A stretch of DNA of 64,000 nt from contig NZ_FXWJ01000001.1 in assembly GCF_900177795.1 (NCBI RefSeq), forward strand, positions 744,001 to 808,000. The letters run 5' to 3'. Below are positions 1 through 64,000 of this stretch, piece after piece; the stretch's first letter is position 1; every line of letters begins with the position of its first letter. The stretch comes from Plantibacter elymi (nom. nud.). Lineage in GTDB: Bacteria; Actinomycetota; Actinomycetes; Actinomycetales; Microbacteriaceae. A program made the translations under genes and the position numbers. A model generated the notes under the pieces. That model was not told the origin of the DNA, did no database searches, and saw nothing but the letters and a program-made list of their open reading frames with translations.

Positions 1-1
1 G

Positions 2-379
2 GGCGCAGAGGAACGAGCGTTCACTCTCCGTGTTCCGCTGGAGACAACGGCCACAAACTCGGCACGTCGATCGGCGCTGAGGCGCCGCATGATCGCTGAG
101 GGCTATTGGCATCGGCGCAAGACCGTGGAGCGCGAACTGGATGCGCATCTGCAGAAGTTGCGCGAGTTGGCAAATCCGCTTCCCAAGCGCAGCGCTCCTC
201 CTGACAACCGACGCCCGCGCCCATCGACGTCCGTATCAGCCACCGGCTCCGCGCCACCGGAGCCGCCGAACAAGCCTGGCTCTTCCTTCCTCGAGGAGTG
301 GCTCGCCAATCGGGCCACCCAACGATCCGCAGACGGCCAGCGACCCGCCGACCGCACTTCGAAAGGAAAGACACTGTGA
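2..379 (+). CDS. Hypothetical protein, probably cut by the left window edge
   Basis: The frame is open from base 2 with no stop, so the gene probably starts upstream of the window; the first internal ATG is at 89 (96 residues from there). The product is basic and rich in Arg, Pro and Ser, has a charged helical stretch (ERELDAHLQKLRE) and then a low-complexity Pro/Ser-rich tail. No family is recognised. Its TGA overlaps the GTG of the next gene by four bases, so it is the first visible member of a translationally coupled run of five unknown genes. The role is unknown. Confidence 0.5.
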   Translation, partial: GAEERAFTLRVPLETTATNSARRSALRRRMIAEGYWHRRKTVERELDAHLQKLRELANPLPKRSAPPDNRRPRPSTSVSATGSAPPEPPNKPGSSFLEEWLANRATQRSADGQRPADRTSKGKTL

Positions 380-687
380 ACGCCGAAGCCCATCCGGATG
401 CCGAGATTCTGGACAAGTACCTCGCCGCACTGACAGAGCTCGACCACGGGCTCCTCGACCTTCTCGACAAGGTGGCCACCGACACGGGCCTCTCTGAGAA
501 CCAGGCCCTCGCCTTGGCGATCATCGGTCTCTGGTCGCGAGCAAAGGACGTCGACGAAGGACGCGTCTACATCTCCGTCCCCGCCGACAGCGTGCGCTTC
601 TACAACACGCCCGACGGTCTCCTTCTCGGTGAGGGGAATGAGGCGTATGCGGAGGTGCTCGCTCAACTACGAGACGGTGCATCGTGA
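376..687 (+). CDS. Hypothetical protein, 103 aa, second gene of unknown cassette
   Basis: The GTG at 376 overlaps the stop of the previous gene (GTGA) and follows a GAAAGGAAAG ribosome-binding region, so it is preferred over the earlier in-frame start at 298, which would give a basic, shadow-like N-terminus. The product is acidic and mostly helical at first (LDKYLAALTELDHGLLDLLD), followed by a possible small beta domain (GRVYISVPADSVRFYNTPDG). No transmembrane segment or known catalytic motif is seen. It overlaps the following gene by four bases. The function is unknown; an adaptor or DNA-associated role is only a guess. Confidence 0.6.
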   Translation: MNAEAHPDAEILDKYLAALTELDHGLLDLLDKVATDTGLSENQALALAIIGLWSRAKDVDEGRVYISVPADSVRFYNTPDGLLLGEGNEAYAEVLAQLRDGAS

Positions 688-1160
688 GCGACGAAGTCTT
701 GCGCGATGCACGCGGGCGAGCCGAAGAGGCTAGGAGACAAGCCCTTGAACGCACGCGACGATCCACCTTGTCTGCTCTCGGCACCACATTTAGGCCTGCT
801 GACGTGAGGACACTGGGCAGTGCGCAGCAACTGACCGTCCCTCCGGAGATCCGACGGCGCTGGAGTTCGAGCGGTTCTGACGAATTGATGATGCTCGTCG
901 GAATTCGCCTCGATGGCGACGGCTTCTTGCTCCTTCCCCGTCACCGCGCCGCGGCGTGGCTAAGAGTCCCGGGAAACAAGAACGGAACGTTCCCGGTCTC
1001 ACTTCAGAGGGGGGGAAACTTCCACCTGCCCCGGCCGGTGCGGGAAGCATGGTCGTCGTCGGACATCGCGCGTATCGACCTGGGATACTGCTACCTGCTC
1101 GTGCCGAGGGCATCGATTGCGGTAGTGCTCGGCGAGTTCTGGGGAGCGGGAGAGAGCTGA
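684..1160 (+). CDS. Hypothetical protein with two AbrB/MraZ-like strand repeats
   Basis: Starts at GTG 684 inside the stop of the preceding gene. After a charged N-terminal helix, the 158-residue protein has two similar blocks. The first has QLTVPPEIRRRW, then a hydrophobic beta stretch ending GFLLLP (about residues 48-88). The second has NFHLPRPVREAW, then a beta stretch ending CYLLVP (about 111-145). Each looks like the 'strand, P-x-x-V/I-R, strand, L-L-P' pattern of swapped-hairpin AbrB/MraZ DNA-binding folds, so an internal duplication of such a fold is possible. This is pattern recognition only. Its stop overlaps the next ATG (ATGA). Confidence 0.55.
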   Translation: MSDEVLRDARGRAEEARRQALERTRRSTLSALGTTFRPADVRTLGSAQQLTVPPEIRRRWSSSGSDELMMLVGIRLDGDGFLLLPRHRAAAWLRVPGNKNGTFPVSLQRGGNFHLPRPVREAWSSSDIARIDLGYCYLLVPRASIAVVLGEFWGAGES

Positions 1161-1699
1161 TGACAACAAACGCGGTGATCGATCGATGCGGATTCGACTC
1201 CGCGCTACGGGGGGTGATCCCCGGGGAGGTGGGTACCTTGTACGACAGCTACATCCTCCCCCATAGCGAATACCGCGCGTACCTGACCGCCATGTTTCGC
1301 CTGCGGTTCGCGCCAGGGGCCCGCCCACCTGCACTGCAGGACCTTCTCAAAGGTGTGGCCGTGTCCTCCCAACCTTACGGATTGACGCTCGGCGCAGCTA
1401 TGCACATTAGTCTGCCCGAAGCGCTCTACAGTATCCCGGTCGTGCTATCGCAGGTGTCGGCCAGTGAGGTTCTGGACGGTGTGCGTATACACGCCGGGTA
1501 TCTTCAACTTCCTGCCGATTCAGCGGAGTTCATTGAGACGGCCATCCGAGCTCGCGCCGACGTGATCGCGTGCGGCCACGAGCAAAATACGTTGGCCCTC
1601 GCAGTGCTGCGTGAGTACCGGGTTCAGATCGCCATGCTGAATCACGAGTGCCGACTACGAGAAACGAAGGAGTTCAGCGATGACATCTCAGCGGGATAG
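1160..1699 (+). CDS. Hypothetical protein, 179 aa, fourth gene of unknown cassette
   Basis: The ATG at 1160 overlaps the TGA of the upstream gene (ATGA), which decides the start; an earlier in-frame ATG at 956 lies deep in the preceding gene. The protein is soluble-looking with alternating hydrophobic segments (ALYSIPVVLSQVSASEVLDGV) and a C-terminal part containing RADVIACGHEQNTLALAVLREYR. It has no membrane segment and no nuclease, ATPase or helix-turn-helix signature I can identify. It overlaps the next gene by 20 bases. Codon use is more mixed than in the core part of the window, in keeping with an acquired cassette. Confidence 0.55.
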   Translation: MTTNAVIDRCGFDSALRGVIPGEVGTLYDSYILPHSEYRAYLTAMFRLRFAPGARPPALQDLLKGVAVSSQPYGLTLGAAMHISLPEALYSIPVVLSQVSASEVLDGVRIHAGYLQLPADSAEFIETAIRARADVIACGHEQNTLALAVLREYRVQIAMLNHECRLRETKEFSDDISAG

Positions 1700-2078
1700 T
1701 ACGCAATCCTTCTCCGACCGACTCTCAAAGTTGCTGTACGACGAGTTGGAGCTGCGGGTCGGCATGAAACTGTCGGAGGGCATGAGTGACGATCAGATGC
1801 TCGAGTTTGAGGCCATAGTCAGCAAGGACACACCCCGACTCAGCGCCTGGCTCAGGCAGCACTCTCCAGATTTCGATAGTGACCCGAAGTTTCAGGCACT
1901 CGAAGAGCGATCTCCCGGCGTCGACGCGCTCGATCTCGTTGCCGACTATGCCGCTACGAAGTGGCTCGCTATCAATCGTCCTGACTACGAAACTTCGGTC
2001 AGAGCCGTGCGGACGGAGCTTGCTCTGACCACGCGCTCGTGCGCCGACCGGATCCTGGGCACTGACAGTGCCGGCTGA
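1680..2078 (+). CDS. DUF5663-like small helical protein
   Basis: 132 residues, acidic, predicted mostly helical, starting at ATG 1680 inside the previous gene. The segment LLYDELELRVGMKLSEGMSDDQMLEFE resembles the short helical DUF5663-type proteins, where '...G..Ls..L...q..Efe..i' is typical; the match is from memory and modest. The remainder (DALDLVADYAATKWLAINRPDYETSV) is helical and acidic. It closes the five-gene overlapping unit: about 180 bases with no recognised feature follow before the convergent AbiH gene. The function is unknown; DUF5663-type genes are often seen with mobile elements. Confidence 0.6.
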   Translation: MTSQRDSTQSFSDRLSKLLYDELELRVGMKLSEGMSDDQMLEFEAIVSKDTPRLSAWLRQHSPDFDSDPKFQALEERSPGVDALDLVADYAATKWLAINRPDYETSVRAVRTELALTTRSCADRILGTDSAG

Positions 2079-2261
2079 CCCGCACAGACAACACCACGAG
2101 GCTGGCCACGTGCAGAAGCCCGCTATCGCCCAACACCAACCTGCGTATCAAGGTGGTCCGCTACCTCACCACCCAGACGACCGGACGCCGAGTCCGGGGA
2201 GAGCCTGCTACGCCAATTCGTAGCGATGGTGCAGCTGGAAAAGTGCGGGTGCTCTTGTCAC

Positions 2262-3113
2262 TTATAAGACGTCACGTTCGAATGCGATCCCGAGGCCATA
2301 CCCATCGAAAGCCTGGCAGGCGTCCTCGAGCGCCACATCGTTGTAGGCGCATACGGTCCACGGGATGTCCTTCAACGTTCGTGCGAGATGCTCGAAGTAA
2401 GGCATATCCACCGCTCCGAAGGAGTGACCGTAAACCAGAATGCGCCTCAGGGGCTGAGTAATTGCACCAATAAAGTCGACCAACCTCTCGTGCTGGTAGA
2501 CCTTTTCGAAATCGTTCATACGGCGTGCAACTGCACCATATGCTCGAGAGCGGTAGAAATCAAAGTTCTCTTCGTCGTCGTATTGCCGCAAGATCCTGGT
2601 CCCCTGCAGTGTGCCTGGCGCGTAGCCAAGGATGAGCCGACTGACGCCGGATTCTCCGTGCAAGTGCAAAATACGCAAGGGATCGACACGATATAGATAC
2701 TCAAGCGTATGGGTGTAATTGAACGTCAGAAAGCGGTCACCTGATTGAAATAAGCCACCGAACTTCTGGAGCGGTACGGTGTAGTCAAGATTCTCGTCGG
2801 CGCGGCGCGCGAACTCAGCTAGGGGAAGGGTGAGAAGCTGTTCCGCTTCGTGGATGATCGCGTCCCGGTCGCCCTCCCGATCGGATCCTAAGTCTGGATT
2901 ATACTGGCTCAGATGATCCAAGACGAGGTCGATGTCGGGATGGGCCAGTCGCTCTTCCACGTCGGACCATAGATTGCCTCCGATGCTGTAGCTCTCCCAC
3001 TCGCCAGGGAATCGCTCAGCTTTTATGGCGATCGTTTTCAGGTGCGGGTCGTACATGGTTGGCAGGCCATGCTGCAGGTCGAAACCGTTCCCCAGCACAA
3101 ACAGAGTCGACAT
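2262..3113 (-). CDS. abiH: AbiH family abortive-infection protein
   Basis: 283 residues; known AbiH proteins are somewhat larger but variable. The family signature is clear: an N-terminal LFVLGNGFDLQHGLPT (residues 4-19), a central FLTFNYTHTLEYLY followed by ILHLHGESG, and a C-terminal VYGHSFGAVDMPYF. In the AbiH family these GNGFD, FNYT and HG/GHS motifs are diagnostic. AbiH was described as a lactococcal phage-exclusion protein whose biochemical mechanism is not settled. The base composition is clearly lower in GC than the window average, which suggests transfer. It is convergent with the unknown cassette and lies beside a restriction-modification remnant, as in defence islands. Start ATG 3113; no obvious partner gene. 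Confidence 0.85.
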   Translation of the reverse strand: MSTLFVLGNGFDLQHGLPTMYDPHLKTIAIKAERFPGEWESYSIGGNLWSDVEERLAHPDIDLVLDHLSQYNPDLGSDREGDRDAIIHEAEQLLTLPLAEFARRADENLDYTVPLQKFGGLFQSGDRFLTFNYTHTLEYLYRVDPLRILHLHGESGVSRLILGYAPGTLQGTRILRQYDDEENFDFYRSRAYGAVARRMNDFEKVYQHERLVDFIGAITQPLRRILVYGHSFGAVDMPYFEHLARTLKDIPWTVCAYNDVALEDACQAFDGYGLGIAFERDVL

Positions 3114-3290
3114 TTGATATTCTCCCTCACCGCGCTGCTATCTGAGGTATAGCATACGGTCGTTCCCAGAAGGTAGATCGAAACGTCGACGAAAAACGGC
3201 GAATCTCCAAGCGCTCGGCGCGCGCGTTCCAGCCAGGGCTGATGCGCCCTAACCGAACGATGCCTCAGCAATTCAGACATCACTTGCCGA

Positions 3291-4286
3291 TTACGACAGA
3301 TCGGTACCTGACATTTGATTCGGGTCTACCCGTCGTACGCGCCGATGCTTTGGGTTCGTCGGCCAGGAAGTTCCTCGTTGCTCTAGATCTGTCCTGGATA
3401 CAAGCGGCGAAGCCAGAACATCGGCCAGTAGCTGCTCTTGTTTTGGCTGCAAGGCAACGAGCTGTGTGAGCACAGACAACAATTCAATGAATTCAAGTGA
3501 CCCCTCACCAGGCCAGCTGGTCTCGATGAGGTCATCCAGCGGCGACGTACGTTTGCCACGCGGATCTGCACGACGATAGCCAATCCACGAATCTAGGACG
3601 TTCGAGCCGCCCACCGTGTAGTTGCGAACCTCAGCAGTCACATTAGTCCAGCGCCCGGCACCCAAGCCGATTGTCTCCAGGTCACTGTCATACTCAATTC
3701 CCGCCGGCATAGCCGTTCCAACTGATGCGTCGTAGGAGGGAAGAGTCAACTCAGCTTGCTCAGCACGGACATGTGATGATCCTCGTGGGTGAGCGCCCTT
3801 GTCCCCGTACGTGTGAAGCCAGATCACGTACTTACCTAATTCGACGGCCCGGTTCCACAGCCCAGGATCGCTCGTGATGGGGATGCGAACCCCGGGTGTG
3901 TGCAGCTCGGCGTCGAAAGTCTCGACAAATCCTGGATGAGAGGCGATCCCGGCCATATAGAAGAGAACCTCTTCTGCAGGTAAGAACCTGCCGTGTATGG
4001 CACCCAATGACTCCGTCAATCCGGGCGCGACATTGGCTGTGCCGTCGGGATGCAGCAATGGCAGAGTCCGACCTCCACCACTGCCCCTGAAGAAGTGCAT
4101 GTCGGGTATCAGCGCGGAGAAACTCAGCCCCGGGCCACTTCTAGGATACTCGCTATGCAGTTCTACCGCGTAGATCTGTCCGGGGATTCGGGCCTCCCAG
4201 ATTGGTGGTGCCGGCCTATGAATCAATCTACTATCGGCAATCAGATATTGCCGATCGAAGGAGCGATATCCTGAGTTGGATGACAA
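3291..4286 (-). pseudogene. Type ISP restriction-modification enzyme, C-terminal remnant
   Basis: About 331 residues matching only the C-terminal target-recognition region of type ISP (LlaBIII-like) enzymes: GYRSFDRQYLIADSRLIHRP near the N-terminus, then aromatic and proline-rich segments, the NYTVGGSNVLDSWIGYR block typical of this specificity domain, and a helical tail. Full enzymes of this class are about 1,500-1,600 residues, with nuclease, helicase and methyltransferase domains ahead of this part; all of these are missing. The frame can be opened only from a TTG at 4286, has no ribosome-binding site and meets a TAG at 4311-4313. The break coincides with the start of the opposite-strand integrase stub, so this is a recombination-truncated remnant. 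Confidence 0.75.
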
Positions 4287-4453
4287 CGCGGGTCTGCAGG
4301 AAGGCTGTGGCTACCCTCGTCGCGGATGAGCATGGTATCGAGGCAGCGAAAGAGCAGCTTGGTCATCACAACTCGTCAGTGACGAAGAAGCACTATGTGC
4401 CGCGACAACTCGAACGACCGAACGTGTCGCCCACCCTTGATGGACTTGCGTGA
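4275..4453 (+). pseudogene. Tyrosine recombinase (integrase), C-terminal stub
   Basis: The translated frame from about 4275 reads like the end of a phage-type tyrosine recombinase: CRKAVATLVADEHGIEAAK, then QLGHHNSSVTKKHYV. This contains the conserved R and the LGHH-x-x-x-x-T-x-x-x-Y arrangement with the nucleophilic tyrosine, followed by a short tail. The catalytic N-terminal two-thirds is absent. In the same frame upstream, the sequence becomes antisense to the type ISP remnant, so the breakpoint lies near 4275-4286. It is non-functional, but it marks an earlier integration and deletion event in the island. Confidence 0.75.
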
Positions 4454-4571
4454 TGCTCGGAGATCGGTGTCGAGTTAGCACCGACTACGAAACTTGCCGC
4501 GGCTGTCGTGCGCGGTGAGTGATTGCCGCAACTACTGAGACGGAGATCGTCCGCCGGTAGCCTGCAACCTT

Positions 4572-4592
4572 CATCTGTTGACACCGCAGATG
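4572..4592 (+). promoter_or_regulatory. Inverted repeat around a TTGACA box upstream of lsr2
   Basis: CATCTG (4572-4577) and CAGATG (4587-4592) form a perfect 6-base inverted repeat flanking TTGACA at 4578-4583, a consensus -35 hexamer. No strong -10 lies at 17 bases; TATCGT (4604-4609) is a weak candidate at 20. The layout suggests a repressible promoter for lsr2, but this is inferred from position only. Confidence 0.35.
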
Positions 4593-4704
4593 TCCGCTGT
4601 CGCTATCGTTGTACCTATTCCGAGCGTCGCTTCCCCCGCCGGGTCTCGCTGCATTCACAGCTGGTGACCTGATGGCGCTCGTTCTACAAAGGAGAGTAAA
4701 ACCC

Positions 4705-5046
4705 ATGGCACAGAAGATTGTTACCACTTTGGTCGATGACCTCGATGGCTCAGAACTGAAGCAGGGCGAAGGTAAGACGATCACGTTTGGTCTCGAAGGG
4801 TCGACGTACGAGATCGATCTGTCCGAGAAGAACGAGAAGGCGCTGCGTGAGGCGCTCGAGCCTTTCGTGAAGGCTGCGCGAAGCTCATCGCGACCCAAGG
4901 CGTCCAGCTCCACCAGCGCTAACCGAAGCGACAAGGAGGAGCTCGCGGCTGCCCGAAGCTGGCTCCGTGCCAACGGCCACGATGTCTCCGACCGCGGCCG
5001 CATCCCCGGCGCCCTCCTCGAGAAGTTCCGCGCCGCGGCGAAGTAG
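4705..5046 (+). CDS. lsr2: Lsr2 family nucleoid-associated xenogeneic silencer
   Basis: 113 residues, the usual Lsr2 length. ATG 4705 follows GGAGAG at 4691 and gives the canonical N-terminus MAQKIVTTLVDDLDGSEL. Residues 1-55 form the dimerisation domain (TITFGLEGSTYEIDLSEKN). A Ser/Ala/Lys-rich linker follows, then the DNA-binding domain with SWLRANGHDVSDRGRIP, whose RGR hook inserts into the minor groove of AT-rich DNA. Lsr2 is the actinobacterial counterpart of H-NS and silences acquired DNA. Here it lies between an integrase stub and lower-GC defence genes, so it may be an island-borne paralogue rather than the core copy; this cannot be settled without the rest of the genome. Confidence 0.93.
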   Translation: MAQKIVTTLVDDLDGSELKQGEGKTITFGLEGSTYEIDLSEKNEKALREALEPFVKAARSSSRPKASSSTSANRSDKEELAAARSWLRANGHDVSDRGRIPGALLEKFRAAAK

Positions 5047-5114
5047 GACGTGGGCCCGGCGGTGGGTGCCACAGGACTGTCGAGTGTGGCACTCAGCGCC
5101 GACCAGCAGAGAGG

Positions 5115-5933
5115 ATGATCGTGGCGCTGACGCTCGGTGCGATCTTGCGTGACGCCGATATCGGACTCTCTGACGCGCTCGTGATCCGCCACACCTACGT
5201 TCGCGAGCACGAGGAAAGCGGGCTGCGTGGAATCCACGGAGACTCGACGGACGACGAGATCCTCGAGTACACGCGAAACCAGTCTCCTGACCCAAGACGG
5301 TTCCCGATCGCGCCGGCTCCCCTCTGGGTGGTCTTCATCCGCGAGGGAGGTGACCGGGCGAGGCTCTGGTCGGTGGTGGAGAACCTTGGCGAAGTCGGGC
5401 GGACGGAGCATCTCCGGACGTTTGACCTTGTTCGGTCTCCGTGCATGGACGACCTCCGAAACCGGCTCGTCGTCGGTTGGCGGTCGCCGCGCAGTTGGCG
5501 GATGAACGCCACGACGGCAGCTGACTATCCCGTGGTCGGGATTGCTGACGCTGAGCCCCTGCCCTTTCCTGGTTTCGACAGACTCCTATTGAGTTACGAC
5601 CAGCTGCAGGCAGTGATGCGCGAGCCTCGGTACGCGTCCTGGCGGACCGCCCTGGCGTCAGTCATCGGGATCTACCTGATCACCGACACTCGAGACGGTC
5701 GGCACTACGTTGGGAAGGCCGACGGCGCGGAGAGCATCCGCCAACGCTGGAGTTCGTACGCTGCCAACGGGCATGGCGGCAACACCGGGTTGCGCGGACT
5801 CGATCCCATGAGCTTTCGGTTCTCGCTGCTGCGAGTGTTCGACCCGTCGACACCGACGCCGGTCATCGATATGGCTGAGAGTCACTTCAAGGTAGCTCTC
5901 GATACGCGTACGCATGGGCTGAATCGAAACTGA
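5115..5933 (+). CDS. GIY-YIG nuclease domain protein
   Basis: 272 residues from ATG 5115, which follows AGAGAGG. The C-terminal third is a GIY-YIG nuclease module: GIYLITD at about residue 185, HYVGKADG about 13 residues later, a conserved Arg in QRWSSYAANGHGGN, and the metal-binding Glu in MAESHFK near 255, all in the expected order. The N-terminal ~180 residues (LSDALVIRHTYVRE, LPFPGFDRLLLSYDQL) are shared by stand-alone actinobacterial GIY-YIG proteins whose substrate is not known. It probably cleaves DNA. Its place between Lsr2 and an ApeA-like gene in an island suggests a restriction or defence role, which is inference. Confidence 0.8.
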   Translation: MIVALTLGAILRDADIGLSDALVIRHTYVREHEESGLRGIHGDSTDDEILEYTRNQSPDPRRFPIAPAPLWVVFIREGGDRARLWSVVENLGEVGRTEHLRTFDLVRSPCMDDLRNRLVVGWRSPRSWRMNATTAADYPVVGIADAEPLPFPGFDRLLLSYDQLQAVMREPRYASWRTALASVIGIYLITDTRDGRHYVGKADGAESIRQRWSSYAANGHGGNTGLRGLDPMSFRFSLLRVFDPSTPTPVIDMAESHFKVALDTRTHGLNRN

Positions 5934-6131
5934 AGCTATCAACTGTCGAGTATCAGGTAGTCGCCGACTTTGATCCAGCCCCCCCCCGCGAACGCAAAAA
6001 TGCTGCCGGTCATGGACCCTAGCGGAGCGTGCTCCGAGGACGAGCGAAAGTCGTCTACCTAGCGCCCGGCGGTCGGACGGCATCCGAGCTCAAGTATTGG
6101 CTCACTGGCTGTACGTCCGTAGGCTGGCTGA

Positions 6132-7583
6132 ATGACAATCGAACAGCTCGCGACTGGATCATCACTCACTGGGCTGATTGTCGATGGAGTAGCAGGCACC
6201 CCGTACGCCGCGGGCACGTTGCGGATCGACGAGACTACTGGTCCGCTCCTCGAAGTACCGTACATTCGCGGTGACCCCACTGGTCAATTCGACCCAGTCC
6301 ACGAGTGGTTCTCAACGCGGACGCCGCCGACGAATCTTATCCTGCGAACATCAGAGGGAGACGTGTCACTCTTCGACGTGAGCTGGTTCGGTCATTCAGA
6401 GCGCAGCGGTCGGTCTGTATCGCTCGGCAAGTTACGCCCCTCCGAGATAGTCCTAGACACGCGTAAGGCAGATCTGTCGGCACCGCTCATGATTGCTGAG
6501 GTCAGGAGCCAAATGGATGGCTTGCGAGAATGGACCGAATTCTCCGCAATTGCAGAGGAGCGAACCACCGACGAACACAACTACATACGAGGCTTTCACA
6601 TCGACGTCTCGAGCGAGGCGTCGTTGGAGTGGCTTCAAGGGGACGCGAGAATGACACTACAAACGGATTGGCGCGCCGCGACCAGCCACGTTCGAGGTGA
6701 ACCCAGTGTTGGCGTTTTTGAGTGGGTTGTTCTCGATAGCGCTTTTAACTCGCCTGTCCCGTTCCTCACGCACCTTGTAGAGCACCAGAAGATCAAGCAC
6801 CTGCTCGTGCTGATGTTTGATGGTGCGATTCACTTCAGACAGCATCGAGTGAAGGACGAGAGCTTTGCTAAGCGGCACGGACGCATGTCAGAACTGCATC
6901 TGCCTTTCGTTGAGTTGATCAGCCGCCGCACCATACATGAGTACGCCGCGAGCGAGCCCGATGCGCGTGCGGCGAGAATGCCGCTCGTATACCTGGACCA
7001 GATCGGCGCAGAGGGGCTGACGAAGTGGTCTGATCGCTACGAGGCCTGGGAGCGCTTCATCCTGCCGACGGTTGGCGTTCTCGGGCGGCAAGACGTGTTC
7101 GTCGAAGATCTCGTGGTCTCCCTCTCCATGTCGGTTGAAGCCGCGGGGCATCTGATCGGTGTAGCGGAAGGGGAAGTCGAAACGTACGGGAGAAACCGCA
7201 AGCCGTCGACAGCGACCCACATCTACCGCTGCCTTCGTGCCGTCGATGTTGCATGGGGCGATCATGTGGAGAGCATTCTTGGTCTCGCGCGGGCCTCGGC
7301 AGACGTGTACAACTCGATCAAGCATTTTGATCGCGGTCAACTCCCCGATCACGAGGAGATGCTGCTCATCTCTCTTGTCCTGAGGCATCTCATCCGACTC
7401 ACCGCGCTCAACGTCATCGACTCGACGGGTCAGCTGATCCTCCAAGCGGACGGCCAGCGAGAACTAAGCGCCATCCATGCGAGGTTCTCCGTGATCGAAC
7501 GACGTGTTCGTCACGACGGCAGGTGGGAGCAGCTGCCAGTACGCGCTGAAAAGCCACTGCCTAAGGGGTTCACCACTTGGTGA
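6132..7583 (+). CDS. ApeA-like HEPN domain protein, candidate anti-phage effector
   Basis: 483 residues from ATG 6132. The N-terminal half resembles the ApeA N-terminal domain: a beta-rich start (GLIVDGVAGTPYAAGTLRID), repeated VSLFDVSWFGH and TNLILRTSEGD strands, and an aromatic-rich sensor region up to about 290. The C-terminal ~180 residues are helical and carry VYNSIKHFDRGQLPD (about 391-405), the position of the HEPN RNase motif R-[N/D/H]-x(3-5)-H. The residue before the Asn is Tyr, not Arg, so catalysis may differ or be lost. ApeA proteins are single-gene abortive defence systems that act through HEPN RNase activity. The gene stands alone between the GIY-YIG gene and tRNA-Gly. The assignment is by pattern and needs a profile search. 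Confidence 0.65.
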   Translation: MTIEQLATGSSLTGLIVDGVAGTPYAAGTLRIDETTGPLLEVPYIRGDPTGQFDPVHEWFSTRTPPTNLILRTSEGDVSLFDVSWFGHSERSGRSVSLGKLRPSEIVLDTRKADLSAPLMIAEVRSQMDGLREWTEFSAIAEERTTDEHNYIRGFHIDVSSEASLEWLQGDARMTLQTDWRAATSHVRGEPSVGVFEWVVLDSAFNSPVPFLTHLVEHQKIKHLLVLMFDGAIHFRQHRVKDESFAKRHGRMSELHLPFVELISRRTIHEYAASEPDARAARMPLVYLDQIGAEGLTKWSDRYEAWERFILPTVGVLGRQDVFVEDLVVSLSMSVEAAGHLIGVAEGEVETYGRNRKPSTATHIYRCLRAVDVAWGDHVESILGLARASADVYNSIKHFDRGQLPDHEEMLLISLVLRHLIRLTALNVIDSTGQLILQADGQRELSAIHARFSVIERRVRHDGRWEQLPVRAEKPLPKGFTTW

Positions 7584-7785
7584 GCGCCTCGGCGTGAACT
7601 CCGGGACCAAACGGGGCGGCGAAGCTTGAGTGGCGTCGGCGCCGCGGCAGCATCGCGGGAGAGGCTCCGCACCCGCATCACAAACGCAACTCAACGAATC
7701 CGGTGAGTAAACGGTGAGAGCCCGCCAGGAGGTGCTGAGGCAGGTGCGCAAGTCTCACGGCGGAACAGGCCGCTGACCAGGCATT

Positions 7786-7859
7786 TGGAGCGGATGACGG
7801 GAATCGAACCCGCGCTATCAGCTTGGGAAGCTGAAGTTCTACCATTGAACTACATCCGC
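7786..7859 (-). tRNA. tRNA-Gly (anticodon CCC)
   Basis: On the minus strand GCGGATG (7859-7853) pairs with CATCCGC (7796-7790) as the acceptor stem, and the T arm GCGGGTTCGATTCCCGT is canonical. The anticodon arm has stem CAGC/GCTG and loop TTCCCAA, giving anticodon CCC for glycine. The discriminator is U and a 3' CCA is encoded (7788-7786). The 3' end points towards the accessory island at lower coordinates, the usual side for tRNA-targeted integration. Confidence 0.95.
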
Positions 7860-7956
7860 GTGGCGCCGGAGCGTCCTGAGTAATCGTACATGACCCGGCG
7901 GGCCTCCGTTCGGTCCCTGTGTGCGGCCCCGTTCGATCCCTACGTGCGGCCCCGTT

Positions 7957-8099
7957 CGGTCCCTGAGCTTGTCGAAGGGCGGGGTGTGTTCGTGTGCCCT
8001 TCGACAGGCTCAGGGACCGGGGTTGGGCTCAGGGATCAGGGTTCGGCGCAGGGACCGGGGTTGGGCTCAGGGACCGGGGTTGGGCTCAGGGACCAGGGA
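7957..8099. repeat. Dispersed palindrome pair plus short tandem repeats
   Basis: This fills most of the 330-base gap between tRNA-Gly and the hydrolase. CGGTCCCTGAGCTTGTCGAA (from 7957) is followed about 20 bases later by the inverted arm CCTTCGACAGGCTCAGGGAC (about 7998-8017), which can fold into a long hairpin. After it, a 20-21 base unit, GGGGTTGGGCTCAGGGACC, derived from one arm, is repeated to about 8099. It is the first of seven occurrences of this element in the window and the only one at a divergent boundary. Confidence 0.85.
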
Positions 8100-8190
8100 T
8101 AGCGCAGCGAGCGGGTCGGCTCGGTGAGCCGGGTGCTCGGAGCTAGGCTGGTTCACCGTTCCCCGAGCGGGACGGGATCGGGGGTGTGAC

Positions 8191-9279
8191 GTGAAGCGCA
8201 GTGCAGGTGTCGTCGTGGCCGGCCTCGCCGCCGTTGCCGTCGCCGGGTTCGGGATCGCGAGCGCCATGGTCGCCCGGCGCGTCATCGGGGCGGGGCGCGT
8301 GCACTACAGCGACGTGTTGCCGACCTCGTCTCCGATGACCGTGCGGCTCGAACGGAACGCTGCCACCGCGCTGCCGGGACGATACGGGCTCGAGTTCGAC
8401 GACGGCTCGCGAGTCATCGTCGGGCCCGTGATCGGTCGCGAGACGACGGACGGTTCGGTGATGCGAGCGGTCGTCAACGGTCAGGTTCCCGCCGGAGCGA
8501 CCCGTGCGCGGTTCACCGGCGCGGCCGTGACACCCGCGGACCTCGGGGTGGACGAGGCGCGCGTGCCGAGGGCGCGGTCAGGGGCGTGGCGATTCGACGG
8601 CGATGGCAGCGAGGCCCGCGACGGCACCTGGGTCGTGCACACCCACGGACTCGGGGCCTCGCCGCTCGCGACTCTCCGCTCCGTGCAGGCCGTGCAGCGC
8701 GCGGGACTACCGTCGCTCGTCACCTGCCTCGGGTCCGCGTTCGCCGAACGTCGCTCCGGGGCTGATGCCACGGACGTCGACCGCGTCATCGCGGCCATCG
8801 ACGACGCCGTGACGCTCGGTGCGCGACGGGTCATCGTCTGCGGGTGGTCCTACGGCGCCGCCCTGAGCCTGGCGGCTGCACGAGAGCGACCCGAGGTGGT
8901 GCAGGGCGCGATCCTCATCTCGCCGATGCTCGGCCTCAGCGAGACGGTGCTGCACGCTGCCGCGGTCGCCGGGGTGCCGCGGGTGCTCGTGCACTCGGCG
9001 CTCGCCGTGCTCTCGACGCCGGTGCTGGCACGATCCGCCGGGGTGCGCGGCGCGGTTCCGGTCCGCGCGCTGTCCGCCGGGCCGATCGACGGCCTGCCGA
9101 CGCTCGCGATCCACTCGCCCGGCGACACGACGATCCCCGTGGAACTCACGCGGGCCATCGCTCACCGTTCACCCTCGTTCGAGCTTGTCGAGGTCGCCGC
9201 TGCGCCGCACGGCTTGGAGTGGAACGTCGCGCCGGAGGCGTTCGAGACGGCTGTGCGGGAGTGGCTCGGGGCGCGCTGA
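8191..9279 (+). CDS. Alpha/beta hydrolase, membrane-anchored
   Basis: 362 residues from GTG 8191. The N-terminus is a signal anchor (VVVAGLAAVAVAGFGIASAM, about residues 6-25), so the enzyme is probably attached to the outer face of the membrane. A beta-rich segment (to about residue 140) precedes the hydrolase fold. The catalytic triad can be read: nucleophile Ser in GWSYGAA (about 219), Asp in HSPGDTTIP (about 311) and His in APHGLEW (about 339). The WVVHTHGLGASPLATLRSV segment carries the oxyanion region. The substrate is unknown (esterase or peptidase). It is monocistronic, followed by a repeat cluster. Confidence 0.85.
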   Translation: MKRSAGVVVAGLAAVAVAGFGIASAMVARRVIGAGRVHYSDVLPTSSPMTVRLERNAATALPGRYGLEFDDGSRVIVGPVIGRETTDGSVMRAVVNGQVPAGATRARFTGAAVTPADLGVDEARVPRARSGAWRFDGDGSEARDGTWVVHTHGLGASPLATLRSVQAVQRAGLPSLVTCLGSAFAERRSGADATDVDRVIAAIDDAVTLGARRVIVCGWSYGAALSLAAARERPEVVQGAILISPMLGLSETVLHAAAVAGVPRVLVHSALAVLSTPVLARSAGVRGAVPVRALSAGPIDGLPTLAIHSPGDTTIPVELTRAIAHRSPSFELVEVAAAPHGLEWNVAPEAFETAVREWLGAR

Positions 9280-9290
9280 TCGGAGGACTC

Positions 9291-9754
9291 CTCGGTCCCT
9301 GAGCTTGTCGAAGGGCGGGGTGTACTCGTGCTGCCCTTCGACAAGCTCAGGGACCGAGGTGGCTGGGGGCCCGGGTCGCAGTCGGTTGGGTGCGTGGTGC
9401 CCTTCGACAGGCTCAGGGACCGGGATGGTTAGGGGAGCGGGTCACGGTCGGTTGGGTGCGTGGTGCCCTTCGACAGGCTCAGGGACCGGGATGGTTAGGG
9501 GAGCGGGTCACGGTCGGTTGGGTGTGTGGTGCCCTTCGACAGGCTCAGGGACCGGGATGGTTAGGGGAGCGGGTCACGGTCGGTTGGGTGTGTGGTGCCC
9601 TGCGACAGGCTCAGGGAGCGAGGGGCGGTGTGACCGGGTCGCGGTCGGTTGGGTGCGTGGTGCCCTTCGACGGGCTCAGGGACCGAGGGGGCTGGGGAGC
9701 GGGACGGCGGACGGGGACCGGGGTGTACGGGGCTCAGGGACCGGGATGTCCGTC
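9291..9754. repeat. Palindrome hairpin followed by a 66-bp tandem array
   Basis: This occupies the 475-base gap between two convergent genes. At 9291-9360 two inverted copies of the CTGAGCTTGTCGAAGGGC element form a long hairpin. From 9383 a 66-base unit, each with one CCCTTCGACAGGCTCAGGGA arm, repeats with starts at 9383, 9449, 9515, 9581 and 9646 (the last step is 65). Units are nearly identical in the middle and diverge at the ends. Because 66 is a multiple of three, the array creates spurious open frames on both strands. It sits downstream of both neighbours and may act as a bidirectional terminator or be subject to copy-number change. Confidence 0.9.
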
Positions 9755-11134
9755 CTAGGCCGGGTCCTTCGCGTGGCGGTAGCGAGCTCCGGTGTGCTCC
9801 TCGGGGAGACGGTCGCCACGGCCGTGGAGCTTGTGGCGCAGGCTGCCCTCGACGTACTCCTCGGGGTAGGCACCACGACGTCGCAGCTCGGGGATGACGA
9901 ACTCGACGATGTCCTCGAAGGTGCCCGGCGTGATGGCGTAGGCGAGGTTGAAGCCGTCGACGTCGGTCTCCTCCACCCACTCCTGCAGGGTGTCGGCGAT
10001 CTCCGACGCACTGCCGACGATCCGCGGACCGAGCCCACCGATCGCCCCCATGCGCGCGATGTCCTTCACCTTGAACTCGCCACCCTCCTCGTTGGCCGCC
10101 TGGTAGTTGGCGACCGCCGACTGGATGGCGTTGCTCTTGACGTTGCCGATCGGCTCCTCCGGGTCGTACTGCGACAGGTCGATGCCCATCCAGCCCGACA
10201 TGAACACGAGTGCACCCTCCTGCGACGCGTACTGCAGGTAGTCCTCGTGCTTCGCCTGGGCCTTTTCGCTCGTCTCGTCGGTGATGATCGTGAGCAGTGT
10301 GTAGATCTTCGCCGAGTACCGGTCGCGACCGGCGGCCTCCAGGGCATCGCGGATGCGTCCGACCGTCGCCTTCAGGCCCGCCTTCGTCGACGCCCCGACG
10401 AAGATCGCCTCCGCGTTGCCAGCGGCGAACTGGATGCCGCGCGGCGATGCACCGGCCTGGTAGATCACCGGCGTGCGCTGCGTGGACGGCTCGGACAGGT
10501 GGATGCCGGGCACCGTGTAGTGCTTGCCGAAGTGCCCGATCTCGTGGACCTTCGTCGGGTCGGTGAACACGCCCGTCTCGCGGTCGCGCACGACCGCGTC
10601 GTCCTCCCACGAGCCCTCCCACAGCTTGTACAGGACCTCGAGGTACTCGTCGGCGACGTCGTACCGCTCGTCGTGCTCGAGCTGGTCGTCGTGCCCCATG
10701 TTGCGCGCCGCACTCGGCAGGTAGCCGGTGACGACGTTCCAGCCGACCCGCCCCTTCGTCAGGTGGTCGAGCGTCGACATGCGCCGCGCGAACGGGTACG
10801 GGTGCTCATAGGCGGTGCCGGCCGTGACGCCGAAACCGAGGTGCTTCGTCACCGCTGCCATCGCCGACACGAGCAGGATCGGGTCGTTCACCGGCACCTG
10901 CGCGCCGTTGCGGATCGCGGCCTCGTTGCTGTCGCCGTAGACGTCGTAGGTGCCGAGGACGTCGGCGATGAAGATGCCGTCGAAGTTGCCGCGCTCGAGC
11001 AGCTGTGCCAGGTCCGTCCAGTAGGAGAGGTCCTTGTAGGTGCTCGAGCGGTCGTCGGGATGACGCCACATGCCCGACGCCTGGTGGGCGACGCAGTTCA
11101 TGTCGAAGGCGTTGAATCGGATCTGTCGGGTCAT
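9755..11134 (-). CDS. Flavin-dependent monooxygenase, NtaA/SnaA/DszA type
   Basis: 459 residues from ATG 11134; a GTG two codons upstream is possible. It is a bacterial-luciferase-fold oxidoreductase of the NtaA/SnaA/DszA/SoxA class, which uses FMNH2 supplied by a separate reductase to oxidise sulfur compounds, aminopolycarboxylates or similar substrates. Diagnostic segments are MWRHPDD near the start, FDGIFIADVLG, GYLPSAARNMGH (about 144-155), VIYQAGASPRG and DGFNLAYAITPGTFEDIV near the end. The length is standard for this class (430-470). The substrate cannot be read from the sequence and no reductase lies next to it. It has the same orientation as the upstream amino-acid permease, with an 80-base gap. 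Confidence 0.9.
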   Translation of the reverse strand: MTRQIRFNAFDMNCVAHQASGMWRHPDDRSSTYKDLSYWTDLAQLLERGNFDGIFIADVLGTYDVYGDSNEAAIRNGAQVPVNDPILLVSAMAAVTKHLGFGVTAGTAYEHPYPFARRMSTLDHLTKGRVGWNVVTGYLPSAARNMGHDDQLEHDERYDVADEYLEVLYKLWEGSWEDDAVVRDRETGVFTDPTKVHEIGHFGKHYTVPGIHLSEPSTQRTPVIYQAGASPRGIQFAAGNAEAIFVGASTKAGLKATVGRIRDALEAAGRDRYSAKIYTLLTIITDETSEKAQAKHEDYLQYASQEGALVFMSGWMGIDLSQYDPEEPIGNVKSNAIQSAVANYQAANEEGGEFKVKDIARMGAIGGLGPRIVGSASEIADTLQEWVEETDVDGFNLAYAITPGTFEDIVEFVIPELRRRGAYPEEYVEGSLRHKLHGRGDRLPEEHTGARYRHAKDPA

Positions 11135-11217
11135 ACGCACGATCCTGCATCACGAGTCCCGGACGTCGCCTGGCAATCGGCCTCGCCCGTAACAGGGCGT
11201 CATCTAGGCGCAGCGCA

Positions 11218-12687
11218 CTACCTGTGCGAGGTGTCCTCCGCGGCGATCGCCTCGGCGTACTCCGCGTCGCTGAGCGCGCCGACCGTCGAGTGCCGACGCC
11301 CGTACCCGAGGTAGAGCGCCGCGCCGACGAGCATCCAGATGAGGAACACGATCCAGGTCGTCCCGCCGAGCGACACCATCAGCCCGAGGCACATGACGAT
11401 GCCGAGCGCGGGGACCACCGGGAACAGTGGGACGGAGTAGCTGCGGTCGAGATCGGGACGCAGGCGACGCAGCAGGATGACGGAGAGGTTCACGAGGGCG
11501 AACGCGAACAGCGTGCCGATGCTCGTGGCGTCGGCGAGCTCGCCGAGCGGGATGAGGGCGGCGACCACCGCAACGACCGTACCGACGATGACGGTCCCGG
11601 CGACGGGCGTCCCGCTGCGACGACCCACGCGCGAGAACACCCGCGGCACCATGCCGTCCTGCGCCATCCGGTACAGGATGCGCGTCTGCCCGTAGTAGAC
11701 GGTGAGCACCACGCTCGCGATCGCGATGACCGCGCCGATGGAGAAGAAGAGCGCGACGATCGGCTGCCCGGTGATCTCGGTGAGGATGCCGACGAACGCG
11801 GACTCGTCGTCCGCGAAGGCGGTCCACGGCCGGGCACCGATCGCGGCGATGGCGACGAGGATGTAGACGGCGGTGACGATCACCATCGACAGGATGATCG
11901 CGCGCGGCAGGTCGCGACGCGGGTTCGTCGCCTCATCGCCGGCGGTCGATGCCGCGTCGAAGCCGATGTAGGAGAAGAACAGTCGGCTGGAGGCTGCCGC
12001 GATGCCGGCGACCCCCATGGGCGCGAGCGGTTCGAAGTTGCCGAGCGAGAATGCCGAGAACGCGATGACGACGAAGACGAGCAGCACGGCGAGCTTCACG
12101 AACACCATGATCGTGTTCGCCCAGGCGCTGTCCTTCGCACCGCGGACGAGCAGCAGCATCGCGAGCAGGACGAGGGCCGCTGCCGGCAGGTTGACCAGGC
12201 CGTCGGACACGCCGATCGGGTTCGCGAGTGCCGGTGGCAGTCCCAGGCCGAACACCGCGAGCGCCTCGTTCACGTACTGGCCGGCACCGACGGCGACCGC
12301 CGCGACGGAGACCCCGTACTCGAGCACGAGGCACCAACCGCACACCCAGGCGACGCCCTCACCCATCGTCGCGTAGGCGTAGGAGTAGCTGGATCCGGAG
12401 ACCGGCACCGAACCGGCCATCTCGGCGTAGGACAGGGCCGACAGGAGCGCTGCGAGTCCGGCGACCGCGAACGCGATCCACACGGCGGGCCCGGCGAGCG
12501 GGACGGCGGTGCCGAGGACGACGAAGATGCCGGTGCCGAGCGTCGCGCCGACGCTGATCATCGTGAGCTGCCAGACGCCGAGCGAACGGCGGAGCGACGT
12601 CCCCGAGTCGGCGGGATCCGTCCCGAGTCGGACGAGCGGCATGCGCCGGCGCAGCTGCGCGAGGAGCGGGAGTCGGCGATCAGTCAC
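11218..12687 (-). CDS. Amino-acid permease, APC superfamily (cationic type)
   Basis: 489 residues with about 12 hydrophobic helices. TM1 carries the APC substrate-binding signature MISVGATLGTGIFVVLG (GxGIF type), followed by SALSYAEMAGSVPVSGSSYSY, which is typical of the cationic amino-acid transporter branch; FFSYIGFDAASTAGDEATNP marks TM6 and the following loop. The start is GTG 12687; a nearby ATG at about 12698 is out of frame and blocked by a stop. It probably imports amino acids by proton symport or exchange. The neighbouring LacI gene is read in the same direction but appears to belong to the rhamnoside locus. Confidence 0.9.
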   Translation of the reverse strand: MTDRRLPLLAQLRRRMPLVRLGTDPADSGTSLRRSLGVWQLTMISVGATLGTGIFVVLGTAVPLAGPAVWIAFAVAGLAALLSALSYAEMAGSVPVSGSSYSYAYATMGEGVAWVCGWCLVLEYGVSVAAVAVGAGQYVNEALAVFGLGLPPALANPIGVSDGLVNLPAAALVLLAMLLLVRGAKDSAWANTIMVFVKLAVLLVFVVIAFSAFSLGNFEPLAPMGVAGIAAASSRLFFSYIGFDAASTAGDEATNPRRDLPRAIILSMVIVTAVYILVAIAAIGARPWTAFADDESAFVGILTEITGQPIVALFFSIGAVIAIASVVLTVYYGQTRILYRMAQDGMVPRVFSRVGRRSGTPVAGTVIVGTVVAVVAALIPLGELADATSIGTLFAFALVNLSVILLRRLRPDLDRSYSVPLFPVVPALGIVMCLGLMVSLGGTTWIVFLIWMLVGAALYLGYGRRHSTVGALSDAEYAEAIAAEDTSHR

Positions 12688-12730
12688 GGGTATCCATGGT
12701 AACCGTGGGGATCCGCGGAGCTTGCCGCGG

Positions 12731-13768
12731 TCACCGCACCGAGCTGCGCCGGACGACGAGTTCCGGCTTGAGGACGACCGTGCGGTGCTCGTGCGTCGCC
12801 GGCTCGTCGACCTCCTCGGCGAGCAGTCCGGCTGCGATCACGCCCATCTCCCGACCGGGCTGCGCGATCGTCGTCACCGGGACGGCGCTCTCGGCGGCGT
12901 AGTGGTTGTCGTCGTAGCCGGTGACGGCGATGTCGTCGGGGACGCTGATCCCGGCGGCGACGAGGTGCTCGATGCACCCGACGGCCAGTGAGTCCGCGGC
13001 GCAGACGATCGCGTCGGGCCGATCCGTGGCCGCGCGGTCGGCCAGTTGCTCACCGAGGATGCGGCCGACCCTGGTGGTGAGGCTGTGGGTCTCGGCGACC
13101 TCGAGCTCGACGCCGGTGTGCTCGGACACGGCGCGTCGCACGCCCGCGAGCCGGTCGGCGACGGCGTGCAGGTGGAGCGGTCCTCCGGCGTACAGCAGCC
13201 TGGTCCGTCCGAGACCGATGAGGTGGCTCGCCGCGAGGTAGCCGCCGAACTCCTCGTCGACGATGACGCCGCAGGACTGCGCGGGGTCGCCTGGCCAGTT
13301 CACGAACACCACCGGGCGGCCGTGGCTGCGCACACGGGCCGCGCCCCGCTGTTCGCCGTCGAGTGGAGCGAGGATGATGCCGCGCACGCGGGTCTCGTCG
13401 AACAGGTCGAGGTAGTCGTTCTGGCGTTGGAGGTCGACGTCGCTGTTGGCGAGCAGCAGTTTCAGTCCGGCTTCCGCCGCAGCGGACTCGATCCCGCGCG
13501 CGATGTCGACGAAGAACGAGTTCCCGATGTCGACGAGCACGGCGCCGACGGTGTTGCCGGTGCCTTTCGCGAGCGTGCGGGCTGCGTCGTTGGGGACGAA
13601 GGCGAGGGCGTCGACCGCGGCGGCGACCTTCTCGCGCGTCGCGTCACTGAGCAGGTGGGGTCGGTTGAAGAAGTTCGACACGGTGCCGTGCGACACGCCC
13701 GCGCGCTCGGCGACGTCGCCCATCCGCGAGTCCCCCTGCTGCCCGCGCCGTGCTCTCGCTTCCGACAT
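12731..13768 (-). CDS. LacI family regulator of the rhamnoside operon
   Basis: 345 residues. An unusual 15-residue charged extension precedes the LacI helix-turn-helix RMGDVAERAGVSHGTVSNFF, with hinge helix DAARTLAKG near residue 65. The periplasmic-binding-protein-like core follows, with VGAVLVDIGNSFF, the GVIVDEEFGGYLAASHLIGLG block and DDIAVTGYDDNHYA. It is divergent from an ABC sugar importer and a GH78 rhamnosidase, with two operator candidates in between, so it is probably a repressor released by L-rhamnose or a rhamnoside. The inducer is inferred from the operon. Confidence 0.9.
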   Translation of the reverse strand: MSEARARRGQQGDSRMGDVAERAGVSHGTVSNFFNRPHLLSDATREKVAAAVDALAFVPNDAARTLAKGTGNTVGAVLVDIGNSFFVDIARGIESAAAEAGLKLLLANSDVDLQRQNDYLDLFDETRVRGIILAPLDGEQRGAARVRSHGRPVVFVNWPGDPAQSCGVIVDEEFGGYLAASHLIGLGRTRLLYAGGPLHLHAVADRLAGVRRAVSEHTGVELEVAETHSLTTRVGRILGEQLADRAATDRPDAIVCAADSLAVGCIEHLVAAGISVPDDIAVTGYDDNHYAAESAVPVTTIAQPGREMGVIAAGLLAEEVDEPATHEHRTVVLKPELVVRRSSVR

Positions 13769-13804
13769 CTTCGCCCACCCTCGTCGTGATCCGCGTCGAT
13801 CGGT

Positions 13805-13820
13805 GAATCGTTACCGATTC
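13805..13820. promoter_or_regulatory. Inverted repeat near the LacI gene start
   Basis: GAATCG (13805-13810), TTAC, CGATTC (13815-13820): a perfect 6-base inverted repeat 36 bases upstream of the LacI start. It differs from the larger palindrome at 13860 and may be an autoregulatory site. Confidence 0.4.
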
Positions 13821-13859
13821 CACCTTGCGGATCGAAGCCAGTTTACCTAGTCTCATCAC

Positions 13860-13887
13860 TTGACGCGCATCAATTGATGCGCGTCAA
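13860..13887. promoter_or_regulatory. Tandem LacI-type operators, perfect 28-bp palindrome
   Basis: Two abutting 14-base near-palindromes, TTGACGCGCATCAA and TTGATGCGCGTCAA, are reverse complements of each other, so the full 28 bases form a perfect palindrome. Each half has the central CG that is typical of LacI-family operators. The site lies 45 bases upstream of the binding-protein ATG and 91 bases from the LacI start, well placed to control the rhamnoside operon. Confidence 0.75.
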
Positions 13888-13932
13888 CAACACACGGCAC
13901 CGCTCGGGGCCTGCATTCAAGGAGGAATCGCA

Positions 13933-15234
13933 ATGACACGACCCATGCGCCGGAAAGCCGTCCTGGCTCCGCTGGCCGCCAGCGCCGGAGCGCTCGCTCT
14001 CGTCCTCACCGGTTGCGGTGGCGGTGGTGGCTCGACGACGGCGACCTCGTTCACCTATCTCATCAACTCCGAGAACACGATGATCCCGGGGCAGATCACG
14101 GCCCTCAGCGAGAACCAGTGCAAGGCCGAGAACACCGCCCTGCCACTCAAGGTGGAGACGGTCCCGCAGACGAACCTCGACCAGAAGCTCCAGTTGCTCG
14201 CCGGGCAGAACTCCCTCCCCGTCATGTACGCGGCTGGTAACGCTCCCGATCTCACCAAGACGCTCGACGGCTCCGGCAACGTGGTCGACTTCGAGCAGGC
14301 CCTCACCGACCTCGACGCGCTCGACGACATCGAGCCCGCGGCGATCAGCACCATCAAGGCGCTCTACGGCGGCAAGTTCAACGTCCTGCCCTACCAGTAC
14401 AACATCGAGGGGATCTGGTACAACAAGCAGATCTTCGCCGACGCCGGCGTCGAGATCCCGCAGACGTGGGACGAGCTCGTCACCGCTGCCGACACCATCT
14501 CGAAGACGGGCGTCACCCCGTTCTCCGCCTCCGGGGAGCAGGGCTGGCCGCTCACGCGTCTCGTCGGCGACTACCTCTTCCGTGACCTCGGCGCCGATGC
14601 GCTCCAGAAGGTCGCCGACGGCGATGCGAAGCTCACCGACCCCGAGTACGTCGAGGCGGCCGCTGCCGTCGCCGACCTCGGCGCGAAGGGCTACTTCGGG
14701 CAGGGCGTCGGATCGATCGACTACGACACGGCCGCACAGCAGTTCCTCACCGGCAAGGCCGCTATGTTCTACATGGGCAGCTGGATCCTCGAGTCGATGA
14801 ACGACGAGACGGCGAACCAGATCGGCATCGACAACGTCGGCTTCATGCCGTTCCCGGCCGTCGAGGGCGGCACGGGCTCGATCGACGAGTACCCGGCGAA
14901 CGTCGGCCTTCCGACGACCATGAACGCGAAGCTCTACGACGACAAGGTCGGCGACTGGCTCGGCTGCATCGCCGAGAACTACGGCAGCGCGGCGCTCCAG
15001 GATCAGGGCACCATCTCGGGCTTCAAGACGAACACCGAGGTGACCGGCGTCGCACCGCTCACCCAGGAGATCCAGACGACGATCTCCGAGTCCACGTCGA
15101 GCGTGCTCTGGTTCGAGGCGCTCTTCTCCACGAAGGCGACGACCACCAGCCAGACGAACGCCGCACAGCTCGTGACGGGGGCCATCAGCCCCGAGGAGTT
15201 CATGCAGCTCGTCCAGGCGGACCTCGACAACTGA
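13933..15234 (+). CDS. ABC sugar-binding lipoprotein (rhamnoside operon)
   Basis: 433 residues, ATG 13933 after an AAGGAGGAAT ribosome-binding site. The signal peptide ends in the lipobox LTGC (Cys about residue 28), giving a membrane-anchored lipoprotein. The mature protein is a type 1 extracellular solute-binding protein: EGIWYNKQIFADAGVEIPQTWDEL is the conserved lobe-linking segment, and FLTGKAAMFYMGSWILE is also typical. It is the first gene of a unit with two permeases and an alpha-L-rhamnosidase, so its ligand is probably rhamnose or a rhamnose-containing oligosaccharide. The mature sequence is acidic, as usual for extracytoplasmic actinobacterial proteins. Confidence 0.92.
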   Translation: MTRPMRRKAVLAPLAASAGALALVLTGCGGGGGSTTATSFTYLINSENTMIPGQITALSENQCKAENTALPLKVETVPQTNLDQKLQLLAGQNSLPVMYAAGNAPDLTKTLDGSGNVVDFEQALTDLDALDDIEPAAISTIKALYGGKFNVLPYQYNIEGIWYNKQIFADAGVEIPQTWDELVTAADTISKTGVTPFSASGEQGWPLTRLVGDYLFRDLGADALQKVADGDAKLTDPEYVEAAAAVADLGAKGYFGQGVGSIDYDTAAQQFLTGKAAMFYMGSWILESMNDETANQIGIDNVGFMPFPAVEGGTGSIDEYPANVGLPTTMNAKLYDDKVGDWLGCIAENYGSAALQDQGTISGFKTNTEVTGVAPLTQEIQTTISESTSSVLWFEALFSTKATTTSQTNAAQLVTGAISPEEFMQLVQADLDN

Positions 15235-15303
15235 CCCGCGGCGGGCGGCGGTCTCGCGCCGTCGCCCGCCTCCGACCGCGGCTGCACACGGAAGTGACAT
15301 GAC

Positions 15304-16188
15304 ATGAAACACGTACTCGGCGACAAGCGGGCGATCGCGATCCTGCTCGGTCCCGCCCTCCTCGTCTACACCCTGGTGATGCTCGTCCCGGTCATCTGGT
15401 CGCTCGGCTACACGGTCTTCGAAGGCAACGCCATCACCGGCTTCACCTTCGTGGGCGTGGACAACTTCGTGCGCGCAGCCGGCGATCCGAAGGTCTGGGA
15501 CGCGGTCCTCTTCACGGTCAAGTACGCCCTGGTCGTCACGATCGGGCAGGTGCTCATCGGGTACCTGATGTCGCTCCTGTACGTGTTCGTCCTGAAGCGG
15601 TCGTCCGGCATCATCCGCACACTGGTGTTCTTCCCGGTCGTCCTGCCGACCGTGGCGGTCGCGCTCCTCTTCCAGAAGATGTTCGAGGTGGCACCCTCCA
15701 CCGGCGTCGTCAACACGGTCATCACCAGCTTCGGCGGCGACTCCGTCGACTGGTTCGGCAGCGGCGCGAACGCATTCCTCGTGATCGCGATCATGGACAT
15801 CTGGCGCTCCATCGGCTTCTACGGCGTCCTGCTGTACGCGGGCATCGTCGAGATCCCCGAGGACACGCTGGAATCCGCCCGCCTCGACGGAGCGACCGGC
15901 TGGAGCCTCGTGCGCCACATCGTCATCCCGCTGTCACTCCCCGTCCTGCTGTCGGCGATCATCTTCAGCATCAACGGAACCCTCAAGGTGTTCGACTCGA
16001 TCATCGCGCTCACGAACGGCGGCCCGGGCAACGCGACGAGCCCCCTGACGCTCTACATGTTCCAGACGTCCTTCTCCTACGGCGAGTACGGCTACGGCAG
16101 CACCATCGCCCTGCTGCTGACGATCATCTGCCTCGTCGTGACCGTGTTCATCTTCCGTTCCTCGCGTCGCGACCTCACGAAAGCCTGA
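15304..16188 (+). CDS. ABC sugar permease, MalF-like
   Basis: 294 residues with six transmembrane helices; the first begins at about residue 12 (IAILLGPALLVYTLVMLVPVIW). The cytoplasmic EAA loop that contacts the ATPase reads ESARLDGATGWSLVRHIVIP (about 195-214), and NGGPGNATSPLTLYMFQTSF is typical of MalF/UgpA-type permeases. Start ATG 15304, 69 bases after the binding-protein gene and four bases ahead of the second permease. It forms the heterodimeric channel of the rhamnoside importer. Confidence 0.92.
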   Translation: MKHVLGDKRAIAILLGPALLVYTLVMLVPVIWSLGYTVFEGNAITGFTFVGVDNFVRAAGDPKVWDAVLFTVKYALVVTIGQVLIGYLMSLLYVFVLKRSSGIIRTLVFFPVVLPTVAVALLFQKMFEVAPSTGVVNTVITSFGGDSVDWFGSGANAFLVIAIMDIWRSIGFYGVLLYAGIVEIPEDTLESARLDGATGWSLVRHIVIPLSLPVLLSAIIFSINGTLKVFDSIIALTNGGPGNATSPLTLYMFQTSFSYGEYGYGSTIALLLTIICLVVTVFIFRSSRRDLTKA

Positions 16189-16192
16189 GCCG

Positions 16193-17107
16193 ATGACCTC
16201 CAGCACCCTGCCCGCCACCGCGGTTCCCACGAAGACCCCCGAGCGACGACCGCGCGTCTCGCCCGGCGCCCGCCGCTTCCGCCGCGGGCTGGTCAAACTG
16301 CCCCTGAACGTCCTCGTCGCGGTCATCCTCGTCATCACGATCTATCCGCTGTTCTGGCTCGTGATCAGCTCGTTCAAGACCAACGACGAGTTCATCAACG
16401 GCGACGCCTTCGCTCTGCCGTCCTCGATCGCCTGGGGCAACTACGTCGAAGCGTGGACCACCGGCAACATGGGCCAGTACCTCACGAACAGTGCGCTCGC
16501 GGTGTTCCCGGCGCTCGCGCTCATCATCGTCCTCGGGACCGCCGCCGGCTTCGCCCTCGAGGTCATGGTGTGGAAGGGGCGGAACGGCGTCCTGCTGGCG
16601 TTCCTCGTCGGCATCATGGTGCCGGGGCAGATGATCCTGCTGCCGCTGTTCACCGTCTACTTCCAGACCGGGCTCTCCGGCACGCTCTGGCCGCTCATCA
16701 TCACCTACACCGCGATCGGCCTGCCCCTGACGGTGTTCATGATGGCGACCTTCTTCCGGGCGATCCCGCGCGAGGTCTTCGAAGCGTCGACCCTCGACGG
16801 TGCGAGCATCATCCGCTCGTTCTTCGTCATCGGGTTCCCGATGGTCCGGAACGGGATCTTCACGATCGCCCTCGTGCAGTTCTTCTTCATCTGGAACGAC
16901 CTGCTCATCGCACTGACCTTCACGAACAGCTCCGACCTCCGCACGATCCAGGTCGGGCTGCTCAACTTCACCGGCGAGTTCGGGGCCACGCAGTACGGCC
17001 CGCTGTTCGCAGCCATCTGCATCAACGTGTTCGGCACCCTCGTGCTCTACCTCGTGCTGAACCAGCGGGTGATGAAGGGGCTCACGGCGGGCTCCGTCAA
17101 GGGCTGA
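16193..17107 (+). CDS. ABC sugar permease, MalG-like
   Basis: 304 residues: a cytoplasmic Pro/Arg-rich N-terminus of about 40 residues, then six membrane helices starting LPLNVLVAVILVITIYPLFW. The EAA loop is EASTLDGASIIRSFFVIGFP (about 195-214), and FTNSSDLRTIQVGLLNFTGE is typical of MalG-type subunits. ATG 16193 comes just after the stop of the first permease. No ATP-binding subunit follows, so the pair probably relies on a shared MsiK/UgpC-like ATPase elsewhere, as is common for actinobacterial CUT1 importers. Confidence 0.92.
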   Translation: MTSSTLPATAVPTKTPERRPRVSPGARRFRRGLVKLPLNVLVAVILVITIYPLFWLVISSFKTNDEFINGDAFALPSSIAWGNYVEAWTTGNMGQYLTNSALAVFPALALIIVLGTAAGFALEVMVWKGRNGVLLAFLVGIMVPGQMILLPLFTVYFQTGLSGTLWPLIITYTAIGLPLTVFMMATFFRAIPREVFEASTLDGASIIRSFFVIGFPMVRNGIFTIALVQFFFIWNDLLIALTFTNSSDLRTIQVGLLNFTGEFGATQYGPLFAAICINVFGTLVLYLVLNQRVMKGLTAGSVKG

Positions 17108-17203
17108 TCCCTCAGTCGCCGCCGTCCCCAGCGCCTTCGATCGCGCTTCCCACCACTCCGCTCACCCGGTCCGCTCCGACCGGGAGAAAGGCGACGTCTC
17201 GCC

Positions 17204-19876
17204 ATGACCACCTCCATCACCGCCATCACCGCCGACCAGGCCGGCCGTCCTCCCGCTGCCGCAGCCGAGCAGGTCACCGTGACCGCGCCACGATTCGAGC
17301 ACCTCCGTGAGCCGCTCGGGATCGGCGTCGCGTCGCCGCGGCTCTCCTGGAAGCTCGACGCTCCGTCCGGCTTCGAACCGTCCGCGTACCAGGTCGAGGC
17401 GATGCGCGCCGACGGCCGCACGGAGGCGGAGCCGGTCGCGTCCTCGGAGCAGGTGCTCGTCGACTGGCCGTTCGAACCACTCGTGTCGCGTGAGGCGGCC
17501 GTGGTGCGGATCCGGGTCCAGGGTCGTGACGGTGCGTGGTCGGCGTGGAGCGAGTCGGCGACCGTGGAGGCCGGCCTGTTGGAGCCGTCCGATTGGTCGG
17601 CAGCACCGGTGGGCGGCGCGTGGGAGGAGGACCCGGAGGCCGAACGGCGACCGTCGCTCGTCCGTCGGGAGTTCTCGCTGCCGGACGACGTCGTCTCCGC
17701 CCGCCTCTACGTGACCGCCCACGGGCTCGCCGAGGTCGAGATCAACGGGAGCCGTATCGGGGCGGACGCCCTGGCGCCGGACTGGACCGTCTACGGGGAG
17801 CGCCTCACGTACCGCACGTACGACGTCCTCGACGCACTGCGGGCGGGTGGCAACGCGATCGGGGCCTGGCTCGGTGACGGTTGGTACCGCGGCCGCATCG
17901 GCTTCCACGGCGGGTACCCCAACCTGTACGGGGCCGACCTGTCGCTCATCGCGCAGCTCGAGGTGACGCATGCCGACGGCACACGCACGACGATCGCCAC
18001 CGACGCCGACTGGACGGCCGGGTTCGGGCCGATCCTCCGCAGCAACCTCTACTTCGGCGAGCACTACGACGCGCGTGAGGAGGTGGCCGGGTGGTCGCTT
18101 CCGGGGTTCGACGGAGAGGGCTTCTCGCCCGTCGCCGTCGGATCGCGCGATACCGGGACACTGGTGGCGCCGCAGGGTCCGCCGGTTCGGAACACGCAGG
18201 TCGTCTCGCCGGTGGAGGTGACCACCTCGCCGTCGGGCGCCACGGTGCTCGACTTCGGGCAGAACCTCGTGGGTCGCCTCCGCATCCGGGTCTCCGGAGC
18301 GCGCGGGACGACCGTGCAGCTCCGCCATGCGGAGGTCATGCAGGACGGCGAGATCTACACCCGTCCGCTGCGTGGTGCCCTCGCGACCGACCGGTACACG
18401 CTGCGTGGTCCGGCTTCCGACACCGACCCCGACGCCGACCAGGTCGAGGTGTGGGAGCCGCGGTTCACGTTCCACGGGTTCCGGTACGCCGAGATCACGG
18501 GCTGGCCGGGCACGTTCGATCCGTCGGCCGTCGAGGCGCTCGTCTACCACAGCGACATGGAGCGCACAGGGTGGTTCGAATCGTCCGACCCGCTGCTCGA
18601 CCGGTTGCACGAGAACGTGGTCTGGGGGATGCGTGGCAACTTCGTCGGCCTGCCGACCGATTGCCCGCAGCGGGACGAGCGGCTGGGCTGGACCGGGGAC
18701 ATCCAGGTGTTCGCCCCGACAGCGTCGTTCCTCTACGACTGCGCGGGGTTCCTGGGCGGGTGGCTGCGGGACGTGGAGGCGGAGCAGCTCGACGACGGGA
18801 CCATCCCCTGGTACGTCCCGGTCATCCCCGGTGGCAGCGAGTGGACGCCGATCCGGCCTGGCGCGGTGTGGGGTGACGTCGCCGTCCTGACGCCGTGGAC
18901 CCTGTTCGAACGGTTCGGCGACCGCGGGGTGCTCGCGACGCAGTACGAGAGCGCGAAGCGGTGGGTGGACCTCGTCGACCGTCTCGCGGGGCCCGGACAC
19001 CTGTGGAACACGGGCTTCCAGCTCGGCGACTGGCTCGACCCGGCTGCACCCCCGAACGACCCAGCCGATGCCGCGACCGACCGCTACCTCGTGGCGACCG
19101 CGTACTTCGCGTGGTCGGCGAAGCGACTGGGGGAGACGGCGGCCGAACTCGGACTGACGGCCGACGCCGAGCACTACGGGCGGCTCGCGGCAGCGGTCCG
19201 GGACGCCTTCGCCGCGGAGTACGTGCTCGACTCGGGCGAGCTGACGAGCGATGCGCAGACGGCGTACTCGTTGGCACTGGAGTTCGGACTGTTCCCGACC
19301 CCGGAGCAGCGGGACTGGGCGGGTCGTCGGCTCGCCGAGCTCGTCGCCGAGGCCGGCAACCGCATCGCGACCGGCTTCGCGGGGACACCGCTCATCACGG
19401 ACGCGTTGACCGACAGCGGCCACCTCTCGACCGCCTACGACCTCTTGTTCGAGGACGAGTGCCCGTCGTGGTTGTACACGGTGAAGCAGGGCGGCACGAC
19501 GATCTGGGAGCGCTGGGACAGCCTCCGCCCGGACGGGACCGTGAACCCCGGTGGGATGACGTCGTTCAACCACTACGCCCTGGGGGCCGTCGCCGACTGG
19601 ATGCACCGCACCATCGGTGGGCTCACGAGTGTCGCGCCGGGCTACCGTCGCGTGCGGATCGCGCCGCGACCGGATCCGCGGCTGACGTCGGCGGCGGTCG
19701 CGCATGAGTCGCCCTACGGTCGCATCAGTGTGTCCTGGCGGGTCGTCGGCGAGGCGTTGGAGGCCGACGTGGTCGTGCCTGTCGGCGTCACCGCGGAGAT
19801 CGCCCTCCCCGGTGCGGAGGAGCAGGCGGTCGCGCACGGTGAGCACCGGTTCGTGGTGCCGGTCGTCTCGGATTGA
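17204..19876 (+). CDS. Alpha-L-rhamnosidase, glycoside hydrolase family 78
   Basis: 890 residues, a standard GH78 length. Beta-sandwich domains come first (PRLSWKLDAPSGFEPSAYQV; EINGSRIGADALAPDWTVYG; DGWYRGRIGF). The (alpha/alpha)6 catalytic barrel contains the signature DCPQRDERLGWTGD (about 485-498), which carries the catalytic acidic residues, and later TIWERWDS (about 766-773). A C-terminal beta domain follows. There is no signal peptide, so hydrolysis takes place in the cytoplasm after uptake of rhamnosides. It is the last gene of the LacI-controlled unit; the next gene is convergent, 27 bases away. Confidence 0.95.
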   Translation: MTTSITAITADQAGRPPAAAAEQVTVTAPRFEHLREPLGIGVASPRLSWKLDAPSGFEPSAYQVEAMRADGRTEAEPVASSEQVLVDWPFEPLVSREAAVVRIRVQGRDGAWSAWSESATVEAGLLEPSDWSAAPVGGAWEEDPEAERRPSLVRREFSLPDDVVSARLYVTAHGLAEVEINGSRIGADALAPDWTVYGERLTYRTYDVLDALRAGGNAIGAWLGDGWYRGRIGFHGGYPNLYGADLSLIAQLEVTHADGTRTTIATDADWTAGFGPILRSNLYFGEHYDAREEVAGWSLPGFDGEGFSPVAVGSRDTGTLVAPQGPPVRNTQVVSPVEVTTSPSGATVLDFGQNLVGRLRIRVSGARGTTVQLRHAEVMQDGEIYTRPLRGALATDRYTLRGPASDTDPDADQVEVWEPRFTFHGFRYAEITGWPGTFDPSAVEALVYHSDMERTGWFESSDPLLDRLHENVVWGMRGNFVGLPTDCPQRDERLGWTGDIQVFAPTASFLYDCAGFLGGWLRDVEAEQLDDGTIPWYVPVIPGGSEWTPIRPGAVWGDVAVLTPWTLFERFGDRGVLATQYESAKRWVDLVDRLAGPGHLWNTGFQLGDWLDPAAPPNDPADAATDRYLVATAYFAWSAKRLGETAAELGLTADAEHYGRLAAAVRDAFAAEYVLDSGELTSDAQTAYSLALEFGLFPTPEQRDWAGRRLAELVAEAGNRIATGFAGTPLITDALTDSGHLSTAYDLLFEDECPSWLYTVKQGGTTIWERWDSLRPDGTVNPGGMTSFNHYALGAVADWMHRTIGGLTSVAPGYRRVRIAPRPDPRLTSAAVAHESPYGRISVSWRVVGEALEADVVVPVGVTAEIALPGAEEQAVAHGEHRFVVPVVSD

Positions 19877-19903
19877 GTCCGGGTCGCCCGGGGTCGCCCA
19901 GGC

Positions 19904-21316
19904 TCACCCGGTCTCGGCGAGCTCCGGTCTGGTCTCGTGTCGTCGGCCGTCGGGTGTTGTCCAGGTGAGGATGCCGCCGGGTCGGTGCTCGAGCTTCCAG
20001 CCCGGCAGGTGTTTCAGCCGGTGATGATGTCGGCAAAGACAGGCCAGGTTGTCGACCGCTGTCGTGCCGCCGTCCTGCCAGGCGACCGAATGATCGAGGT
20101 CGCAGTTCCGGGCGGCTCGTCCGCAGCCCGGAGCCCGACACGTGGTGTCTCGCAGGCGGACGGCACGCGCCAGGTCTGCCGGTACCCGGTATTGCTCGCG
20201 CCCGACGGACAACACGGCGCCCGTTTCCGGTTGGGTGAGGATGCGGGTCATGGAGGGCGCGGTGACCGCGAGTCGGGCGGCGGTGTCGGGGTCGATCGGG
20301 CCGTAGCCGTCGAGCACACCGGGTTCGTCGGTGACGCCGAGGGTGGACAGTGCCGGGACCGTCATCTGGACGGTGGCTCGGATGCGGGCCTCGATGCCGA
20401 CGGGCTCGGCGAGCAGAGGGTCGGCCCCGGCGGCGACCGCCTCGTCGGCGATCCTGGCGGCGTCGTCGAGTGGCGCTGAACCGGGGAGCCACGTGAACGT
20501 CCCGGTCGTCTCCGGATCGACTGGGATGGGACCGACGTCGTCGTGCACCGTGCCGGCGACGGCGAGCGACGCGAGGGCGTCGGCGCGCAGCTGCGCGAGC
20601 GTGCGGGGGTCGCCGGCGATCCGCGCCGGGACCGCGACGGCGTCGAGGCGGTTCCTGATCGCGTGCGCCAGCGGGGCGGTGGTGAACAGGTGCAGCCAGG
20701 CCATGCCGTCGGCCGCAGCCTCGAGCTCGACACGGCGGTCGGCGATCGAGCGCGTGCGTCGGGCGGTGAACGATTCGGGGTGCAGCCGCTCCCGCACGAC
20801 CCTCGCGCGCTGCCGGAGGCGTGCGGTCGTCGAGCGGAGGGCGACGGGCAGCACCTGCTCCAGGAACACCGCGCGGCCCTCCACCGGGACGTCGCGCAGC
20901 TGGTCGGTGATCGCACGGGCGTGACCGCCGCTGATGGAACCCTCCGCGAGCGCCTCGAGCACGGCGGGTGCATGGTGGACGAGCGCCTCGGCGTCGCCGA
21001 CCCGCGCCTGGAGCGTCGGCTCAGACATCCTCGTGGCGATCGCGAGCGACGCGCACATCGACCGCCTCGCGAGGTCGCGGGCGTCGGTCGAGGTGGTGCT
21101 CGCGGAGACGAGCGCTGACGCGGTGGCGTCGGCATACGCGAACGCCTCTGCGAGGAGCCGTGCCTCCTCGGCGTCGAGCGCCGCGCGCCGCCGGGCGAGG
21201 TCGACGAAGCGGTCGGTGAACGACGCCATCCGAGCGGCAAACACATCGCTCGGGTGCTCCGGACGCCCCGTGCGCTCGTGCGCCTCGGGGCCCTGGATCG
21301 TGGCGGTCTCGGTCAT
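19904..21316 (-). CDS. DUF222 HNH endonuclease
   Basis: 470 residues from ATG 21316; upstream in-frame codons give a non-conserved extension. The N-terminal helical DUF222 region is rich in Ala and Arg (MAWLHLFTTAPLAHAI, and LADRRVELEAAADG-like segments). The C-terminal HNH motif is complete: RDTTCRAPGCGRAARNCDLDHSVAWQ, then NLACLCRHHHRLKH, with paired Cys and the catalytic His. Such proteins occur in many copies in actinobacterial genomes and share features with 13E12 repeat family genes. They probably cut DNA; the biological role is not established. It is not obviously in an operon. Confidence 0.92.
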   Translation of the reverse strand: MTETATIQGPEAHERTGRPEHPSDVFAARMASFTDRFVDLARRRAALDAEEARLLAEAFAYADATASALVSASTTSTDARDLARRSMCASLAIATRMSEPTLQARVGDAEALVHHAPAVLEALAEGSISGGHARAITDQLRDVPVEGRAVFLEQVLPVALRSTTARLRQRARVVRERLHPESFTARRTRSIADRRVELEAAADGMAWLHLFTTAPLAHAIRNRLDAVAVPARIAGDPRTLAQLRADALASLAVAGTVHDDVGPIPVDPETTGTFTWLPGSAPLDDAARIADEAVAAGADPLLAEPVGIEARIRATVQMTVPALSTLGVTDEPGVLDGYGPIDPDTAARLAVTAPSMTRILTQPETGAVLSVGREQYRVPADLARAVRLRDTTCRAPGCGRAARNCDLDHSVAWQDGGTTAVDNLACLCRHHHRLKHLPGWKLEHRPGGILTWTTPDGRRHETRPELAETG

Positions 21317-21456
21317 GACACCAGTCCACCACCGACCACTGACATTCGAGATGGTCAGTACGAGCTGGGCCACCGGGCCTCGCCCTCCGCCTCGCACAGA
21401 CGACCGCCGAACACCAGGGCGAGCCCGCCGTCACCCGTGGCTCGTACGATGAGCGG

Positions 21457-22917
21457 GTGGGTATGCGTTCGCTGCTGAGTCAGCTGGCCGGGGGAGTCCG
21501 AGGAGCGGCGCCGGAGGGCGTCGACGAGCAGGCGGTCGTCCGCCTCAACGCGGAACGGCCCGTGCGCGAGGTGCTCGAGCTGGCCGGCCGGATCGGCGAG
21601 TCGATGCTGGCTCTTGGAGCAGCAGCGGCCGAGGTCACCGACGCCATCCGTCGCGTGTGCCGCGCGTTCGACCTCGAATGCCAGGTCGACCTCACCTTCA
21701 CCTCCATCCTCATCGCGCACGACGGCTCCGAGCTGTCGCCGGGCGTCACCGTGCTCCGCGTGGTCCGCTCGCCCTCCGCCGACTTCGACCGCCTCGCCAA
21801 GGTCGTCGTGGTCGCCGAGGGCATCACCAACCGATCCGAACCGATCATGACGGTCACCGACGTCGCCCGCGACGACGAGGCAGACCTCCGCGACGAGCTG
21901 CACGCCCGCCTCGGCGCCGCCCACCGCGACCTCGACCGCATCCTCACCGCACGCCGGACCTACCGCCGCGGCTTCGTCACCGTGCTGCTGTCGACCATGG
22001 CGGCCGCCGTCGCCGTCCTCCTCGGGGGTGGTGTGGTCTCGATGCTGCTCGCCGCTGCCACCACCGCGCTCATCGACAGCGCGTTCCGCGCACTGAACGT
22101 CTGGAAGCTGCCGGTCTTCTTCCTCCAACTCACCGGGGCGGCCATCGCCACGACCGTCGCCGTCCTCATCTCGATCCTCAGCCCCTACGTCCCGGACGAC
22201 CTCTCGGCCCTGCCGCCCGCCCTCATCGTCGCGTCGGGCATCGTCGTCCTCCTCGCCGGCGCTTCGCTCGTCGGGGCGGCCGACGACGCGATCAACGGGT
22301 TCCCCGTCACCGCGAGCGGACGGCTCGTCGAGGTGATGCTCCTCACCATCGGGATCGTGGTCGGCATCGGTGGCGTCCTCGACCTCGCCCGGCGCCTCGG
22401 CATCTCGCTCGTCCTCTTCGATCTCCCGGTGAGCCCGTGGCCCGTCGCCGTGCAGATCGTCGGCGCGGCCGTGGCCTCCGCCGCCTGGGCGATGGCTTCG
22501 CAGGCGGCCCTCCGTGCAGCGTTCTTCGCCGGGGTCACCGGCGCGATCGCGTTCTCCGTCTTCGTGTTCGTCTCCGGCAGTGGCGTCGCGCCCGCAGCAG
22601 CGAGTGCGCTCGCCGCGCTCATCATCGGCTTCGCTGCGGAGGCGCTCGGCCCTCGGCTGCGGATCCCGGCGATCATCCTCACCATCTGCGGGATCGTGCC
22701 GCTGCTGCCCGGGCTCGCGATCTACCGCGGCATGCTCGCGCTCGTGAACGGCGAGCAGGGTTCCGAGGGGGTCGAACAGCTGCTGCAGGCGGGCCTCACC
22801 GGCCTCGCGCTCGCCGCCGGCGTCACGCTCGGCGAGATCCTCGCGCGCCGCACGGGCGTCTCCGGCCGCGTGCTGCTGCCCGGGTACATCCGGCGCTCCA
22901 AGCGCCACCCGCGCTGA
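21457..22917 (+). CDS. Threonine/serine exporter, ThrE family
   Basis: 486 residues from GTG 21457 (an ATG lies at codon 3). The N-terminal cytoplasmic domain (residues 1-165) contains ALGAAAAEVTDAIRRVCRAF and VVAEGITNR, the typical ThrE N-terminal fold with remote hydrolase-like sequence. About ten transmembrane segments follow from VTVLLSTMAAAVAVLLGGG, with AFRALNVWKLPVFFLQLTGAAIAT and GIVPLLPGLAIYRGMLAL, the usual YjjP/YjjB-like halves fused in one chain as in Corynebacterium ThrE. It exports threonine and serine using the proton gradient. It ends in a repeat-rich gap shared with a convergent MFS gene. Confidence 0.9.
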   Translation: MGMRSLLSQLAGGVRGAAPEGVDEQAVVRLNAERPVREVLELAGRIGESMLALGAAAAEVTDAIRRVCRAFDLECQVDLTFTSILIAHDGSELSPGVTVLRVVRSPSADFDRLAKVVVVAEGITNRSEPIMTVTDVARDDEADLRDELHARLGAAHRDLDRILTARRTYRRGFVTVLLSTMAAAVAVLLGGGVVSMLLAAATTALIDSAFRALNVWKLPVFFLQLTGAAIATTVAVLISILSPYVPDDLSALPPALIVASGIVVLLAGASLVGAADDAINGFPVTASGRLVEVMLLTIGIVVGIGGVLDLARRLGISLVLFDLPVSPWPVAVQIVGAAVASAAWAMASQAALRAAFFAGVTGAIAFSVFVFVSGSGVAPAAASALAALIIGFAAEALGPRLRIPAIILTICGIVPLLPGLAIYRGMLALVNGEQGSEGVEQLLQAGLTGLALAAGVTLGEILARRTGVSGRVLLPGYIRRSKRHPR

Positions 22918-22924
22918 GCAGCCC

Positions 22925-23012
22925 CGGTCACTGAGCGGTCCCCGGTCACTGAGCGCTCCCGGTCACTGAGCTTGTCGAAGTGCGCCCTTCGACAGGCTCA
23001 GGGACCGGGATG
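22925..23012. repeat. Dispersed palindrome between convergent genes
   Basis: Three short direct copies of CGGTCACTGAGC lead into CTGAGCTTGTCGAAGTGCGC and its inverted partner CCCTTCGACAGGCTCAGGGA (22984-23003), which can form a hairpin of about 17 base pairs. It lies between the 3' ends of the ThrE and MFS genes. Confidence 0.85.
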
Positions 23013-23080
23013 GTGTTGCTCAGGGACCGATGACTGCGTCTCAGGGACCGGAGTTCGACTCATGGACCGGCTGGCGTGAC

Positions 23081-24289
23081 CTACCGCTCCTGCGGCTTCG
23101 CCGCGGACGTCAGGAACGACGCCAGCACGACGACGGCGAGCACGACGATCATCGCGCCGCGCAGACCGAAGTGCTCCCCGAGGAATCCGAGCAGCGGCGG
23201 CCCGACGAGGAACGCGACGTAGCCGGCCGAGGCCACTGCCCCGACGGTCGTCGTCGGATCGTCGCTCTCACCCGCCGCCGAGAGGGTCACCGGGAAGCCG
23301 AGCGCCGCACCGAGCCCCCACAGCAGCACCGCGAGCCCTGCGACGAGGACACTGTCTGAGAACACGACGAGCGCGATCCCGACCGCCGACACGAGGGCGC
23401 TCACCCGCAGCACGTTGGCCTTGCCGAAGCGGGCGAGGAGCGGTTCGCCGGCGAAGCGACCGATCGTCATGGCGAGTGCGAACCCGGCGAAGACGATCGA
23501 TCCGACCGCCGCCGTGGTGCCGTGCCCGTCGACCATGATGAGCGGCAACCAGTCGCCGGCGGCGCCTTCGGCCAGCGCGAGGGCGAGCACGATGAGGCCG
23601 AGGAAGATCACGCGCTGCTGCCGCCAGACCGCGAGCTGCGCACGGATCCCAGGGGAGCCGGCACCCGTGTCCGACTGTCGTCCCGTCTCCGCGGGGATCT
23701 TCGGGATCGCCCACAGCAGCGCCACCAGCGCGACGGTCGCGACGATCAGCAGATGGATCGTCACCGGGAAGGCGATCGCCGTGAGCGCGATGCCGGCGAC
23801 CGAGCCGATGACGGACCCGAGGCTGTAGCAGCCGTGGAGCACGGGCAGGATGGACCGCCCGGACAACTGCTCGATCATCGCGCCCTCGATGTTGATCGCG
23901 ATCTCGGCAAGGCCGAAGCCCAGACCGATGCCGATCAGACCGAGGAAGACACCGACGCCCTGCCCGGCACCCGCCGTGAGGGCGAGGAGGGCGAGTCCGA
24001 TGACGAACGCCGCTCCGCCGATGATGATCGGGCGACGCGCGCCGAACCGACGGACGAGCGCTGCGGACGACAGGATGCCCGTCATCGAGCCGACGGAGAT
24101 CCCGAAGAGGATGAGTCCCATCTCGGCGGTGCTCGCGTGCACGAGGTCGCGGACGGCGGGCGTCCGGACGATGAAGGACGACAGGCCCACGCCGACGGTG
24201 AGCATGAAGACGAAGATCGCCCCGCGCCGCCGCCGAAGAGGGGCGGACAGCGCGGGGCGGGGGTTCGCCTGACCGGCGCGAGCACTCAT
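23081..24289 (-). CDS. MFS transporter, YbjJ-like
   Basis: 402 residues, ATG 24289, twelve predicted transmembrane helices. A basic cytoplasmic N-terminus precedes TM1 (GAIFVFMLTVGVGLSSFIVR). The loop between TM2 and TM3 has RRFGARRPIIIGG, the MFS basic signature, and TM7-8 have GFALAMTIGRFAGEPLLARFG. The family includes E. coli YbjJ-like carriers without assigned substrate. It is monocistronic; the next gene upstream on this strand is the small acidic ORF at 24333. No regulator is adjacent. Confidence 0.88.
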   Translation of the reverse strand: MSARAGQANPRPALSAPLRRRRGAIFVFMLTVGVGLSSFIVRTPAVRDLVHASTAEMGLILFGISVGSMTGILSSAALVRRFGARRPIIIGGAAFVIGLALLALTAGAGQGVGVFLGLIGIGLGFGLAEIAINIEGAMIEQLSGRSILPVLHGCYSLGSVIGSVAGIALTAIAFPVTIHLLIVATVALVALLWAIPKIPAETGRQSDTGAGSPGIRAQLAVWRQQRVIFLGLIVLALALAEGAAGDWLPLIMVDGHGTTAAVGSIVFAGFALAMTIGRFAGEPLLARFGKANVLRVSALVSAVGIALVVFSDSVLVAGLAVLLWGLGAALGFPVTLSAAGESDDPTTTVGAVASAGYVAFLVGPPLLGFLGEHFGLRGAMIVVLAVVVLASFLTSAAKPQER

Positions 24290-24332
24290 GCTCCGAGCCT
24301 AGAAGCGGTGATGCGGTGTGACGGGCGTGTTG

Positions 24333-24473
24333 CTAGCCCGACGGGTTCTCGACGGGGTCGCCCTCGGCGTCGGTTCCCGTCTCGGGGTCGACCTCCTCGG
24401 GCTTCGGCACGTCGTGCTTCACGTCGTCGTCGTGCGTGTGCGGGGGACCGGGGCGGGGGCCGTCACTCGACAT
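24333..24473 (-). CDS. Small acidic protein, 46 aa, coupled to SRPBCC gene
   Basis: The ATG at 24473 lies inside the end of the SRPBCC gene (11-base overlap), suggesting coupling. The product is disordered-looking, rich in Asp, Glu, Pro and His (HTHDDDVKHDVPKPEEVDPE), with no hydrophobic core. Similar short acidic proteins near stress genes occur in Microbacteriaceae. It might be a chaperone-like or metal-binding peptide; the function is unknown. Confidence 0.55.
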   Translation of the reverse strand: MSSDGPRPGPPHTHDDDVKHDVPKPEEVDPETGTDAEGDPVENPSG

Positions 24474-24915
24474 CGCCACGCCATCCCTGTCCGGTCTGGC
24501 CCTCGGATTCGACGAGCTGCTTGAAGTTGCCGAGGTCCTTCTTGACCGCGTGGCCCGCCACACCGACGGCTGCGCCGAGGTGCTCGAGGAGGCCCTTGGG
24601 CTCCCAGTCCAGCTGGACGGTGACACGCGTCTTGGCGTCCTCGAGGCGGTGGAAGGTGACGACGCCGGCGTGGTCCGCCTCGCCGCCGGTGCTGTTCCAG
24701 GCGACGCGCTCGTCGGGGTGCTGCTCGGTGATCTCCGCCTCGAAGGTGCGGGTCTGTCCGGCGACGCTGACCGTCCACTCCGTGAGGGTGTCGGTGACCT
24801 GTGTGATGGAGTCGACCTCGTCGAGGAACTTGGGGAAGTCCTCGAAGCGGGTCCACTGGTTGTAGGCGACGGAGACGGGAACGTCGACGTCGATGGTTTC
24901 GATGACCTGGGTCAT
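24463..24915 (-). CDS. SRPBCC family (START/cyclase-like) protein
   Basis: 150 residues from ATG 24915, chosen because AGAGAGG lies nine bases upstream; longer in-frame starts add an unconserved Arg/Pro-rich leader. The N-terminus MTQVIETIDVDVPVSVAYNQWTRF is the hallmark of the polyketide-cyclase/dehydrase-like SRPBCC fold, followed by WTVSVAGQTRTFEAEI and a C-terminal long helix (GLLEHLGAAVGVAGHAVKKDLGNF). These proteins bind hydrophobic ligands in a deep cavity; the ligand is not known. It is coupled to the small acidic ORF downstream and lies next to the kdp locus. Confidence 0.88.
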   Translation of the reverse strand: MTQVIETIDVDVPVSVAYNQWTRFEDFPKFLDEVDSITQVTDTLTEWTVSVAGQTRTFEAEITEQHPDERVAWNSTGGEADHAGVVTFHRLEDAKTRVTVQLDWEPKGLLEHLGAAVGVAGHAVKKDLGNFKQLVESEGQTGQGWRGDVE

Positions 24916-25070
24916 GGGCGCCATCCTCTCTGGTTCTGCGGTACCTGCATGGGTCTCGTCCGGAAAGCCCGGACGCGACTGCGACGGTACGCGTGCAAGC
25001 TGCGATTCCGGGGGCATGGCCTCGGGCGCTGCAACCTGTTACCCTGCCCGTCGCCGCGGCCGCGGCCCGT

Positions 25071-25757
25071 TCAGAGCTGGAAGCGGTACCCCATGCCGGC
25101 CTCGGTGAGCAGGTGGCGGGGGGTGGCCGGTTCCGGCTCGAGCTTCTTCCGCAGCTGCGCGATGTAGAGGCGCAGGTAGCCGGTGTCGGTCACGTGCGTC
25201 GGACCCCAGATCTCCGTGAGCAGCATCTGTCGGGTCACGAGCTTGCCGGCGTTCCGGATGAGCAGCTCGAGCACCTGCCACTCCGTCGGCGTCAGGCGGA
25301 CGGTGACCGGGGACGCACCAGGGGTCTGCTTGGTGACCTGCTTCGCGGCGAGGTCGACCACGATGTCGCCGAAGCGCACGGTGGGTTCTGCCTCGGCGCC
25401 GGGGACCCGTCGGGTGAGCGCACGGATCCTGGCGAGCAGCTCGTCGATCGCGAAGGGCTTCGTCACGTAGTCGTCGGCTCCGGCGTCGAGCGCCTCGACC
25501 TTGTCGGTCGAGCCGGCACGACCGGACACCACGAGGATCGGCGCGTCGGTCCAGCCGCGGAGGCCCTCGATCACCTGCCGCCCGTCGAGTCCCGGCATGC
25601 CGAGGTCGAGCAGGTACAGGTCGGGCCGGTGCGTCGTCGCGGCGTTGAGCGCAGCGGTCCCGTCCTCGGCCGTGATGATCTCGTAGCCCCGGGCGGTGAG
25701 GGTGATGCGCAGGGCCCGGAGGATCTGCGGGTCGTCGTCGGCGATCAGGATCTTCAT
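25071..25757 (-). CDS. kdpE: KdpE response regulator
   Basis: 228 residues. The receiver domain has the acidic pocket IADDDP (residues 5-10), the phospho-acceptor Asp51 in LYLLDLGMPG and Lys in YVTKPF (about 101). An OmpR-type winged helix follows (VRLTPTEWQVLELLIRNAGK, GYLRLYIAQLRKKLE). It overlaps the kdpD stop by four bases, the usual kdpDE arrangement. Phosphorylated KdpE activates kdpFABC under potassium limitation or osmotic stress. Confidence 0.95.
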   Translation of the reverse strand: MKILIADDDPQILRALRITLTARGYEIITAEDGTAALNAATTHRPDLYLLDLGMPGLDGRQVIEGLRGWTDAPILVVSGRAGSTDKVEALDAGADDYVTKPFAIDELLARIRALTRRVPGAEAEPTVRFGDIVVDLAAKQVTKQTPGASPVTVRLTPTEWQVLELLIRNAGKLVTRQMLLTEIWGPTHVTDTGYLRLYIAQLRKKLEPEPATPRHLLTEAGMGYRFQL

Positions 25758-28249
25758 CGAGCGGTCCCCTCCTGATCACGTGCCGCCGGCAGTGACACCA
25801 CCATGGTGAGGCCCCCACCCGGCGTGTCCTCCGGTTCGAGTGTGCCACCCATCCCCTCGACGAAGCCCTTCGACAGCGCGAGTCCCAGGCCGAGACCGGT
25901 GAGGTTGTCGGTGTCGCCGAGGCGCTGGAAGGGGACGAACACGTCCTCCCGCCGGTCGGGCGCGATCCCCGGGCCGTGATCGACGATGCGGATCTCGACG
26001 GCGTCCCGGAAGCCGCTCGTCGCGATCCGGACGGGGGTGCCGTCGGGGCTGAAACGCTGCGCGTTCGTCAGGAGGTTCACGATGACGCGTTGGAGGAGGC
26101 CGGCGTCCGCGAGGACGGGCGGGAGGTCGGGTGCGAGATCGAGCTCGGCGTCGTGCGGACCGATGCCGAGCTCGTCGAAGGCCGGCAGGATCGCGTCCTC
26201 GACGTCGATCGGGGCGACGGTCACGGCGAGGACACCGGCCTGGAGGCGACTGACGTCGAGCAGGTTCGTGACGAGGGCCGCGAGGGTGCGCAGGCTGTCG
26301 TCGGCGGTCTCGAGGAGGTCGCGGCGGTCCGCCGTGGTGAGCTCGACGTCGGTCGCGCGCAGTCCGGTGACGGCGGCGGTCGCGGCGGCGAGGGGGCGCC
26401 GGAGGTCGTGACTGACTGCCGAGAGCAGCGCGCTCCGCACCCGGTCGGTCGCTGCCAGCGGGCCGACCTCCCGGGCGGTTGCGCGGAGATCGGTGTGCTC
26501 GAGCGAGGCGTCGAGCTGCGCCGCGATGACGGCGAGCAGGCGGCGGTCGGAGGCGGCGAGCACCCCGCCGTGCAGTTCGAGCACCGCGCGGGTGCCGATC
26601 GGGATGCTCGTGAAGTCGCCTCCGCGGGTCGGTTCGCCGTCGACGGCGAGGACCTGCTCACCAGCGACGAGGCGTACGCCGGCGAGCGAGAAGGACTCGC
26701 GGGTCCGGCTGACGAGCGCCTGCAGGGCGCCCTCGCCGCGGAGCACGCTGCCCGCGACCGTCGCGAGCAGCTCGGACTCCGCGGCCGCGCGCCTGGCCGT
26801 GCGGGCCCGCCGCGCCGAGAGGTCGACGACGCCGCTCACGATCACGGCGATGACGACGTAGAGCACGAGCGCCACGAGGTGCGCCGGATCGTCGATGGTC
26901 ACGGTGTAGAGCGGTTGGACGAAGACGAAGTCGAGCGTGACCCCCGACAGGACGGCCGCGAACACCGCCGGCCAGAACCCGCCCACGAGCGCGACGAGCA
27001 CGACGAGGAGCTGGTAGGACAGCACCTCGCTCGTGATCGACTCCTCGGTACGGGCGAGGTGGAGGAGCCAGGTGACGAGCGGCCCGCCGATGAGCGCGAG
27101 CGCGAAGCCCGCGATGTGGCGCCGAGCGCTCAGGGCGCCGCCGAGCTTCGGCAGCCGGAAGCGGCCGCCCGCCGCCTCGTGGTTGACGATGTGGACGTCG
27201 ATGTTGCCCGACTCGCGGATGACCGTGTTGCCGATGCCGGGACCGGTGACCGCGGCGGACAGGCGACTGCGCCGGCTGACACCGATGACGAGCTGCGTCG
27301 CGTTCGCCGCCTTCGCGAAGTCCACGAGCGCACGCGGCACGTCGTCGCCGACCACCTGGTGGAAGGTGCCGCCGAGGGTGTCGACGAGCGCTCGCTGCTG
27401 CGCGAGCGCGCCGGGGTTCGCGGTCCGGAGGCCATCCTGCGTCGTCACGTGCACCGCGATGAGCTCGCCGCCGGAGGAGCGGGCGGCGATCCGGGCGCCG
27501 CGCCGGAGCAGGGTCTCGCCCTCCGGGCCGCCGGTGAGGGCCACGACGACCCGCTCGCGCGCCTCCCAGGTGCTGTCGATGCCGTGCTCGGCACGGTAGT
27601 CGCGCAGGGCGGAGTCGACCTCGTCGGCCAGCCACAGCAGCGCCAACTCGCGCAGTGCCGTGAGGTTGCCGAGGCGGAAGTAGTTGGACAGTGCGGCGTC
27701 GATCCGCTCGGCCGGGTAGACCCGGCCGCCGGCGAGCCGGTCGCGGAGGGCCTGTGGAGCGAGGTCGATGAGTTCGATCTGGTCGGCCGCCCGCAGCACG
27801 GCGTCGGGGATCGTCTCCCGCTGCGGCGCCCCGGTGATCTGCCGGACGACGTCGTTCAGCGACTCGATGTGCTGGATGTTGACCGTCGACAGCACGGAGA
27901 CACCGGCGGCGAGCAGGGCTTCGACGTCCTGCCAGCGCTTGTCGTTTGTGGAGCCGGGGGCGTTCGTGTGGGCCAGTTCGTCGACGAGCGCGAGTCCGGG
28001 GCGGCGTGCGAGGACGGCCTCGAGGTCCATCTCGTCGAGCGTCACGCCCCGGTGCTCGACGCCCCGACGCGGCAGCGTCTCGAGCCCCTCCGTCAGAGCG
28101 GCGGTCGCGACCCGACCGTGGGTCTCGACGACCGCGACGACCACGTCGACGCCCTCCCCGGCGAGGCGGTGCCCCTCCTCGAGCATGGCGTAGGTCTTGC
28201 CGACCCCGGGGGCCGCGCCGAGGAGCACCCGGAGTCGTCCGCGCTGCAT
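25754..28249 (-). CDS. kdpD: KdpD potassium-sensing histidine kinase
   Basis: 831 residues. The N-terminal KdpD domain has the Walker A GAAPGVGKT (11-19) and DELAHTN. A universal-stress-protein-like domain (about 220-360) comes next, then four closely spaced membrane helices (about 380-480), a GAF-like region, the H box SHDLRRP (about 613) and the ATPase N box NLLTNAQRF (about 724), with DHGPGI and GLGLGLALSKGFVEG. It is full-length and apparently intact. ATG 28249 has an AGGAGG site 12 bases upstream that lies inside the small duplicated ORF at 28255. Confidence 0.95.
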   Translation of the reverse strand: MQRGRLRVLLGAAPGVGKTYAMLEEGHRLAGEGVDVVVAVVETHGRVATAALTEGLETLPRRGVEHRGVTLDEMDLEAVLARRPGLALVDELAHTNAPGSTNDKRWQDVEALLAAGVSVLSTVNIQHIESLNDVVRQITGAPQRETIPDAVLRAADQIELIDLAPQALRDRLAGGRVYPAERIDAALSNYFRLGNLTALRELALLWLADEVDSALRDYRAEHGIDSTWEARERVVVALTGGPEGETLLRRGARIAARSSGGELIAVHVTTQDGLRTANPGALAQQRALVDTLGGTFHQVVGDDVPRALVDFAKAANATQLVIGVSRRSRLSAAVTGPGIGNTVIRESGNIDVHIVNHEAAGGRFRLPKLGGALSARRHIAGFALALIGGPLVTWLLHLARTEESITSEVLSYQLLVVLVALVGGFWPAVFAAVLSGVTLDFVFVQPLYTVTIDDPAHLVALVLYVVIAVIVSGVVDLSARRARTARRAAAESELLATVAGSVLRGEGALQALVSRTRESFSLAGVRLVAGEQVLAVDGEPTRGGDFTSIPIGTRAVLELHGGVLAASDRRLLAVIAAQLDASLEHTDLRATAREVGPLAATDRVRSALLSAVSHDLRRPLAAATAAVTGLRATDVELTTADRRDLLETADDSLRTLAALVTNLLDVSRLQAGVLAVTVAPIDVEDAILPAFDELGIGPHDAELDLAPDLPPVLADAGLLQRVIVNLLTNAQRFSPDGTPVRIATSGFRDAVEIRIVDHGPGIAPDRREDVFVPFQRLGDTDNLTGLGLGLALSKGFVEGMGGTLEPEDTPGGGLTMVVSLPAARDQEGTAR

Positions 28250-28254
28250 GGTGT

Positions 28255-28329
28255 TCAGTCCTCCTGGAGCATGGCGCTCTGCCTGCCGACCTCGGGGGCC
28301 GCGCTGTGTCGTCCGCGCTGCATGGTCAT
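28255..28329 (-). CDS. 24-aa mini-ORF, decayed copy of the kdpD 5' end
   Basis: Starts ATG 28329, overlapping the kdpC stop (ATGA), and ends five bases before kdpD. The peptide MTMQRGRHSAAPEVGRQSAM aligns with the KdpD N-terminus (MQRGR, AAPGVGK, AMLEEG), showing that a partial tandem duplication of the kdpD start produced it. The Walker A lysine-threonine is lost. Its last codons contain the AGGAGG that serves kdpD, so it can couple kdpC and kdpD translation. Translation is inferred, not shown. Confidence 0.5.
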   Translation of the reverse strand: MTMQRGRHSAAPEVGRQSAMLQED

Positions 28330-28934
28330 CCGTTCAGTCGGGCCACGGCGAGGTTCAGCTGCAGGACGTTGACCGTGGACTCCCCAAGGTAGCCGAGGTC
28401 GGGGCCCTGCGTCAGGCGCTCGACGAGGGCACGGACCTCGCCCTCGTCGAGGCCGCGCTCGGAGGCGACGCGGGGCACCTGCAGCAGTGCGTAGGCCGGG
28501 CTGATGTGCGGATCGAGACCGGACGCGGAGGCCGTCAGCGCGTCGGCGGGGATGCTCGACGGATCGACGTCCTCGAAAGCGGCGATGGCCGCGCGGCGCT
28601 CTTCGATCGAGGCGACGAGGTCGGTGTTCTCCGGCCCGAGGTTGCTGCCGCTCGACGCCCCACCGTCGTAGCCGTCGCCGGCCGCCGACGGACGCGACTG
28701 GAACCACTGCGGCAGCGGCTTGCCGTCGGCGTCGGTGAACGACTGCCCGATGAGCGCCGAGCCGACCGTCTTGTCACCCTCGGTGACGGTGGATCCGTTC
28801 GCCTGCCAGGACATCGTCGCCTGCCCGATGCCGGTGACGATGAGGGGGTAGCCGACGCCGAGGACGACGGTGAGGGCGAGCATGGCCCTGATGGCGACCC
28901 AGTACTGGGCGATGCCGCTGCGGGATGCACTCAT
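28326..28934 (-). CDS. kdpC: KdpC, potassium-transporting ATPase subunit C
   Basis: 202 residues with a single N-terminal membrane helix (ALTVVLGVGYPLIVTGIG, about 19-36) and a periplasmic domain with GSALIGQSF and PQWFQSRPS. The actinobacterial hallmark ASGLDPHISPAYALLQVPRV is present, followed by VNVLQLNLAVARLNG at the end. It acts as a catalytic chaperone that stabilises ATP binding by KdpB. ATG 28934, 61 bases after kdpB. Confidence 0.95.
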   Translation of the reverse strand: MSASRSGIAQYWVAIRAMLALTVVLGVGYPLIVTGIGQATMSWQANGSTVTEGDKTVGSALIGQSFTDADGKPLPQWFQSRPSAAGDGYDGGASSGSNLGPENTDLVASIEERRAAIAAFEDVDPSSIPADALTASASGLDPHISPAYALLQVPRVASERGLDEGEVRALVERLTQGPDLGYLGESTVNVLQLNLAVARLNG

Positions 28935-28995
28935 GATGTTCTGTCTGCTTTCGTGTGCTTGGTGTGCGGTGCTGGGGTGAGGGGACGGGGTCCGG

Positions 28996-31161
28996 CTAGA
29001 AGCCGGGGATCAGCGTCACGACGAGGTCGATGAGCTTGATGCCGATGAACGGCGCGATCACGCCACCGAGTCCGTAGACCAACAGGTTCCGGCTGAGGAC
29101 CTTCGAGGCGCTGAGCGGGCGGTACTTCACCCCGCGGAGGGCCAGCGGGATCAGGATCACGATGATGATCGCGTTGAAGATGATCGCCGAGAGGATCGCC
29201 GACGCGGGGGAGTGCAGCTGCATGATGTTGAGCAGTGCGAGCCCCGGGAACACCCCGGCGAACATGGCCGGGATGATCGCGAAGTACTTGGCGACGTCGT
29301 TCGCGATCGAGAACGTCGTGAGGGCACCTCGTGTGATGAGCAGCTGCTTGCCGATCCGGACGATGTCGATGAGCTTCGTCGGGTCGGAGTCGAGGTCGAC
29401 CATGTTGCCGGCCTCCTTCGCAGCGGAGGTGCCCGTGTTCATCGCGACACCGACGTCGGCCTGCGCGAGCGCCGGAGCGTCGTTCGTACCGTCACCGGTC
29501 ATCGCGACGAGGTTGCCGCCCTCCTGCTCCTTGCGGATGAGCTCGAGCTTCTGCTCGGGCGTCGCCTCGGCCAGGAAGTCGTCGACTCCGGCCTCGGCGG
29601 CGATCGCCTTCGCGGTGAGCGGGTTGTCACCCGTGATCATGACCGTGCGGATGCCCATGGCACGCAGCTCGGCGAACCGCTCCGCGATGCCGGCCTTGAC
29701 GACGTCCTTCAGCCGGACGACGCCGAGCACCCGCGCGGTGCCGGTGGTGCCGGTCTGCGCGACGACGAGCGGGGTGCCGCCGCCGGCGGACACCGCCTCG
29801 ACGTGCGCCTGGAGCTCGGCGCGGGTCGCGTCGGCGAGGGGGCCGAACGACTCCACCCAGGCCAGCACGGCCGAGCCGGCGCCCTTGCGGATCTGTGCAC
29901 CGTCCGGCTGGTCGAGGCCGCTCATGCGGGTCTGCGCGGTGAACGGGACGATCTCGCCGGCCCCGGACCCGTCCAGGTGGATGCCACGCTCGGCCGCGAG
30001 GTCGACGATCGACTTGCCCTCGGGCGTCGGGTCGCTGAGCGAGGACCGGGCTGCGGCCTGCGCGAGTTCCTCCGGCGTGACCCCGCGGAGGGCGATGAAC
30101 TCGACTGCCTGGCGGTTGCCGTAGGTGATGGTGCCGGTCTTGTCGAGCAGCAGGGTCGTGACGTCGCCGGCGGCCTCGACCGCGCGGCCGGACATCGCGA
30201 GCACGTTCCGCTGCACGAGTCGGTCCATGCCGGCGATGCCGATCGCCGAGAGCAGGGCGCCGATCGTCGTCGGGATGAGGCAGACGAGGAGGGCGATGAG
30301 GACCGGGACGCTGACGGGAGCAGCTGCGTAGGAGGCGATCGGGTTGAGCGTGAGCGCGACGACCACGAACACGATCGACAGGCTCGCGAGCAGGATGTTG
30401 AGTGCGATCTCGTTCGGCGTCTTCTGCCGCGCCGCACCCTCGACGAGGCCGATCATGCGGTCGACGAAGGTCTCGCCGGGCTTCGAGGTGATGCGGACGA
30501 CGATGCGGTCCGACAACACGCGGGTGCCGCCGGTGACGGCGCTGCGGTCCCCGCCGGACTCGCGGACGACGGGGGCGGACTCGCCGGTGATGGCCGACTC
30601 GTCGACCGACGCGATGCCCCAGACGATGTCGCCGTCGCCCGGGACGAGCTCACCGGCGGTCACCACGACGACGTCGCCGAGGGTGAGGTCCGCGGAGGAG
30701 ACCTGGCCGATGGCGGCGTGCTCCGCGGACGGGTCCGCCGAGGCGTCGTAGGCCGTGACCTGGTTCGCCATGGTCGAAGTGCGCGTCTTGCGGAGACTGT
30801 CGGCCTGCGCCTTGCCGCGTCCCTCGGCCACGGACTCAGCGAGGTTCGCGAAGACGACCGTGAGCCACAACCAGATCGCGATGCCCCAGGTGAACGACGC
30901 CGGCACGGCCGACCCGCCGGATTCCTGCGCACCACCGAGGAACGGTTCGGCGATCGCGAGGACGGTGGTCAGCGCCGCGCCGACCTCGACGATGAACATG
31001 ACCGGGTTCTTGACCATGAGCCGCGGGTCGAGTTTGCGGAGGGCGCCCGGGGTCGCGGCGAGCAGCTGTGCCGGACCGAACGCGGCCTTCGCGGGCTCGT
31101 GGTGGTGGTCCTGCTCCTGCTCGGGTTCCGCCGGGGCGGGAAGCGTGTGCGTGGTGGACAT
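28996..31161 (-). CDS. kdpB: KdpB, potassium-transporting P-type ATPase subunit B
   Basis: 721 residues. The P-type ATPase motifs are complete: [10 protein letters not shown] (about 190), the phosphorylated Asp in [11 protein letters not shown] (about 337), the hinge [21 protein letters not shown], and [19 protein letters not shown] in the late membrane region. It drives K+ uptake through KdpA. ATG 31161 has no close Shine-Dalgarno (GGAAGGG about 13-17 bases upstream), perhaps because its original leader was disturbed by the duplicated kdpA ends just upstream. Confidence 0.96.
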
Positions 31162-31164
31162 GGT

Positions 31165-31352
31165 TTATGACAGCCCTTCCGCCAGGGGACCTGGCGCGAG
31201 TACGGGGAAGGAGGTGGGTGCGGTGATGATCACGCGGTGTGCGTCGTGGACGCGGCTCATGACAGCCCTTCCGCCAGGGGACCTGGCGCGAGTACGGGGA
31301 AGGAGGTGGGTGCGGTGATGATCACGCGGTGTGCGTCGTGGACGCGGCTCAT
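31165..31352 (-). repeat. 92-bp tandem duplication of the kdpA 3' end
   Basis: Copies begin (plus-strand ATGACAGCCC) at 31167, 31259 and 31351, the last being the true kdpA end. The two extra copies differ from kdpA in a few bases and each encodes a 31-codon ORF starting with ATGA overlap on the previous stop ([11 protein letters not shown] ... GPLAEGLS). The copies are identical to each other over almost all of their length, so the second duplication is recent. Confidence 0.9.
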
Positions 31353-33022
31353 GACAGCCCTTCCGCCAGGGGACCCAGCGCGAGTACGGGGAAGTAGGTG
31401 AGTGCGGTGATGATCACGGCGACACCGGTGAGGAGACCGACGAACTGCGGCCGGTTGGTCGGGAGCGTTCCGGCGGTCGACGGCACCCGGTCCTGCGCGG
31501 CCAGCGAACCGGCGAGCGCGAGGACGAGCACGATCGGGACGAAGCGACCGAGGAGCATCGCGACACCCAGGGCCGTGTTGAACCACGGGGTGTTCGCCGT
31601 GAGGCCGGCGAACGCGGAACCGTTGTTGTTCGCGGCGGAGGTGAAGGCGTAGAGGACCTCGGACAGGCCGTGGAGGCCCGGGTTCCAGATCGACGTCGTC
31701 TCCACGTCCGAGCGGACGCCGGGGATGGCGAAGCTCAGTGCGGTGCCGGCGAGCACGAGGGTCGGCGTCACGAGGATGTACAGGCTCGCGAGCTTGATCT
31801 CCCGCGGGCCGATCTTCTTGCCGAGGTACTCCGGGGTTCGGCCGACGAGCAGCCCACCGATGAACACGGCGATGACGGCGAGCACGAGCATGCCGTACAG
31901 GCCTGAGCCGACGCCGCCGGGGGCGATCTCGCCGAGCATCATGTTGATCATCGGCATCATGCCGCCGAGTGCCGTGTACGAGTCGTGCATCGAGTTGACG
32001 GCACCCGTCGAGGTGAGCGTCGAGGTCGAGCCGAACAGTGTCGAGGCGAAGACGCCGAAGCGCTGCTCCTTGCCCTCCATCGCGCCGCCGGCCGCCATCG
32101 GTGCCGCTCCGAGGCCGCGGGCTTCGAGCGCCGTGAGGATCGAGAACGAGGCGAGGAAGATGACGCCCATGACCGCGAGGATCGTGTAGCCCTGCTTGTG
32201 GTCGCCGACCATGCGGCCGAAGGTGCGCGGCAGGGAGAACGGGATCGCGAGCATGAGGATGTTCTGCACGAGGCTCGTCCAGGCGGTCGGGTTCTCGAAG
32301 GGGTGCGCGGAGTTCGCGTTGAAGAACCCGCCGCCGTTCGTGCCGAGGAGCTTGATGGCCTCCTGCGAGGCGACCGGCCCGCCGGGGATGGTCTGCGTCG
32401 CGCCCGTGATGGTCGTGACGTCGGTGAAGCCGTTGAGGTTCTGGATGGTCCCGCCCGCGATGAGCACGACCGCCATGACGACGGAGAGCGGCAGGAGCAC
32501 GCGGAGGGTGCCACGTGTGAGGTCGACCCAGAAGTTGCCGATGGTGCCGCTACGGCGACTCGCGAACCCGCGGACGAGGGCGATGGCGATGGCGATGCCG
32601 ACGGCCGCGGAGACGAAGTTCTGCACCGCGAGGCCCGTGAGCTGCACGGTGTAGCCCATCGTGACCTCGGGGGAGTACGACTGCCAGTTGGTGTTGGCGA
32701 CGAACGACGCGGCCGTGTTGAACGACAGTCCCTCGGGGACGGCGGGGAGGCCGAGTGCGAAGGGGAGGACGGCCTGGGCGCGCTGCAGCGCGTAGACGAG
32801 GAGGACGCCGACGAGCGAGAAGGCGAGCACCCCGCGGAGGTAGGCCTGCCAGGTCTGCTCGGAGCGGGCGTCGACACCGATCACGCGGTAGAAGCCGCGC
32901 TCGACGGCGAAGTCCTTGCTGGAGGTGTACACCCGGGCGAGGTACTCACCGAGCGGACGGTAGAGCAGCACGAGGACCAGGACGAGGGTCGAGACCTGGA
33001 GGATCGCGAAGAGGGTCTGCAT
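31349..33022 (-). CDS. kdpA: KdpA, potassium-binding channel subunit
   Basis: 557 residues from ATG 33022, which overlaps the kdpF stop (TGATG). About ten membrane helices with the four selectivity-filter-like repeats, including [34 protein letters not shown], the [14 protein letters not shown] loop and [13 protein letters not shown]. It forms the K+ entry path of the KdpFABC pump. The C-terminus [20 protein letters not shown] is the parent of the duplicated segments downstream. Longer in-frame starts run into other frames and are rejected. Confidence 0.96.
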
Positions 33023-33111
33023 CAGAACCTCTCGGGTTTCACGAGCGCGTACACGAGGTACACGACGGCGGCGACGGCCAGGACGGCGGCGAGGAGTTCG
33101 AAGACGATCAC
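33022..33111 (-). CDS. kdpF: KdpF, small stabilising subunit
   Basis: 29 residues from GTG 33111: [20 protein letters not shown] followed by ALVKPERF. This is the single helix with the conserved C-terminal PE[RK]F of KdpF, which binds KdpA and stabilises the complex. It overlaps kdpA (TGATG) and the preceding mini-ORF (GTGA). It is easily missed in annotation because of its size. Confidence 0.9.
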
Positions 33112-33191
33112 AGTCTCTCCACTCCCCGGGCGACGAGGCCGACCAGAGCGAACACGGCGATGACGCCGAGCACGTAGACGAGGTCGAGCAA
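33108..33191 (-). CDS. 27-aa membrane mini-protein at the head of kdp
   Basis: TTG 33191 preceded by CTGGAG; the product [20 protein letters not shown] then RGVERL is one hydrophobic helix with a basic end. Its stop overlaps the kdpF start by four bases. Similar tiny ORFs ending in AR-x-VE-[KR]L occur ahead of kdpF in actinobacteria in my recollection. It may be a second KdpF-like stabiliser. The TTG start is not certain. Confidence 0.6.
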
Positions 33192-33231
33192 GAGGACTCC
33201 AGTGGGTGCGTGGTGCGGGTGCGTGGTGCTG

Positions 33232-33247
33232 TGTCCCGTTCGGGACA
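33232..33247. promoter_or_regulatory. Inverted repeat upstream of kdp
   Basis: TGTCCCG (33232-33238), TT, CGGGACA (33241-33247): a perfect 7-base inverted repeat 41 bases ahead of the first kdp start and 74 bases past the end of the phosphotriesterase-like gene. It could be a KdpE or other operator, or a weak terminator; there is no T-run. Confidence 0.4.
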
Positions 33248-33320
33248 GCTCAGAGCCAACACCCGTCAACGACCTCCGACGGCGGTCCTCACGGTTTCCA
33301 TACGCCTTCCGCGTCGATCC

Positions 33321-34259
33321 TCACGACCTCCCTACGGCGCGTGGTGCGCGAGGCTCGAACGCCCACGCGCGGGCGGGGTTGTCGCGGGTGATCGTCGACA
33401 CCGCTTCCACGCCGAGGGCCCTCGCCAACTGCGGTGCGACGGTCGTCAGCAGCGCCGCCGGACCGCACTCCTCCGGCCGAGCGCGGGAGGCGGACGTGGT
33501 CGTGTCGGCGCCGAGGAGCAGTGCGGGCAGGTGCCCGTCGTCGATGAGGATCTCGAGGATCCGTGCCAGTCGGGAGGACTCCATCGGGTGGCCCGGCGAC
33601 GGTGTGTCGATGCATACCCACGCGCCGGAGCGGGCGGCCTGGAGGATTTGCTCGACGTGAGGGTTCCGGCCGAGATGCCCGAGGACGATGGACCTCGGGT
33701 CCACCTCGTCGTCCTCCAGCGCCGCCAGGACGAGGTCGGCCGCAGCTCCCTGCTCGAGGTGCACCGCGATCGGCACTCCGCTGGCGTGATGCGCCACTGC
33801 CGCGGCCCGCAACGCGTCCCGCTCGTCCTCGGCGAGGCGGTCGGGGCCGACACCGATCTTGATCAGCCCGCACCCGTGCCTGTCGACGTCGTCGATGAAC
33901 GCCGCTGCGAGCTCGTCGGCCGAGTGCGCGGGTTCCGCAGCGCCGGCAGGGTAGACACGTCGCAGATGTCGTCCGGTCGCAGCCACGACGTGGACCCCCG
34001 TCGACGCACTGACCCGTCGGAGCGCCGGGAGGCCGCGTCCGAGACCTCGAGGCGTCCACTGGACGACGGTCCTGCCGCCCGCCGCCGCGAACCGCTCGAC
34101 CGCGGTCGTGGCGTCAGGCTCGTCGACCAGGTCCTCACCGGCCAGGACCGGTGTCCGCAGGAAGAGGTGGTCGTGCGAGTCGACCACGCCTACCGTGGCC
34201 GGGTCGATGTCACCGAGCACCGTGCGGATCACCCGGGTCCCGAGCCGCACCCGGGTCAC
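33321..34259 (-). CDS. Phosphotriesterase-family amidohydrolase
   Basis: 312 residues from GTG 34259, which overlaps the upstream gene's stop (GTGA). The metal site of the PTE family is readable: HDH in VVDSHDHLFL, the probable carboxylated Lys in CGLIKIGVGP, His in VHLEQG, His in IVLGHLGRNP and Asp in LLLGADTTTS. The family includes phosphotriesterases, lactonases and proteins of unknown substrate. It is read together with a carboxymuconolactone-decarboxylase-like gene, so the pair may process a small organic lactone or peroxide product; the substrate is not known. Confidence 0.85.
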   Translation of the reverse strand: MTRVRLGTRVIRTVLGDIDPATVGVVDSHDHLFLRTPVLAGEDLVDEPDATTAVERFAAAGGRTVVQWTPRGLGRGLPALRRVSASTGVHVVAATGRHLRRVYPAGAAEPAHSADELAAAFIDDVDRHGCGLIKIGVGPDRLAEDERDALRAAAVAHHASGVPIAVHLEQGAAADLVLAALEDDEVDPRSIVLGHLGRNPHVEQILQAARSGAWVCIDTPSPGHPMESSRLARILEILIDDGHLPALLLGADTTTSASRARPEECGPAALLTTVAPQLARALGVEAVSTITRDNPARAWAFEPRAPRAVGRS

Positions 34260-34681
34260 CGGGCGTCGACGTCGCGGTCGGTCATCGGTGGCTCGGCCGC
34301 CGGCTCGGGGAGGAGTCGCAGTGCCGCCATCACCCGGGGCAGCCCGACATACGGCACGAGGTGGACGAGCGCCTCGGCGACCTCCGTCCGGGTCATCCCG
34401 ATCCGGAGCGACGTCGTGAGGTGGCCGCTGAGTTGCGGGTCGACGCCGCCGAGCGCCGTCAGCGCGCCGATGATGAGCAGTTGTCGGTCGCGCGGCGTCA
34501 GGCCCTCGCGCTGATACGTCCCACCGAACACGGCGCCGACGATCCATTCGTCGAAGCCCGGCGCCGCCGCATCGACCGTCGCGCGCCAGGCCGCGGTCGT
34601 CGTCTCGTCCTGCAGCTCCGCCAGTCGTTCGCGGCCGGCCGCCACATCGAACACCTCGTGCATCGTCGCTCCCTGCATCAT
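34256..34681 (-). CDS. Carboxymuconolactone decarboxylase / AhpD-like protein
   Basis: 141 residues from ATG 34681 (TGAGGG four bases upstream). A GTG at 34717 would extend it, but across the putative operator. The CMD domain is seen in GAVFGGTYQREGLTPRDRQLL and ALGGVDPQLSGHLTTSLRIGMTRTEVAEALVHLVPYVGLPRVM. The AhpD Cys-x-x-Cys pair is absent, so this is the gamma-carboxymuconolactone-decarboxylase-like branch without thiol chemistry. It is coupled to the PTE-like gene. Confidence 0.85.
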   Translation of the reverse strand: MMQGATMHEVFDVAAGRERLAELQDETTTAAWRATVDAAAPGFDEWIVGAVFGGTYQREGLTPRDRQLLIIGALTALGGVDPQLSGHLTTSLRIGMTRTEVAEALVHLVPYVGLPRVMAALRLLPEPAAEPPMTDRDVDAR

Positions 34682-34702
34682 CGTTCCCTCACTCGTCCCG
34701 GT

Positions 34703-34723
34703 TGTAACGGTTGACACGTTACA
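34703..34723. promoter_or_regulatory. Operator candidate between CMD and CGNR genes
   Basis: TGTAACG (34703-34709) and CGTTACA (34717-34723) form a perfect 7-base inverted repeat with a 7-base spacer (GTTGACA, a -35-like hexamer). It lies nine bases before the ATG of the CGNR gene and about 22 bases before the CMD start, well placed to control both. The CGNR protein itself is the most likely binder. Confidence 0.55.
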
Positions 34724-34731
34724 CTCGAACT

Positions 34732-35280
34732 ATGACGACCGAGACCGACTTCCGCCTCGACGGCGGAGCCACCTGGCTGAACCTGCTCGCCACGCAGGGA
34801 CAGAGCTTCGGAACGCGGCCGGTGGAGCGGATCGGGACGCCCGAGGCGGGACGGCGGTGGCTCGGCCTGGTCGGGTTCGGGGTGGACGGCGAGCTGAGCT
34901 CCGACGACCTCGACCGCCTCGTGCGGTTGCGGGAAGCGCTCCGCGAGCTGGCGATGGCGGCGGTCGCCGGGCGCGAACCGGCCTCGGACGATCTCGCGCA
35001 GGTGCGTGGACACGCGTCAGGGTCGGCCGGAGCGCTGTGGAGTGGTCCCGCTCAGGCCGGCGTCACGCTCGACGCGGCGCTCGCCGCGATCGCCGTCCAG
35101 GCGCTGGTCATGCTGCAGGGGCCGGACCGGGAGCTGTTGCGTCAGTGCGCCGAGGTCGACTGCCGCTGGGTGTTCCTCGACACCTCCGGCAGGCGGCACT
35201 GGTGTCCGTCGCCGGCCTGTGCCAGTCGGGGCCGGGTCCGCGCCCACCGCGCGCGACAGGGCGCCCCGAGCGCTGACTGA
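34732..35280 (+). CDS. CGNR zinc-finger regulator (ABATE domain)
   Basis: 182 residues from ATG 34732. The N-terminal ABATE-type helical domain (WLNLLATQGQ; LDRLVRLREALRELAMAAVAG) binds an unknown small molecule. The C-terminal zinc finger has Cys in QCAEVDCRWVFLDTSGRRHW, then WCPSPACASRGRVRAHRAR, four Cys plus a basic DNA-binding tail; the CGNR tetrapeptide itself is CASR here. It is divergent from the CMD/PTE pair over the TGTAACG inverted repeat, so it is probably their regulator. Confidence 0.88.
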   Translation: MTTETDFRLDGGATWLNLLATQGQSFGTRPVERIGTPEAGRRWLGLVGFGVDGELSSDDLDRLVRLREALRELAMAAVAGREPASDDLAQVRGHASGSAGALWSGPAQAGVTLDAALAAIAVQALVMLQGPDRELLRQCAEVDCRWVFLDTSGRRHWCPSPACASRGRVRAHRARQGAPSAD

Positions 35281-35307
35281 TCCGAGTCGTCCCGTCAGCG
35301 CGTCGGT

Positions 35308-36132
35308 TCAGCCCCCGAGGGTGTGGGCGTGATCCGGCACGTACCGGTACCGTTCGCGCGCGGGTCGGTCGTACCCGTCGGCGCCCGGCCGCTCGGGGAT
35401 GTCGATCGGCTCGGGGGCGCGCTGCTCGTAGGGGACCTGGGAGAGCAGGTGCGAGATCGCGTTCAACCGGGACGCCCGCTTGTCGTCGCTCTCGATCGTC
35501 CACCAGGGTGCATCCGCGTGGTCGGTGGCCTCGAACATCTCGTCCTTGGCGCGCGAGTAGTCCTCCCAGCGGGTGATCGACTGGAGGTCCGTGTCGGACA
35601 GCTTCCAGCGGCGCATCGGGTCGTCGAGACGCGAGCGGAACCGCTGTTCCTGGACGTCGTCGGAGACGGAGAACCAGTACTTGATGAGGATGATGCCGTC
35701 CTCGACGAGCATCCGCTCGAACACGGGCGTCTGCCGCAGGAAGAGCCGGTGCTGCTCGGGGGTGCAGTAGTCCATGACCCGTTCGACACCGGCACGGTTG
35801 TACCAGGAGCGGTCGAACAGCACGATCTCGCCCGCCGTGGGCAGGTGCTGGATGTAACGCTGGAAGTACCACTGACCACGTTCCTGCTCACCAGGGGTCG
35901 GCAGGGCGGCGACCCGTGCCGAACGCGGGTTCAGATATTGGACGATGCGCTTGATCGCGCCGCCCTTGCCGGCGGCGTCTCGGCCCTCGAAGACCACGAC
36001 GACCCGCGCGCCGGTCTCGATCACCCAGCGCTGCATCGTGACGAGCTCGATCTGGAGTCGTTCCAGTTCCGCTTCGTAGCGGTCCTTCCGGATGCGTTTG
36101 GGTGGCTTGTTCCGGTTCGGAGCCTTCGACAT
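35308..36132 (-). CDS. ppk2: Polyphosphate kinase 2
   Basis: 274 residues from ATG 36132, the usual class I PPK2 length. Walker A is GRDAAGKGG (50-58); Walker B is VLFDRSWYNRAGVERVM with Asp107, and the lid region has RWKLSDTDLQSITRWEDYSRAKDEM. It transfers phosphate between polyphosphate and nucleoside diphosphates; the class (ADP or GDP) cannot be told with confidence. The basic N-terminus (NRNKPPKRIRKDRYE) is typical. It is monocistronic, with a 180-base featureless gap upstream. Confidence 0.93.
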   Translation of the reverse strand: MSKAPNRNKPPKRIRKDRYEAELERLQIELVTMQRWVIETGARVVVVFEGRDAAGKGGAIKRIVQYLNPRSARVAALPTPGEQERGQWYFQRYIQHLPTAGEIVLFDRSWYNRAGVERVMDYCTPEQHRLFLRQTPVFERMLVEDGIILIKYWFSVSDDVQEQRFRSRLDDPMRRWKLSDTDLQSITRWEDYSRAKDEMFEATDHADAPWWTIESDDKRASRLNAISHLLSQVPYEQRAPEPIDIPERPGADGYDRPARERYRYVPDHAHTLGG

Positions 36133-36312
36133 GCTGCGTGTTCCCGCCCGTCCCCGAGAGGACCTGTTCGACGCCTGAGCGGCGCGGTGGTGCAGAGCTC
36201 GGTGCCCGCCCCGGCGGAGCGGTACTCACGCCCAGCCTGCGCCTGCCGATCGATATCCGTGGGGGCGTGTCATCCGTGCGCCGACAGGCGTATAGTCACG
36301 CGCGCGCTGCGA

Positions 36313-36990
36313 TCAGTCCGAACGGGTCAACCCGTCGCGGAGGGCGACGAGATGGGTGCGGCTGCGGTCGAAGGCCGCGATGGCATCGCGATCCACGACC
36401 GCCTGCACGATGTGCTCATGGACGAGCTGGTCGTGGTCCGTCCCCGGCGCGCCACTGAGGCGGAGCATCTGGATCATCGCCTCGCGGCTGCGCTCGGCGA
36501 AGGTGTCGAACAGTTCGGTGAGGATCTCGTTCCCGCTCGCGGCCACGATGCTCCGGTGGAGCGCGGTGTCGGCGTCGACCCGCCCCTCGATGGTCGCGCG
36601 ATCGGTGTTGCGGTGGGCCAGCGCTGCCCGGATGGCGGCCAGATCGGACGCCGTGTGGCGTTGTGCGGCGAGGGCAGCCGCTTCACACTCGATGGCGATG
36701 CGCGCCTCGATGACCGAGCCGATCGCGGTCCGCAGGACGAGTGCGTCCCAATCCTGGACCGGCGTGCGCGACCGGAGGAAGTTCCCCGATCCCTGCCGGG
36801 TCGACAGCACGCCCTGACCGGCCAGCTGGCGGATCGCCTCGCGCATCGTCGACCGGCCGACACCGAGCTGCGGTGCCAGGGTCGTCTCGCCGGGCAGCTT
36901 CTGGCCGATCTCCCACTCACCGGCCTGGATGCGCTGCAGGAGCAAGCGTGCGACCTGGTCGGAGAGCGATTCACGGTGCACGGTGTCCAT
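36313..36990 (-). CDS. FadR-type GntR regulator (FCD domain)
   Basis: 225 residues from ATG 36990. The winged helix begins SLSDQVARLLLQRIQAGEWEIGQKLPGE, with recognition segment VGRSTMREAIRQLAGQGVL. The C-terminal FCD effector domain carries the metal-binding pattern DADTALHRSIVAASGNEIL, with further His near HDQLVHEHIVQAV. It is divergent from leuA over a perfect FadR-type site, so leuA, and perhaps its own gene, is the likely target. The ligand is unknown, possibly a carboxylate intermediate. Confidence 0.9.
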   Translation of the reverse strand: MDTVHRESLSDQVARLLLQRIQAGEWEIGQKLPGETTLAPQLGVGRSTMREAIRQLAGQGVLSTRQGSGNFLRSRTPVQDWDALVLRTAIGSVIEARIAIECEAAALAAQRHTASDLAAIRAALAHRNTDRATIEGRVDADTALHRSIVAASGNEILTELFDTFAERSREAMIQMLRLSGAPGTDHDQLVHEHIVQAVVDRDAIAAFDRSRTHLVALRDGLTRSD

Positions 36991-37010
36991 GTGTCGATCA
37001 TAGTCCTCAG

Positions 37011-37023
37011 CTTGTCTGACAAG
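37011..37023. promoter_or_regulatory. GntR/FadR-type operator between gntR and leuA
   Basis: CTTGTCTGACAAG is a perfect palindrome that contains the FadR-subfamily consensus T-N-G-T-N3-A-C-N-A. It lies 19 bases before the leuA GTG and 21 bases before the regulator ATG. Confidence 0.8.
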
Positions 37024-37041
37024 TTGTGTTAGCGTAGCCGC

Positions 37042-38799
37042 GTGATCCCCGCAGACTCCCGACTCTCCACGCCCGCCGGCCCCGTCCCGTCCTCCGCGCC
37101 GAGCTGGAATCGCCAGCGCCACTCGCAGATGCCGTCCCATCGCTACCAGGACCTGTACTCGCGGGTGGACGTCCCCCTCCTCGACCGCACCTGGCCGTCG
37201 AGACGACTGACCGAGGCGCCGCTCTGGGTGCCGGTGGACCTGCGCGACGGGAACCAAGCGCTCGCCGAGCCCATGGACCCCGAGCGGAAGCGGGCCTTCT
37301 TCGAGCTCATGGTCTCGATGGGGTACAAGGAGATCGAGGTCGGCTACCCCTCCGCCTCGCAGACCGACTACGACTTCGTCCGCCTGATCGCCGAGACCGA
37401 CATCGCCCCCGAGGACGTCACGATCGTCGTCTTCACACCGGCCCGCCGCGACCTGATCGAGCGCACGGTCGAGTCGATCCGTGGGATCCGGAACCCGGTC
37501 GTCATCCACCTGTACACCGCGACGGCGCCGCTCTGGCGGGAGGTCGTCCTCGGACACGACCGCGACTCACTCCGCGCGCTCATCCTCGCCGGCGGCTCCG
37601 ACGTCCTCGAGTTCGCCGGCGACCTCGACGGGGTGCGGTTCGAGTTCTCGCCCGAGGTCTTCAACCTGACGGAGCCGGACTACGCCCTCGAGCTCTGCGA
37701 CGCCATGACGACCCTGTGGGATGCCTCGCCGGACCGCCCGGTGATCCTCAACCTGCCCGCGACCGTCGAAGCGGCGAGCCCGAACGTCTATGCGGACCAG
37801 ATCGAGTACATGCACCGCAACCTCGACCGCCGCGACGCCGTCATCCTGTCGGTCCACCCCCACAATGACCGCGGTACGGGGATCGCGTGCGCTGAGCTCG
37901 CGGTCCTCGCCGGCGCCCAACGCGTCGAAGGGTGCATCTTCGGCAACGGCGAGCGGACCGGCAACGTCGACCTCGCGACCCTCGCGCTCAACCTGCACGC
38001 GCAGGGCGTCGACCCGATGATCGACTTCTCCGACATCGACCACATCCGTCGGGTCGTGGAGCACAGCAACCGCATCGAGATCCACCCGCGCCACCCGTAC
38101 GTCGGCGACCTCGTCCACACCGCGTTCTCGGGGACGCATCAGGATGCGATCAAGAAGGGCTTCGCGGAACACCGAGCGCGGGCCGAGGCGACCGGCAGCC
38201 GCCCGGAGGACCTCCCGTGGCGCGTGCCCTACCTGCCGGTCGACCCCGCGGACCTCGGCCGGAGCTACGAGGCGGTCATCCGGGTGAACTCGCAGTCGGG
38301 CAAGGGCGGCATCGCCTACCTGCTCGAGCGCGACTACGGCATCGAGATGCCCCGTCGTCTCCAGGTGGACTTCTCGCGTCGCGTCCAGCAGCAGGCGGAC
38401 GAGACCGGTCGCGAACTGGACGCCGAGGCGTTGCTCGCGGCGTTCGAGCGCAGCTACCTGTCGGCGACGCCGTCCCGGGTCGAGCTGCTCGAGGTCGATG
38501 TGGCGACGACCGGCGAGACCTCGCGGACGACGGTCGGTCTCCGGATCGACGGCGACCGACATGAGGCCACCTTCGCCGACGTCGGCCCGGTCGAGGCGGC
38601 GACCCGTCTCCTCGCCGACCACGGCGTCCACGTCGAGATCGTCTCCCTGCATCAGACCTCGCTCAGTTCCGGAAGTGGCGCCGAGGCCTTGACCCTCCTC
38701 GAGGTCCGCCGTGGCCCGGAGACGGTGTGGGCAGCCGGGCGCCATCGCTCCGTGCTGGAGGCGTCGGTCCGCGCCGTCGTCAACGCTGCGAGCCGGTAG
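37042..38799 (+). CDS. leuA: 2-isopropylmalate synthase
   Basis: 585 residues from GTG 37042; an ATG at 37129 is an alternative and matches the conserved start ([20 protein letters not shown]) better. TIM-barrel motifs: [12 protein letters not shown] (metal and acceptor site), [15 protein letters not shown] (metal-binding HxH-like) and [12 protein letters not shown]. Residues ~430-585 form the regulatory domain ([10 protein letters not shown]...) for leucine feedback. It condenses acetyl-CoA with 2-oxoisovalerate in leucine synthesis. Control by an adjacent GntR regulator is unusual and may mark a second, specialised copy. Confidence 0.93.
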
Positions 38800-38849
38800 T
38801 CGCCCTGCCCTACGCTGGGAGGCTGAGGGCGTCGAGGGGATCTGGATCA

Positions 38850-40016
38850 GTGGAACTGCGGTGGCTGACGGCGCCCGAACACGAGGTCGCCGCGGCGATG
38901 GCGGATGAGCGTCGCTCCGGCCGGCCCAAACGGGTGCCCACCGGGCGGAGAGTGCTCTTCCATCTCTACTTCAGCCTCGTCCTCTGGTACCTGGCGATCG
39001 CGCTCGTCTCGGTCGGGGTCAGCGTCGACGAATACCACGACCGTCGCGTCGAGCCTGATGACGTCATCGGCCTGGTCGTCGCCGCGCTCGTCCTCGTCGG
39101 GCTGCTCGTCGGTGCCTGGTTCCTGTACCGCTGGTCGCGACGCCCGCCGTCGCCGAAGGCGCGTCTCGCCGGATGGCGGACCCATCTGACGGCGGTGGCC
39201 AACGGCTTCGAGGAGGAGCCGAAAGGACGGGCGATGTTCTCCTCGCTCATCACCACGACGGGGAAGTACAACAACGCCTTCATCACCGTGCCGGGACCAC
39301 AGGTGCAGTCCCACCCGCGGTTCGTCGGCGACCGGGTCGAGTTCGGCAACCTGGTCGACGACGTGAAGCGGTCGCGGGACTGGCACTACCTGACCGTGCA
39401 GCTGCCGGCCCCGCTCCCGCACCTCCTGCTCGACGCGACGACGAACGACACCGTCCGCAGCGACCTGCCGCCGGGCGTCGACCGGGGTCTGCAGATCTCC
39501 CTCGAGGGCGACTTCGACCGGTGGTTCCGCGTCTACGCGCCGTCCGGGTACGGAGCGGACGCGCGATACGTGCTGACCCCTGACGTGATGTCGTCGCTCG
39601 TCAGCACCGCGGCGTACTACAACGTGGAGATGGTCGACGATCGGGTCGTCTTCTTCAGCAGGCCGGCCGCCGACTTCGCCTACGCCGCCCCCTGGGCCGC
39701 CATCGATGCGATCCTCACCGACCTGGTGCCGCGTCTCATCACGAGGGCCGAACGGTACCGCGACGAACGCGTGGCGGGACAGGACGCCGAGAGCGTCCTC
39801 GAGGCGGCGCGGGACGCCATGGAGGCTGAGCAGGTCTGGACCCGGAAGGAGACGGTCGTCGGCGAGGAGGGGCGTCGCCTCACGGTGCGGGCGCGCTTCC
39901 ATGCGATCTGGGTGGCCGTCGGTGCGGTCAGTTGGCTCGTCACCCGCACGCTGCTCTACTTCATCCCCGCCGCCTTCGCCTTCGCGGGGTTCATGTCCGT
40001 GGTGGACGGGCGCTAG
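38850..40016 (+). CDS. Conserved-looking membrane protein of unknown function
   Basis: 388 residues from GTG 38850 (GAGGGGA upstream). Two membrane helices near the N-terminus (LFHLYFSLVLWYLAIALVSV, and VIGLVVAALVLVGLLVGAWF) and one at the C-terminus (FIPAAFAFAGFMSVV). Between them is a large soluble domain with aromatic-rich strands (HYLTVQLPAPLPHLLLDATT; DFDRWFRVYAPSGYGADARYVLTPDVM). The middle part resembles DUF-type proteins seen in actinobacteria with 'F.vyap.gy..da.y.ltPdvm'. The role is unknown. A terminator-like hairpin follows. Confidence 0.7.
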   Translation: MELRWLTAPEHEVAAAMADERRSGRPKRVPTGRRVLFHLYFSLVLWYLAIALVSVGVSVDEYHDRRVEPDDVIGLVVAALVLVGLLVGAWFLYRWSRRPPSPKARLAGWRTHLTAVANGFEEEPKGRAMFSSLITTTGKYNNAFITVPGPQVQSHPRFVGDRVEFGNLVDDVKRSRDWHYLTVQLPAPLPHLLLDATTNDTVRSDLPPGVDRGLQISLEGDFDRWFRVYAPSGYGADARYVLTPDVMSSLVSTAAYYNVEMVDDRVVFFSRPAADFAYAAPWAAIDAILTDLVPRLITRAERYRDERVAGQDAESVLEAARDAMEAEQVWTRKETVVGEEGRRLTVRARFHAIWVAVGAVSWLVTRTLLYFIPAAFAFAGFMSVVDGR

Positions 40017-40022
40017 CCGCGA

Positions 40023-40081
40023 CTGAGTCGCCCGAATCTGCTCGGATCCACGCCGAAATCGGACAGATCCGGGCGACTCAG
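40023..40081. repeat. Terminator-like inverted repeat, CTGAGTCGCCCG type
   Basis: CTGAGTCGCCCG (40023-40034) and CGGGCGACTCAG (40070-40081) are perfect inverted copies with a 35-base loop. The same stem sequence recurs at 42394, so it is a second dispersed repeat family. It probably ends the upstream membrane-protein transcript. Confidence 0.8.
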
Positions 40082-40128
40082 CGGGCACGTCGTGGAACAT
40101 CCGGCGACGCATTCGCGTTCGCATCGGT

Positions 40129-40995
40129 GTGACCCTCACCGCGACCCCTCCAGCGTCGACGACCGACACCTTCGATCGCGCGCTCGCGAGCCTGGAGTGG
40201 ACGATCCACGGCACCGACCGCGACCGCCTCGCTGCGGGCACACCCCTGCGGCGACCGCACACGGCGTCCGGCTTCGTCTACCTTTCCAGTGGACGCGTCC
40301 GCCTCACCGCCGCCGACGGCACCCGCGACCTCGACGCCGGCGACCTCGTCTTCTTCCCCCGCGCCCACGCCACGACGGTGCTCGCGCTCGAGGACGCCGA
40401 GCTCCTCGATGTCGCCTTCACCCCGCCGGGTCAGCGCCAACAGGTGGCGGAGACGCTGCCCGAGCACCTGTACGTCGCCGACTTCGCCGGGCAGGAGCCC
40501 TCGATGGTGGCGCTCATCGCAGGCATGGGGTGCCCGCAGGCGACTGGCCGTCCGCGGGCGGGCGACACCGTCATCTGCAGCCGCATCGCGACGACGATCG
40601 TGTCGGCCGCGCTCCGCACGTGGAACGAGGCCGGCTGCGCGCCGGATCGCTGGCTGCAGCGCATCGGCGACCCGCACATCGGCGCGGTCCTCGACGCCCT
40701 GCACGCCGAACCGGGGCGACCATGGACCTTCGAGACGCTCGCCCGCATCGCCATGATGTCGCGGTCGGCGTTCGCCGAGCGGTTCCGCGAGGTCGTCGGG
40801 CACACTCCGCGCGCTTACCTCACGACCGTTCGCATGGAGACAGCCAAGGGGCTCATCCTCACGGGCGACGCTTCCGTGGCCGAGCTCGCCGGCGCGCTCG
40901 GCTACGTGTCCGAAGACGGCTTCGCGCGCGCCTTCCAGCGGTATACGGGCCTCACGCCGGCGCGCTGGCGTGCCGAGGCGGCGCTCGCCGCGTAG
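40129..40995 (+). CDS. AraC family regulator with cupin domain
   Basis: 288 residues from GTG 40129. The N-terminal cupin (residues 40-110) contains GFVYLSSGRVRLTAADGTRDLDAGDLVFFPRAH. The C-terminal double helix-turn-helix includes MMSRSAFAERFREVVGHTPRAYL and the second motif SVAELAGALGYVSEDGFARAFQRYTGLTPARWR. It belongs to the AraC/cupin_6 group often found next to efflux genes; the convergent MFS gene is the likely target. The inducer is unknown. Confidence 0.9.
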   Translation: MTLTATPPASTTDTFDRALASLEWTIHGTDRDRLAAGTPLRRPHTASGFVYLSSGRVRLTAADGTRDLDAGDLVFFPRAHATTVLALEDAELLDVAFTPPGQRQQVAETLPEHLYVADFAGQEPSMVALIAGMGCPQATGRPRAGDTVICSRIATTIVSAALRTWNEAGCAPDRWLQRIGDPHIGAVLDALHAEPGRPWTFETLARIAMMSRSAFAERFREVVGHTPRAYLTTVRMETAKGLILTGDASVAELAGALGYVSEDGFARAFQRYTGLTPARWRAEAALAA

Positions 40996-41004
40996 GCGGT
41001 TCTT

Positions 41005-41067
41005 CGCCGAGAGTGCCCGATCGGTCGCGTGTTCCGCCGTTGGACGACCGTTTGCGCACTCTCGGCG
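41005..41067. terminator. Hairpin between convergent araC and MFS genes
   Basis: CGCCGAGAGTGC (41005-41016) and GCACTCTCGGCG (41056-41067) form a perfect 12-base stem with a 39-base loop in the gap between two gene ends. It is probably a bidirectional terminator; its stem sequence differs from the CTGAGTCGCCCG family. Confidence 0.65.
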
Positions 41068-41074
41068 ACCTGCA

Positions 41075-42301
41075 TCACCGCGCGGTGCGCGCCGACCCGA
41101 ACACGATGCCGCCGACGATCGCGGAGATCGCCGCGACCGTGAGCGCCGGGACGATGCCGACCGCGTCGACGAGCAGTCCACCCGCTCCGGCACCGACGGT
41201 GATCGCGAGCTGGAACCCCGCGACGACGAGTCCGCCACCGGACTCCATGCGGTCCGGCACGAGGCGACCCATCCACGTGCTCAGGGTCGTCAGCCAGGCG
41301 CCGAAGCCCATGCCCCAAGTCGTGATCGCGATGGTCACGATCCAGGGCTGCCCCGGGAACAGGATCACCAGTGCGATCGAGATGCCGATGAACGCCGGGA
41401 CGACGTAGCGCAGGGCCGCCAGGTGGCGGTCGACGAGGAGTCCGATCACGAAGTTGCCGACCACGCCGCCGAGACCGAACGCCGCGAGGAGCACGGCGAC
41501 ACCGGCCGCGTCGAGGTCGGGCACCCGCTCGATCGCGAGCCGGATGTAGGTGAAGGCGATGAAGTGCCCGAGGACGGTCAGGACGTGCCCCGTCAGGCCG
41601 ACGCGGATGCCCGGGACCCGGAGCGTGTCGACGAGTGACCGCAGACCGCCGCTCGACGGAGCCGGCGCGACGGGCGGGAGGACGAGCCGCAGCGCGACGG
41701 CCACCACCGCGGTGATGACCGCGACACCGGCGAAGATGAGGCGCCAGTCCATGACCGAACCGAGGTAGGTGCCGACCGGGACACCGGCGACCGTCGCGAC
41801 GGTGGTGCCGGTGTTCACGAGCATGATCGCCCGACCGAGGTGGTGCGGAGCGGACAACCGGGCGGCGATCGCGATCGACATCGCCCAGAACGCGCCGAGG
41901 GCCGCACCGAGCAGGAGTCGGGCGATGAGCAGCATCACGAAATCGGCGGAGATCGCGACGAGCGCGCTCGACACCGCGGCCGCCGCTGCGAGCAGGACGA
42001 GCAGGAGGCGACGGTCGAGTCGCGGGACGAGGATGCCGATCGTCGGTGCGGTGAGGAAGCCGATGAACGCCGTAGCGGTGACGGCCTGACCGGCCTGTCC
42101 CTCGGTGATCCCGAGCGATGCGGCCATCGACGGCAGCAGGCTCGGCGGCAGGAACTCGGCGAGCACGAGCACGAAGCTCGTCGCCATCATGACGGCGACG
42201 GCCGCCCAGGCGGTCCGCGTGCGCGGGGCGTCGGACGCGGCTGCGTTCGTCGTGGGGACCGAGCCCGTTCGTGGAGCGTCGAGCTTCTCGTCTGTCGTCA
42301 T
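41075..42301 (-). CDS. MFS exporter (drug or sugar efflux, DHA1-like)
   Basis: 408 residues from ATG 42301; longer in-frame starts add unlikely sequence. A hydrophilic 27-residue leader precedes twelve helices. The sequence FLTAPTIGILVPRLDRRLLLVLL carries the TM2-3 motif, MSIAIAARLSAPHHLGRAIMLVNTGTTVATVAGVPVGTYLG carries the TM5 antiporter-like region. The type matches DHA1/AraJ-like exporters. The convergent AraC regulator probably controls it. The substrate is unknown. Confidence 0.88.
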   Translation of the reverse strand: MTTDEKLDAPRTGSVPTTNAAASDAPRTRTAWAAVAVMMATSFVLVLAEFLPPSLLPSMAASLGITEGQAGQAVTATAFIGFLTAPTIGILVPRLDRRLLLVLLAAAAAVSSALVAISADFVMLLIARLLLGAALGAFWAMSIAIAARLSAPHHLGRAIMLVNTGTTVATVAGVPVGTYLGSVMDWRLIFAGVAVITAVVAVALRLVLPPVAPAPSSGGLRSLVDTLRVPGIRVGLTGHVLTVLGHFIAFTYIRLAIERVPDLDAAGVAVLLAAFGLGGVVGNFVIGLLVDRHLAALRYVVPAFIGISIALVILFPGQPWIVTIAITTWGMGFGAWLTTLSTWMGRLVPDRMESGGGLVVAGFQLAITVGAGAGGLLVDAVGIVPALTVAAISAIVGGIVFGSARTAR

Positions 42302-42393
42302 GCTCTCAGCTTGCCGGAGCCGCGACCCCTCCACCCGACGCCCAGTCCACCCGACCCGACCGTCCGTCCATCCCGGCACCCGTCCCGGCGTGG

Positions 42394-42452
42394 CTGAGTC
42401 GCCCGTTCTTGCACGAAAATCGGCGATATTCGTGCAAGAACGGGCGAGTCAG
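42394..42452. terminator. Long hairpin overlapping the end of the small membrane gene
   Basis: A 24-base stem with one mismatch (CTGAGTCGCCCG then TTCTTGCACGAA, mirrored at 42429-42452) around an 11-base loop. The right arm contains the stop codon of the minus-strand gene at 42449, so it is probably its terminator. It shares its outer 12 bases with the repeat at 40023. Confidence 0.8.
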
Positions 42453-42751
42453 CGCCAACGCCGGGCCGCGAGAGCCGATAGGGCGTCGGCGACCACCATC
42501 GCCACGACCCCTGCGGCGGCCCAGGAGCCGGTGACGGTCACCGCGTGCGTTCCGGTGGTGTCCAGGAACCCGTGGAAGGTCGCGATGAACGGGACGACGA
42601 TCGTCGTCGTCTGGCTGAAGGCCAGTGCCGCGAGCAACATGCCCATGATGGCAGTCACTCCAATCGAGATGCCGAGCGCGCACGCCACCATGAACGCCAG
42701 AGGAACCCAGCTCGTCGACCTGGTGGGGCGGGCTTCCGTGGTGATGTCCAC
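42449..42751 (-). CDS. Small membrane protein, about 100 aa
   Basis: GTG 42751 follows GGAGG five bases upstream; an ATG at 42763 is also possible. Two to three membrane segments: WVPLAFMVACALGISIGVTA, MGMLLAALAFSQTTTIVVPF and a C-terminal VAMVVADALSALAARRW. No family recognised. It is divergent from the TetR gene and may be co-regulated through the palindromes between them. Confidence 0.65.
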   Translation of the reverse strand: MDITTEARPTRSTSWVPLAFMVACALGISIGVTAIMGMLLAALAFSQTTTIVVPFIATFHGFLDTTGTHAVTVTGSWAAAGVVAMVVADALSALAARRWR

Positions 42752-42893
42752 TGCGACCTCCATCTCTCCTGAAATTCCAGATGTCCAGGCTAGCTCGCGC
42801 TCGGGGCGTGTGGCCGAGTCGCCACGATTCGTCTCCGAATCAACGGCGATTCGCGCGCTTCCTGGCAGATCGGTGAACACTGGGTCAACAAGT

Positions 42894-42925
42894 TGCACTG
42901 AGTGCATCGGTGCACGTAGTGTACC
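42894..42925. promoter_or_regulatory. Two TetR-type operator candidates
   Basis: TGCACTGAGTGCA (42894-42906) is a perfect 13-base palindrome. Two bases further on, GGTGCACGTAGTGTACC (42909-42925) is palindromic with one mismatch and related in core sequence (GTGCAC). Both lie within 35 bases of the TetR GTG, so autoregulation and control of the downstream MMPL gene are likely. Confidence 0.65.
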
Positions 42926-42928
42926 CAC

Positions 42929-43576
42929 GTGTCCACCACCGCCCCCGCCGAGGATCGACGCGCCGCCCTCCGCGCGCGCCACCATCGGGCGATCCTCGAC
43001 GCCGCCCGCGTCATGATCGCGGAGCAGGGCATCGCCGGGTTCAACGTCGACGTCATCGCCGAACGCGCCGACGTCTCCCGCCGCACGGTGTTCAACCACT
43101 TCTCCTCGATCGACGACCTCGTCACCACCTCCTGCACCGAGGAGCTGGCCGTCGTGATCGAGAGCTTCCGGTCCGCCGTCAACGCCCGACCGGCAGGCCC
43201 CGGGTCGCGCGTCTCGATGTTCGAGGACGTCGCTGCGGCACTCCGCACGACCGACATCCCCCGCGTCATCGCCTTCCTCTGGAACGCGCTCGGCGGCTTC
43301 GCACCCGACGACTCGCGCCCGCAACAGCTGTTCCAGGCCACCTTCTCCCGCACCACCCAGGAGCTCGCCCACGAACTGGCCGAGCGCAACACCGACGTCG
43401 ACGAACTCGAGGCCGGCTTCCTGGTGTCCTCCCTCATGCACGGTGTCGAAGTGCTCGCCCATCACTGGATCGCGAGTACCGGCGCCACCACGGACGATGA
43501 AGCCCGTGCCCTCTGGACCGACCTGCTGGAACGGCTCATCGCGAGCGTCCGCACCGGCTACGCGTCCACGCACTGA
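42929..43576 (+). CDS. TetR family regulator of the MMPL transporter
   Basis: 215 residues from GTG 42929. The helix-turn-helix is DVIAERADVSRRTVFNHFSSI (about 46-66), preceded by the usual AILDAARVMIAEQGIAGFN helix. The C-terminal ligand domain is typical in length. The MMPL gene starts 62 bases downstream, so it is the obvious target. The effector, perhaps a lipid or lipophilic toxin, is unknown. Confidence 0.92.
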   Translation: MSTTAPAEDRRAALRARHHRAILDAARVMIAEQGIAGFNVDVIAERADVSRRTVFNHFSSIDDLVTTSCTEELAVVIESFRSAVNARPAGPGSRVSMFEDVAAALRTTDIPRVIAFLWNALGGFAPDDSRPQQLFQATFSRTTQELAHELAERNTDVDELEAGFLVSSLMHGVEVLAHHWIASTGATTDDEARALWTDLLERLIASVRTGYASTH

Positions 43577-43638
43577 TCCGCTTCCGCTCCGTCCCCGCAC
43601 ACGTCACCAGCACCACCTCCCGAAGAATCGAGACTCCC

Positions 43639-46533
43639 TTGGCTGAACTGCTGTATCGCCTCGGACGCTTCTCCGCGCGCCGCGCGTGGGCCGTCCTCAT
43701 CTCCTGGATCGTGATCCTCGGCATCTCGGTCGGCGCGTTCCTCGCCTTCGGCGGCACCCTCTCGAGCGCCGTCACCATCCCGGGCACACCGACCGCGAAG
43801 GTCACCGACCAGCTCGAGGAGTCCTTCCCGAGCGCCTCCGGAGGCACCGGGGCGATGGTGTTCCACACCAAGGACGGCGACGCCTTCACCGACAGCCAGA
43901 AGAGCGCGATCGGCGAGCTGCTCGACGAGACGGCCGACCTGAAGGGCGTCGACTCCACGGTCAACCCCTTCGAGACGCAGGAGACCATCGCCGACCAGGC
44001 GAAGCAGATCTCCGACGGCAAGACGCAGATCGACGACGGCCGCACCCAGCTGACCGACGGCCAGACGCAGCTCGACGCCGGACAGCAGCAGCTGACCGAC
44101 GCACAGACCCAGCTGAGCGCCGCGCTCGCCCAGGCGCAGCAGGCCGCCGGCGGCACGCTCCCGGCCGCCGCACAGGCCCAGTTCGACGCGCAGCAGACCG
44201 CGATCACACAGCAGCAGACGGCGCTCGACGCCCAGCAGGCCACCATCACCGAGAACCTCGCGAAGCTCGACGAGCAGAGCACGAAGCTCGAGCTCTCCTC
44301 CCAGCTCCTCGACCTCTCCTCGGGCATCCGCACCGTCTCGACCGACGACACCACCGCGGTCGCGAACGTCGTCTTCGACAAGCGTCAGCAGGAGGTCACG
44401 CCGGAGACCAAGCAGTCGGTCATCGACCAGGTGAAGAAGGACGTCCCGTCGGGCGTCGAGGTCGAGTTCTCGAACGAGCTCGCGCAGAGCCTGCCGCAGC
44501 TGTTCGGCGTGGGTGAGGCGATCGGCCTCATCATCGCGGCGATCACGTTGCTCGTCATGCTCGGCACGGTCATCGCCGCATCGCTCCCGCTCGTCTCCGC
44601 GATCGTCGGCGTCGGTGTCGGCGTCACCGCGTCGCTCTCGCTCTCGGGCGTCGTCGACATGCTCTCGATCACGCCGGTGCTCGGCGTCATGCTCGGGCTC
44701 GCGGTCGGCATCGACTACTCGCTGTTCATCCTCAACCGGCACCGCAAGCAGCTGCTCGCGGGCGTCGAACTGCACGAGTCCATCGGCCTCGCGAACGGCA
44801 CCTCGGGCAACGCGGTCGTCTTCGCCGGATCGACCGTCCTCGTCGCCCTGCTGGCGCTCAACGTCACGGGGATCCCGTTCCTCGGCCTGATGGGCACCGT
44901 CGGCGCGATCTGCGTCGCCGTCGCGATCCTGCTCGCGGTCACCCTCACGCCCGCCCTGCTGTCGCTGCTCGGCCTCCGCATCCTCAGCCGGAAGGCACGC
45001 GGCACCATCGGCACGCCGCGCCCGGACGCCGTCCCGACCAAGCCCATGGGCACCCTGCGCGCCGTCGGCACGCTCGTCGCCGGACTCGTCGTGCTCGGCG
45101 TCGTCGCGATCCCTGCGCTCGACATGCGCCTCGGTCTGCCGGACGGCAGCTCGGAGGCCGTCGACTCGACGCAGTACCAGTCCTACACGCTCATCGAGGA
45201 CAAGTTCGGTGCCGGCGTCAACGGTCCGCTGCTCGTCGTCGCCACGCTGCCCGACGCCGCCACCGACGAGGAGGTCCTCAAGGAGCAGGTGCGGATCGGC
45301 CAGGAGATCGCCGACCAGGACGACGTGAAGGCCGTTGCGCCTGTGGGTGCCTCGGACGACAACTCCGTGCTCGCCTTCCAGGTGATCCCGAAGGAGGGGC
45401 CGAACGCCGTCTCCACCGAGCAGCTCGTCCGCGACCTGCGTGACCTCTCGCCGCTGTCGGGTGACGTCGAGCTCGGCGTGGCCGGTAGCGCGAGCGGCAA
45501 CATCGACGTCTCGAAGCAGCTGTCCGACGCCCTCCCGCTCTACCTGGCGCTCGTGGTCGGTCTGTCGCTGATCATCATGATCCTCGTGTTCCGCTCGATC
45601 CTCGTGCCGCTCACGGCGACGCTCGGCTTCATGCTGTCGCTCGCGGCGACCTTCGGTGGCATCACGGCGATCTTCCAGTGGGGCTGGCTCGGCCCGGTGT
45701 TCGGTGTCCACGACCCGGGGCCCATCCTGAGCTTCCTGCCGACGATCCTCATCGGCATCCTCTTCGGGCTCGCGATGGACTACCAGCTGTTCCTCGTGTC
45801 CGGCATGCGCGAGGCGTTCGCCCATGGTGCCCCGGCGCGCCTGGCGGTCCAGCGTGGCCTGCACGCCGGCCGGACGGTCGTCGTGGCGGCGGCGATCATC
45901 ATGATCTCCGTCTTCGGCGGGTTCATCTTCTCCCACTCGGCGATGATCCGGTCCATCGGCTTCGGTCTGGCGTTCGGCGTGCTCGTCGACGCGTTCGTCG
46001 TCCGCATGCTCCTCATCCCGGCGGTCATGCACCTGCTCGGGAAGAGCGCCTGGTGGATCCCGAAGTGGCTCGACCGCATCCTGCCGAACGTCGACGTCGA
46101 GGGTGCCGCTCTCGAGCGCAGCCACCCGGCGCATCAGGTCGAGGCCGGTGACACGGGTTCGGTCGCGACCGCCCCGTCGGGCAGCGAATCGCGGAACGCG
46201 ATCGACGGCGCGGAGACGGCGGCCCTGGGTGCCGGCGCGACCGCGGGCACGGCCGCGCACGTGGCCGCACCGTCGACTGAGCTGACCCGTCGGGAGGCGG
46301 CGGCCGCCGCCGAGCGGACGCACCCGGCGCACGTGCTCACGACCGACCCCGACCCTGCCGACCAGCAGGTCTCCCGGGTGGAGCCCGGGCTCGACGTCAT
46401 CGTGCACCCGGCGACCGCCGGTGTGCAGCGCGTGGCCGTCGGTGCCTACGTCATCGCGGTCGACGCCGACAACGGCACCGCGGTCGTCGAGCCGCCCGTC
46501 GGCGGCGTCGTGGTCGTCCGCGCGCCGAGGTAG
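43639..46533 (+). CDS. MMPL/RND family transporter with coiled-coil domain
   Basis: 964 residues from TTG 43639. TM1 (RRAWAVLISWIVILGISVGAF) is followed by an external domain with a long coiled coil of heptad-like DG-x-TQL and Q-x-QL repeats (about 125-215). Then come the first membrane bundle, with GLAVGIDYSLFILNRHRKQL, a second external domain and a second bundle with ILFGLAMDYQLFLVSGMREA. The GxxxDY motifs relay protons. A hydrophilic cytoplasmic tail of about 150 residues ends the chain. It probably exports lipids or lipophilic compounds under TetR control. Confidence 0.93.
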   Translation: MAELLYRLGRFSARRAWAVLISWIVILGISVGAFLAFGGTLSSAVTIPGTPTAKVTDQLEESFPSASGGTGAMVFHTKDGDAFTDSQKSAIGELLDETADLKGVDSTVNPFETQETIADQAKQISDGKTQIDDGRTQLTDGQTQLDAGQQQLTDAQTQLSAALAQAQQAAGGTLPAAAQAQFDAQQTAITQQQTALDAQQATITENLAKLDEQSTKLELSSQLLDLSSGIRTVSTDDTTAVANVVFDKRQQEVTPETKQSVIDQVKKDVPSGVEVEFSNELAQSLPQLFGVGEAIGLIIAAITLLVMLGTVIAASLPLVSAIVGVGVGVTASLSLSGVVDMLSITPVLGVMLGLAVGIDYSLFILNRHRKQLLAGVELHESIGLANGTSGNAVVFAGSTVLVALLALNVTGIPFLGLMGTVGAICVAVAILLAVTLTPALLSLLGLRILSRKARGTIGTPRPDAVPTKPMGTLRAVGTLVAGLVVLGVVAIPALDMRLGLPDGSSEAVDSTQYQSYTLIEDKFGAGVNGPLLVVATLPDAATDEEVLKEQVRIGQEIADQDDVKAVAPVGASDDNSVLAFQVIPKEGPNAVSTEQLVRDLRDLSPLSGDVELGVAGSASGNIDVSKQLSDALPLYLALVVGLSLIIMILVFRSILVPLTATLGFMLSLAATFGGITAIFQWGWLGPVFGVHDPGPILSFLPTILIGILFGLAMDYQLFLVSGMREAFAHGAPARLAVQRGLHAGRTVVVAAAIIMISVFGGFIFSHSAMIRSIGFGLAFGVLVDAFVVRMLLIPAVMHLLGKSAWWIPKWLDRILPNVDVEGAALERSHPAHQVEAGDTGSVATAPSGSESRNAIDGAETAALGAGATAGTAAHVAAPSTELTRREAAAAAERTHPAHVLTTDPDPADQQVSRVEPGLDVIVHPATAGVQRVAVGAYVIAVDADNGTAVVEPPVGGVVVVRAPR

Positions 46534-46560
46534 CGCGGCGCTCGGTCCCCGGGTGGGCTG

Positions 46561-46628
46561 CACTGAGCCTGTCGAAGTTTCGAAGGGCGGGGTGGTCCGG
46601 GTTGCATTTCGACAGGCTCAATGACCGG
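46561..46628. repeat. Dispersed palindrome between convergent genes
   Basis: CACTGAGCCTGTCGAAGTTT (from 46561) and the inverted arm ATTTCGACAGGCTCAATGAC (46606-46625) can pair over about 14 bases. It separates the 3' ends of the MMPL and pdxH genes. Confidence 0.8.
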
Positions 46629-46659
46629 GGTGGGGCGGCGGCCGGTGGTCGCCTCTCCG

Positions 46660-47307
46660 CTACGGCTGCAGGCGGTCCACGATCCAGCCGCCGTCGGCCG
46701 CGAGGTAGCGGAGGCGCCGGTGCATGCGGTCGCGACTGGCGTGCCAGAACTCGACCATGTCGGGGACGAGCCGGAACCCGACCCACGTGGCAGGCCGGGG
46801 CACGTCGTCGCCCTCGCGCTCGAGCAACGCGTTCGCCTGCGCGATGAGGGCGTCGAGGGTCTCCTCCGGGCCGTCGCGGAACGGCGTCGACTGGTGGGCG
46901 ACCGCCGTCGCCGCTCGTGACTTCGGTGAGCGATCGGCGAACAGCGCGTCGGACTCCTCGTCGCTCAGCTGCTCGACGCGGCCCTCGAAGCGGAGCTGCT
47001 GCATCGTCTCGCGCCAGTACACCTGGAGAGCGGCGCTCGGGTTCTCGGCGAGCTGCCCGCCCTTCCGGCTCTCGGTCGATGAGCCGAAGATCAGGCCGCG
47101 ATCGTCGAGCGTCTTCACATCGACGGTCCGCGCGCTGACGACACCGACCGAGGTGGCGGTCGCGAGCGTCATCGACCGGGGTTCGCTGACGTCCCGCTCG
47201 ATCGCTGCGGCGAGCCACTGCTGAGCGAGCAGCATGGGTTCGGCGGGCGGGGTGTCGAACTCGGGCAGCTGCAGGGTGTCGTCTCCGGAGAGGGGTTCGG
47301 CGCTCAT
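46660..47307 (-). CDS. pdxH: Pyridoxamine 5'-phosphate oxidase
   Basis: 215 residues, the usual PdxH length. FMN-binding and active-site segments: SARTVDVKTLDDRGLIFGSS, ENPSAALQVYWRETMQQLRFEGRVE, and the C-terminal PATWVGFRLVPDMVEFWHASRDRMHRRLRY, which carries the conserved EFW and R-x-H-R signature. It oxidises pyridoxine or pyridoxamine 5'-phosphate to pyridoxal phosphate. ATG 47307. It appears monocistronic. Confidence 0.93.
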   Translation of the reverse strand: MSAEPLSGDDTLQLPEFDTPPAEPMLLAQQWLAAAIERDVSEPRSMTLATATSVGVVSARTVDVKTLDDRGLIFGSSTESRKGGQLAENPSAALQVYWRETMQQLRFEGRVEQLSDEESDALFADRSPKSRAATAVAHQSTPFRDGPEETLDALIAQANALLEREGDDVPRPATWVGFRLVPDMVEFWHASRDRMHRRLRYLAADGGWIVDRLQP

Positions 47308-47464
47308 GTCGCGAGCCTACCCGCGTTGTCCTCGGTGCCGACGGCTGGGGCGCCGGCACAGTCTCCACGGGAACCGTGGTGTCCGGGCACATGGTGCATG
47401 GTCAGGCCGCGGGCTAGCCTCGGAACGCCTGCCAGGGAACACGTTCGAGGAGAGTGAGCACCGC

Positions 47465-48310
47465 ATGCCGTACACCGACACCGACGACGTCTCGATCTAC
47501 TACGAGGTGGAGGGCGACCCCGCCGACCCGGTGATCGTGCTCATCGCGGGCGGCGGTGCGCAGCTGCTCACCTGGCGTGACCCGTTCCGGGCGATGCTCG
47601 TGGACGAGGGTTTCCGCGTCGTGCGGTTCGACAACCGCGACGTCGGCTTCTCGCAGCGGTTCGGTGGTGAGACCGACCTCGACGGTGGGTACTCGCTCGG
47701 CGACATGGGTGACGACGTCCTGCGGGTGCTCGACCACCTCGGGGTCGAGCAGGCGCACCTCGTCGGGCACTCGATGGGCGGCATGATGGCGCAGATGGTC
47801 GCGCTCGACCACCCGGAGCGCGTGCTGAGTCTCGGCCTGCTGTCCACGATCCCCGGCCAGGACCCTCGCTACATCCTGCACGGCGAGCGGCCCGAGCTGC
47901 TCGTCGAGCCGGTGCGATACACCCGGGAGGAGTCCGTCGCCGCGATGGCGGAGCTCGCCGCGCCCGTCCCCGGCGCCCGCTACCAGCCGGACACCGAGTG
48001 GGAGGTGTGGGCGACCGGCGAGGCCTACGACCGCGGGTACGCGCCGGAAGGGTTCAGTCGGCAGTGGGCGGCGCTGCTGCGTGCGCCCGAGCGACTCGAG
48101 CGGCTGCGCGACGTGACCGTGCCGACCCTCGTGCTCCACGGTCGTGAGGACGACGTCCTGCACTGGTCGTCCGCCGTGGACATCGCCCAGGTGATGCCGG
48201 CGGCCGAGCTCCACGTGCTCCCGGGCATGGGGCACCTCATCCCCGCCGAGCTCTGGCCGACGCTCGCCGCCGGCATCGTCCGGGTGGCGAGGAGCTCGTC
48301 CGGTCATTGA
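47465..48310 (+). CDS. Alpha/beta hydrolase
   Basis: 281 residues from ATG 47465. Classic fold: oxyanion region LIAGGGAQLLTW, nucleophile Ser in LVGHSMGGMMAQM (about 103), acidic residue in LVLHGREDDVLHW (about 227) and His in LPGMGHLIPAELW (about 260). RFDNRDVGFSQRF is common in the esterase/epoxide-hydrolase-like group (aclacinomycin methylesterase-like). No signal peptide is seen. The substrate is unknown. The last codons run into the repeat cluster. Confidence 0.88.
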   Translation: MPYTDTDDVSIYYEVEGDPADPVIVLIAGGGAQLLTWRDPFRAMLVDEGFRVVRFDNRDVGFSQRFGGETDLDGGYSLGDMGDDVLRVLDHLGVEQAHLVGHSMGGMMAQMVALDHPERVLSLGLLSTIPGQDPRYILHGERPELLVEPVRYTREESVAAMAELAAPVPGARYQPDTEWEVWATGEAYDRGYAPEGFSRQWAALLRAPERLERLRDVTVPTLVLHGREDDVLHWSSAVDIAQVMPAAELHVLPGMGHLIPAELWPTLAAGIVRVARSSSGH

Positions 48311-48616
48311 GCCTGTCGAAATGCGGCTCGGAGGACGTGTCGCCGACGGGAAGGCGCCGCGTGGGCCCTTCGACAGGCTCAGGGACCGGGAAGACCTGTG
48401 CCCGGTCATTGAGCCTGTCGAAATGCGGCACGGAGGACGTGTAGCCGACGGGAAGGCGCCGCGTGGGCCCTTCGACAGGCTCAGGGACCGGGAAGACCTG
48501 TGCCCGGTCATTGAGCTTGTCGAAATGCAGCGAAGAGGACGTGTCGCCGACGGGAGGGCTATGCGTGGGCCCTTCGACACGCGGTTCCTGAGCCTGTCGA
48601 GGGGCAGGGACCGGGG
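48301..48616. repeat. 102-bp tandem repeat array with palindrome arms
   Basis: Three units begin with CGGTCATTGAGC at 48301, 48403 and 48505; each contains CTGTCGAAATG and, 50-60 bases on, the inverted arm CCCTTCGACAGGCTCAGGGA. Together they fill the gap between the convergent hydrolase and PucR genes and extend into the last codons of the hydrolase gene. The copies are almost identical, so they are recent. No coding function is seen. Confidence 0.88.
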
Positions 48617-48617
48617 C

Positions 48618-50117
48618 CTACGGCATGCCGATGAGCCGCACCCGGCAGGCGAGTTCCGCGGCGAAGCGGACGTCCGGGTCGGCGAGGTCGAGTTCGAGCG
48701 ACTGCTCGATGCGCCGGATCCGGTAGTTCACCGCGTTCGGATGCAGGTTCAGCTCGGCCCCGGCACGCGCCAGCGAGTTCCGATGGCTGAGGTAGGAGAG
48801 GAGCGTCCGCACCGAGATCGTGGCCCGCTCCGGCCCGAGGGCGTCGAGCGGCGAGAGGATGTCGTCGAGCAGTGTCCGGCTGAGCGGTGAGGCGTAGAAG
48901 TCGAGGAGGACCCGGCGGAGCCCGGTGACGTCCGTCGCCTCCATGGTGCCGAAGCGACCACCCGCGATGGCGGCCTCCGCCGCGACCCGCGCCTCGGTCG
49001 CCGACTGCCGGAGCCCCGCCGCCCCGCTCTGCGGCGTCCCGAGCCCGACGGTGAACGTCCACTCCGGCCCCGCGATCGTCGAGGCGTGCGCGACGATCCG
49101 CTCCATCACGTCGCGCAGTCGCCGCTGGTGGTCGGGTGCGCCGAGCTCCTCCGAGGAGATGACCACGATCTCGTCGCGTCGCATCGCGAGGTGCCACTGC
49201 TCCTCGCGCTGGTCGACGAGTTGCAGCGCGAAGAGCTCGACGGAGGGCGCGAGGACCGTGGGTGCCCGGCGGTCGGGATCGCTCGCGTGCTTCGGCGTCA
49301 GCCACGCCACCGCGTGCGACAGCTGCAGCGGCAGGCCGGCCCGGACCGCGTCCATCGCGAAGCCGTCGATGCGGGACGATTCGGCGAAGATCAGCTCGAT
49401 GATGAGCTCCGCCCGCGAGCGGACCGAACCGAACCGTCCGTGCAGTTCCCGCTGCAAAGCGCGCGAGAGGACGGAGGCGATGACCGGGAGGGCGATCGCC
49501 GCGGCCGGGTCGTCGCGCTCGGCGTGGACGCGCCCGATCGGGATCTCACCGATGCACACCGCGTCCGGTTCGAGCCAGCTCGCGCTCGCATCCTCGACGA
49601 GCGTGACCGGCACCCCCAGGGTCGTGCTGGCGACCTCGAGGATCGCCTCCCGTACGCCGACACCCGACGCCTGCTCCGCTTCGGCCGCGGACGCGCTGAT
49701 CACCCGTTGGATCGCGAACTCGGCGCGTGACATCGCCTCCTCGGCCCCGCCGCGGATCGTGCGGTCCATGAGCACGGCGAGGTCGGAGGCGATGCCCTCG
49801 CTCATGATCACCGGCAGACCAGCGCGGTCCGCGAGGGCCCGCGAGGTCTCGGCGACGGGGAACGCACCGACGAACACGAGCGCCGCGCAGCCCGCGGCGA
49901 TGGCCCGGCGGATGGCGATGTCGACCTGGTACGGCCTCGGGACGGCGCCGTCGGGGGTCGTCACGATGGCGATGGACTGCTCGGTCGCGTCGTTCAGCTC
50001 GTCGAGCGCGAGGATCTCGACGCCGGTGACCGGGACGCCAGCGGGGGCACCGGCGACGCAGCGTGCGCCGAGATGCTCGGCTTGGAGGATGACGTCGGCG
50101 ACGGTTACTTGGGCCAT
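48618..50117 (-). CDS. PucR family regulator
   Basis: 499 residues from ATG 50117. The N-terminal PucR domain (residues 1-125) contains ALDELNDATEQSIAIVTTPDG. A middle GAF/GGDEF-like region (about 130-350) follows, then the C-terminal PucR helix-turn-helix: TLLSYLSHRNSLARAGAELNLHPNAVNYRIRRIEQ. PucR-type proteins sense purine-catabolite-like or other nitrogen compounds and often control neighbouring catabolic genes. It is divergent from the DUF917 operon with overlapping inverted repeats in the gap. Confidence 0.9.
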   Translation of the reverse strand: MAQVTVADVILQAEHLGARCVAGAPAGVPVTGVEILALDELNDATEQSIAIVTTPDGAVPRPYQVDIAIRRAIAAGCAALVFVGAFPVAETSRALADRAGLPVIMSEGIASDLAVLMDRTIRGGAEEAMSRAEFAIQRVISASAAEAEQASGVGVREAILEVASTTLGVPVTLVEDASASWLEPDAVCIGEIPIGRVHAERDDPAAAIALPVIASVLSRALQRELHGRFGSVRSRAELIIELIFAESSRIDGFAMDAVRAGLPLQLSHAVAWLTPKHASDPDRRAPTVLAPSVELFALQLVDQREEQWHLAMRRDEIVVISSEELGAPDHQRRLRDVMERIVAHASTIAGPEWTFTVGLGTPQSGAAGLRQSATEARVAAEAAIAGGRFGTMEATDVTGLRRVLLDFYASPLSRTLLDDILSPLDALGPERATISVRTLLSYLSHRNSLARAGAELNLHPNAVNYRIRRIEQSLELDLADPDVRFAAELACRVRLIGMP

Positions 50118-50144
50118 GAGCACATTCTGCCCCGATTGTGTGGG

Positions 50145-50169
50145 CCACGGGAACATTGTCGTGGTTCCC
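50145..50169. promoter_or_regulatory. Nested inverted repeats between pucR and DUF917 genes
   Basis: CCACG (50145-50149) pairs with CGTGG (50160-50164), and GGGAAC (50149-50154) with GTTCCC (50164-50169), in the 73-base divergent gap. They are possible PucR operator halves; weak evidence. Confidence 0.35.
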
Positions 50170-50190
50170 CGCCCTGCCTACGCTCGGTAC

Positions 50191-51327
50191 ATGTCAACGA
50201 ACCACCCCGCTGCACGCTCCGCAGCATCGGCCACGCCGATCACCAGCATCACCCTGGCCGACGTGCCGGCGCTCGCCGCAGGATGCGCCATCTTCGGTAC
50301 CGGTGGCGGCGGCGCGGTGCAGACCCCGCAGCTCGGCGTCGAGATCGCCCTGGAGCAGTTCGGTCCGGTCCCCGTCAAACAGGTCGCCGACCTCGACGCG
50401 GACGACGTGGTCGTCGCCATGTCCGGCATCGGAGCGCCCTCGGTGGGCTTCGAGATGCTCGGCGCGAGCGGCCAGGCAGAGATCATCGTCGAGGAGATCG
50501 AGCGCCTCACCGGCAAGCGCATCACCACGATCATGGCGACGGAGATCGGCGGCAGCAACGGCGTCGGCCCCGTCGGCTGGGCCGCGAGCCTCGGTCTCAG
50601 CATCCTCGACGCCGACGGCATGGGACGCGCCTTCCCGGAAGCGCCGATGACCGCGATGAACGTCGCGAACCTCCCGCCCGGGTACGCGGTCCTGAGCGAT
50701 GTGATCGGCAACGTCTCGATCCTGCGACCCGTCAGCCTCGCCTGGCTCGAGCGCCACGCCCGCGCCCTCACCGTGGCCAGCGGCGCGATCTCGATCGGCG
50801 CCAACTACGTCATGGACCGCGACACCGTCCGCGGCGCGGTCATCGAGGGCAGCGTCAGCCGCGCCGTGCAGGTCGGGCGCCGGCTCCTCACCGCCACCGA
50901 CCCCGTCGGCGCGCTCACGGACGAACTCGGCGCGTCCCTGATCACGGGCGGCAAGGTCGTCGACATCGAGCGGCGCACCGAGGGCGGGTTCACCCGCGGT
51001 TCCGTCACCGTCGAGGGGATCGGCGAGCACCGCGGTCGCCTCACCCGCGTGGAGATCCAGAACGAGAACCTCGTCGTCATGGAGGACGGAGCGGTCATCG
51101 TCAGCGTCCCCGACCTCGTCACGATCGTCGACTCCGAGACGGGCGACGCGATCTCCACCGAGATGCTGCGCTTCGGGCAGCGGGTGAGCGTCCTCGCCTG
51201 GGCGTGCGATCCACTGTGGCGCACCGCGCGCGGCCTCGAACTCGCCGGCCCGCGCGCGTTCGGCTACGACCTCGACTACGAGCCCTTCGGCGTGAGCGCC
51301 GACGAGACCATTGGAGCGACCCGATGA
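50191..51327 (+). CDS. DUF917 domain protein
   Basis: 378 residues from ATG 50191. Clear family features: CAIFGTGGGGAVQTP near the N-terminus, MATEIGGSNGVGPVGWAASLGLSILDADGMGRAFPE, and DYEPFG near the C-terminus. DUF917 proteins usually occur fused or next to hydantoinase/oxoprolinase-type genes; some were proposed to act with them on cyclic amides. The next gene is such a protein and overlaps by four bases (ATGA), so the two are probably subunits or partners. The substrate is unknown. Confidence 0.9.
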   Translation: MSTNHPAARSAASATPITSITLADVPALAAGCAIFGTGGGGAVQTPQLGVEIALEQFGPVPVKQVADLDADDVVVAMSGIGAPSVGFEMLGASGQAEIIVEEIERLTGKRITTIMATEIGGSNGVGPVGWAASLGLSILDADGMGRAFPEAPMTAMNVANLPPGYAVLSDVIGNVSILRPVSLAWLERHARALTVASGAISIGANYVMDRDTVRGAVIEGSVSRAVQVGRRLLTATDPVGALTDELGASLITGGKVVDIERRTEGGFTRGSVTVEGIGEHRGRLTRVEIQNENLVVMEDGAVIVSVPDLVTIVDSETGDAISTEMLRFGQRVSVLAWACDPLWRTARGLELAGPRAFGYDLDYEPFGVSADETIGATR

Positions 51328-52934
51328 GCGCCGGCACCACGACCAGCACAGTCACCGACACCTCGGGCGAACTCGCGATCGGCATCGACGTCGGCGGGAC
51401 CAACACCGACGCCGTCGCGCTCTCGGGCACGGGCGAGGTCGTCTCGTGGACGAAGCAGCCCACCACCCGCGACGTCACCGGCGGCATCCGGGCGGCGCTC
51501 GCCGAGGTCCTCGACCAGCTCGGCGACGACCGAAGCCTCGTCACCCGCGTCATGCTCGGCACCACCCACGCCACCAACGCGATCGTCAACCGTCGCGACC
51601 TCGGACGCGTCGTCGTCATCCGGCTGGGCTCGCCCGCAGCCACCTCGCTCCCGCCGCTCGCCGGCTGGCCGCGGGAACTGCGCGACGTCGTCCTCGCGGG
51701 GAGCATCCTCGCGGGCGGCGGCCACCTCGTCGACGGCTACCCGATCGCCCCGCTCGACCGCGACCTCATCCGCCGGGAGCTCGACGCCCTGGCCGGCACC
51801 TTCGACGCCGTCGCCGTCTGCGGCATCTTCAGCCCGTCGTTCCCCGAGCAGGAGCTCGAGGTCGAGGCGCTCGTCCAGGACCACGTCGGGGTCGACATCC
51901 CGGTGTCGCTGAGCCACGAGATCGGCGCGCTCGGGTTGTTGGAGCGCGAGAACGCGACCGTCCTGAACGCGTCGCTCTACGCCGTCGCCCGCGACGTCAC
52001 GAACGCGCTCACGACCGTCGTCGCCGAGGAACGACTCGACGCGACCACCTACTTCGCCCAGAACGACGGCACGCTCATGGCCGTCGAGTACGCGGCGCGT
52101 TACCCGGTGCTCACGATCGGTTCCGGGCCGGCGAACTCCATCCGCGGCGCCGCCTTCCTCTCCGGTGCCGACAACGCGATCATCATCGACGTCGGCGGCA
52201 CGACGAGCGACCTCGGCGTGCTCGTCGACCGGTTCCCCCGCGAGTCGACCCTGCCCCGGGAGGTCGGTGGCGTGCGGACGAACTTCCGCATGCCCGACAT
52301 CCTGAGCGTCGGCCTCGGCGGCGGCACGATCGTCGACACCGCGACCGGCATTCCGCGGCACGACTCGGTCGGTTACCGCCTCACCGAGGAGGCGCTGCTG
52401 TTCGGCGGCACCACCCCGACCCTCACCGACGCGGCCTCGCTCCAGTTCGGCATCGCCGACCGCGAGCTACCGCCCCTCGACCGCGCGACCCGCCAGGCCC
52501 TCGAGCACGCGCTCGGCGTCGCCCACGAACGCATCGAGTCCGCCGTCGAGCGCATGTCGCTCGGCCGAACCGGCCTCCCGCTCGTCGTCGTTGGCGGCGG
52601 CGGATTCCTCGTCCCGGACGCCGTCCTCGGCGCGAGCGAGGTCCTGCGCCCGGCGCGCGGCAACGTCGCCAACGCCGTGGGCGCGGCCATCGCGCTCGCC
52701 GGTGGGCGCTCCGATCAGCTCTGCGACTTCGCCGACCGCGCAGCCGCCATCGAGGAGGCAGGACGCTCCGCGATCGAGAAGGCGATCCAGGCCGGCGCAG
52801 ACCCGCGCTCGGTCGAGATCGTCGACGTGCTCGAGACCCCCGTCTCGTACGCGACCCGCCCCACCCTGAAGGTCTCCGTGAAGGCGGCGGGTCCGCTCGC
52901 CCGCATCGGAGTGCCGTTGAGACGCACGTTGTAG
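51324..52934 (+). CDS. Hydantoinase/oxoprolinase-like protein (HyuA-type)
   Basis: 536 residues. The N-terminal hydantoinase/oxoprolinase domain (IGIDVGGTNTDAVAL; GTTHATNAIVNRRDLGRV) precedes the HydA-type ATPase-like domain (FAQNDGTLMAVEYAARYPVLTIGSGPANSI; IIIDVGGTTSDLGVL; VGLGGGTIVDT). It belongs to the actin-like ATP-grasping hydantoinase A group, which opens 5-membered cyclic amides with ATP. The B subunit is not adjacent; DUF917 may take its place. It starts at the ATGA overlap with the DUF917 gene. Confidence 0.9.
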   Translation: MSAGTTTSTVTDTSGELAIGIDVGGTNTDAVALSGTGEVVSWTKQPTTRDVTGGIRAALAEVLDQLGDDRSLVTRVMLGTTHATNAIVNRRDLGRVVVIRLGSPAATSLPPLAGWPRELRDVVLAGSILAGGGHLVDGYPIAPLDRDLIRRELDALAGTFDAVAVCGIFSPSFPEQELEVEALVQDHVGVDIPVSLSHEIGALGLLERENATVLNASLYAVARDVTNALTTVVAEERLDATTYFAQNDGTLMAVEYAARYPVLTIGSGPANSIRGAAFLSGADNAIIIDVGGTTSDLGVLVDRFPRESTLPREVGGVRTNFRMPDILSVGLGGGTIVDTATGIPRHDSVGYRLTEEALLFGGTTPTLTDAASLQFGIADRELPPLDRATRQALEHALGVAHERIESAVERMSLGRTGLPLVVVGGGGFLVPDAVLGASEVLRPARGNVANAVGAAIALAGGRSDQLCDFADRAAAIEEAGRSAIEKAIQAGADPRSVEIVDVLETPVSYATRPTLKVSVKAAGPLARIGVPLRRTL

Positions 52935-53005
52935 TCCAACCCCGCTCCACCCCATCCGATCCGGCCACCCGCGCACCACGGCCACCCGAGTACGAAGGAT
53001 CCAGC

Positions 53006-54598
53006 ATGAACAGCAAGCGGAAAGCCGCGGCGGCACTCGCCACCGCGGCCCTCACCGCGGTGGCCCTCACCGCGTGCACCTCCTCGCAATCCTCCGATTC
53101 GTCCGGCGAGTACGTCTCCGGCGGCACCTTCGTCACCGCGATGAGCGGCGACCCGGGCAGCCTCGTCCCCATGACTGGGATCAGCCTCGAGGCCCGCGAG
53201 ATCATCAGCTTCCACTACGAATCGCTCGTGTACGTCAACGCCGACGGCGAGCTCCTGCCCTGGCTGGCCGAGAGCTGGGAGGAGGACGCCACCTCCACCT
53301 CCATCACCTACACGCTCAAGGACGGCATCACCTGCGCCGACGGCACCCCGTTCACCGCGGAGACCGCCGCGGCGAACATCACCTACAACGCCGACCCGGC
53401 CAACGCGACCTTCTACTACGGCGCGCAGGTCTCCGAGCGGATGACCGCGACCGCCGACGGCAACCAGCTCACCGTCACGAGCTCGACGCCCGACCCGTTC
53501 ATCCTCGCCAACACCGGCACTGTCGAGATGGTCTGCCAGGCCGGCCTCGACGACCCGGACTCCCTCGTCGAGACGATGAACGGCACCGGCCTCTTCACCC
53601 TCGACAAGGCGACCCCCGGCTCCAGCTACACCTTCACGAAGCGCGACGACTACACCTGGGGCCCCGAGGACGTCACGAGCGACACCAAGGGCCTGCCGGA
53701 CACCTTCGAGGTCCGCGTCGTCACCGACCCCGGGACCGCCGCGAACCTGCTGCTCTCCGGTGACGTGAACGCCGCGAGCATCGGCGGCGCCGACCAGGAC
53801 CGCGTCGAGGCCGCCGGTCTCGGCAGCGAGGGCGTGCGCAACCCGATCGGCGAGATGCTCTTCAACGAGCGTCCTGAGCGTCCCACCTCCGACCCGCTCG
53901 TCCGTGAGGCCCTCGTCACCGCGATCGACCGCGAGCAGGTCGGTGAGGTCGTCACCGACGGCACCGCCGAGGAGTCCAAGTCGCTCGTCGTGAAGAGCCC
54001 GTACCTCTGCGTCGCCGACGGTCCGCAGTGGACGCTCCCCGAGACGGACGTCGAGAAGTCCGGCGAGCTGCTCGACGAGGCGGGCTGGACGCTCGGTTCC
54101 GACGGCAAGCGCTCGAAGGACGGCGAACCGCTGACGATCAAGTTCATCTACGACGCTGCCACCCCGAGCCACGCGGCAGCGGCCGAGCTCGTGCAGCAGA
54201 CCTGGGACGAGCTGGGCGTCACGACGGAGCTCTCGGGCAACGACGCGAACGCCTGGTCGGAGCAGCTGTTCTCGACCTTCGACTGGGATACCGGCTTCGT
54301 GCAGATCGCTCCGGGCGGACCGGTCATCGTGAACACCTTCTTCGGTGGCGAGACCCCGGACAAGGGCGGCAACAACTTCATGTTCGTCGACAACCCGGAG
54401 TACGACGCGCTCGCCGAGCAGGCCAAGACAGCCAGCCCGGAGGAGACCTGCGACCTCTGGCAGCAGGCCGAGGCGAAGCTCATCGAGCGGACGGACGTGT
54501 TCCCGATCGCCGACGCGCAGGACTTCCTGTACCTGAACGGCGCCGAGGTCGAGCGTCCGAACTTCATCCGCCCGACGAGCATCCGGATGGTCGGCTGA
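53006..54598 (+). CDS. ABC peptide-type solute-binding lipoprotein
   Basis: 530 residues from ATG 53006 (AAGGA upstream). A signal peptide ends at lipobox LTAC (Cys about 25). The mature part is a family 5 solute-binding protein (LLPWLAESWEEDATSTSITYTLKDGITCADGTPF and LVREALVTAIDREQVGEVV). This family binds oligopeptides, nickel and other ligands. It starts 71 bases after the hydantoinase-like gene and heads the importer, so it may capture a peptide-like or cyclic-amide substrate for the enzymes upstream. Confidence 0.93.
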   Translation: MNSKRKAAAALATAALTAVALTACTSSQSSDSSGEYVSGGTFVTAMSGDPGSLVPMTGISLEAREIISFHYESLVYVNADGELLPWLAESWEEDATSTSITYTLKDGITCADGTPFTAETAAANITYNADPANATFYYGAQVSERMTATADGNQLTVTSSTPDPFILANTGTVEMVCQAGLDDPDSLVETMNGTGLFTLDKATPGSSYTFTKRDDYTWGPEDVTSDTKGLPDTFEVRVVTDPGTAANLLLSGDVNAASIGGADQDRVEAAGLGSEGVRNPIGEMLFNERPERPTSDPLVREALVTAIDREQVGEVVTDGTAEESKSLVVKSPYLCVADGPQWTLPETDVEKSGELLDEAGWTLGSDGKRSKDGEPLTIKFIYDAATPSHAAAAELVQQTWDELGVTTELSGNDANAWSEQLFSTFDWDTGFVQIAPGGPVIVNTFFGGETPDKGGNNFMFVDNPEYDALAEQAKTASPEETCDLWQQAEAKLIERTDVFPIADAQDFLYLNGAEVERPNFIRPTSIRMVG

Positions 54599-54600
54599 TC

Positions 54601-55653
54601 ATGACGATCCCCTCGACCGTGACCACCGAGCAGGCCACCGAGCAGGCCCAGGGCCCCGGCGGCCCGGCGGTCGCGCGTCGAGGGGGTCGCGGCGTCCTCG
54701 GCGGACTCTCCCCGCGGACCTCGTTCATCCTCCGACGACTCGGCCGGGTACTCGTCTCCCTCGCCATCGTCATCGTCGCGACGTTCCTGATCGTGCAGCT
54801 CGTGCCGGGCGACCCGGTGCGGGCTGCGCTCGGGAACAGCGCGACCCCGGAACTCGTGGAGCGGACACGCGCCGACCTCGGCTTGAACGTGCCGGTGCCG
54901 GAGCAGTTCGTCAACTACGTCAGCGGGCTGTTCCGCGGCGACTTCGGGACGGCGATCGGGTCGCAGCGGCCGGTCGCCGACACGATCGCGCAGCGCTTCC
55001 CGGTGACGCTCACCCTCGCGGTCGCCTCCTTCCTCCTCGCCGCGATCGGCGCCTTCCCCATCGGCGTCGCGACCGCGGTGTCCTCGCGCACCGGCCGCCG
55101 TCGCCTCGCCGACCTCGGCGTCTCGGGCCTGCTCGGCGTGCTCATCGCCATCCCGAGCCTGCTGCTCGCCGTCGGTCTCATCGCCGTGTTCAGCATCGGG
55201 CTCAAGGTGCTCCCGGCCGCCGGCTGGGGAGGCTTCGACCAGGCGATCCTGCCGGTGGTCGCCCTCGCGGTCGGTCCGATGGCGTATCTGGCCCGCATCG
55301 TGCACGTGGAGATGCTGGCCGTCCTCGAGATGCCGTACATGACCACCGCACGGAGCAAGCGCCTGCCGACGCACCTCGTCTACCTCCGGCACGCGCTGCC
55401 GAACATGGTGACCTCGACGCTCACGATCGGCGGCATCATCCTCACGGGCATGGTCGCCGGCACCGTGCTCATCGAGACGGTCTTCGCCATCCCCGGTCTC
55501 GGGACGAGCATCGTGTCGTCGATCACCTCGAAGGACTACCCGATGATCCAGGGCATCGTGCTCGTGTACGCGATCCTCGTCCTCGGCCTCAACCTCCTCA
55601 TCGACATCGCGCTCGCGACGATCGATCCGCGCTCCTCGATCACGGAGGGCTGA
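54601..55653 (+). CDS. ABC peptide-type permease, DppB-like
   Basis: 350 residues from ATG 54601, two bases after the binding-protein stop. A basic, disordered cytoplasmic start of about 40 residues leads to TM1 (LGRVLVSLAIVIVATFLIVQLVPGDPVRAAL, the DppB signature). EAA-like loop: TTARSKRLPTHLVYLRHALPN. Five to six more helices follow, ending INLLIDIALATIDPR-like. It forms the channel with the next gene product. Confidence 0.93.
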   Translation: MTIPSTVTTEQATEQAQGPGGPAVARRGGRGVLGGLSPRTSFILRRLGRVLVSLAIVIVATFLIVQLVPGDPVRAALGNSATPELVERTRADLGLNVPVPEQFVNYVSGLFRGDFGTAIGSQRPVADTIAQRFPVTLTLAVASFLLAAIGAFPIGVATAVSSRTGRRRLADLGVSGLLGVLIAIPSLLLAVGLIAVFSIGLKVLPAAGWGGFDQAILPVVALAVGPMAYLARIVHVEMLAVLEMPYMTTARSKRLPTHLVYLRHALPNMVTSTLTIGGIILTGMVAGTVLIETVFAIPGLGTSIVSSITSKDYPMIQGIVLVYAILVLGLNLLIDIALATIDPRSSITEG

Positions 55654-55657
55654 GCTC

Positions 55658-57487
55658 ATGAGCACCCGTCCGACCACCTCCGGTCCCACCCCCTCACGCC
55701 GATCCCCGGTGCTCGACCGCCTCCGCACCCCGCGCGGCCTGACCGGCGCGATCGGAGCGCTCCTCATCATCGTGGTCGCGGTCGTCGGCCCGACCGTCTG
55801 GGGGTCCGCCGCCGACACGACGTCCGTGGCCGACCGCCTCGCCGGTGCAAGCCTCGCCCACCCCTTCGGCACCGACGAGCTCGGTCGCGACGTCTTCGCC
55901 CGGGTCATGGTCGCCACGCGGGTGTCCGTCCTGCTGACCCTCGGCGCCACCGCGATCTCGGTCGTCGGCGGCGTCCTGCTCGGGGCCGTCGCGACGGTCC
56001 TGCCTCGACCGCTGCGTCGACTCGTCACGGCACTCATCGACATCCTGCTGTCGTTCCCCTGGCTGCTCATGGCGCTGTTCTTCTCGGTGATCTGGGGCGC
56101 GAGTGCCACCGGCGCGATGCTCGCCGTCGGGTTCGCCGGCGTGCCGACCTTCGCCCGCCTCACCTACACGCTCGCGTCGTCCCTCATCGGTCGCGACTAC
56201 GTGAAGGCCGCGCGGATCGCGGGTGTCGGGCAGGCGGAGGTCCTCGTCCGGCACGTCATGCCGAACATGCTCCCGCCGATGCTCGTGAACGCGGCGGTCT
56301 CCGCCTCCGGCACGCTGCTCGCCTTCGCCGGCCTGTCCTTCCTCGGTCTCGGTGTGCAGGCGCCCGAGTACGACTGGGGTCGCCTCCTCGGCCTCGGGAT
56401 CGCGCGCATCTACGGCAACCCGATGGCGGCGATCGGTCCCGGCATCGCGCTCGTCGTCTGCGGCGTCATCTTCACGCAGCTCGGCGAGCTCTGGAACGAG
56501 TCGTCGAAGCGGCTGCTCGGCCTGCCCGCGCCGGCGCGACGTCGCACCGCGGCTCCCGCGACCGCCTCGGCTGCTGCTGCGACGCCGGCCGACCAGGAGC
56601 CCGTCGTGCAGGTGCGCGACCTCCGCGTCGCCTTCCCGGACCGCGACGGCCGACTCGTCGAGCGCGTCCACGGCATCAGCCTCACGATCATGCCCGGCGA
56701 GGTCGTCGGTGTCGTCGGCGAGTCCGGATCGGGCAAGTCGGTGAGTGCGATGGCGATCGCCGCCCTCCTCGGGCCCGACTCCTCGGTGCAGGCCTCGGAG
56801 CTGAGCTTCCGCGGGATCGACATGACCGCGCCGCTGACGAAGGCCGAGCGCAGCCGCCTCGGCCTCGAGCTCGCCATGGTCTTCCAGGACCCGCTCACCT
56901 CGCTCAACCCGTCGCTCACGATCGGCAAGCAGCTCCGCGAGACCGTCGAGGTCCACGAGGGGCTGTCGGCGGCCGAGTCCACGAAGCGGGCCGAGGCCGC
57001 GCTCGAGTCGGTGCGGATCCCGCTTCCGGCCAAGCGCCTGAAGCAGTTCCCGCACGAGCTGTCCGGCGGCATGCGGCAACGGGCCATGATCGGTATGGGG
57101 CTCATGGGCCGCCCGAAGCTGCTCATCGCCGACGAGCCGACCACCGCGCTCGACGTGACGGTGCAGCGCCAGGTCCTCCGGGTCCTCCACGAGGCACAGG
57201 AGCAGACGGGTGCTGCGATCCTGCTCATCTCGCATGACATCGCCCTCGTCAGCGGGTTCTGCGACCGCATCCTCGTCATGAAGGACGGCCGTATCGTCGA
57301 GTCGCTCGACGCCGACCGCCTCCACGAGGCGCGGCACCCGTACACCCGTGGGCTCATCGCCTGCGTCCCCGACATGACCTCCGACCGCACCATGCCGCTC
57401 CCGGTCATCGGTGCGATCGACGAGGAGCCCCTCCCGGTCCCTGAGCTTGTCGAAGGGCCCATCACCACCGAAGGACAGCGCGCATGA
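55658..57487 (+). CDS. Fused ABC permease-ATPase (DppC-DppD)
   Basis: 609 residues. Residues 1-290 are a DppC-type permease (HPFGTDELGRDVFARV; EAA-like loop KAARIAGVGQAEVLVRHVMPN). A Pro/Ala linker follows, then a DppD-type ATPase (about 310-590): Walker A GESGSGKS, Q-loop VFQDPLTSLNP, signature LSGGMRQRAMIGMG, Walker B LLIADEPTTALD, His in ISHDIAL. The C-terminal 14 residues (PELVEGPITTEG) come from a dispersed palindrome arm that invaded the reading frame at 57433-57460. The fusion itself is common in actinobacteria. Confidence 0.93.
   Translation: MSTRPTTSGPTPSRRSPVLDRLRTPRGLTGAIGALLIIVVAVVGPTVWGSAADTTSVADRLAGASLAHPFGTDELGRDVFARVMVATRVSVLLTLGATAISVVGGVLLGAVATVLPRPLRRLVTALIDILLSFPWLLMALFFSVIWGASATGAMLAVGFAGVPTFARLTYTLASSLIGRDYVKAARIAGVGQAEVLVRHVMPNMLPPMLVNAAVSASGTLLAFAGLSFLGLGVQAPEYDWGRLLGLGIARIYGNPMAAIGPGIALVVCGVIFTQLGELWNESSKRLLGLPAPARRRTAAPATASAAAATPADQEPVVQVRDLRVAFPDRDGRLVERVHGISLTIMPGEVVGVVGESGSGKSVSAMAIAALLGPDSSVQASELSFRGIDMTAPLTKAERSRLGLELAMVFQDPLTSLNPSLTIGKQLRETVEVHEGLSAAESTKRAEAALESVRIPLPAKRLKQFPHELSGGMRQRAMIGMGLMGRPKLLIADEPTTALDVTVQRQVLRVLHEAQEQTGAAILLISHDIALVSGFCDRILVMKDGRIVESLDADRLHEARHPYTRGLIACVPDMTSDRTMPLPVIGAIDEEPLPVPELVEGPITTEGQRA
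57433..57460 (+). repeat. Single dispersed-repeat arm inside the fused ABC gene
   Basis: CCCGGTCCCTGAGCTTGTCG and the following AAGGGCCC: one arm of the intergenic palindrome, read in frame as VPELVEGP at the C-terminus of the permease-ATPase. No second arm is present here. Confidence 0.85.
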
Positions 57488-58272
57488 CCGGTCTCGAGTT
57501 CTCCGGCCTCACGGTCCGCTACGGCCACGGCGCGTCCGCGCACACCGCGGTCGACGGCTTCGACCTGACGGTCCGCCCGGGCACGTCCCACGGCCTCGTG
57601 GGGGAGTCCGGCTCGGGCAAGTCGACGGTCGCCGCGGCCGCCGTCGGTCTCGTCATCCCGAGCGCCGGCGGCATCCGACTGAACGGTGCCGACATCGTCG
57701 GGCGCTCGTCCGCGGCCCGTCGTGCGCGTCGACGCGTGCAACTCGTCTTCCAGGACCCGTACTCCGCGCTCGACCCGCGCATGCCGATCGGTTTGTCGAT
57801 CGCCGAGGGGTCCCGGGCGACGGGGCGCTCCTGGAGTCGCTCGGAGCAGCGGTCCCGCGTGGGCGAGCTGCTCGAGCGCGTGCACATCGACCCGGACCGG
57901 GCTGGTGACCTGCCGTCGGCGTTCTCGGGCGGTCAGCGGCAGCGCATCACGATCGCCCGGGCGCTCGCGGCCGAACCGGAGGTCCTGATCGCCGACGAGA
58001 TCACCTCGGCGCTCGACGTGTCGGTGCAGGGCGTCGTCCTCAACCTGCTGCGCGAGCTGCAGCGTGAGCTCGAACTCACGGTGCTGTTCATCTCCCACAA
58101 CCTCGCCGTCGTGAACTACATGTGCGACACGGTGAGCGTCATGCAGGCCGGCCGGGTCGTCGAGGCGGGCCCCACGGCCACCGTCCTCGCTGCTCCCGAG
58201 GACGCCTACACCCGAGAGCTCCTGGCCTCCGTGCCCGTGATGGGCCGCCGCATGACCTGGGACGAGGAGTAG
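57484..58272 (+). CDS. ABC ATPase, DppF/OppF-like
   Basis: 262 residues from ATG 57484, overlapping the stop of the fused gene (ATGA). Walker A GESGSGKST (about 40-48), Q-loop LVFQDPYSALDP, signature FSGGQRQRITIARAL, Walker B LIADEITSALDVS, switch His in ISHNLAV. It is the second nucleotide-binding subunit; with the fused gene it gives the complete heterodimer. Slightly shorter than typical OppF, but all motifs are intact. Confidence 0.93.
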   Translation: MTGLEFSGLTVRYGHGASAHTAVDGFDLTVRPGTSHGLVGESGSGKSTVAAAAVGLVIPSAGGIRLNGADIVGRSSAARRARRRVQLVFQDPYSALDPRMPIGLSIAEGSRATGRSWSRSEQRSRVGELLERVHIDPDRAGDLPSAFSGGQRQRITIARALAAEPEVLIADEITSALDVSVQGVVLNLLRELQRELELTVLFISHNLAVVNYMCDTVSVMQAGRVVEAGPTATVLAAPEDAYTRELLASVPVMGRRMTWDEE

Positions 58273-58302
58273 CCAGGGACCGGGGGTCACCGGGTCGGCC
58301 TC

Positions 58303-58622
58303 TTCCGGTCACTGAGCTTGTCGAAGTGCCCACGGGTGACGTCGCCCTTCGACAGGCTCAGGGACCGGGTCTGCGGGCCAGAGCCCTCCCAATTCCTGAG
58401 CGCACCTCTCCCGGTCACTGAGCTTGTCGAAGTGCCCACGGGTGACGTCGCCCTTCGACAGGCTCAGGGACCGCGTCTGCCGGGTTGGCCTGGTTCCGGT
58501 CACTGAGCTCACTTCTTTCGGTCACTGAGCTCACCTCCGCCGGTCACTGAGCTTGTCGAAGTGCCCACGGGTGACGTCGCCCTTCGGGCGGATCCTGAGC
58601 CTGTCGAAGGGCAGGGACCGAG
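58303..58622. repeat. Cluster of dispersed palindromes in a 356-bp gap
   Basis: The gap between two convergent genes is nearly all repeats: at least three pairs of CTGAGCTTGTCGAAGTGCCC and CCTTCGACAGGCTCAGGGAC, plus single CGGTCACTGAGCTC pieces. A unit of about 120-130 bases, including GTGCCCACGGGTGACGTCGC, is repeated at about 58307, 58413 and 58540. No gene is seen in this stretch. Confidence 0.88.
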
Positions 58623-58628
58623 GACGCC

Positions 58629-59993
58629 TCAGCCGCGCTGCTTGCGCGGCAGGGTCTCCGGGAGGAACGCGATCCCGACGATGCCGATCGCGCTGAGCAC
58701 CAGCAGGTACGCCGCCACCAACCACGGTGCGCCACCGCTCGCGGCGACGAGCGCGGTCGCGACGAGCGGGACCGTCCCGCCGACGAGGGCGGCCGGGATC
58801 TCCCGCGAGAGTGCGATGCCGCTCCAGCGCATCGAGGTCGGGAAGATCTCGGCGAGCAGTGCACCCGAGGTGCCGATGGTGGCCCCCTGGATGACGGCCA
58901 ACCCGAGGATGAGGCCCAGGGCGACGAGGGTCGACTGCTCGGTGTTGTAGAGCAGGAACATCGGGAACGCGTAGAGCACCCCGAAGATCGCGGCGCCCAT
59001 GAGGACCGGCTTGCGGCCGATGCGGTCGGCGAGTCGACCGAACAGCAGCGCCGTCGGGATGGTCAGGACCTCGGCGATGATGAGGCCGATGAGCGCCTCC
59101 GTCGGGTTCACGCTCAGGGTGCCCGTGACGTACGACAGTGAGAACACCTGCACGACGTACACCCACGGCAGTGCGAACGCGAAGAGCCCCATGCCGCAGA
59201 GGATCACCCGCCAGTGCGAGCGGATGGCGCCGACCAGCGGTGCCGAGGTGACCGCGCCGCGCTCCTCCGCGCTCTCGAAGGCCTTCGTCTCCTTGACCCG
59301 CAACCGGAAGTACAGCGCGAACGCGACGATGACGACGCTCGCGAGGAACGGGATCCGCCAGCCCCAGCTCTGGAACTGCTCGATCGGCAGGGTGCTGACC
59401 ACGGCGAAGACGGTGGTCGCGAGCGCCATGCCCACGTACACGGAGGCGCCGGGGAACGACGCGGCGAACGCACGGTGCTTCACGTCGGCGGACTCGCTCG
59501 CCATCGTGATCGCGCCGGCGAACTCGGCTCCCGAGCCCATGCCCTGGAAGATGCGCAGCACGATGAGCAGGATCGGAGCCCAGATGCCGATGCTGTCGGC
59601 GGTGGGGAGGATGCCGATGAAGGTGGTCGCGACGCCCATGAAGAGGAGCGTGACGAGCAACGTCGGTTTGCGCCCGAGCTTGTCGCCGTAGTGGGCGAAG
59701 ATCAGGCCGCCGATCGGGCGGGCGCCGAAGCCGACCGCGAAGCCGGCGAACGCGCCGAGCAGGCCGGCGAGGTCGCCTGCGCCGGGGAAGAACAGCGGCG
59801 CGAACACGAGCGCGGAGGCCAGCCCGTAGAGGGTGAAGTCGTACCACTCGATGACGGTGCCGACCGAGCTGGCGAGGATGGCGCGGCGGCGCTGCACCCG
59901 GGAGTCGAGGCCGTCACGATCGATGTCGCTCTGGCCTGCGGTGGTGGTGTCTGCTCCGCGAGGGTCGCTCTCGCGCGCGCTCTGGATGGCCAT
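58629..59993 (-). CDS. MFS transporter, MHS (metabolite:H+ symporter) family
   Basis: 454 residues from ATG 59993 (GGAG upstream). The MHS hallmark GTVIEWYDFTLYGLASALVF begins TM1, with GDKLGRKPTLLVTLLFMG in the TM2-3 loop and VFAVVSTLPIEQFQSWGWRIPFLAS around TM6. Family members import organic acids or osmolytes such as citrate, ketoglutarate, shikimate or proline/betaine; the substrate here cannot be read. It is a single gene, convergent with the ABC operon. Confidence 0.9.
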   Translation of the reverse strand: MAIQSARESDPRGADTTTAGQSDIDRDGLDSRVQRRRAILASSVGTVIEWYDFTLYGLASALVFAPLFFPGAGDLAGLLGAFAGFAVGFGARPIGGLIFAHYGDKLGRKPTLLVTLLFMGVATTFIGILPTADSIGIWAPILLIVLRIFQGMGSGAEFAGAITMASESADVKHRAFAASFPGASVYVGMALATTVFAVVSTLPIEQFQSWGWRIPFLASVVIVAFALYFRLRVKETKAFESAEERGAVTSAPLVGAIRSHWRVILCGMGLFAFALPWVYVVQVFSLSYVTGTLSVNPTEALIGLIIAEVLTIPTALLFGRLADRIGRKPVLMGAAIFGVLYAFPMFLLYNTEQSTLVALGLILGLAVIQGATIGTSGALLAEIFPTSMRWSGIALSREIPAALVGGTVPLVATALVAASGGAPWLVAAYLLVLSAIGIVGIAFLPETLPRKQRG

Positions 59994-60169
59994 GGCACTC
60001 CTTCGTGTTGGGCGCACCCGGACGGCCGGGACGCCTGACGAGGCTACCGGCCGTCTGGAGGCTCAGCCCATGTGCGGTCGGCACACTCCGAAGCCGATCC
60101 GGTGCGTCGGGAGCACACGGGGTGGGGTGCGCACGAGCGACGCGCCCCACCCCACCCGACCCCTGCTCG

Positions 60170-61168
60170 CTACAGCGCCTTCGACTCGCGGAGGATCCCG
60201 GCGAGGGTCTCCATCTGCTTCGCCTGCGACGTGTAGTCGAGGGCGGCGGTGTTCCAGGAGTGGATCTGACCTGCGACGAGTGCCGGGTGCGAGGCGAAGG
60301 TCGCCTGCGCCTCGAGGTCGCTCTGCTGGAAGCCCTCGACGTTGACGAGCAGGACGTCACCGGTCATCGCCTGGCCCGCGTTCTCCCAGCTGTAGATGTC
60401 CCAGTAGTAGTAGCCGTCCGGGTTCGCGTTCGTGTACTTCACGCCGAGTTCGCTGTACAGCTCGGTCTCCGGCTCGTCCTGCGGCTTGACGACGTAGATG
60501 CCGCTCGCGTCCGCATACATCTGCGTGACCTCGAGGTCGGTCTCCTTCGCCGCGGCGGTCAGGTCTGCTGCAGCGGCGTCGTACTTCTCCTTCGCCGCGG
60601 CGATGGTGTCCTCGTCGGCTCCGAGCGCCTCGGACAGCTTGTTGAGCGAGGCGATGACGTCGGCACCCTTGCCGCCGACCTTGATGGCGACGACCGGGGC
60701 GATCTTCTCCAGCTGCTCCTGCTGCTCGACGTCGGCGACGCCGTAGTACGGACCCTTGAGGTCGAGCGTGCCGTCGCGGTCGGTCGGGTAGATCCCGGTC
60801 ACGATGAGGTCGGGTGCCGCCTCCGCGAGTGCCTCGAGGTCGATCTCGCCGTAGCTGTTGCCGACGATGGCCGTGTCGCCGAGGTCGTCGTCCGCGAAGC
60901 GCTTGTCGGTGGCGACGTCGACGCGACCGAAGACCGCGACGGGGTCGATGCCGTTGCCGTGCAGGCCGAGCGCGTAGTCGGCGAAGCTCGCGACGCGCTT
61001 CGGCTGCTCGTCGAGCTTGACCGTGGTGCCGGTGTCGTCGGTGTAGCTCCAGGCGCCGCTGGAGTCGGCGTCGGATGCGGCGGTGGGGGAGCAGCCGGCG
61101 AGGCCGACCAGGGCGAGCGCCGGCACGAGTACGAGTGCGGCGCGGCGGAGGCGTGAAGAGATCGTCAT
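60170..61168 (-). CDS. Iron-siderophore ABC binding lipoprotein
   Basis: 332 residues from ATG 61168. The signal peptide ends in the lipobox LAGC (Cys about 26). The mature protein is of the FecB/FepB cluster with the long linking helix, showing EQPKRVASFADYALGLHG, GEIDLEALAEAAPDLIVTG and AAKEKYDAAAADLTAAAKE. It delivers ferric siderophore to the permeases encoded upstream. An iron box sits directly before the start, so it has its own iron-regulated promoter in addition to any read-through. Confidence 0.92.
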   Translation of the reverse strand: MTISSRLRRAALVLVPALALVGLAGCSPTAASDADSSGAWSYTDDTGTTVKLDEQPKRVASFADYALGLHGNGIDPVAVFGRVDVATDKRFADDDLGDTAIVGNSYGEIDLEALAEAAPDLIVTGIYPTDRDGTLDLKGPYYGVADVEQQEQLEKIAPVVAIKVGGKGADVIASLNKLSEALGADEDTIAAAKEKYDAAAADLTAAAKETDLEVTQMYADASGIYVVKPQDEPETELYSELGVKYTNANPDGYYYWDIYSWENAGQAMTGDVLLVNVEGFQQSDLEAQATFASHPALVAGQIHSWNTAALDYTSQAKQMETLAGILRESKAL

Positions 61169-61173
61169 GATAC

Positions 61174-61192
61174 TTAGGGTAGCCGAACCTAA
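61174..61192 (-). promoter_or_regulatory. DtxR/IdeR-type iron box
   Basis: TTAGGGTAGCCGAACCTAA fits the DtxR/IdeR consensus TTAGGTTAGGCTAACCTAA with few mismatches. It ends only five bases before the binding-protein ATG. There is no Shine-Dalgarno in between, and TACCCT within the box could be the -10, which suggests a leaderless transcript repressed by iron. Confidence 0.85.
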
Positions 61193-61228
61193 GTCACGAA
61201 ACGATATCGGAATGCCCGATCGCCCGGA

Positions 61229-62080
61229 TCACTCCGCGTCGAGGGCGATCGCGTCGTCGGGGTCGACGGGCACGATGAGCGGCGAACCGCTGCTCGGGTC
61301 GGGGATGACGATCGCGTCGAGGTCGAACGCCTCGCGGAGGACGGCCGGGGTGAGGACCTCCCAGGGCGTGCCGTCGGCGATGACCCGGCCGCCACCCACG
61401 ACGACGAGTCGGTCGGAGTACCGGCCGGCGAGGGTGAGGTCGTGCAGGACCATGACGACCGTCGCGCCGCGCTCGCGGTTGATCGACCGCACGAGTCGGA
61501 GGACGTCGAGCTGGTGGCTGAGGTCGAGGAAGGTCGTCGGCTCGTCGAGCAGGATCGTGGGGGCCCGCTGCGCGAGGACCAGGGCGATCCAGGCCCGCTG
61601 TAGCTGGCCGCCCGACAGGGAGGCCGTGTCGCGGTCGGCGAGGGTCTCGAGACCGGTGGCGGCGAGCGCTTCGTCGACGGCGATCGTGTCGGCGGGCGTC
61701 CAGGGCTTGAGGAGGCTCTGGTGCGGGTGTCGCCCTCGAGAGACGAGGTCGCGGACGGTCGTCGCCGACGGCGTCAGCGGCTTCTGCGGCAGGATCGCCA
61801 GGCGGCGCGCGACCTCGCGGGTCGGGATCGAGCGCACACCGCGACCGTCGAGTTCGACCGTGCCGGCGGTCGGGGTGAGCAGGCGACCGAACGCCTTCAG
61901 CAGGGTCGACTTGCCGCAACCGTTGGCGCCGATGAGGGTCGTGACCTCGCCCGTCTCGATGCGGAGGTCGAGCCCCTCGAAGACCACTGTCTGGTCGTAG
62001 GCCAGGGAGACGCCCCGAGCCTCGAGGGCGGGCGTCGGGCGTTCCTTCACGAGCGAGGGGGTCGTGGCGGGGTCGGTCAT
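61229..62080 (-). CDS. Iron-siderophore ABC ATPase (FecE/FepC-like)
   Basis: 283 residues from ATG 62080, overlapping the upstream permease stop by four bases. Walker A GANGCGKST (about 49-57), signature LSGGQLQRAWIALVLAQ, Walker B ILLDEPTTFLDL, switch His in VLHDLTLAGRYSD. PREVARRLAILPQKPL-like region (about 90-110) is typical of FepC. It powers ferric-siderophore uptake. Longer upstream starts would read through the permease gene in another frame and are rejected. Confidence 0.93.
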   Translation of the reverse strand: MTDPATTPSLVKERPTPALEARGVSLAYDQTVVFEGLDLRIETGEVTTLIGANGCGKSTLLKAFGRLLTPTAGTVELDGRGVRSIPTREVARRLAILPQKPLTPSATTVRDLVSRGRHPHQSLLKPWTPADTIAVDEALAATGLETLADRDTASLSGGQLQRAWIALVLAQRAPTILLDEPTTFLDLSHQLDVLRLVRSINRERGATVVMVLHDLTLAGRYSDRLVVVGGGRVIADGTPWEVLTPAVLREAFDLDAIVIPDPSSGSPLIVPVDPDDAIALDAE

Positions 62081-63132
62081 GCGGAGGTCTCCCGTTCCTT
62101 GCGGCGCGTCAGCAACCAGATGAGATAGGGCGCACCGATGATCGCGGTGATGATGCCCACCGGGATCTCGCCCGGCAGGACACCGCGGACGAGTGCGTCG
62201 CCGCCCGTCACGATGACGGCGCCGAGCAGCGCGGAGGCGAGCAGCGGCGGGCGACCGGTGCGGGCGAGGCGGCGGGCGATCTGCGGTGCGACGAAGGCGA
62301 CGAACTCGATCGGCCCTGCCGCGGACACGGCTGCGGCGACGAGCAGGACCGCGCACGCGATGACGACGATCCGATGCCGCTGGACCGCGACGCCGAGGCC
62401 GGTCGACAACTCGTCGCCGAGCTGGCTGATGTCGAGGCTGCTCGTCTGCAGGACCGCGATCGGCGTCAGGATCACCAGCGCGACGAGCACCGGCCACACG
62501 CTCGACCAGGAGATGCCCGAGAGACTGCCGACGAGCCACTGCGCCGCCGCTGCAGCCTCGGTGATCTGCGCCCGGGCGATGAGGTAGCTCGTGATGCCGC
62601 CGAGCGTCGCGGTGGCACCGATGCCGATGAGGATGAGGCGGAAGCTGTCGACCCCGCCGCGCCAGGACAGCGCGTAGACGGCGGCCGAGGTGACGAGCGC
62701 GCCGATCGCGGCCATGGCGGGCAGGCCGAGACTGAGTGCGCCGGCACCGACCGAGTAGCTGCCGCCGACGAGGACGATCGCGGCCACGGCCCCGAGCGCG
62801 GCACCCGAGGTGACACCGAGGATGTCCGGGGTGGCGAGCGGGTTGCGGGCGAACGTCTGGGTGAGCGCGCCGGCGAGCCCGAGGGACGCGCCGACGAGGA
62901 GACCGCCGACGACCCGGGGCAGGCGGAGCTCGAACACGATGAGTTCCTGACCGCCCGTTCCGCCGCCGAGCAGGGTGGTGATCACGTCGGGGATCGTCAG
63001 GGAGGACGAACCGGCGACGATCCCGAGGAGCGCGAACGCCAGCGCGACGACGAGGCAGGCGATCGTGACGCCCACGACCCGTCCTCGCCACAGACGGCCG
63101 AAGAAGCGGCTGCCCTCCCGCACGGCGCTCAC
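62077..63132 (-). CDS. Iron-siderophore ABC permease, FecCD family (second)
   Basis: 351 residues from GTG 63132, overlapping the upstream permease stop (GTGA). About ten helices with FecCD features: LRLPRVVGGLLVGASLGLAGALTQTFARNPLATPDILGVTSGAALGAV and GPIEFVAFVAPQIARRL, the ATPase-contact region. It dimerises with the preceding permease. The overlap with both neighbours indicates one operon. Confidence 0.93.
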   Translation of the reverse strand: MSAVREGSRFFGRLWRGRVVGVTIACLVVALAFALLGIVAGSSSLTIPDVITTLLGGGTGGQELIVFELRLPRVVGGLLVGASLGLAGALTQTFARNPLATPDILGVTSGAALGAVAAIVLVGGSYSVGAGALSLGLPAMAAIGALVTSAAVYALSWRGGVDSFRLILIGIGATATLGGITSYLIARAQITEAAAAAQWLVGSLSGISWSSVWPVLVALVILTPIAVLQTSSLDISQLGDELSTGLGVAVQRHRIVVIACAVLLVAAAVSAAGPIEFVAFVAPQIARRLARTGRPPLLASALLGAVIVTGGDALVRGVLPGEIPVGIITAIIGAPYLIWLLTRRKERETSA

Positions 63133-64000
63133 AGCTCCGCCATCCGTCCGCGGCGCACGATGGCGATGAAGGCGACGCCACCTGCGACGGTGAGGACGAC
63201 GCCCACGGGCACCTCGGCGGTGCCACCGATGAGCCGACCGATCACGTCGCACGCGAGCAGCACGCTCCCGCCGACGAGTCCCGAGGCGGGGAGCAGCCAG
63301 CCGTGATGCCCGCCCACGAGGGTGCGGGCGATGTGCGGGGCGGTGAGTCCGACGAAGGCGATCGGGCCGGTCAGGGCGACGGCGGCGGCCGTGAGCAGGG
63401 TGATCGCGGCGAGTCCCACGAGGCGCGCGCGGATGAGGTTCTCGCCGAGGCCGTTCGCGAGTTCGGTCCCGAGTGCCAGGGCGTTCAGCGAGCGGATGTT
63501 GGCGACCGCGAACACGAGGCCGAGCCCGGCGAAGACGAGGGCCGCATCGACGCCCGTGAGCGATCGACCGGACAGCGAACCGACCACCCAGATGCGATAG
63601 GCGGCGAGCGTCGTCTCGTCGGACAGGACGAGGTACGAGGTCAGGGCGACGAGGAGGGCCGAGACGGCGGTGCCGGCGATCGCGAGCGGGACGGGACTCG
63701 ACAGCCCGCGACCGAGGGCGGCGACGGAGAACACGACGACACTGGCGACGGTGGCGCCGAGCAGGGCGAGCCAGAGGGTGGTGACCACCGAGCTCGTGCC
63801 GAGCACGTAGACCCCGACGACGACCGCGAGACTCGCACCGGCGGAGACGCCGAACAGGCCGGGGTCGGCGAGCGGGTTGCGGGTCTGCCCCTGCATGACG
63901 GCACCGGCGATCCCGAGGCAGACGCCGACGAGGACGCCGAGCACCGTGCGCGGCACCCGCGACCCCCAGACGACGGCGCCGGTGTCCTGGGCGGGGTCGA
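63129..64000 (-). CDS. Iron-siderophore ABC permease, FecCD family (first), partial
   Basis: The frame is open to the right edge, so the start lies beyond the window; at least 290 residues are visible. It shows SRVPRTVLGVLVGVCLGIAGAVMQGQTRNPLADPGLFGVSAGASLAV and GPIAFVGLTAPHIARTLVGGHHGWLLPASGLVGGSVLLACDVIGRL, the FecCD signatures. It is the promoter-proximal permease of the importer; the operon's own promoter is outside the window. Confidence 0.92.
   Translation of the reverse strand, partial: DPAQDTGAVVWGSRVPRTVLGVLVGVCLGIAGAVMQGQTRNPLADPGLFGVSAGASLAVVVGVYVLGTSSVVTTLWLALLGATVASVVVFSVAALGRGLSSPVPLAIAGTAVSALLVALTSYLVLSDETTLAAYRIWVVGSLSGRSLTGVDAALVFAGLGLVFAVANIRSLNALALGTELANGLGENLIRARLVGLAAITLLTAAAVALTGPIAFVGLTAPHIARTLVGGHHGWLLPASGLVGGSVLLACDVIGRLIGGTAEVPVGVVLTVAGGVAFIAIVRRGRMAEL

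Follow-up and report, generated by a model that had tools for sequence, protein, structure and literature searches.

A TraD/VirD4/HerA-like ATPase without an N-terminal hydrophobic anchor in a conserved operon of a Plantibacter genomic island

The described systems that the locus reported here most resembles are the 'HerA/FtsK capture systems', in which a defence apparatus is proposed to use motors acquired from mobile elements to catch DNA while it is being segregated, transferred or packaged (PMC10853773). They include DndFGH and systems that combine HerA/FtsK with Orc/CDC6 or a D5 helicase, and are described as having an active endonuclease, often accompanied by HTH domains; DndE is described as able to work as a monomer after a tandem duplication, and one clade as bearing a conserved motif in its C-terminal extension (PMC10853773). 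Type IV coupling proteins (TraD, VirD4, TrwB, IcmO/DotL) provide a second comparison. In the F plasmid, the tail of TraD docks the small protein TraM (PMC7555446).

The window analysed here is a stretch of 64,000 nucleotides from the Plantibacter elymi assembly (C8:744001-808000). At its left end, open frames follow each other on the forward strand at 2-379, 376-687, 684-1160, 1160-1699 and 1680-2078, and the first-pass annotation had described them as five overlapping genes. The overlaps are real: the two GTGA overlaps of 4 bases each (at 376 and 684) and the 20-base overlap at 1680 are present as claimed, but the junction at 1160, given as ATGA, reads TGATG (stop 1158-1160, ATG 1160-1162) and shares a single base. 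The first frame, however, is not a gene of its own. It closes a 776-codon ATPase gene that starts 1952 bases upstream of the window (whole gene C8:742049-744379), and the window therefore holds four complete genes and an ATPase tail (1-379, forward strand, the last 125 codons and the stop). The ATPase had been invisible to the earlier reader because the window cuts its gene. All on the forward strand, the ATPase is followed by g2 (103 aa, 376-687), g3 (158 aa with two AbrB/SpoVT-like halves, 684-1160), g4 (179 aa, 1160-1699) and g5 (132 aa, a DUF5663 protein, 1680-2078). Sigma-70 and terminator scans gave nothing above shuffled sequences.

Against the earlier statement that none of the products matches a well-known family, g5 belongs to DUF5663 and the ATPase is of the TraD/VirD4 type. 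The assignment of the latter comes from Pfam TrwB_AAD_bind, at 22.7 bits above the cut-off of 20.5, while TraG-D_C (19.2 bits, cut-off 22) and DUF87 fall below theirs, and the best of the NCBIfam TraD models (38.8 bits) is far below its 366-bit cut-off. The best PADLOC match is mad8 (E 1.3e-15) and the best HerA model reaches E 4e-8. When the ATPase profile was compared with solved structures, only IcmO/DotL (E 0.0003) and TrwB (E 0.0055) were recovered, both weakly. The catalytic motifs are intact, with Walker A (GKTGSGKT) at residue 299 and Walker B (FYIHADEF) at residue 548.

Two Streptomyces loci share most of the gene order. In Streptomyces fungicidicus p1 (L006), an ATPase with 43% identity precedes a 107-aa protein, a protein annotated as AbrB/MazE/SpoVT and a 180-aa protein, in the same order and in frames that touch or overlap, except for a 2-base gap after the ATPase gene. 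Streptomyces sp. NRRL WC-3626 (L008) has the same gene set (ATPase 40%). The ATPase, g2 and g4 are of similar length in the Plantibacter and Streptomyces operons, and g5 is missing from both Streptomyces loci. A search for the order in other actinobacteria, as proposed in the first-pass annotation, has consequently an answer for ATPase-g2-g3-g4, kept in two loci, though not for g5; judged from the sequences, conservation at 40-43% ATPase identity is more than chance. The surroundings of the S. fungicidicus copy, DUF5682/vWA/AAA genes and genes of sugar metabolism, are not recognisable as a defence island.

Within the genomes and records searched, the operon is rare. The full ATPase-g2-g3-g4 set was found at only three loci, of which L008 was the one locus obtained from a genome contig scan that, because only two peptide patterns were used, was not exhaustive. 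None of the 6 other genomes of the genus has g4. At E 1e-20, the ATPase was found in 0 of 298 other genomes of the family and in 16 of 395 other genomes of the phylum, always as a partial match (from about position 245; best E 2.5e-43), and the 8 hits among 196 other genomes of the class at E 1e-30 were likewise partial. At E 1e-40, 2 of 91 genomes in the genus of G322 have a match, both of a longer sister type. Plasmid records yielded 4 matches in 72,556 at E 1e-10, one covering over 80% of the query, and phage records none in 50,697. Pattern scans of IMG/VR recovered no relatives, nor any hit to a PIN comparator pattern.

A tree built from 34 ATPase domains groups the Plantibacter and two Streptomyces proteins in a clade (support 100/99) with L062 and L063 as its sister pair (99/95); long branches elsewhere, L026 among them, drew a warning from the tree tool. 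The neighbouring genes differ between these five members and the outgroup. Replic_Relax lies directly downstream of the ATPase in 17 of 17 outgroup loci scanned, out of 29 outside the clade of five, a sample that is not neutral because loci were chosen by eye for a next frame whose beginning resembled that of a Replic_Relax protein (12 were left out: L026, L028, L031, L033, L035, L040-L042, L044, L066, L068 and L071). None of the five clade members has Replic_Relax in the next gene, and in the operon g2-g3-g4 occupy the place where the outgroup has it. L062 lies ~2 kb from a CBASS pair of TRIP13 and a SAVED-PDDEXK effector, and a tyrosine integrase is next door to L063. Directly downstream of both is a small membrane-type protein (56% identity between the two); the small membrane-type protein upstream of the S. 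fungicidicus ATPase has no detectable relation to that of L062. In the outgroup, the next gene of L026 encodes a DUF5663 protein, and L035 has CHAT and TPR/AAA (STAND-like) genes in its flanks.

The N-terminal part of the ATPase was considered separately. None of the best family stretches falls in the first ~275 residues (Pfam, PADLOC, best 25 of 29 NCBIfam matches, PHROGs). Over this stretch the ATPase can be aligned with its Streptomyces relatives and with L062; L063 also aligns there when the Streptomyces protein is the query, and from residue 91 when it is the Plantibacter ATPase. As a measure of an anchor, by hydropathy only, we took, for all 34 proteins, the highest KD mean of any 19-residue stretch preceding the ATPase domain. 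It is 1.16 for the Plantibacter ATPase and 1.03 and 1.05 for those of Streptomyces. Values of at least 1.6 are found in 14 of the 17 Replic_Relax-linked outgroup ATPases (the other 3 also being without a strong hydrophobic segment), in 4 of the 12 other outgroup ATPases, several of which barely have a part before the domain, and in 0 of the 5 clade members. By sequence, the ATPase is a TraD/VirD4/HerA-like protein and itself has no N-terminal hydrophobic anchor.

The proteins encoded next to it are less easily placed. For g3, the duplicated AbrB pattern of the first-pass annotation gains modest support: the halves match each other (E 0.001, pairwise BLASTP with no composition correction), and AbrB structures are recovered when g3 and its two Streptomyces counterparts are searched as one profile (E 0.0013), but Pfam MazE stays under its cut-off (15.4 versus 24.7 bits) and g3 alone found no solved structure. 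The pairwise match of g3 to its Streptomyces counterpart, a single copy of 110 aa, is marginal (E 0.016). On this evidence g3 is a putative DNA-binding subunit. g4 has no known family; it is significantly related to its Streptomyces counterpart, the 180-aa protein of S. fungicidicus (25% identity, E 1e-9), and matches nothing in the plasmid records. g2, also of no known family, is tied to the 107-aa Streptomyces protein by its place, its size and 26-27% aligned identity, on which the proposed homology rests, the BLASTP match being not significant (E 0.56). Searches of g2-g5 with Pfam, NCBIfam, PHROGs and PADLOC recognised no domain of a nuclease or other effector.

Two ideas formed by eye were rejected. 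g4 had looked like a PIN/VapC nuclease, but the hhalign score of three g4 proteins against six PIN_3 proteins (2.46) was matched or beaten by 59 of 99 column shuffles; because the profiles are thin (3 and 6 sequences), this comparison has low power, and its positive control, PIN_3 against VapC, reached a probability of 55.4. A ribbon-helix-helix fold for g2 had no Pfam, PHROG or PDB support, and its poor AF2 model is helical with hardly any strand. The AF2 models are unusable (mean pLDDT 39.9 for g4 and 50.4 for g2), and Foldseek with the poor g4 model gave nothing below E 1.8.

The DUF5663 assignment of g5, already suggested in the first-pass annotation, holds (PF18908, 31.0 bits, cut-off 23.7). 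A DUF5663 gene also follows a 738-aa ATPase of another clade on Rhodococcus ruber plasmid pYYL1.1, and its product is similar to g5 (E 4.5e-10; aligned with MAFFT, 40% identical). The two ATPases carry a near-identical motif by the C-terminus, FLEEWLANR in Plantibacter (287-313, forward strand) and FLDDWLARR in Rhodococcus. The pattern L[DE][DE]WLA.R occurs in 4 of the 34 ATPases (Plantibacter, two Streptomyces, Rhodococcus), which span two clades, and is otherwise absent from the 1,734,452 residues of the six-frame translations of the collected loci. By analogy with TraD and TraM, where an ATPase tail likewise meets a small partner protein, the motif is possibly a docking site for such a partner. 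The geometry differs, since TraM contacts the very end of TraD (PMC7555446) and the motif stops 8-28 residues short of the ATPase C-terminus. Nor need the partner be DUF5663, because both Streptomyces loci keep the motif with no DUF5663 gene next to the ATPase. With DUF5663 found in 0 of 197 other genomes of the phylum, g5 may be an incidental addition. Neither the R. ruber protein in phage records nor g5 in plasmid records found a match, and a literature search on DUF5663 returned no paper. The Rhodococcus plasmid also has CHAT and TPR genes, at a distance of some 9-13 kb.

The operon is located at one end of a genomic island (C8:740935-751839; 1-7839 of the window). A perfect 57-bp direct repeat bounds it, with the left copy at C8:740935-740991 (16935-16991 of L003) and the right copy, an attachment-site candidate, at C8:751783-751839 (7783-7839 of the window). 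The right copy is nearly all within a tRNA-Gly(CCC) gene (7786-7859, reverse strand), at the tRNA end; no tRNA was called in L003 or L004, and Rfam found at the left repeat only a partial, sub-threshold tRNA. The insert measures 10,848 bp, with a GC content of 0.54-0.66 compared to 0.64-0.75 in the near flanks. Three congeners have the empty site, with the flanks joined at the tRNA: the evidence is clean over about 1.5 kb on both sides in L074, comes in two pieces in L076 and is partial in L075. Three other congeners are uninformative because the left flank is unmatched beyond the tRNA.

Genes of defence type are present among the island cargo, namely an AbiH gene (E 6.5e-37), a GIY-YIG/UzuA gene (E 8.3e-87) and an ApeA_NTD1 gene (E 4.5e-9; PADLOC gave nothing for this ApeA-like protein at 0.01), together with an Lsr2 gene. 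The defence-island setting claimed in the first-pass annotation is thus that of a real island, which is no proof of a defence function of the operon. At 3291-4286 on the reverse strand lies the C-terminal remnant of a truncated type ISP/IIG enzyme, and an 83-codon frame on the forward strand (4202-4453) has a weak integrase match below the cut-off (Pfam E 0.1) and is, largely in our own judgement, a probable remnant of an integrase C-terminus.

A known phage or conjugative module had been named as the finding that would speak against a new system. The ATPase has no match in phage records, and the island proteins scanned, the ATPase aside, include no relaxase, VirB4, PrgI, T4SS or Replic_Relax gene, so that the operon as it stands is not a known conjugative module. 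The proposal of an undescribed defence or mobile-element module survives, with the gene order kept and the operon anchored on a conjugation-type ATPase, and because most of that order recurs in Streptomyces, the operon may be an undescribed defence system. In the open-licence literature, as far as searched, we recognised no paper that describes the gene set.

Our preferred reading, held tentatively and a little short of being called probable, is that of a coupling-protein-like soluble motor captured for a small anti-invader complex, in the manner of the HerA/FtsK capture systems. The motor would load on DNA that is entering, segregating or being transferred, probably as the hexameric ring known from its superfamily. 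The AbrB-like g3, a single chain of two halves, could act as a DNA-binding or autoregulatory handle, perhaps together with g2, and the tail motif may dock g5 or some other small subunit as the TraD tail docks TraM. The complex would then block the invading DNA or expose it to an effector, and our guess is that g4 or g2 could be this effector or its adaptor. In favour of this reading are the operon kept in Streptomyces, the well-supported ATPase clade, the absence from that clade of the Replic_Relax neighbour and of a strong hydrophobic segment, the tail motif shared by two clades, the AbiH, UzuA and ApeA-like genes of the island, the CBASS pair near L062, the CHAT and TPR/AAA genes beside L035, and the published precedents (PMC10853773, PMC7555446). 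Against it weigh the lack of a recognised effector domain in g2-g5, the small number of loci with the full set, the positional basis of the g2 homology, the S. fungicidicus surroundings, the DUF5663 gene missing in Streptomyces and rare in the phylum, the three Replic_Relax-linked ATPases that are equally poor in hydrophobic segments, and the purely analogical case for tail docking. The likeness to the capture systems (PMC10853773) consists in a motor apparently of mobile-element origin beside DNA-binding partners, putative in the operon, and in a conflict setting that for the operon is suggested by gene context. The differences are the active endonuclease there, compared with none recognised in g2-g5, and the frequent HTH domains there, compared with an AbrB-like partner here. 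As the published systems have an active nuclease and none was recognised here, 'works like' and not 'is a member' describes the relation.

Among other described systems, MADS shares mad8 as the best PADLOC match of the ATPase, but the other MADS proteins are absent among the ten proteins scanned with PADLOC (literature searches on MADS found nothing), and the same ten proteins have no DUF4297 or SIR2 domain as in the HerA systems with these partners. The terms AbrB, VirD4, DUF5663 and DUF5682 do not occur in the eLife paper on conflict systems (PMC7159879). The type IV coupling proteins have in common with the ATPase the Walker A/B domain, the TrwB/TraG-D_C similarity and an extended tail that bears a short conserved motif close to the terminus; the Plantibacter ATPase differs from them in having no N-terminal hydrophobic anchor, and no relaxase or other T4SS gene was found with it.

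This relationship underlies the main rival to the anti-invader reading, which we consider somewhat unlikely: a DNA-transfer accessory, with a coupling-like ATPase, relaxosome-type DNA-binding helpers, and an island that was itself, or in an ancestral form, mobilised by a helper conjugative element. Such a role would agree with the superfamily of the ATPase, that of T4SS coupling proteins, with the Replic_Relax genes adjoining many of its wider relatives, with the position of the operon at the end of an integrated island that has a probable integrase remnant, and with the tyrosine integrase beside the sister L063. It agrees less well with the missing relaxase, VirB4, PrgI and Replic_Relax genes among the scanned island proteins other than the ATPase, and with an ATPase whose N-terminal part has no hydrophobic segment. 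The five clade members without a Replic_Relax neighbour also argue against it, as does the S. fungicidicus record, in which no gene annotated for transfer lies within about 8 kb.

The conserved order can also be read as that of a toxin-antitoxin-like pair riding on the ATPase, with g3 as an AbrB/MazE/VapB-type antitoxin and g4 as the overlapping toxin of an addiction or abortive module. As in VapBC and MazEF, an AbrB/MazE-like gene is followed by an overlapping gene, in antitoxin-before-toxin order, and the order is the same in Streptomyces. We nevertheless find this improbable: g4 matches no toxin family, neither PIN nor MazF, and the shuffles leave its PIN (VapC) fold unsupported, as far as thin profiles of low power can tell. 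Moreover, the locus has five genes including an ATPase, which is the best conserved part and which a plain pair of this kind would not need. Decay is visible elsewhere in the island, in the truncated type ISP enzyme and the weak integrase frame, and the operon could be a remnant, decaying or regulatory, that no longer has a function. This is the reading to which we give the least credence, as all frames are open, the order and overlaps are kept relative to Streptomyces at 40-43% ATPase identity, the ATPase, g2 and g4 are similar in length to their counterparts there, and the catalytic motifs are intact.

In its most specific form, which we regard as unlikely, the anti-invader reading would make the operon a stand-alone machine derived from a domesticated coupling ATPase of conjugation. 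The anchor and the relaxation partner would be gone, the AbrB partner would be fused into a pseudo-dimer, and the docking motif with DUF5663 or the g2/g4 subunits would turn DNA export into interception of incoming or transferring DNA, with g4 as an effector of new fold. If an anti-invader role were true, the operon would be a compact and testable case in which a DNA motor of conjugation type has come to act against mobile DNA, and others of its kind could be found by three markers, the missing hydrophobic anchor, the missing Replic_Relax neighbour and the L[DE][DE]WLAxR tail. DUF5663, too, would gain its first link to a function.

Upstream of the operon, all three operon loci have an open reading frame whose translation contains a single hydrophobic segment, each time on the minus strand and pointing away from the ATPase gene, with its start 286-317 bases upstream (17482-17754 in the P. 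elymi locus L003, 7150-7668 in Streptomyces fungicidicus p1, L006, and 5157-5699 in Streptomyces sp. NRRL WC-3626, L008). The P. elymi frame, with a best Kyte-Doolittle hydropathy mean over 19 residues of 1.8, may be spurious.

The operon shares its island with genes of defence type, namely an AbiH gene (window 2262-3113), a GIY-YIG UzuA-type gene (5115-5933) and an ApeA_NTD1-type gene (6132-7583), the ApeA-like product of which had no PADLOC match at 0.01. Window 3291-4453 holds a truncated type ISP/IIG restriction-methyltransferase (minus strand) and a remnant, probably of an integrase C-terminal part (plus strand). The two frames share the stretch around 4202-4286, which points to a deletion junction within the island.

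To the right of the island, intergenic tandem arrays (window 7901-8098; 23-bp x 2.8 and 19-bp x 4.8) seem to be part of a repeat abundant across the genome and the genus. A query containing them gave 182 matches in P. elymi and 80-174 in six congeners, and the majority of the matches listed fell over the arrays.

In locus L035, the neighbours on either side of the TraD-like ATPase (within 2608-10787) are a CHAT-domain protein and two STAND-like proteins of TPR/AAA type, possibly a separate conflict gene set. The sister ATPases of two further genomes (L062 7746-11758, 1193 aa; L063 7447-11612, 1239 aa) have an additional N-terminal part of ~450 aa. Directly 3' of each lies a small membrane-type protein (56% identity between the two), and ATPase and membrane-type protein constitute a second, two-gene variant.
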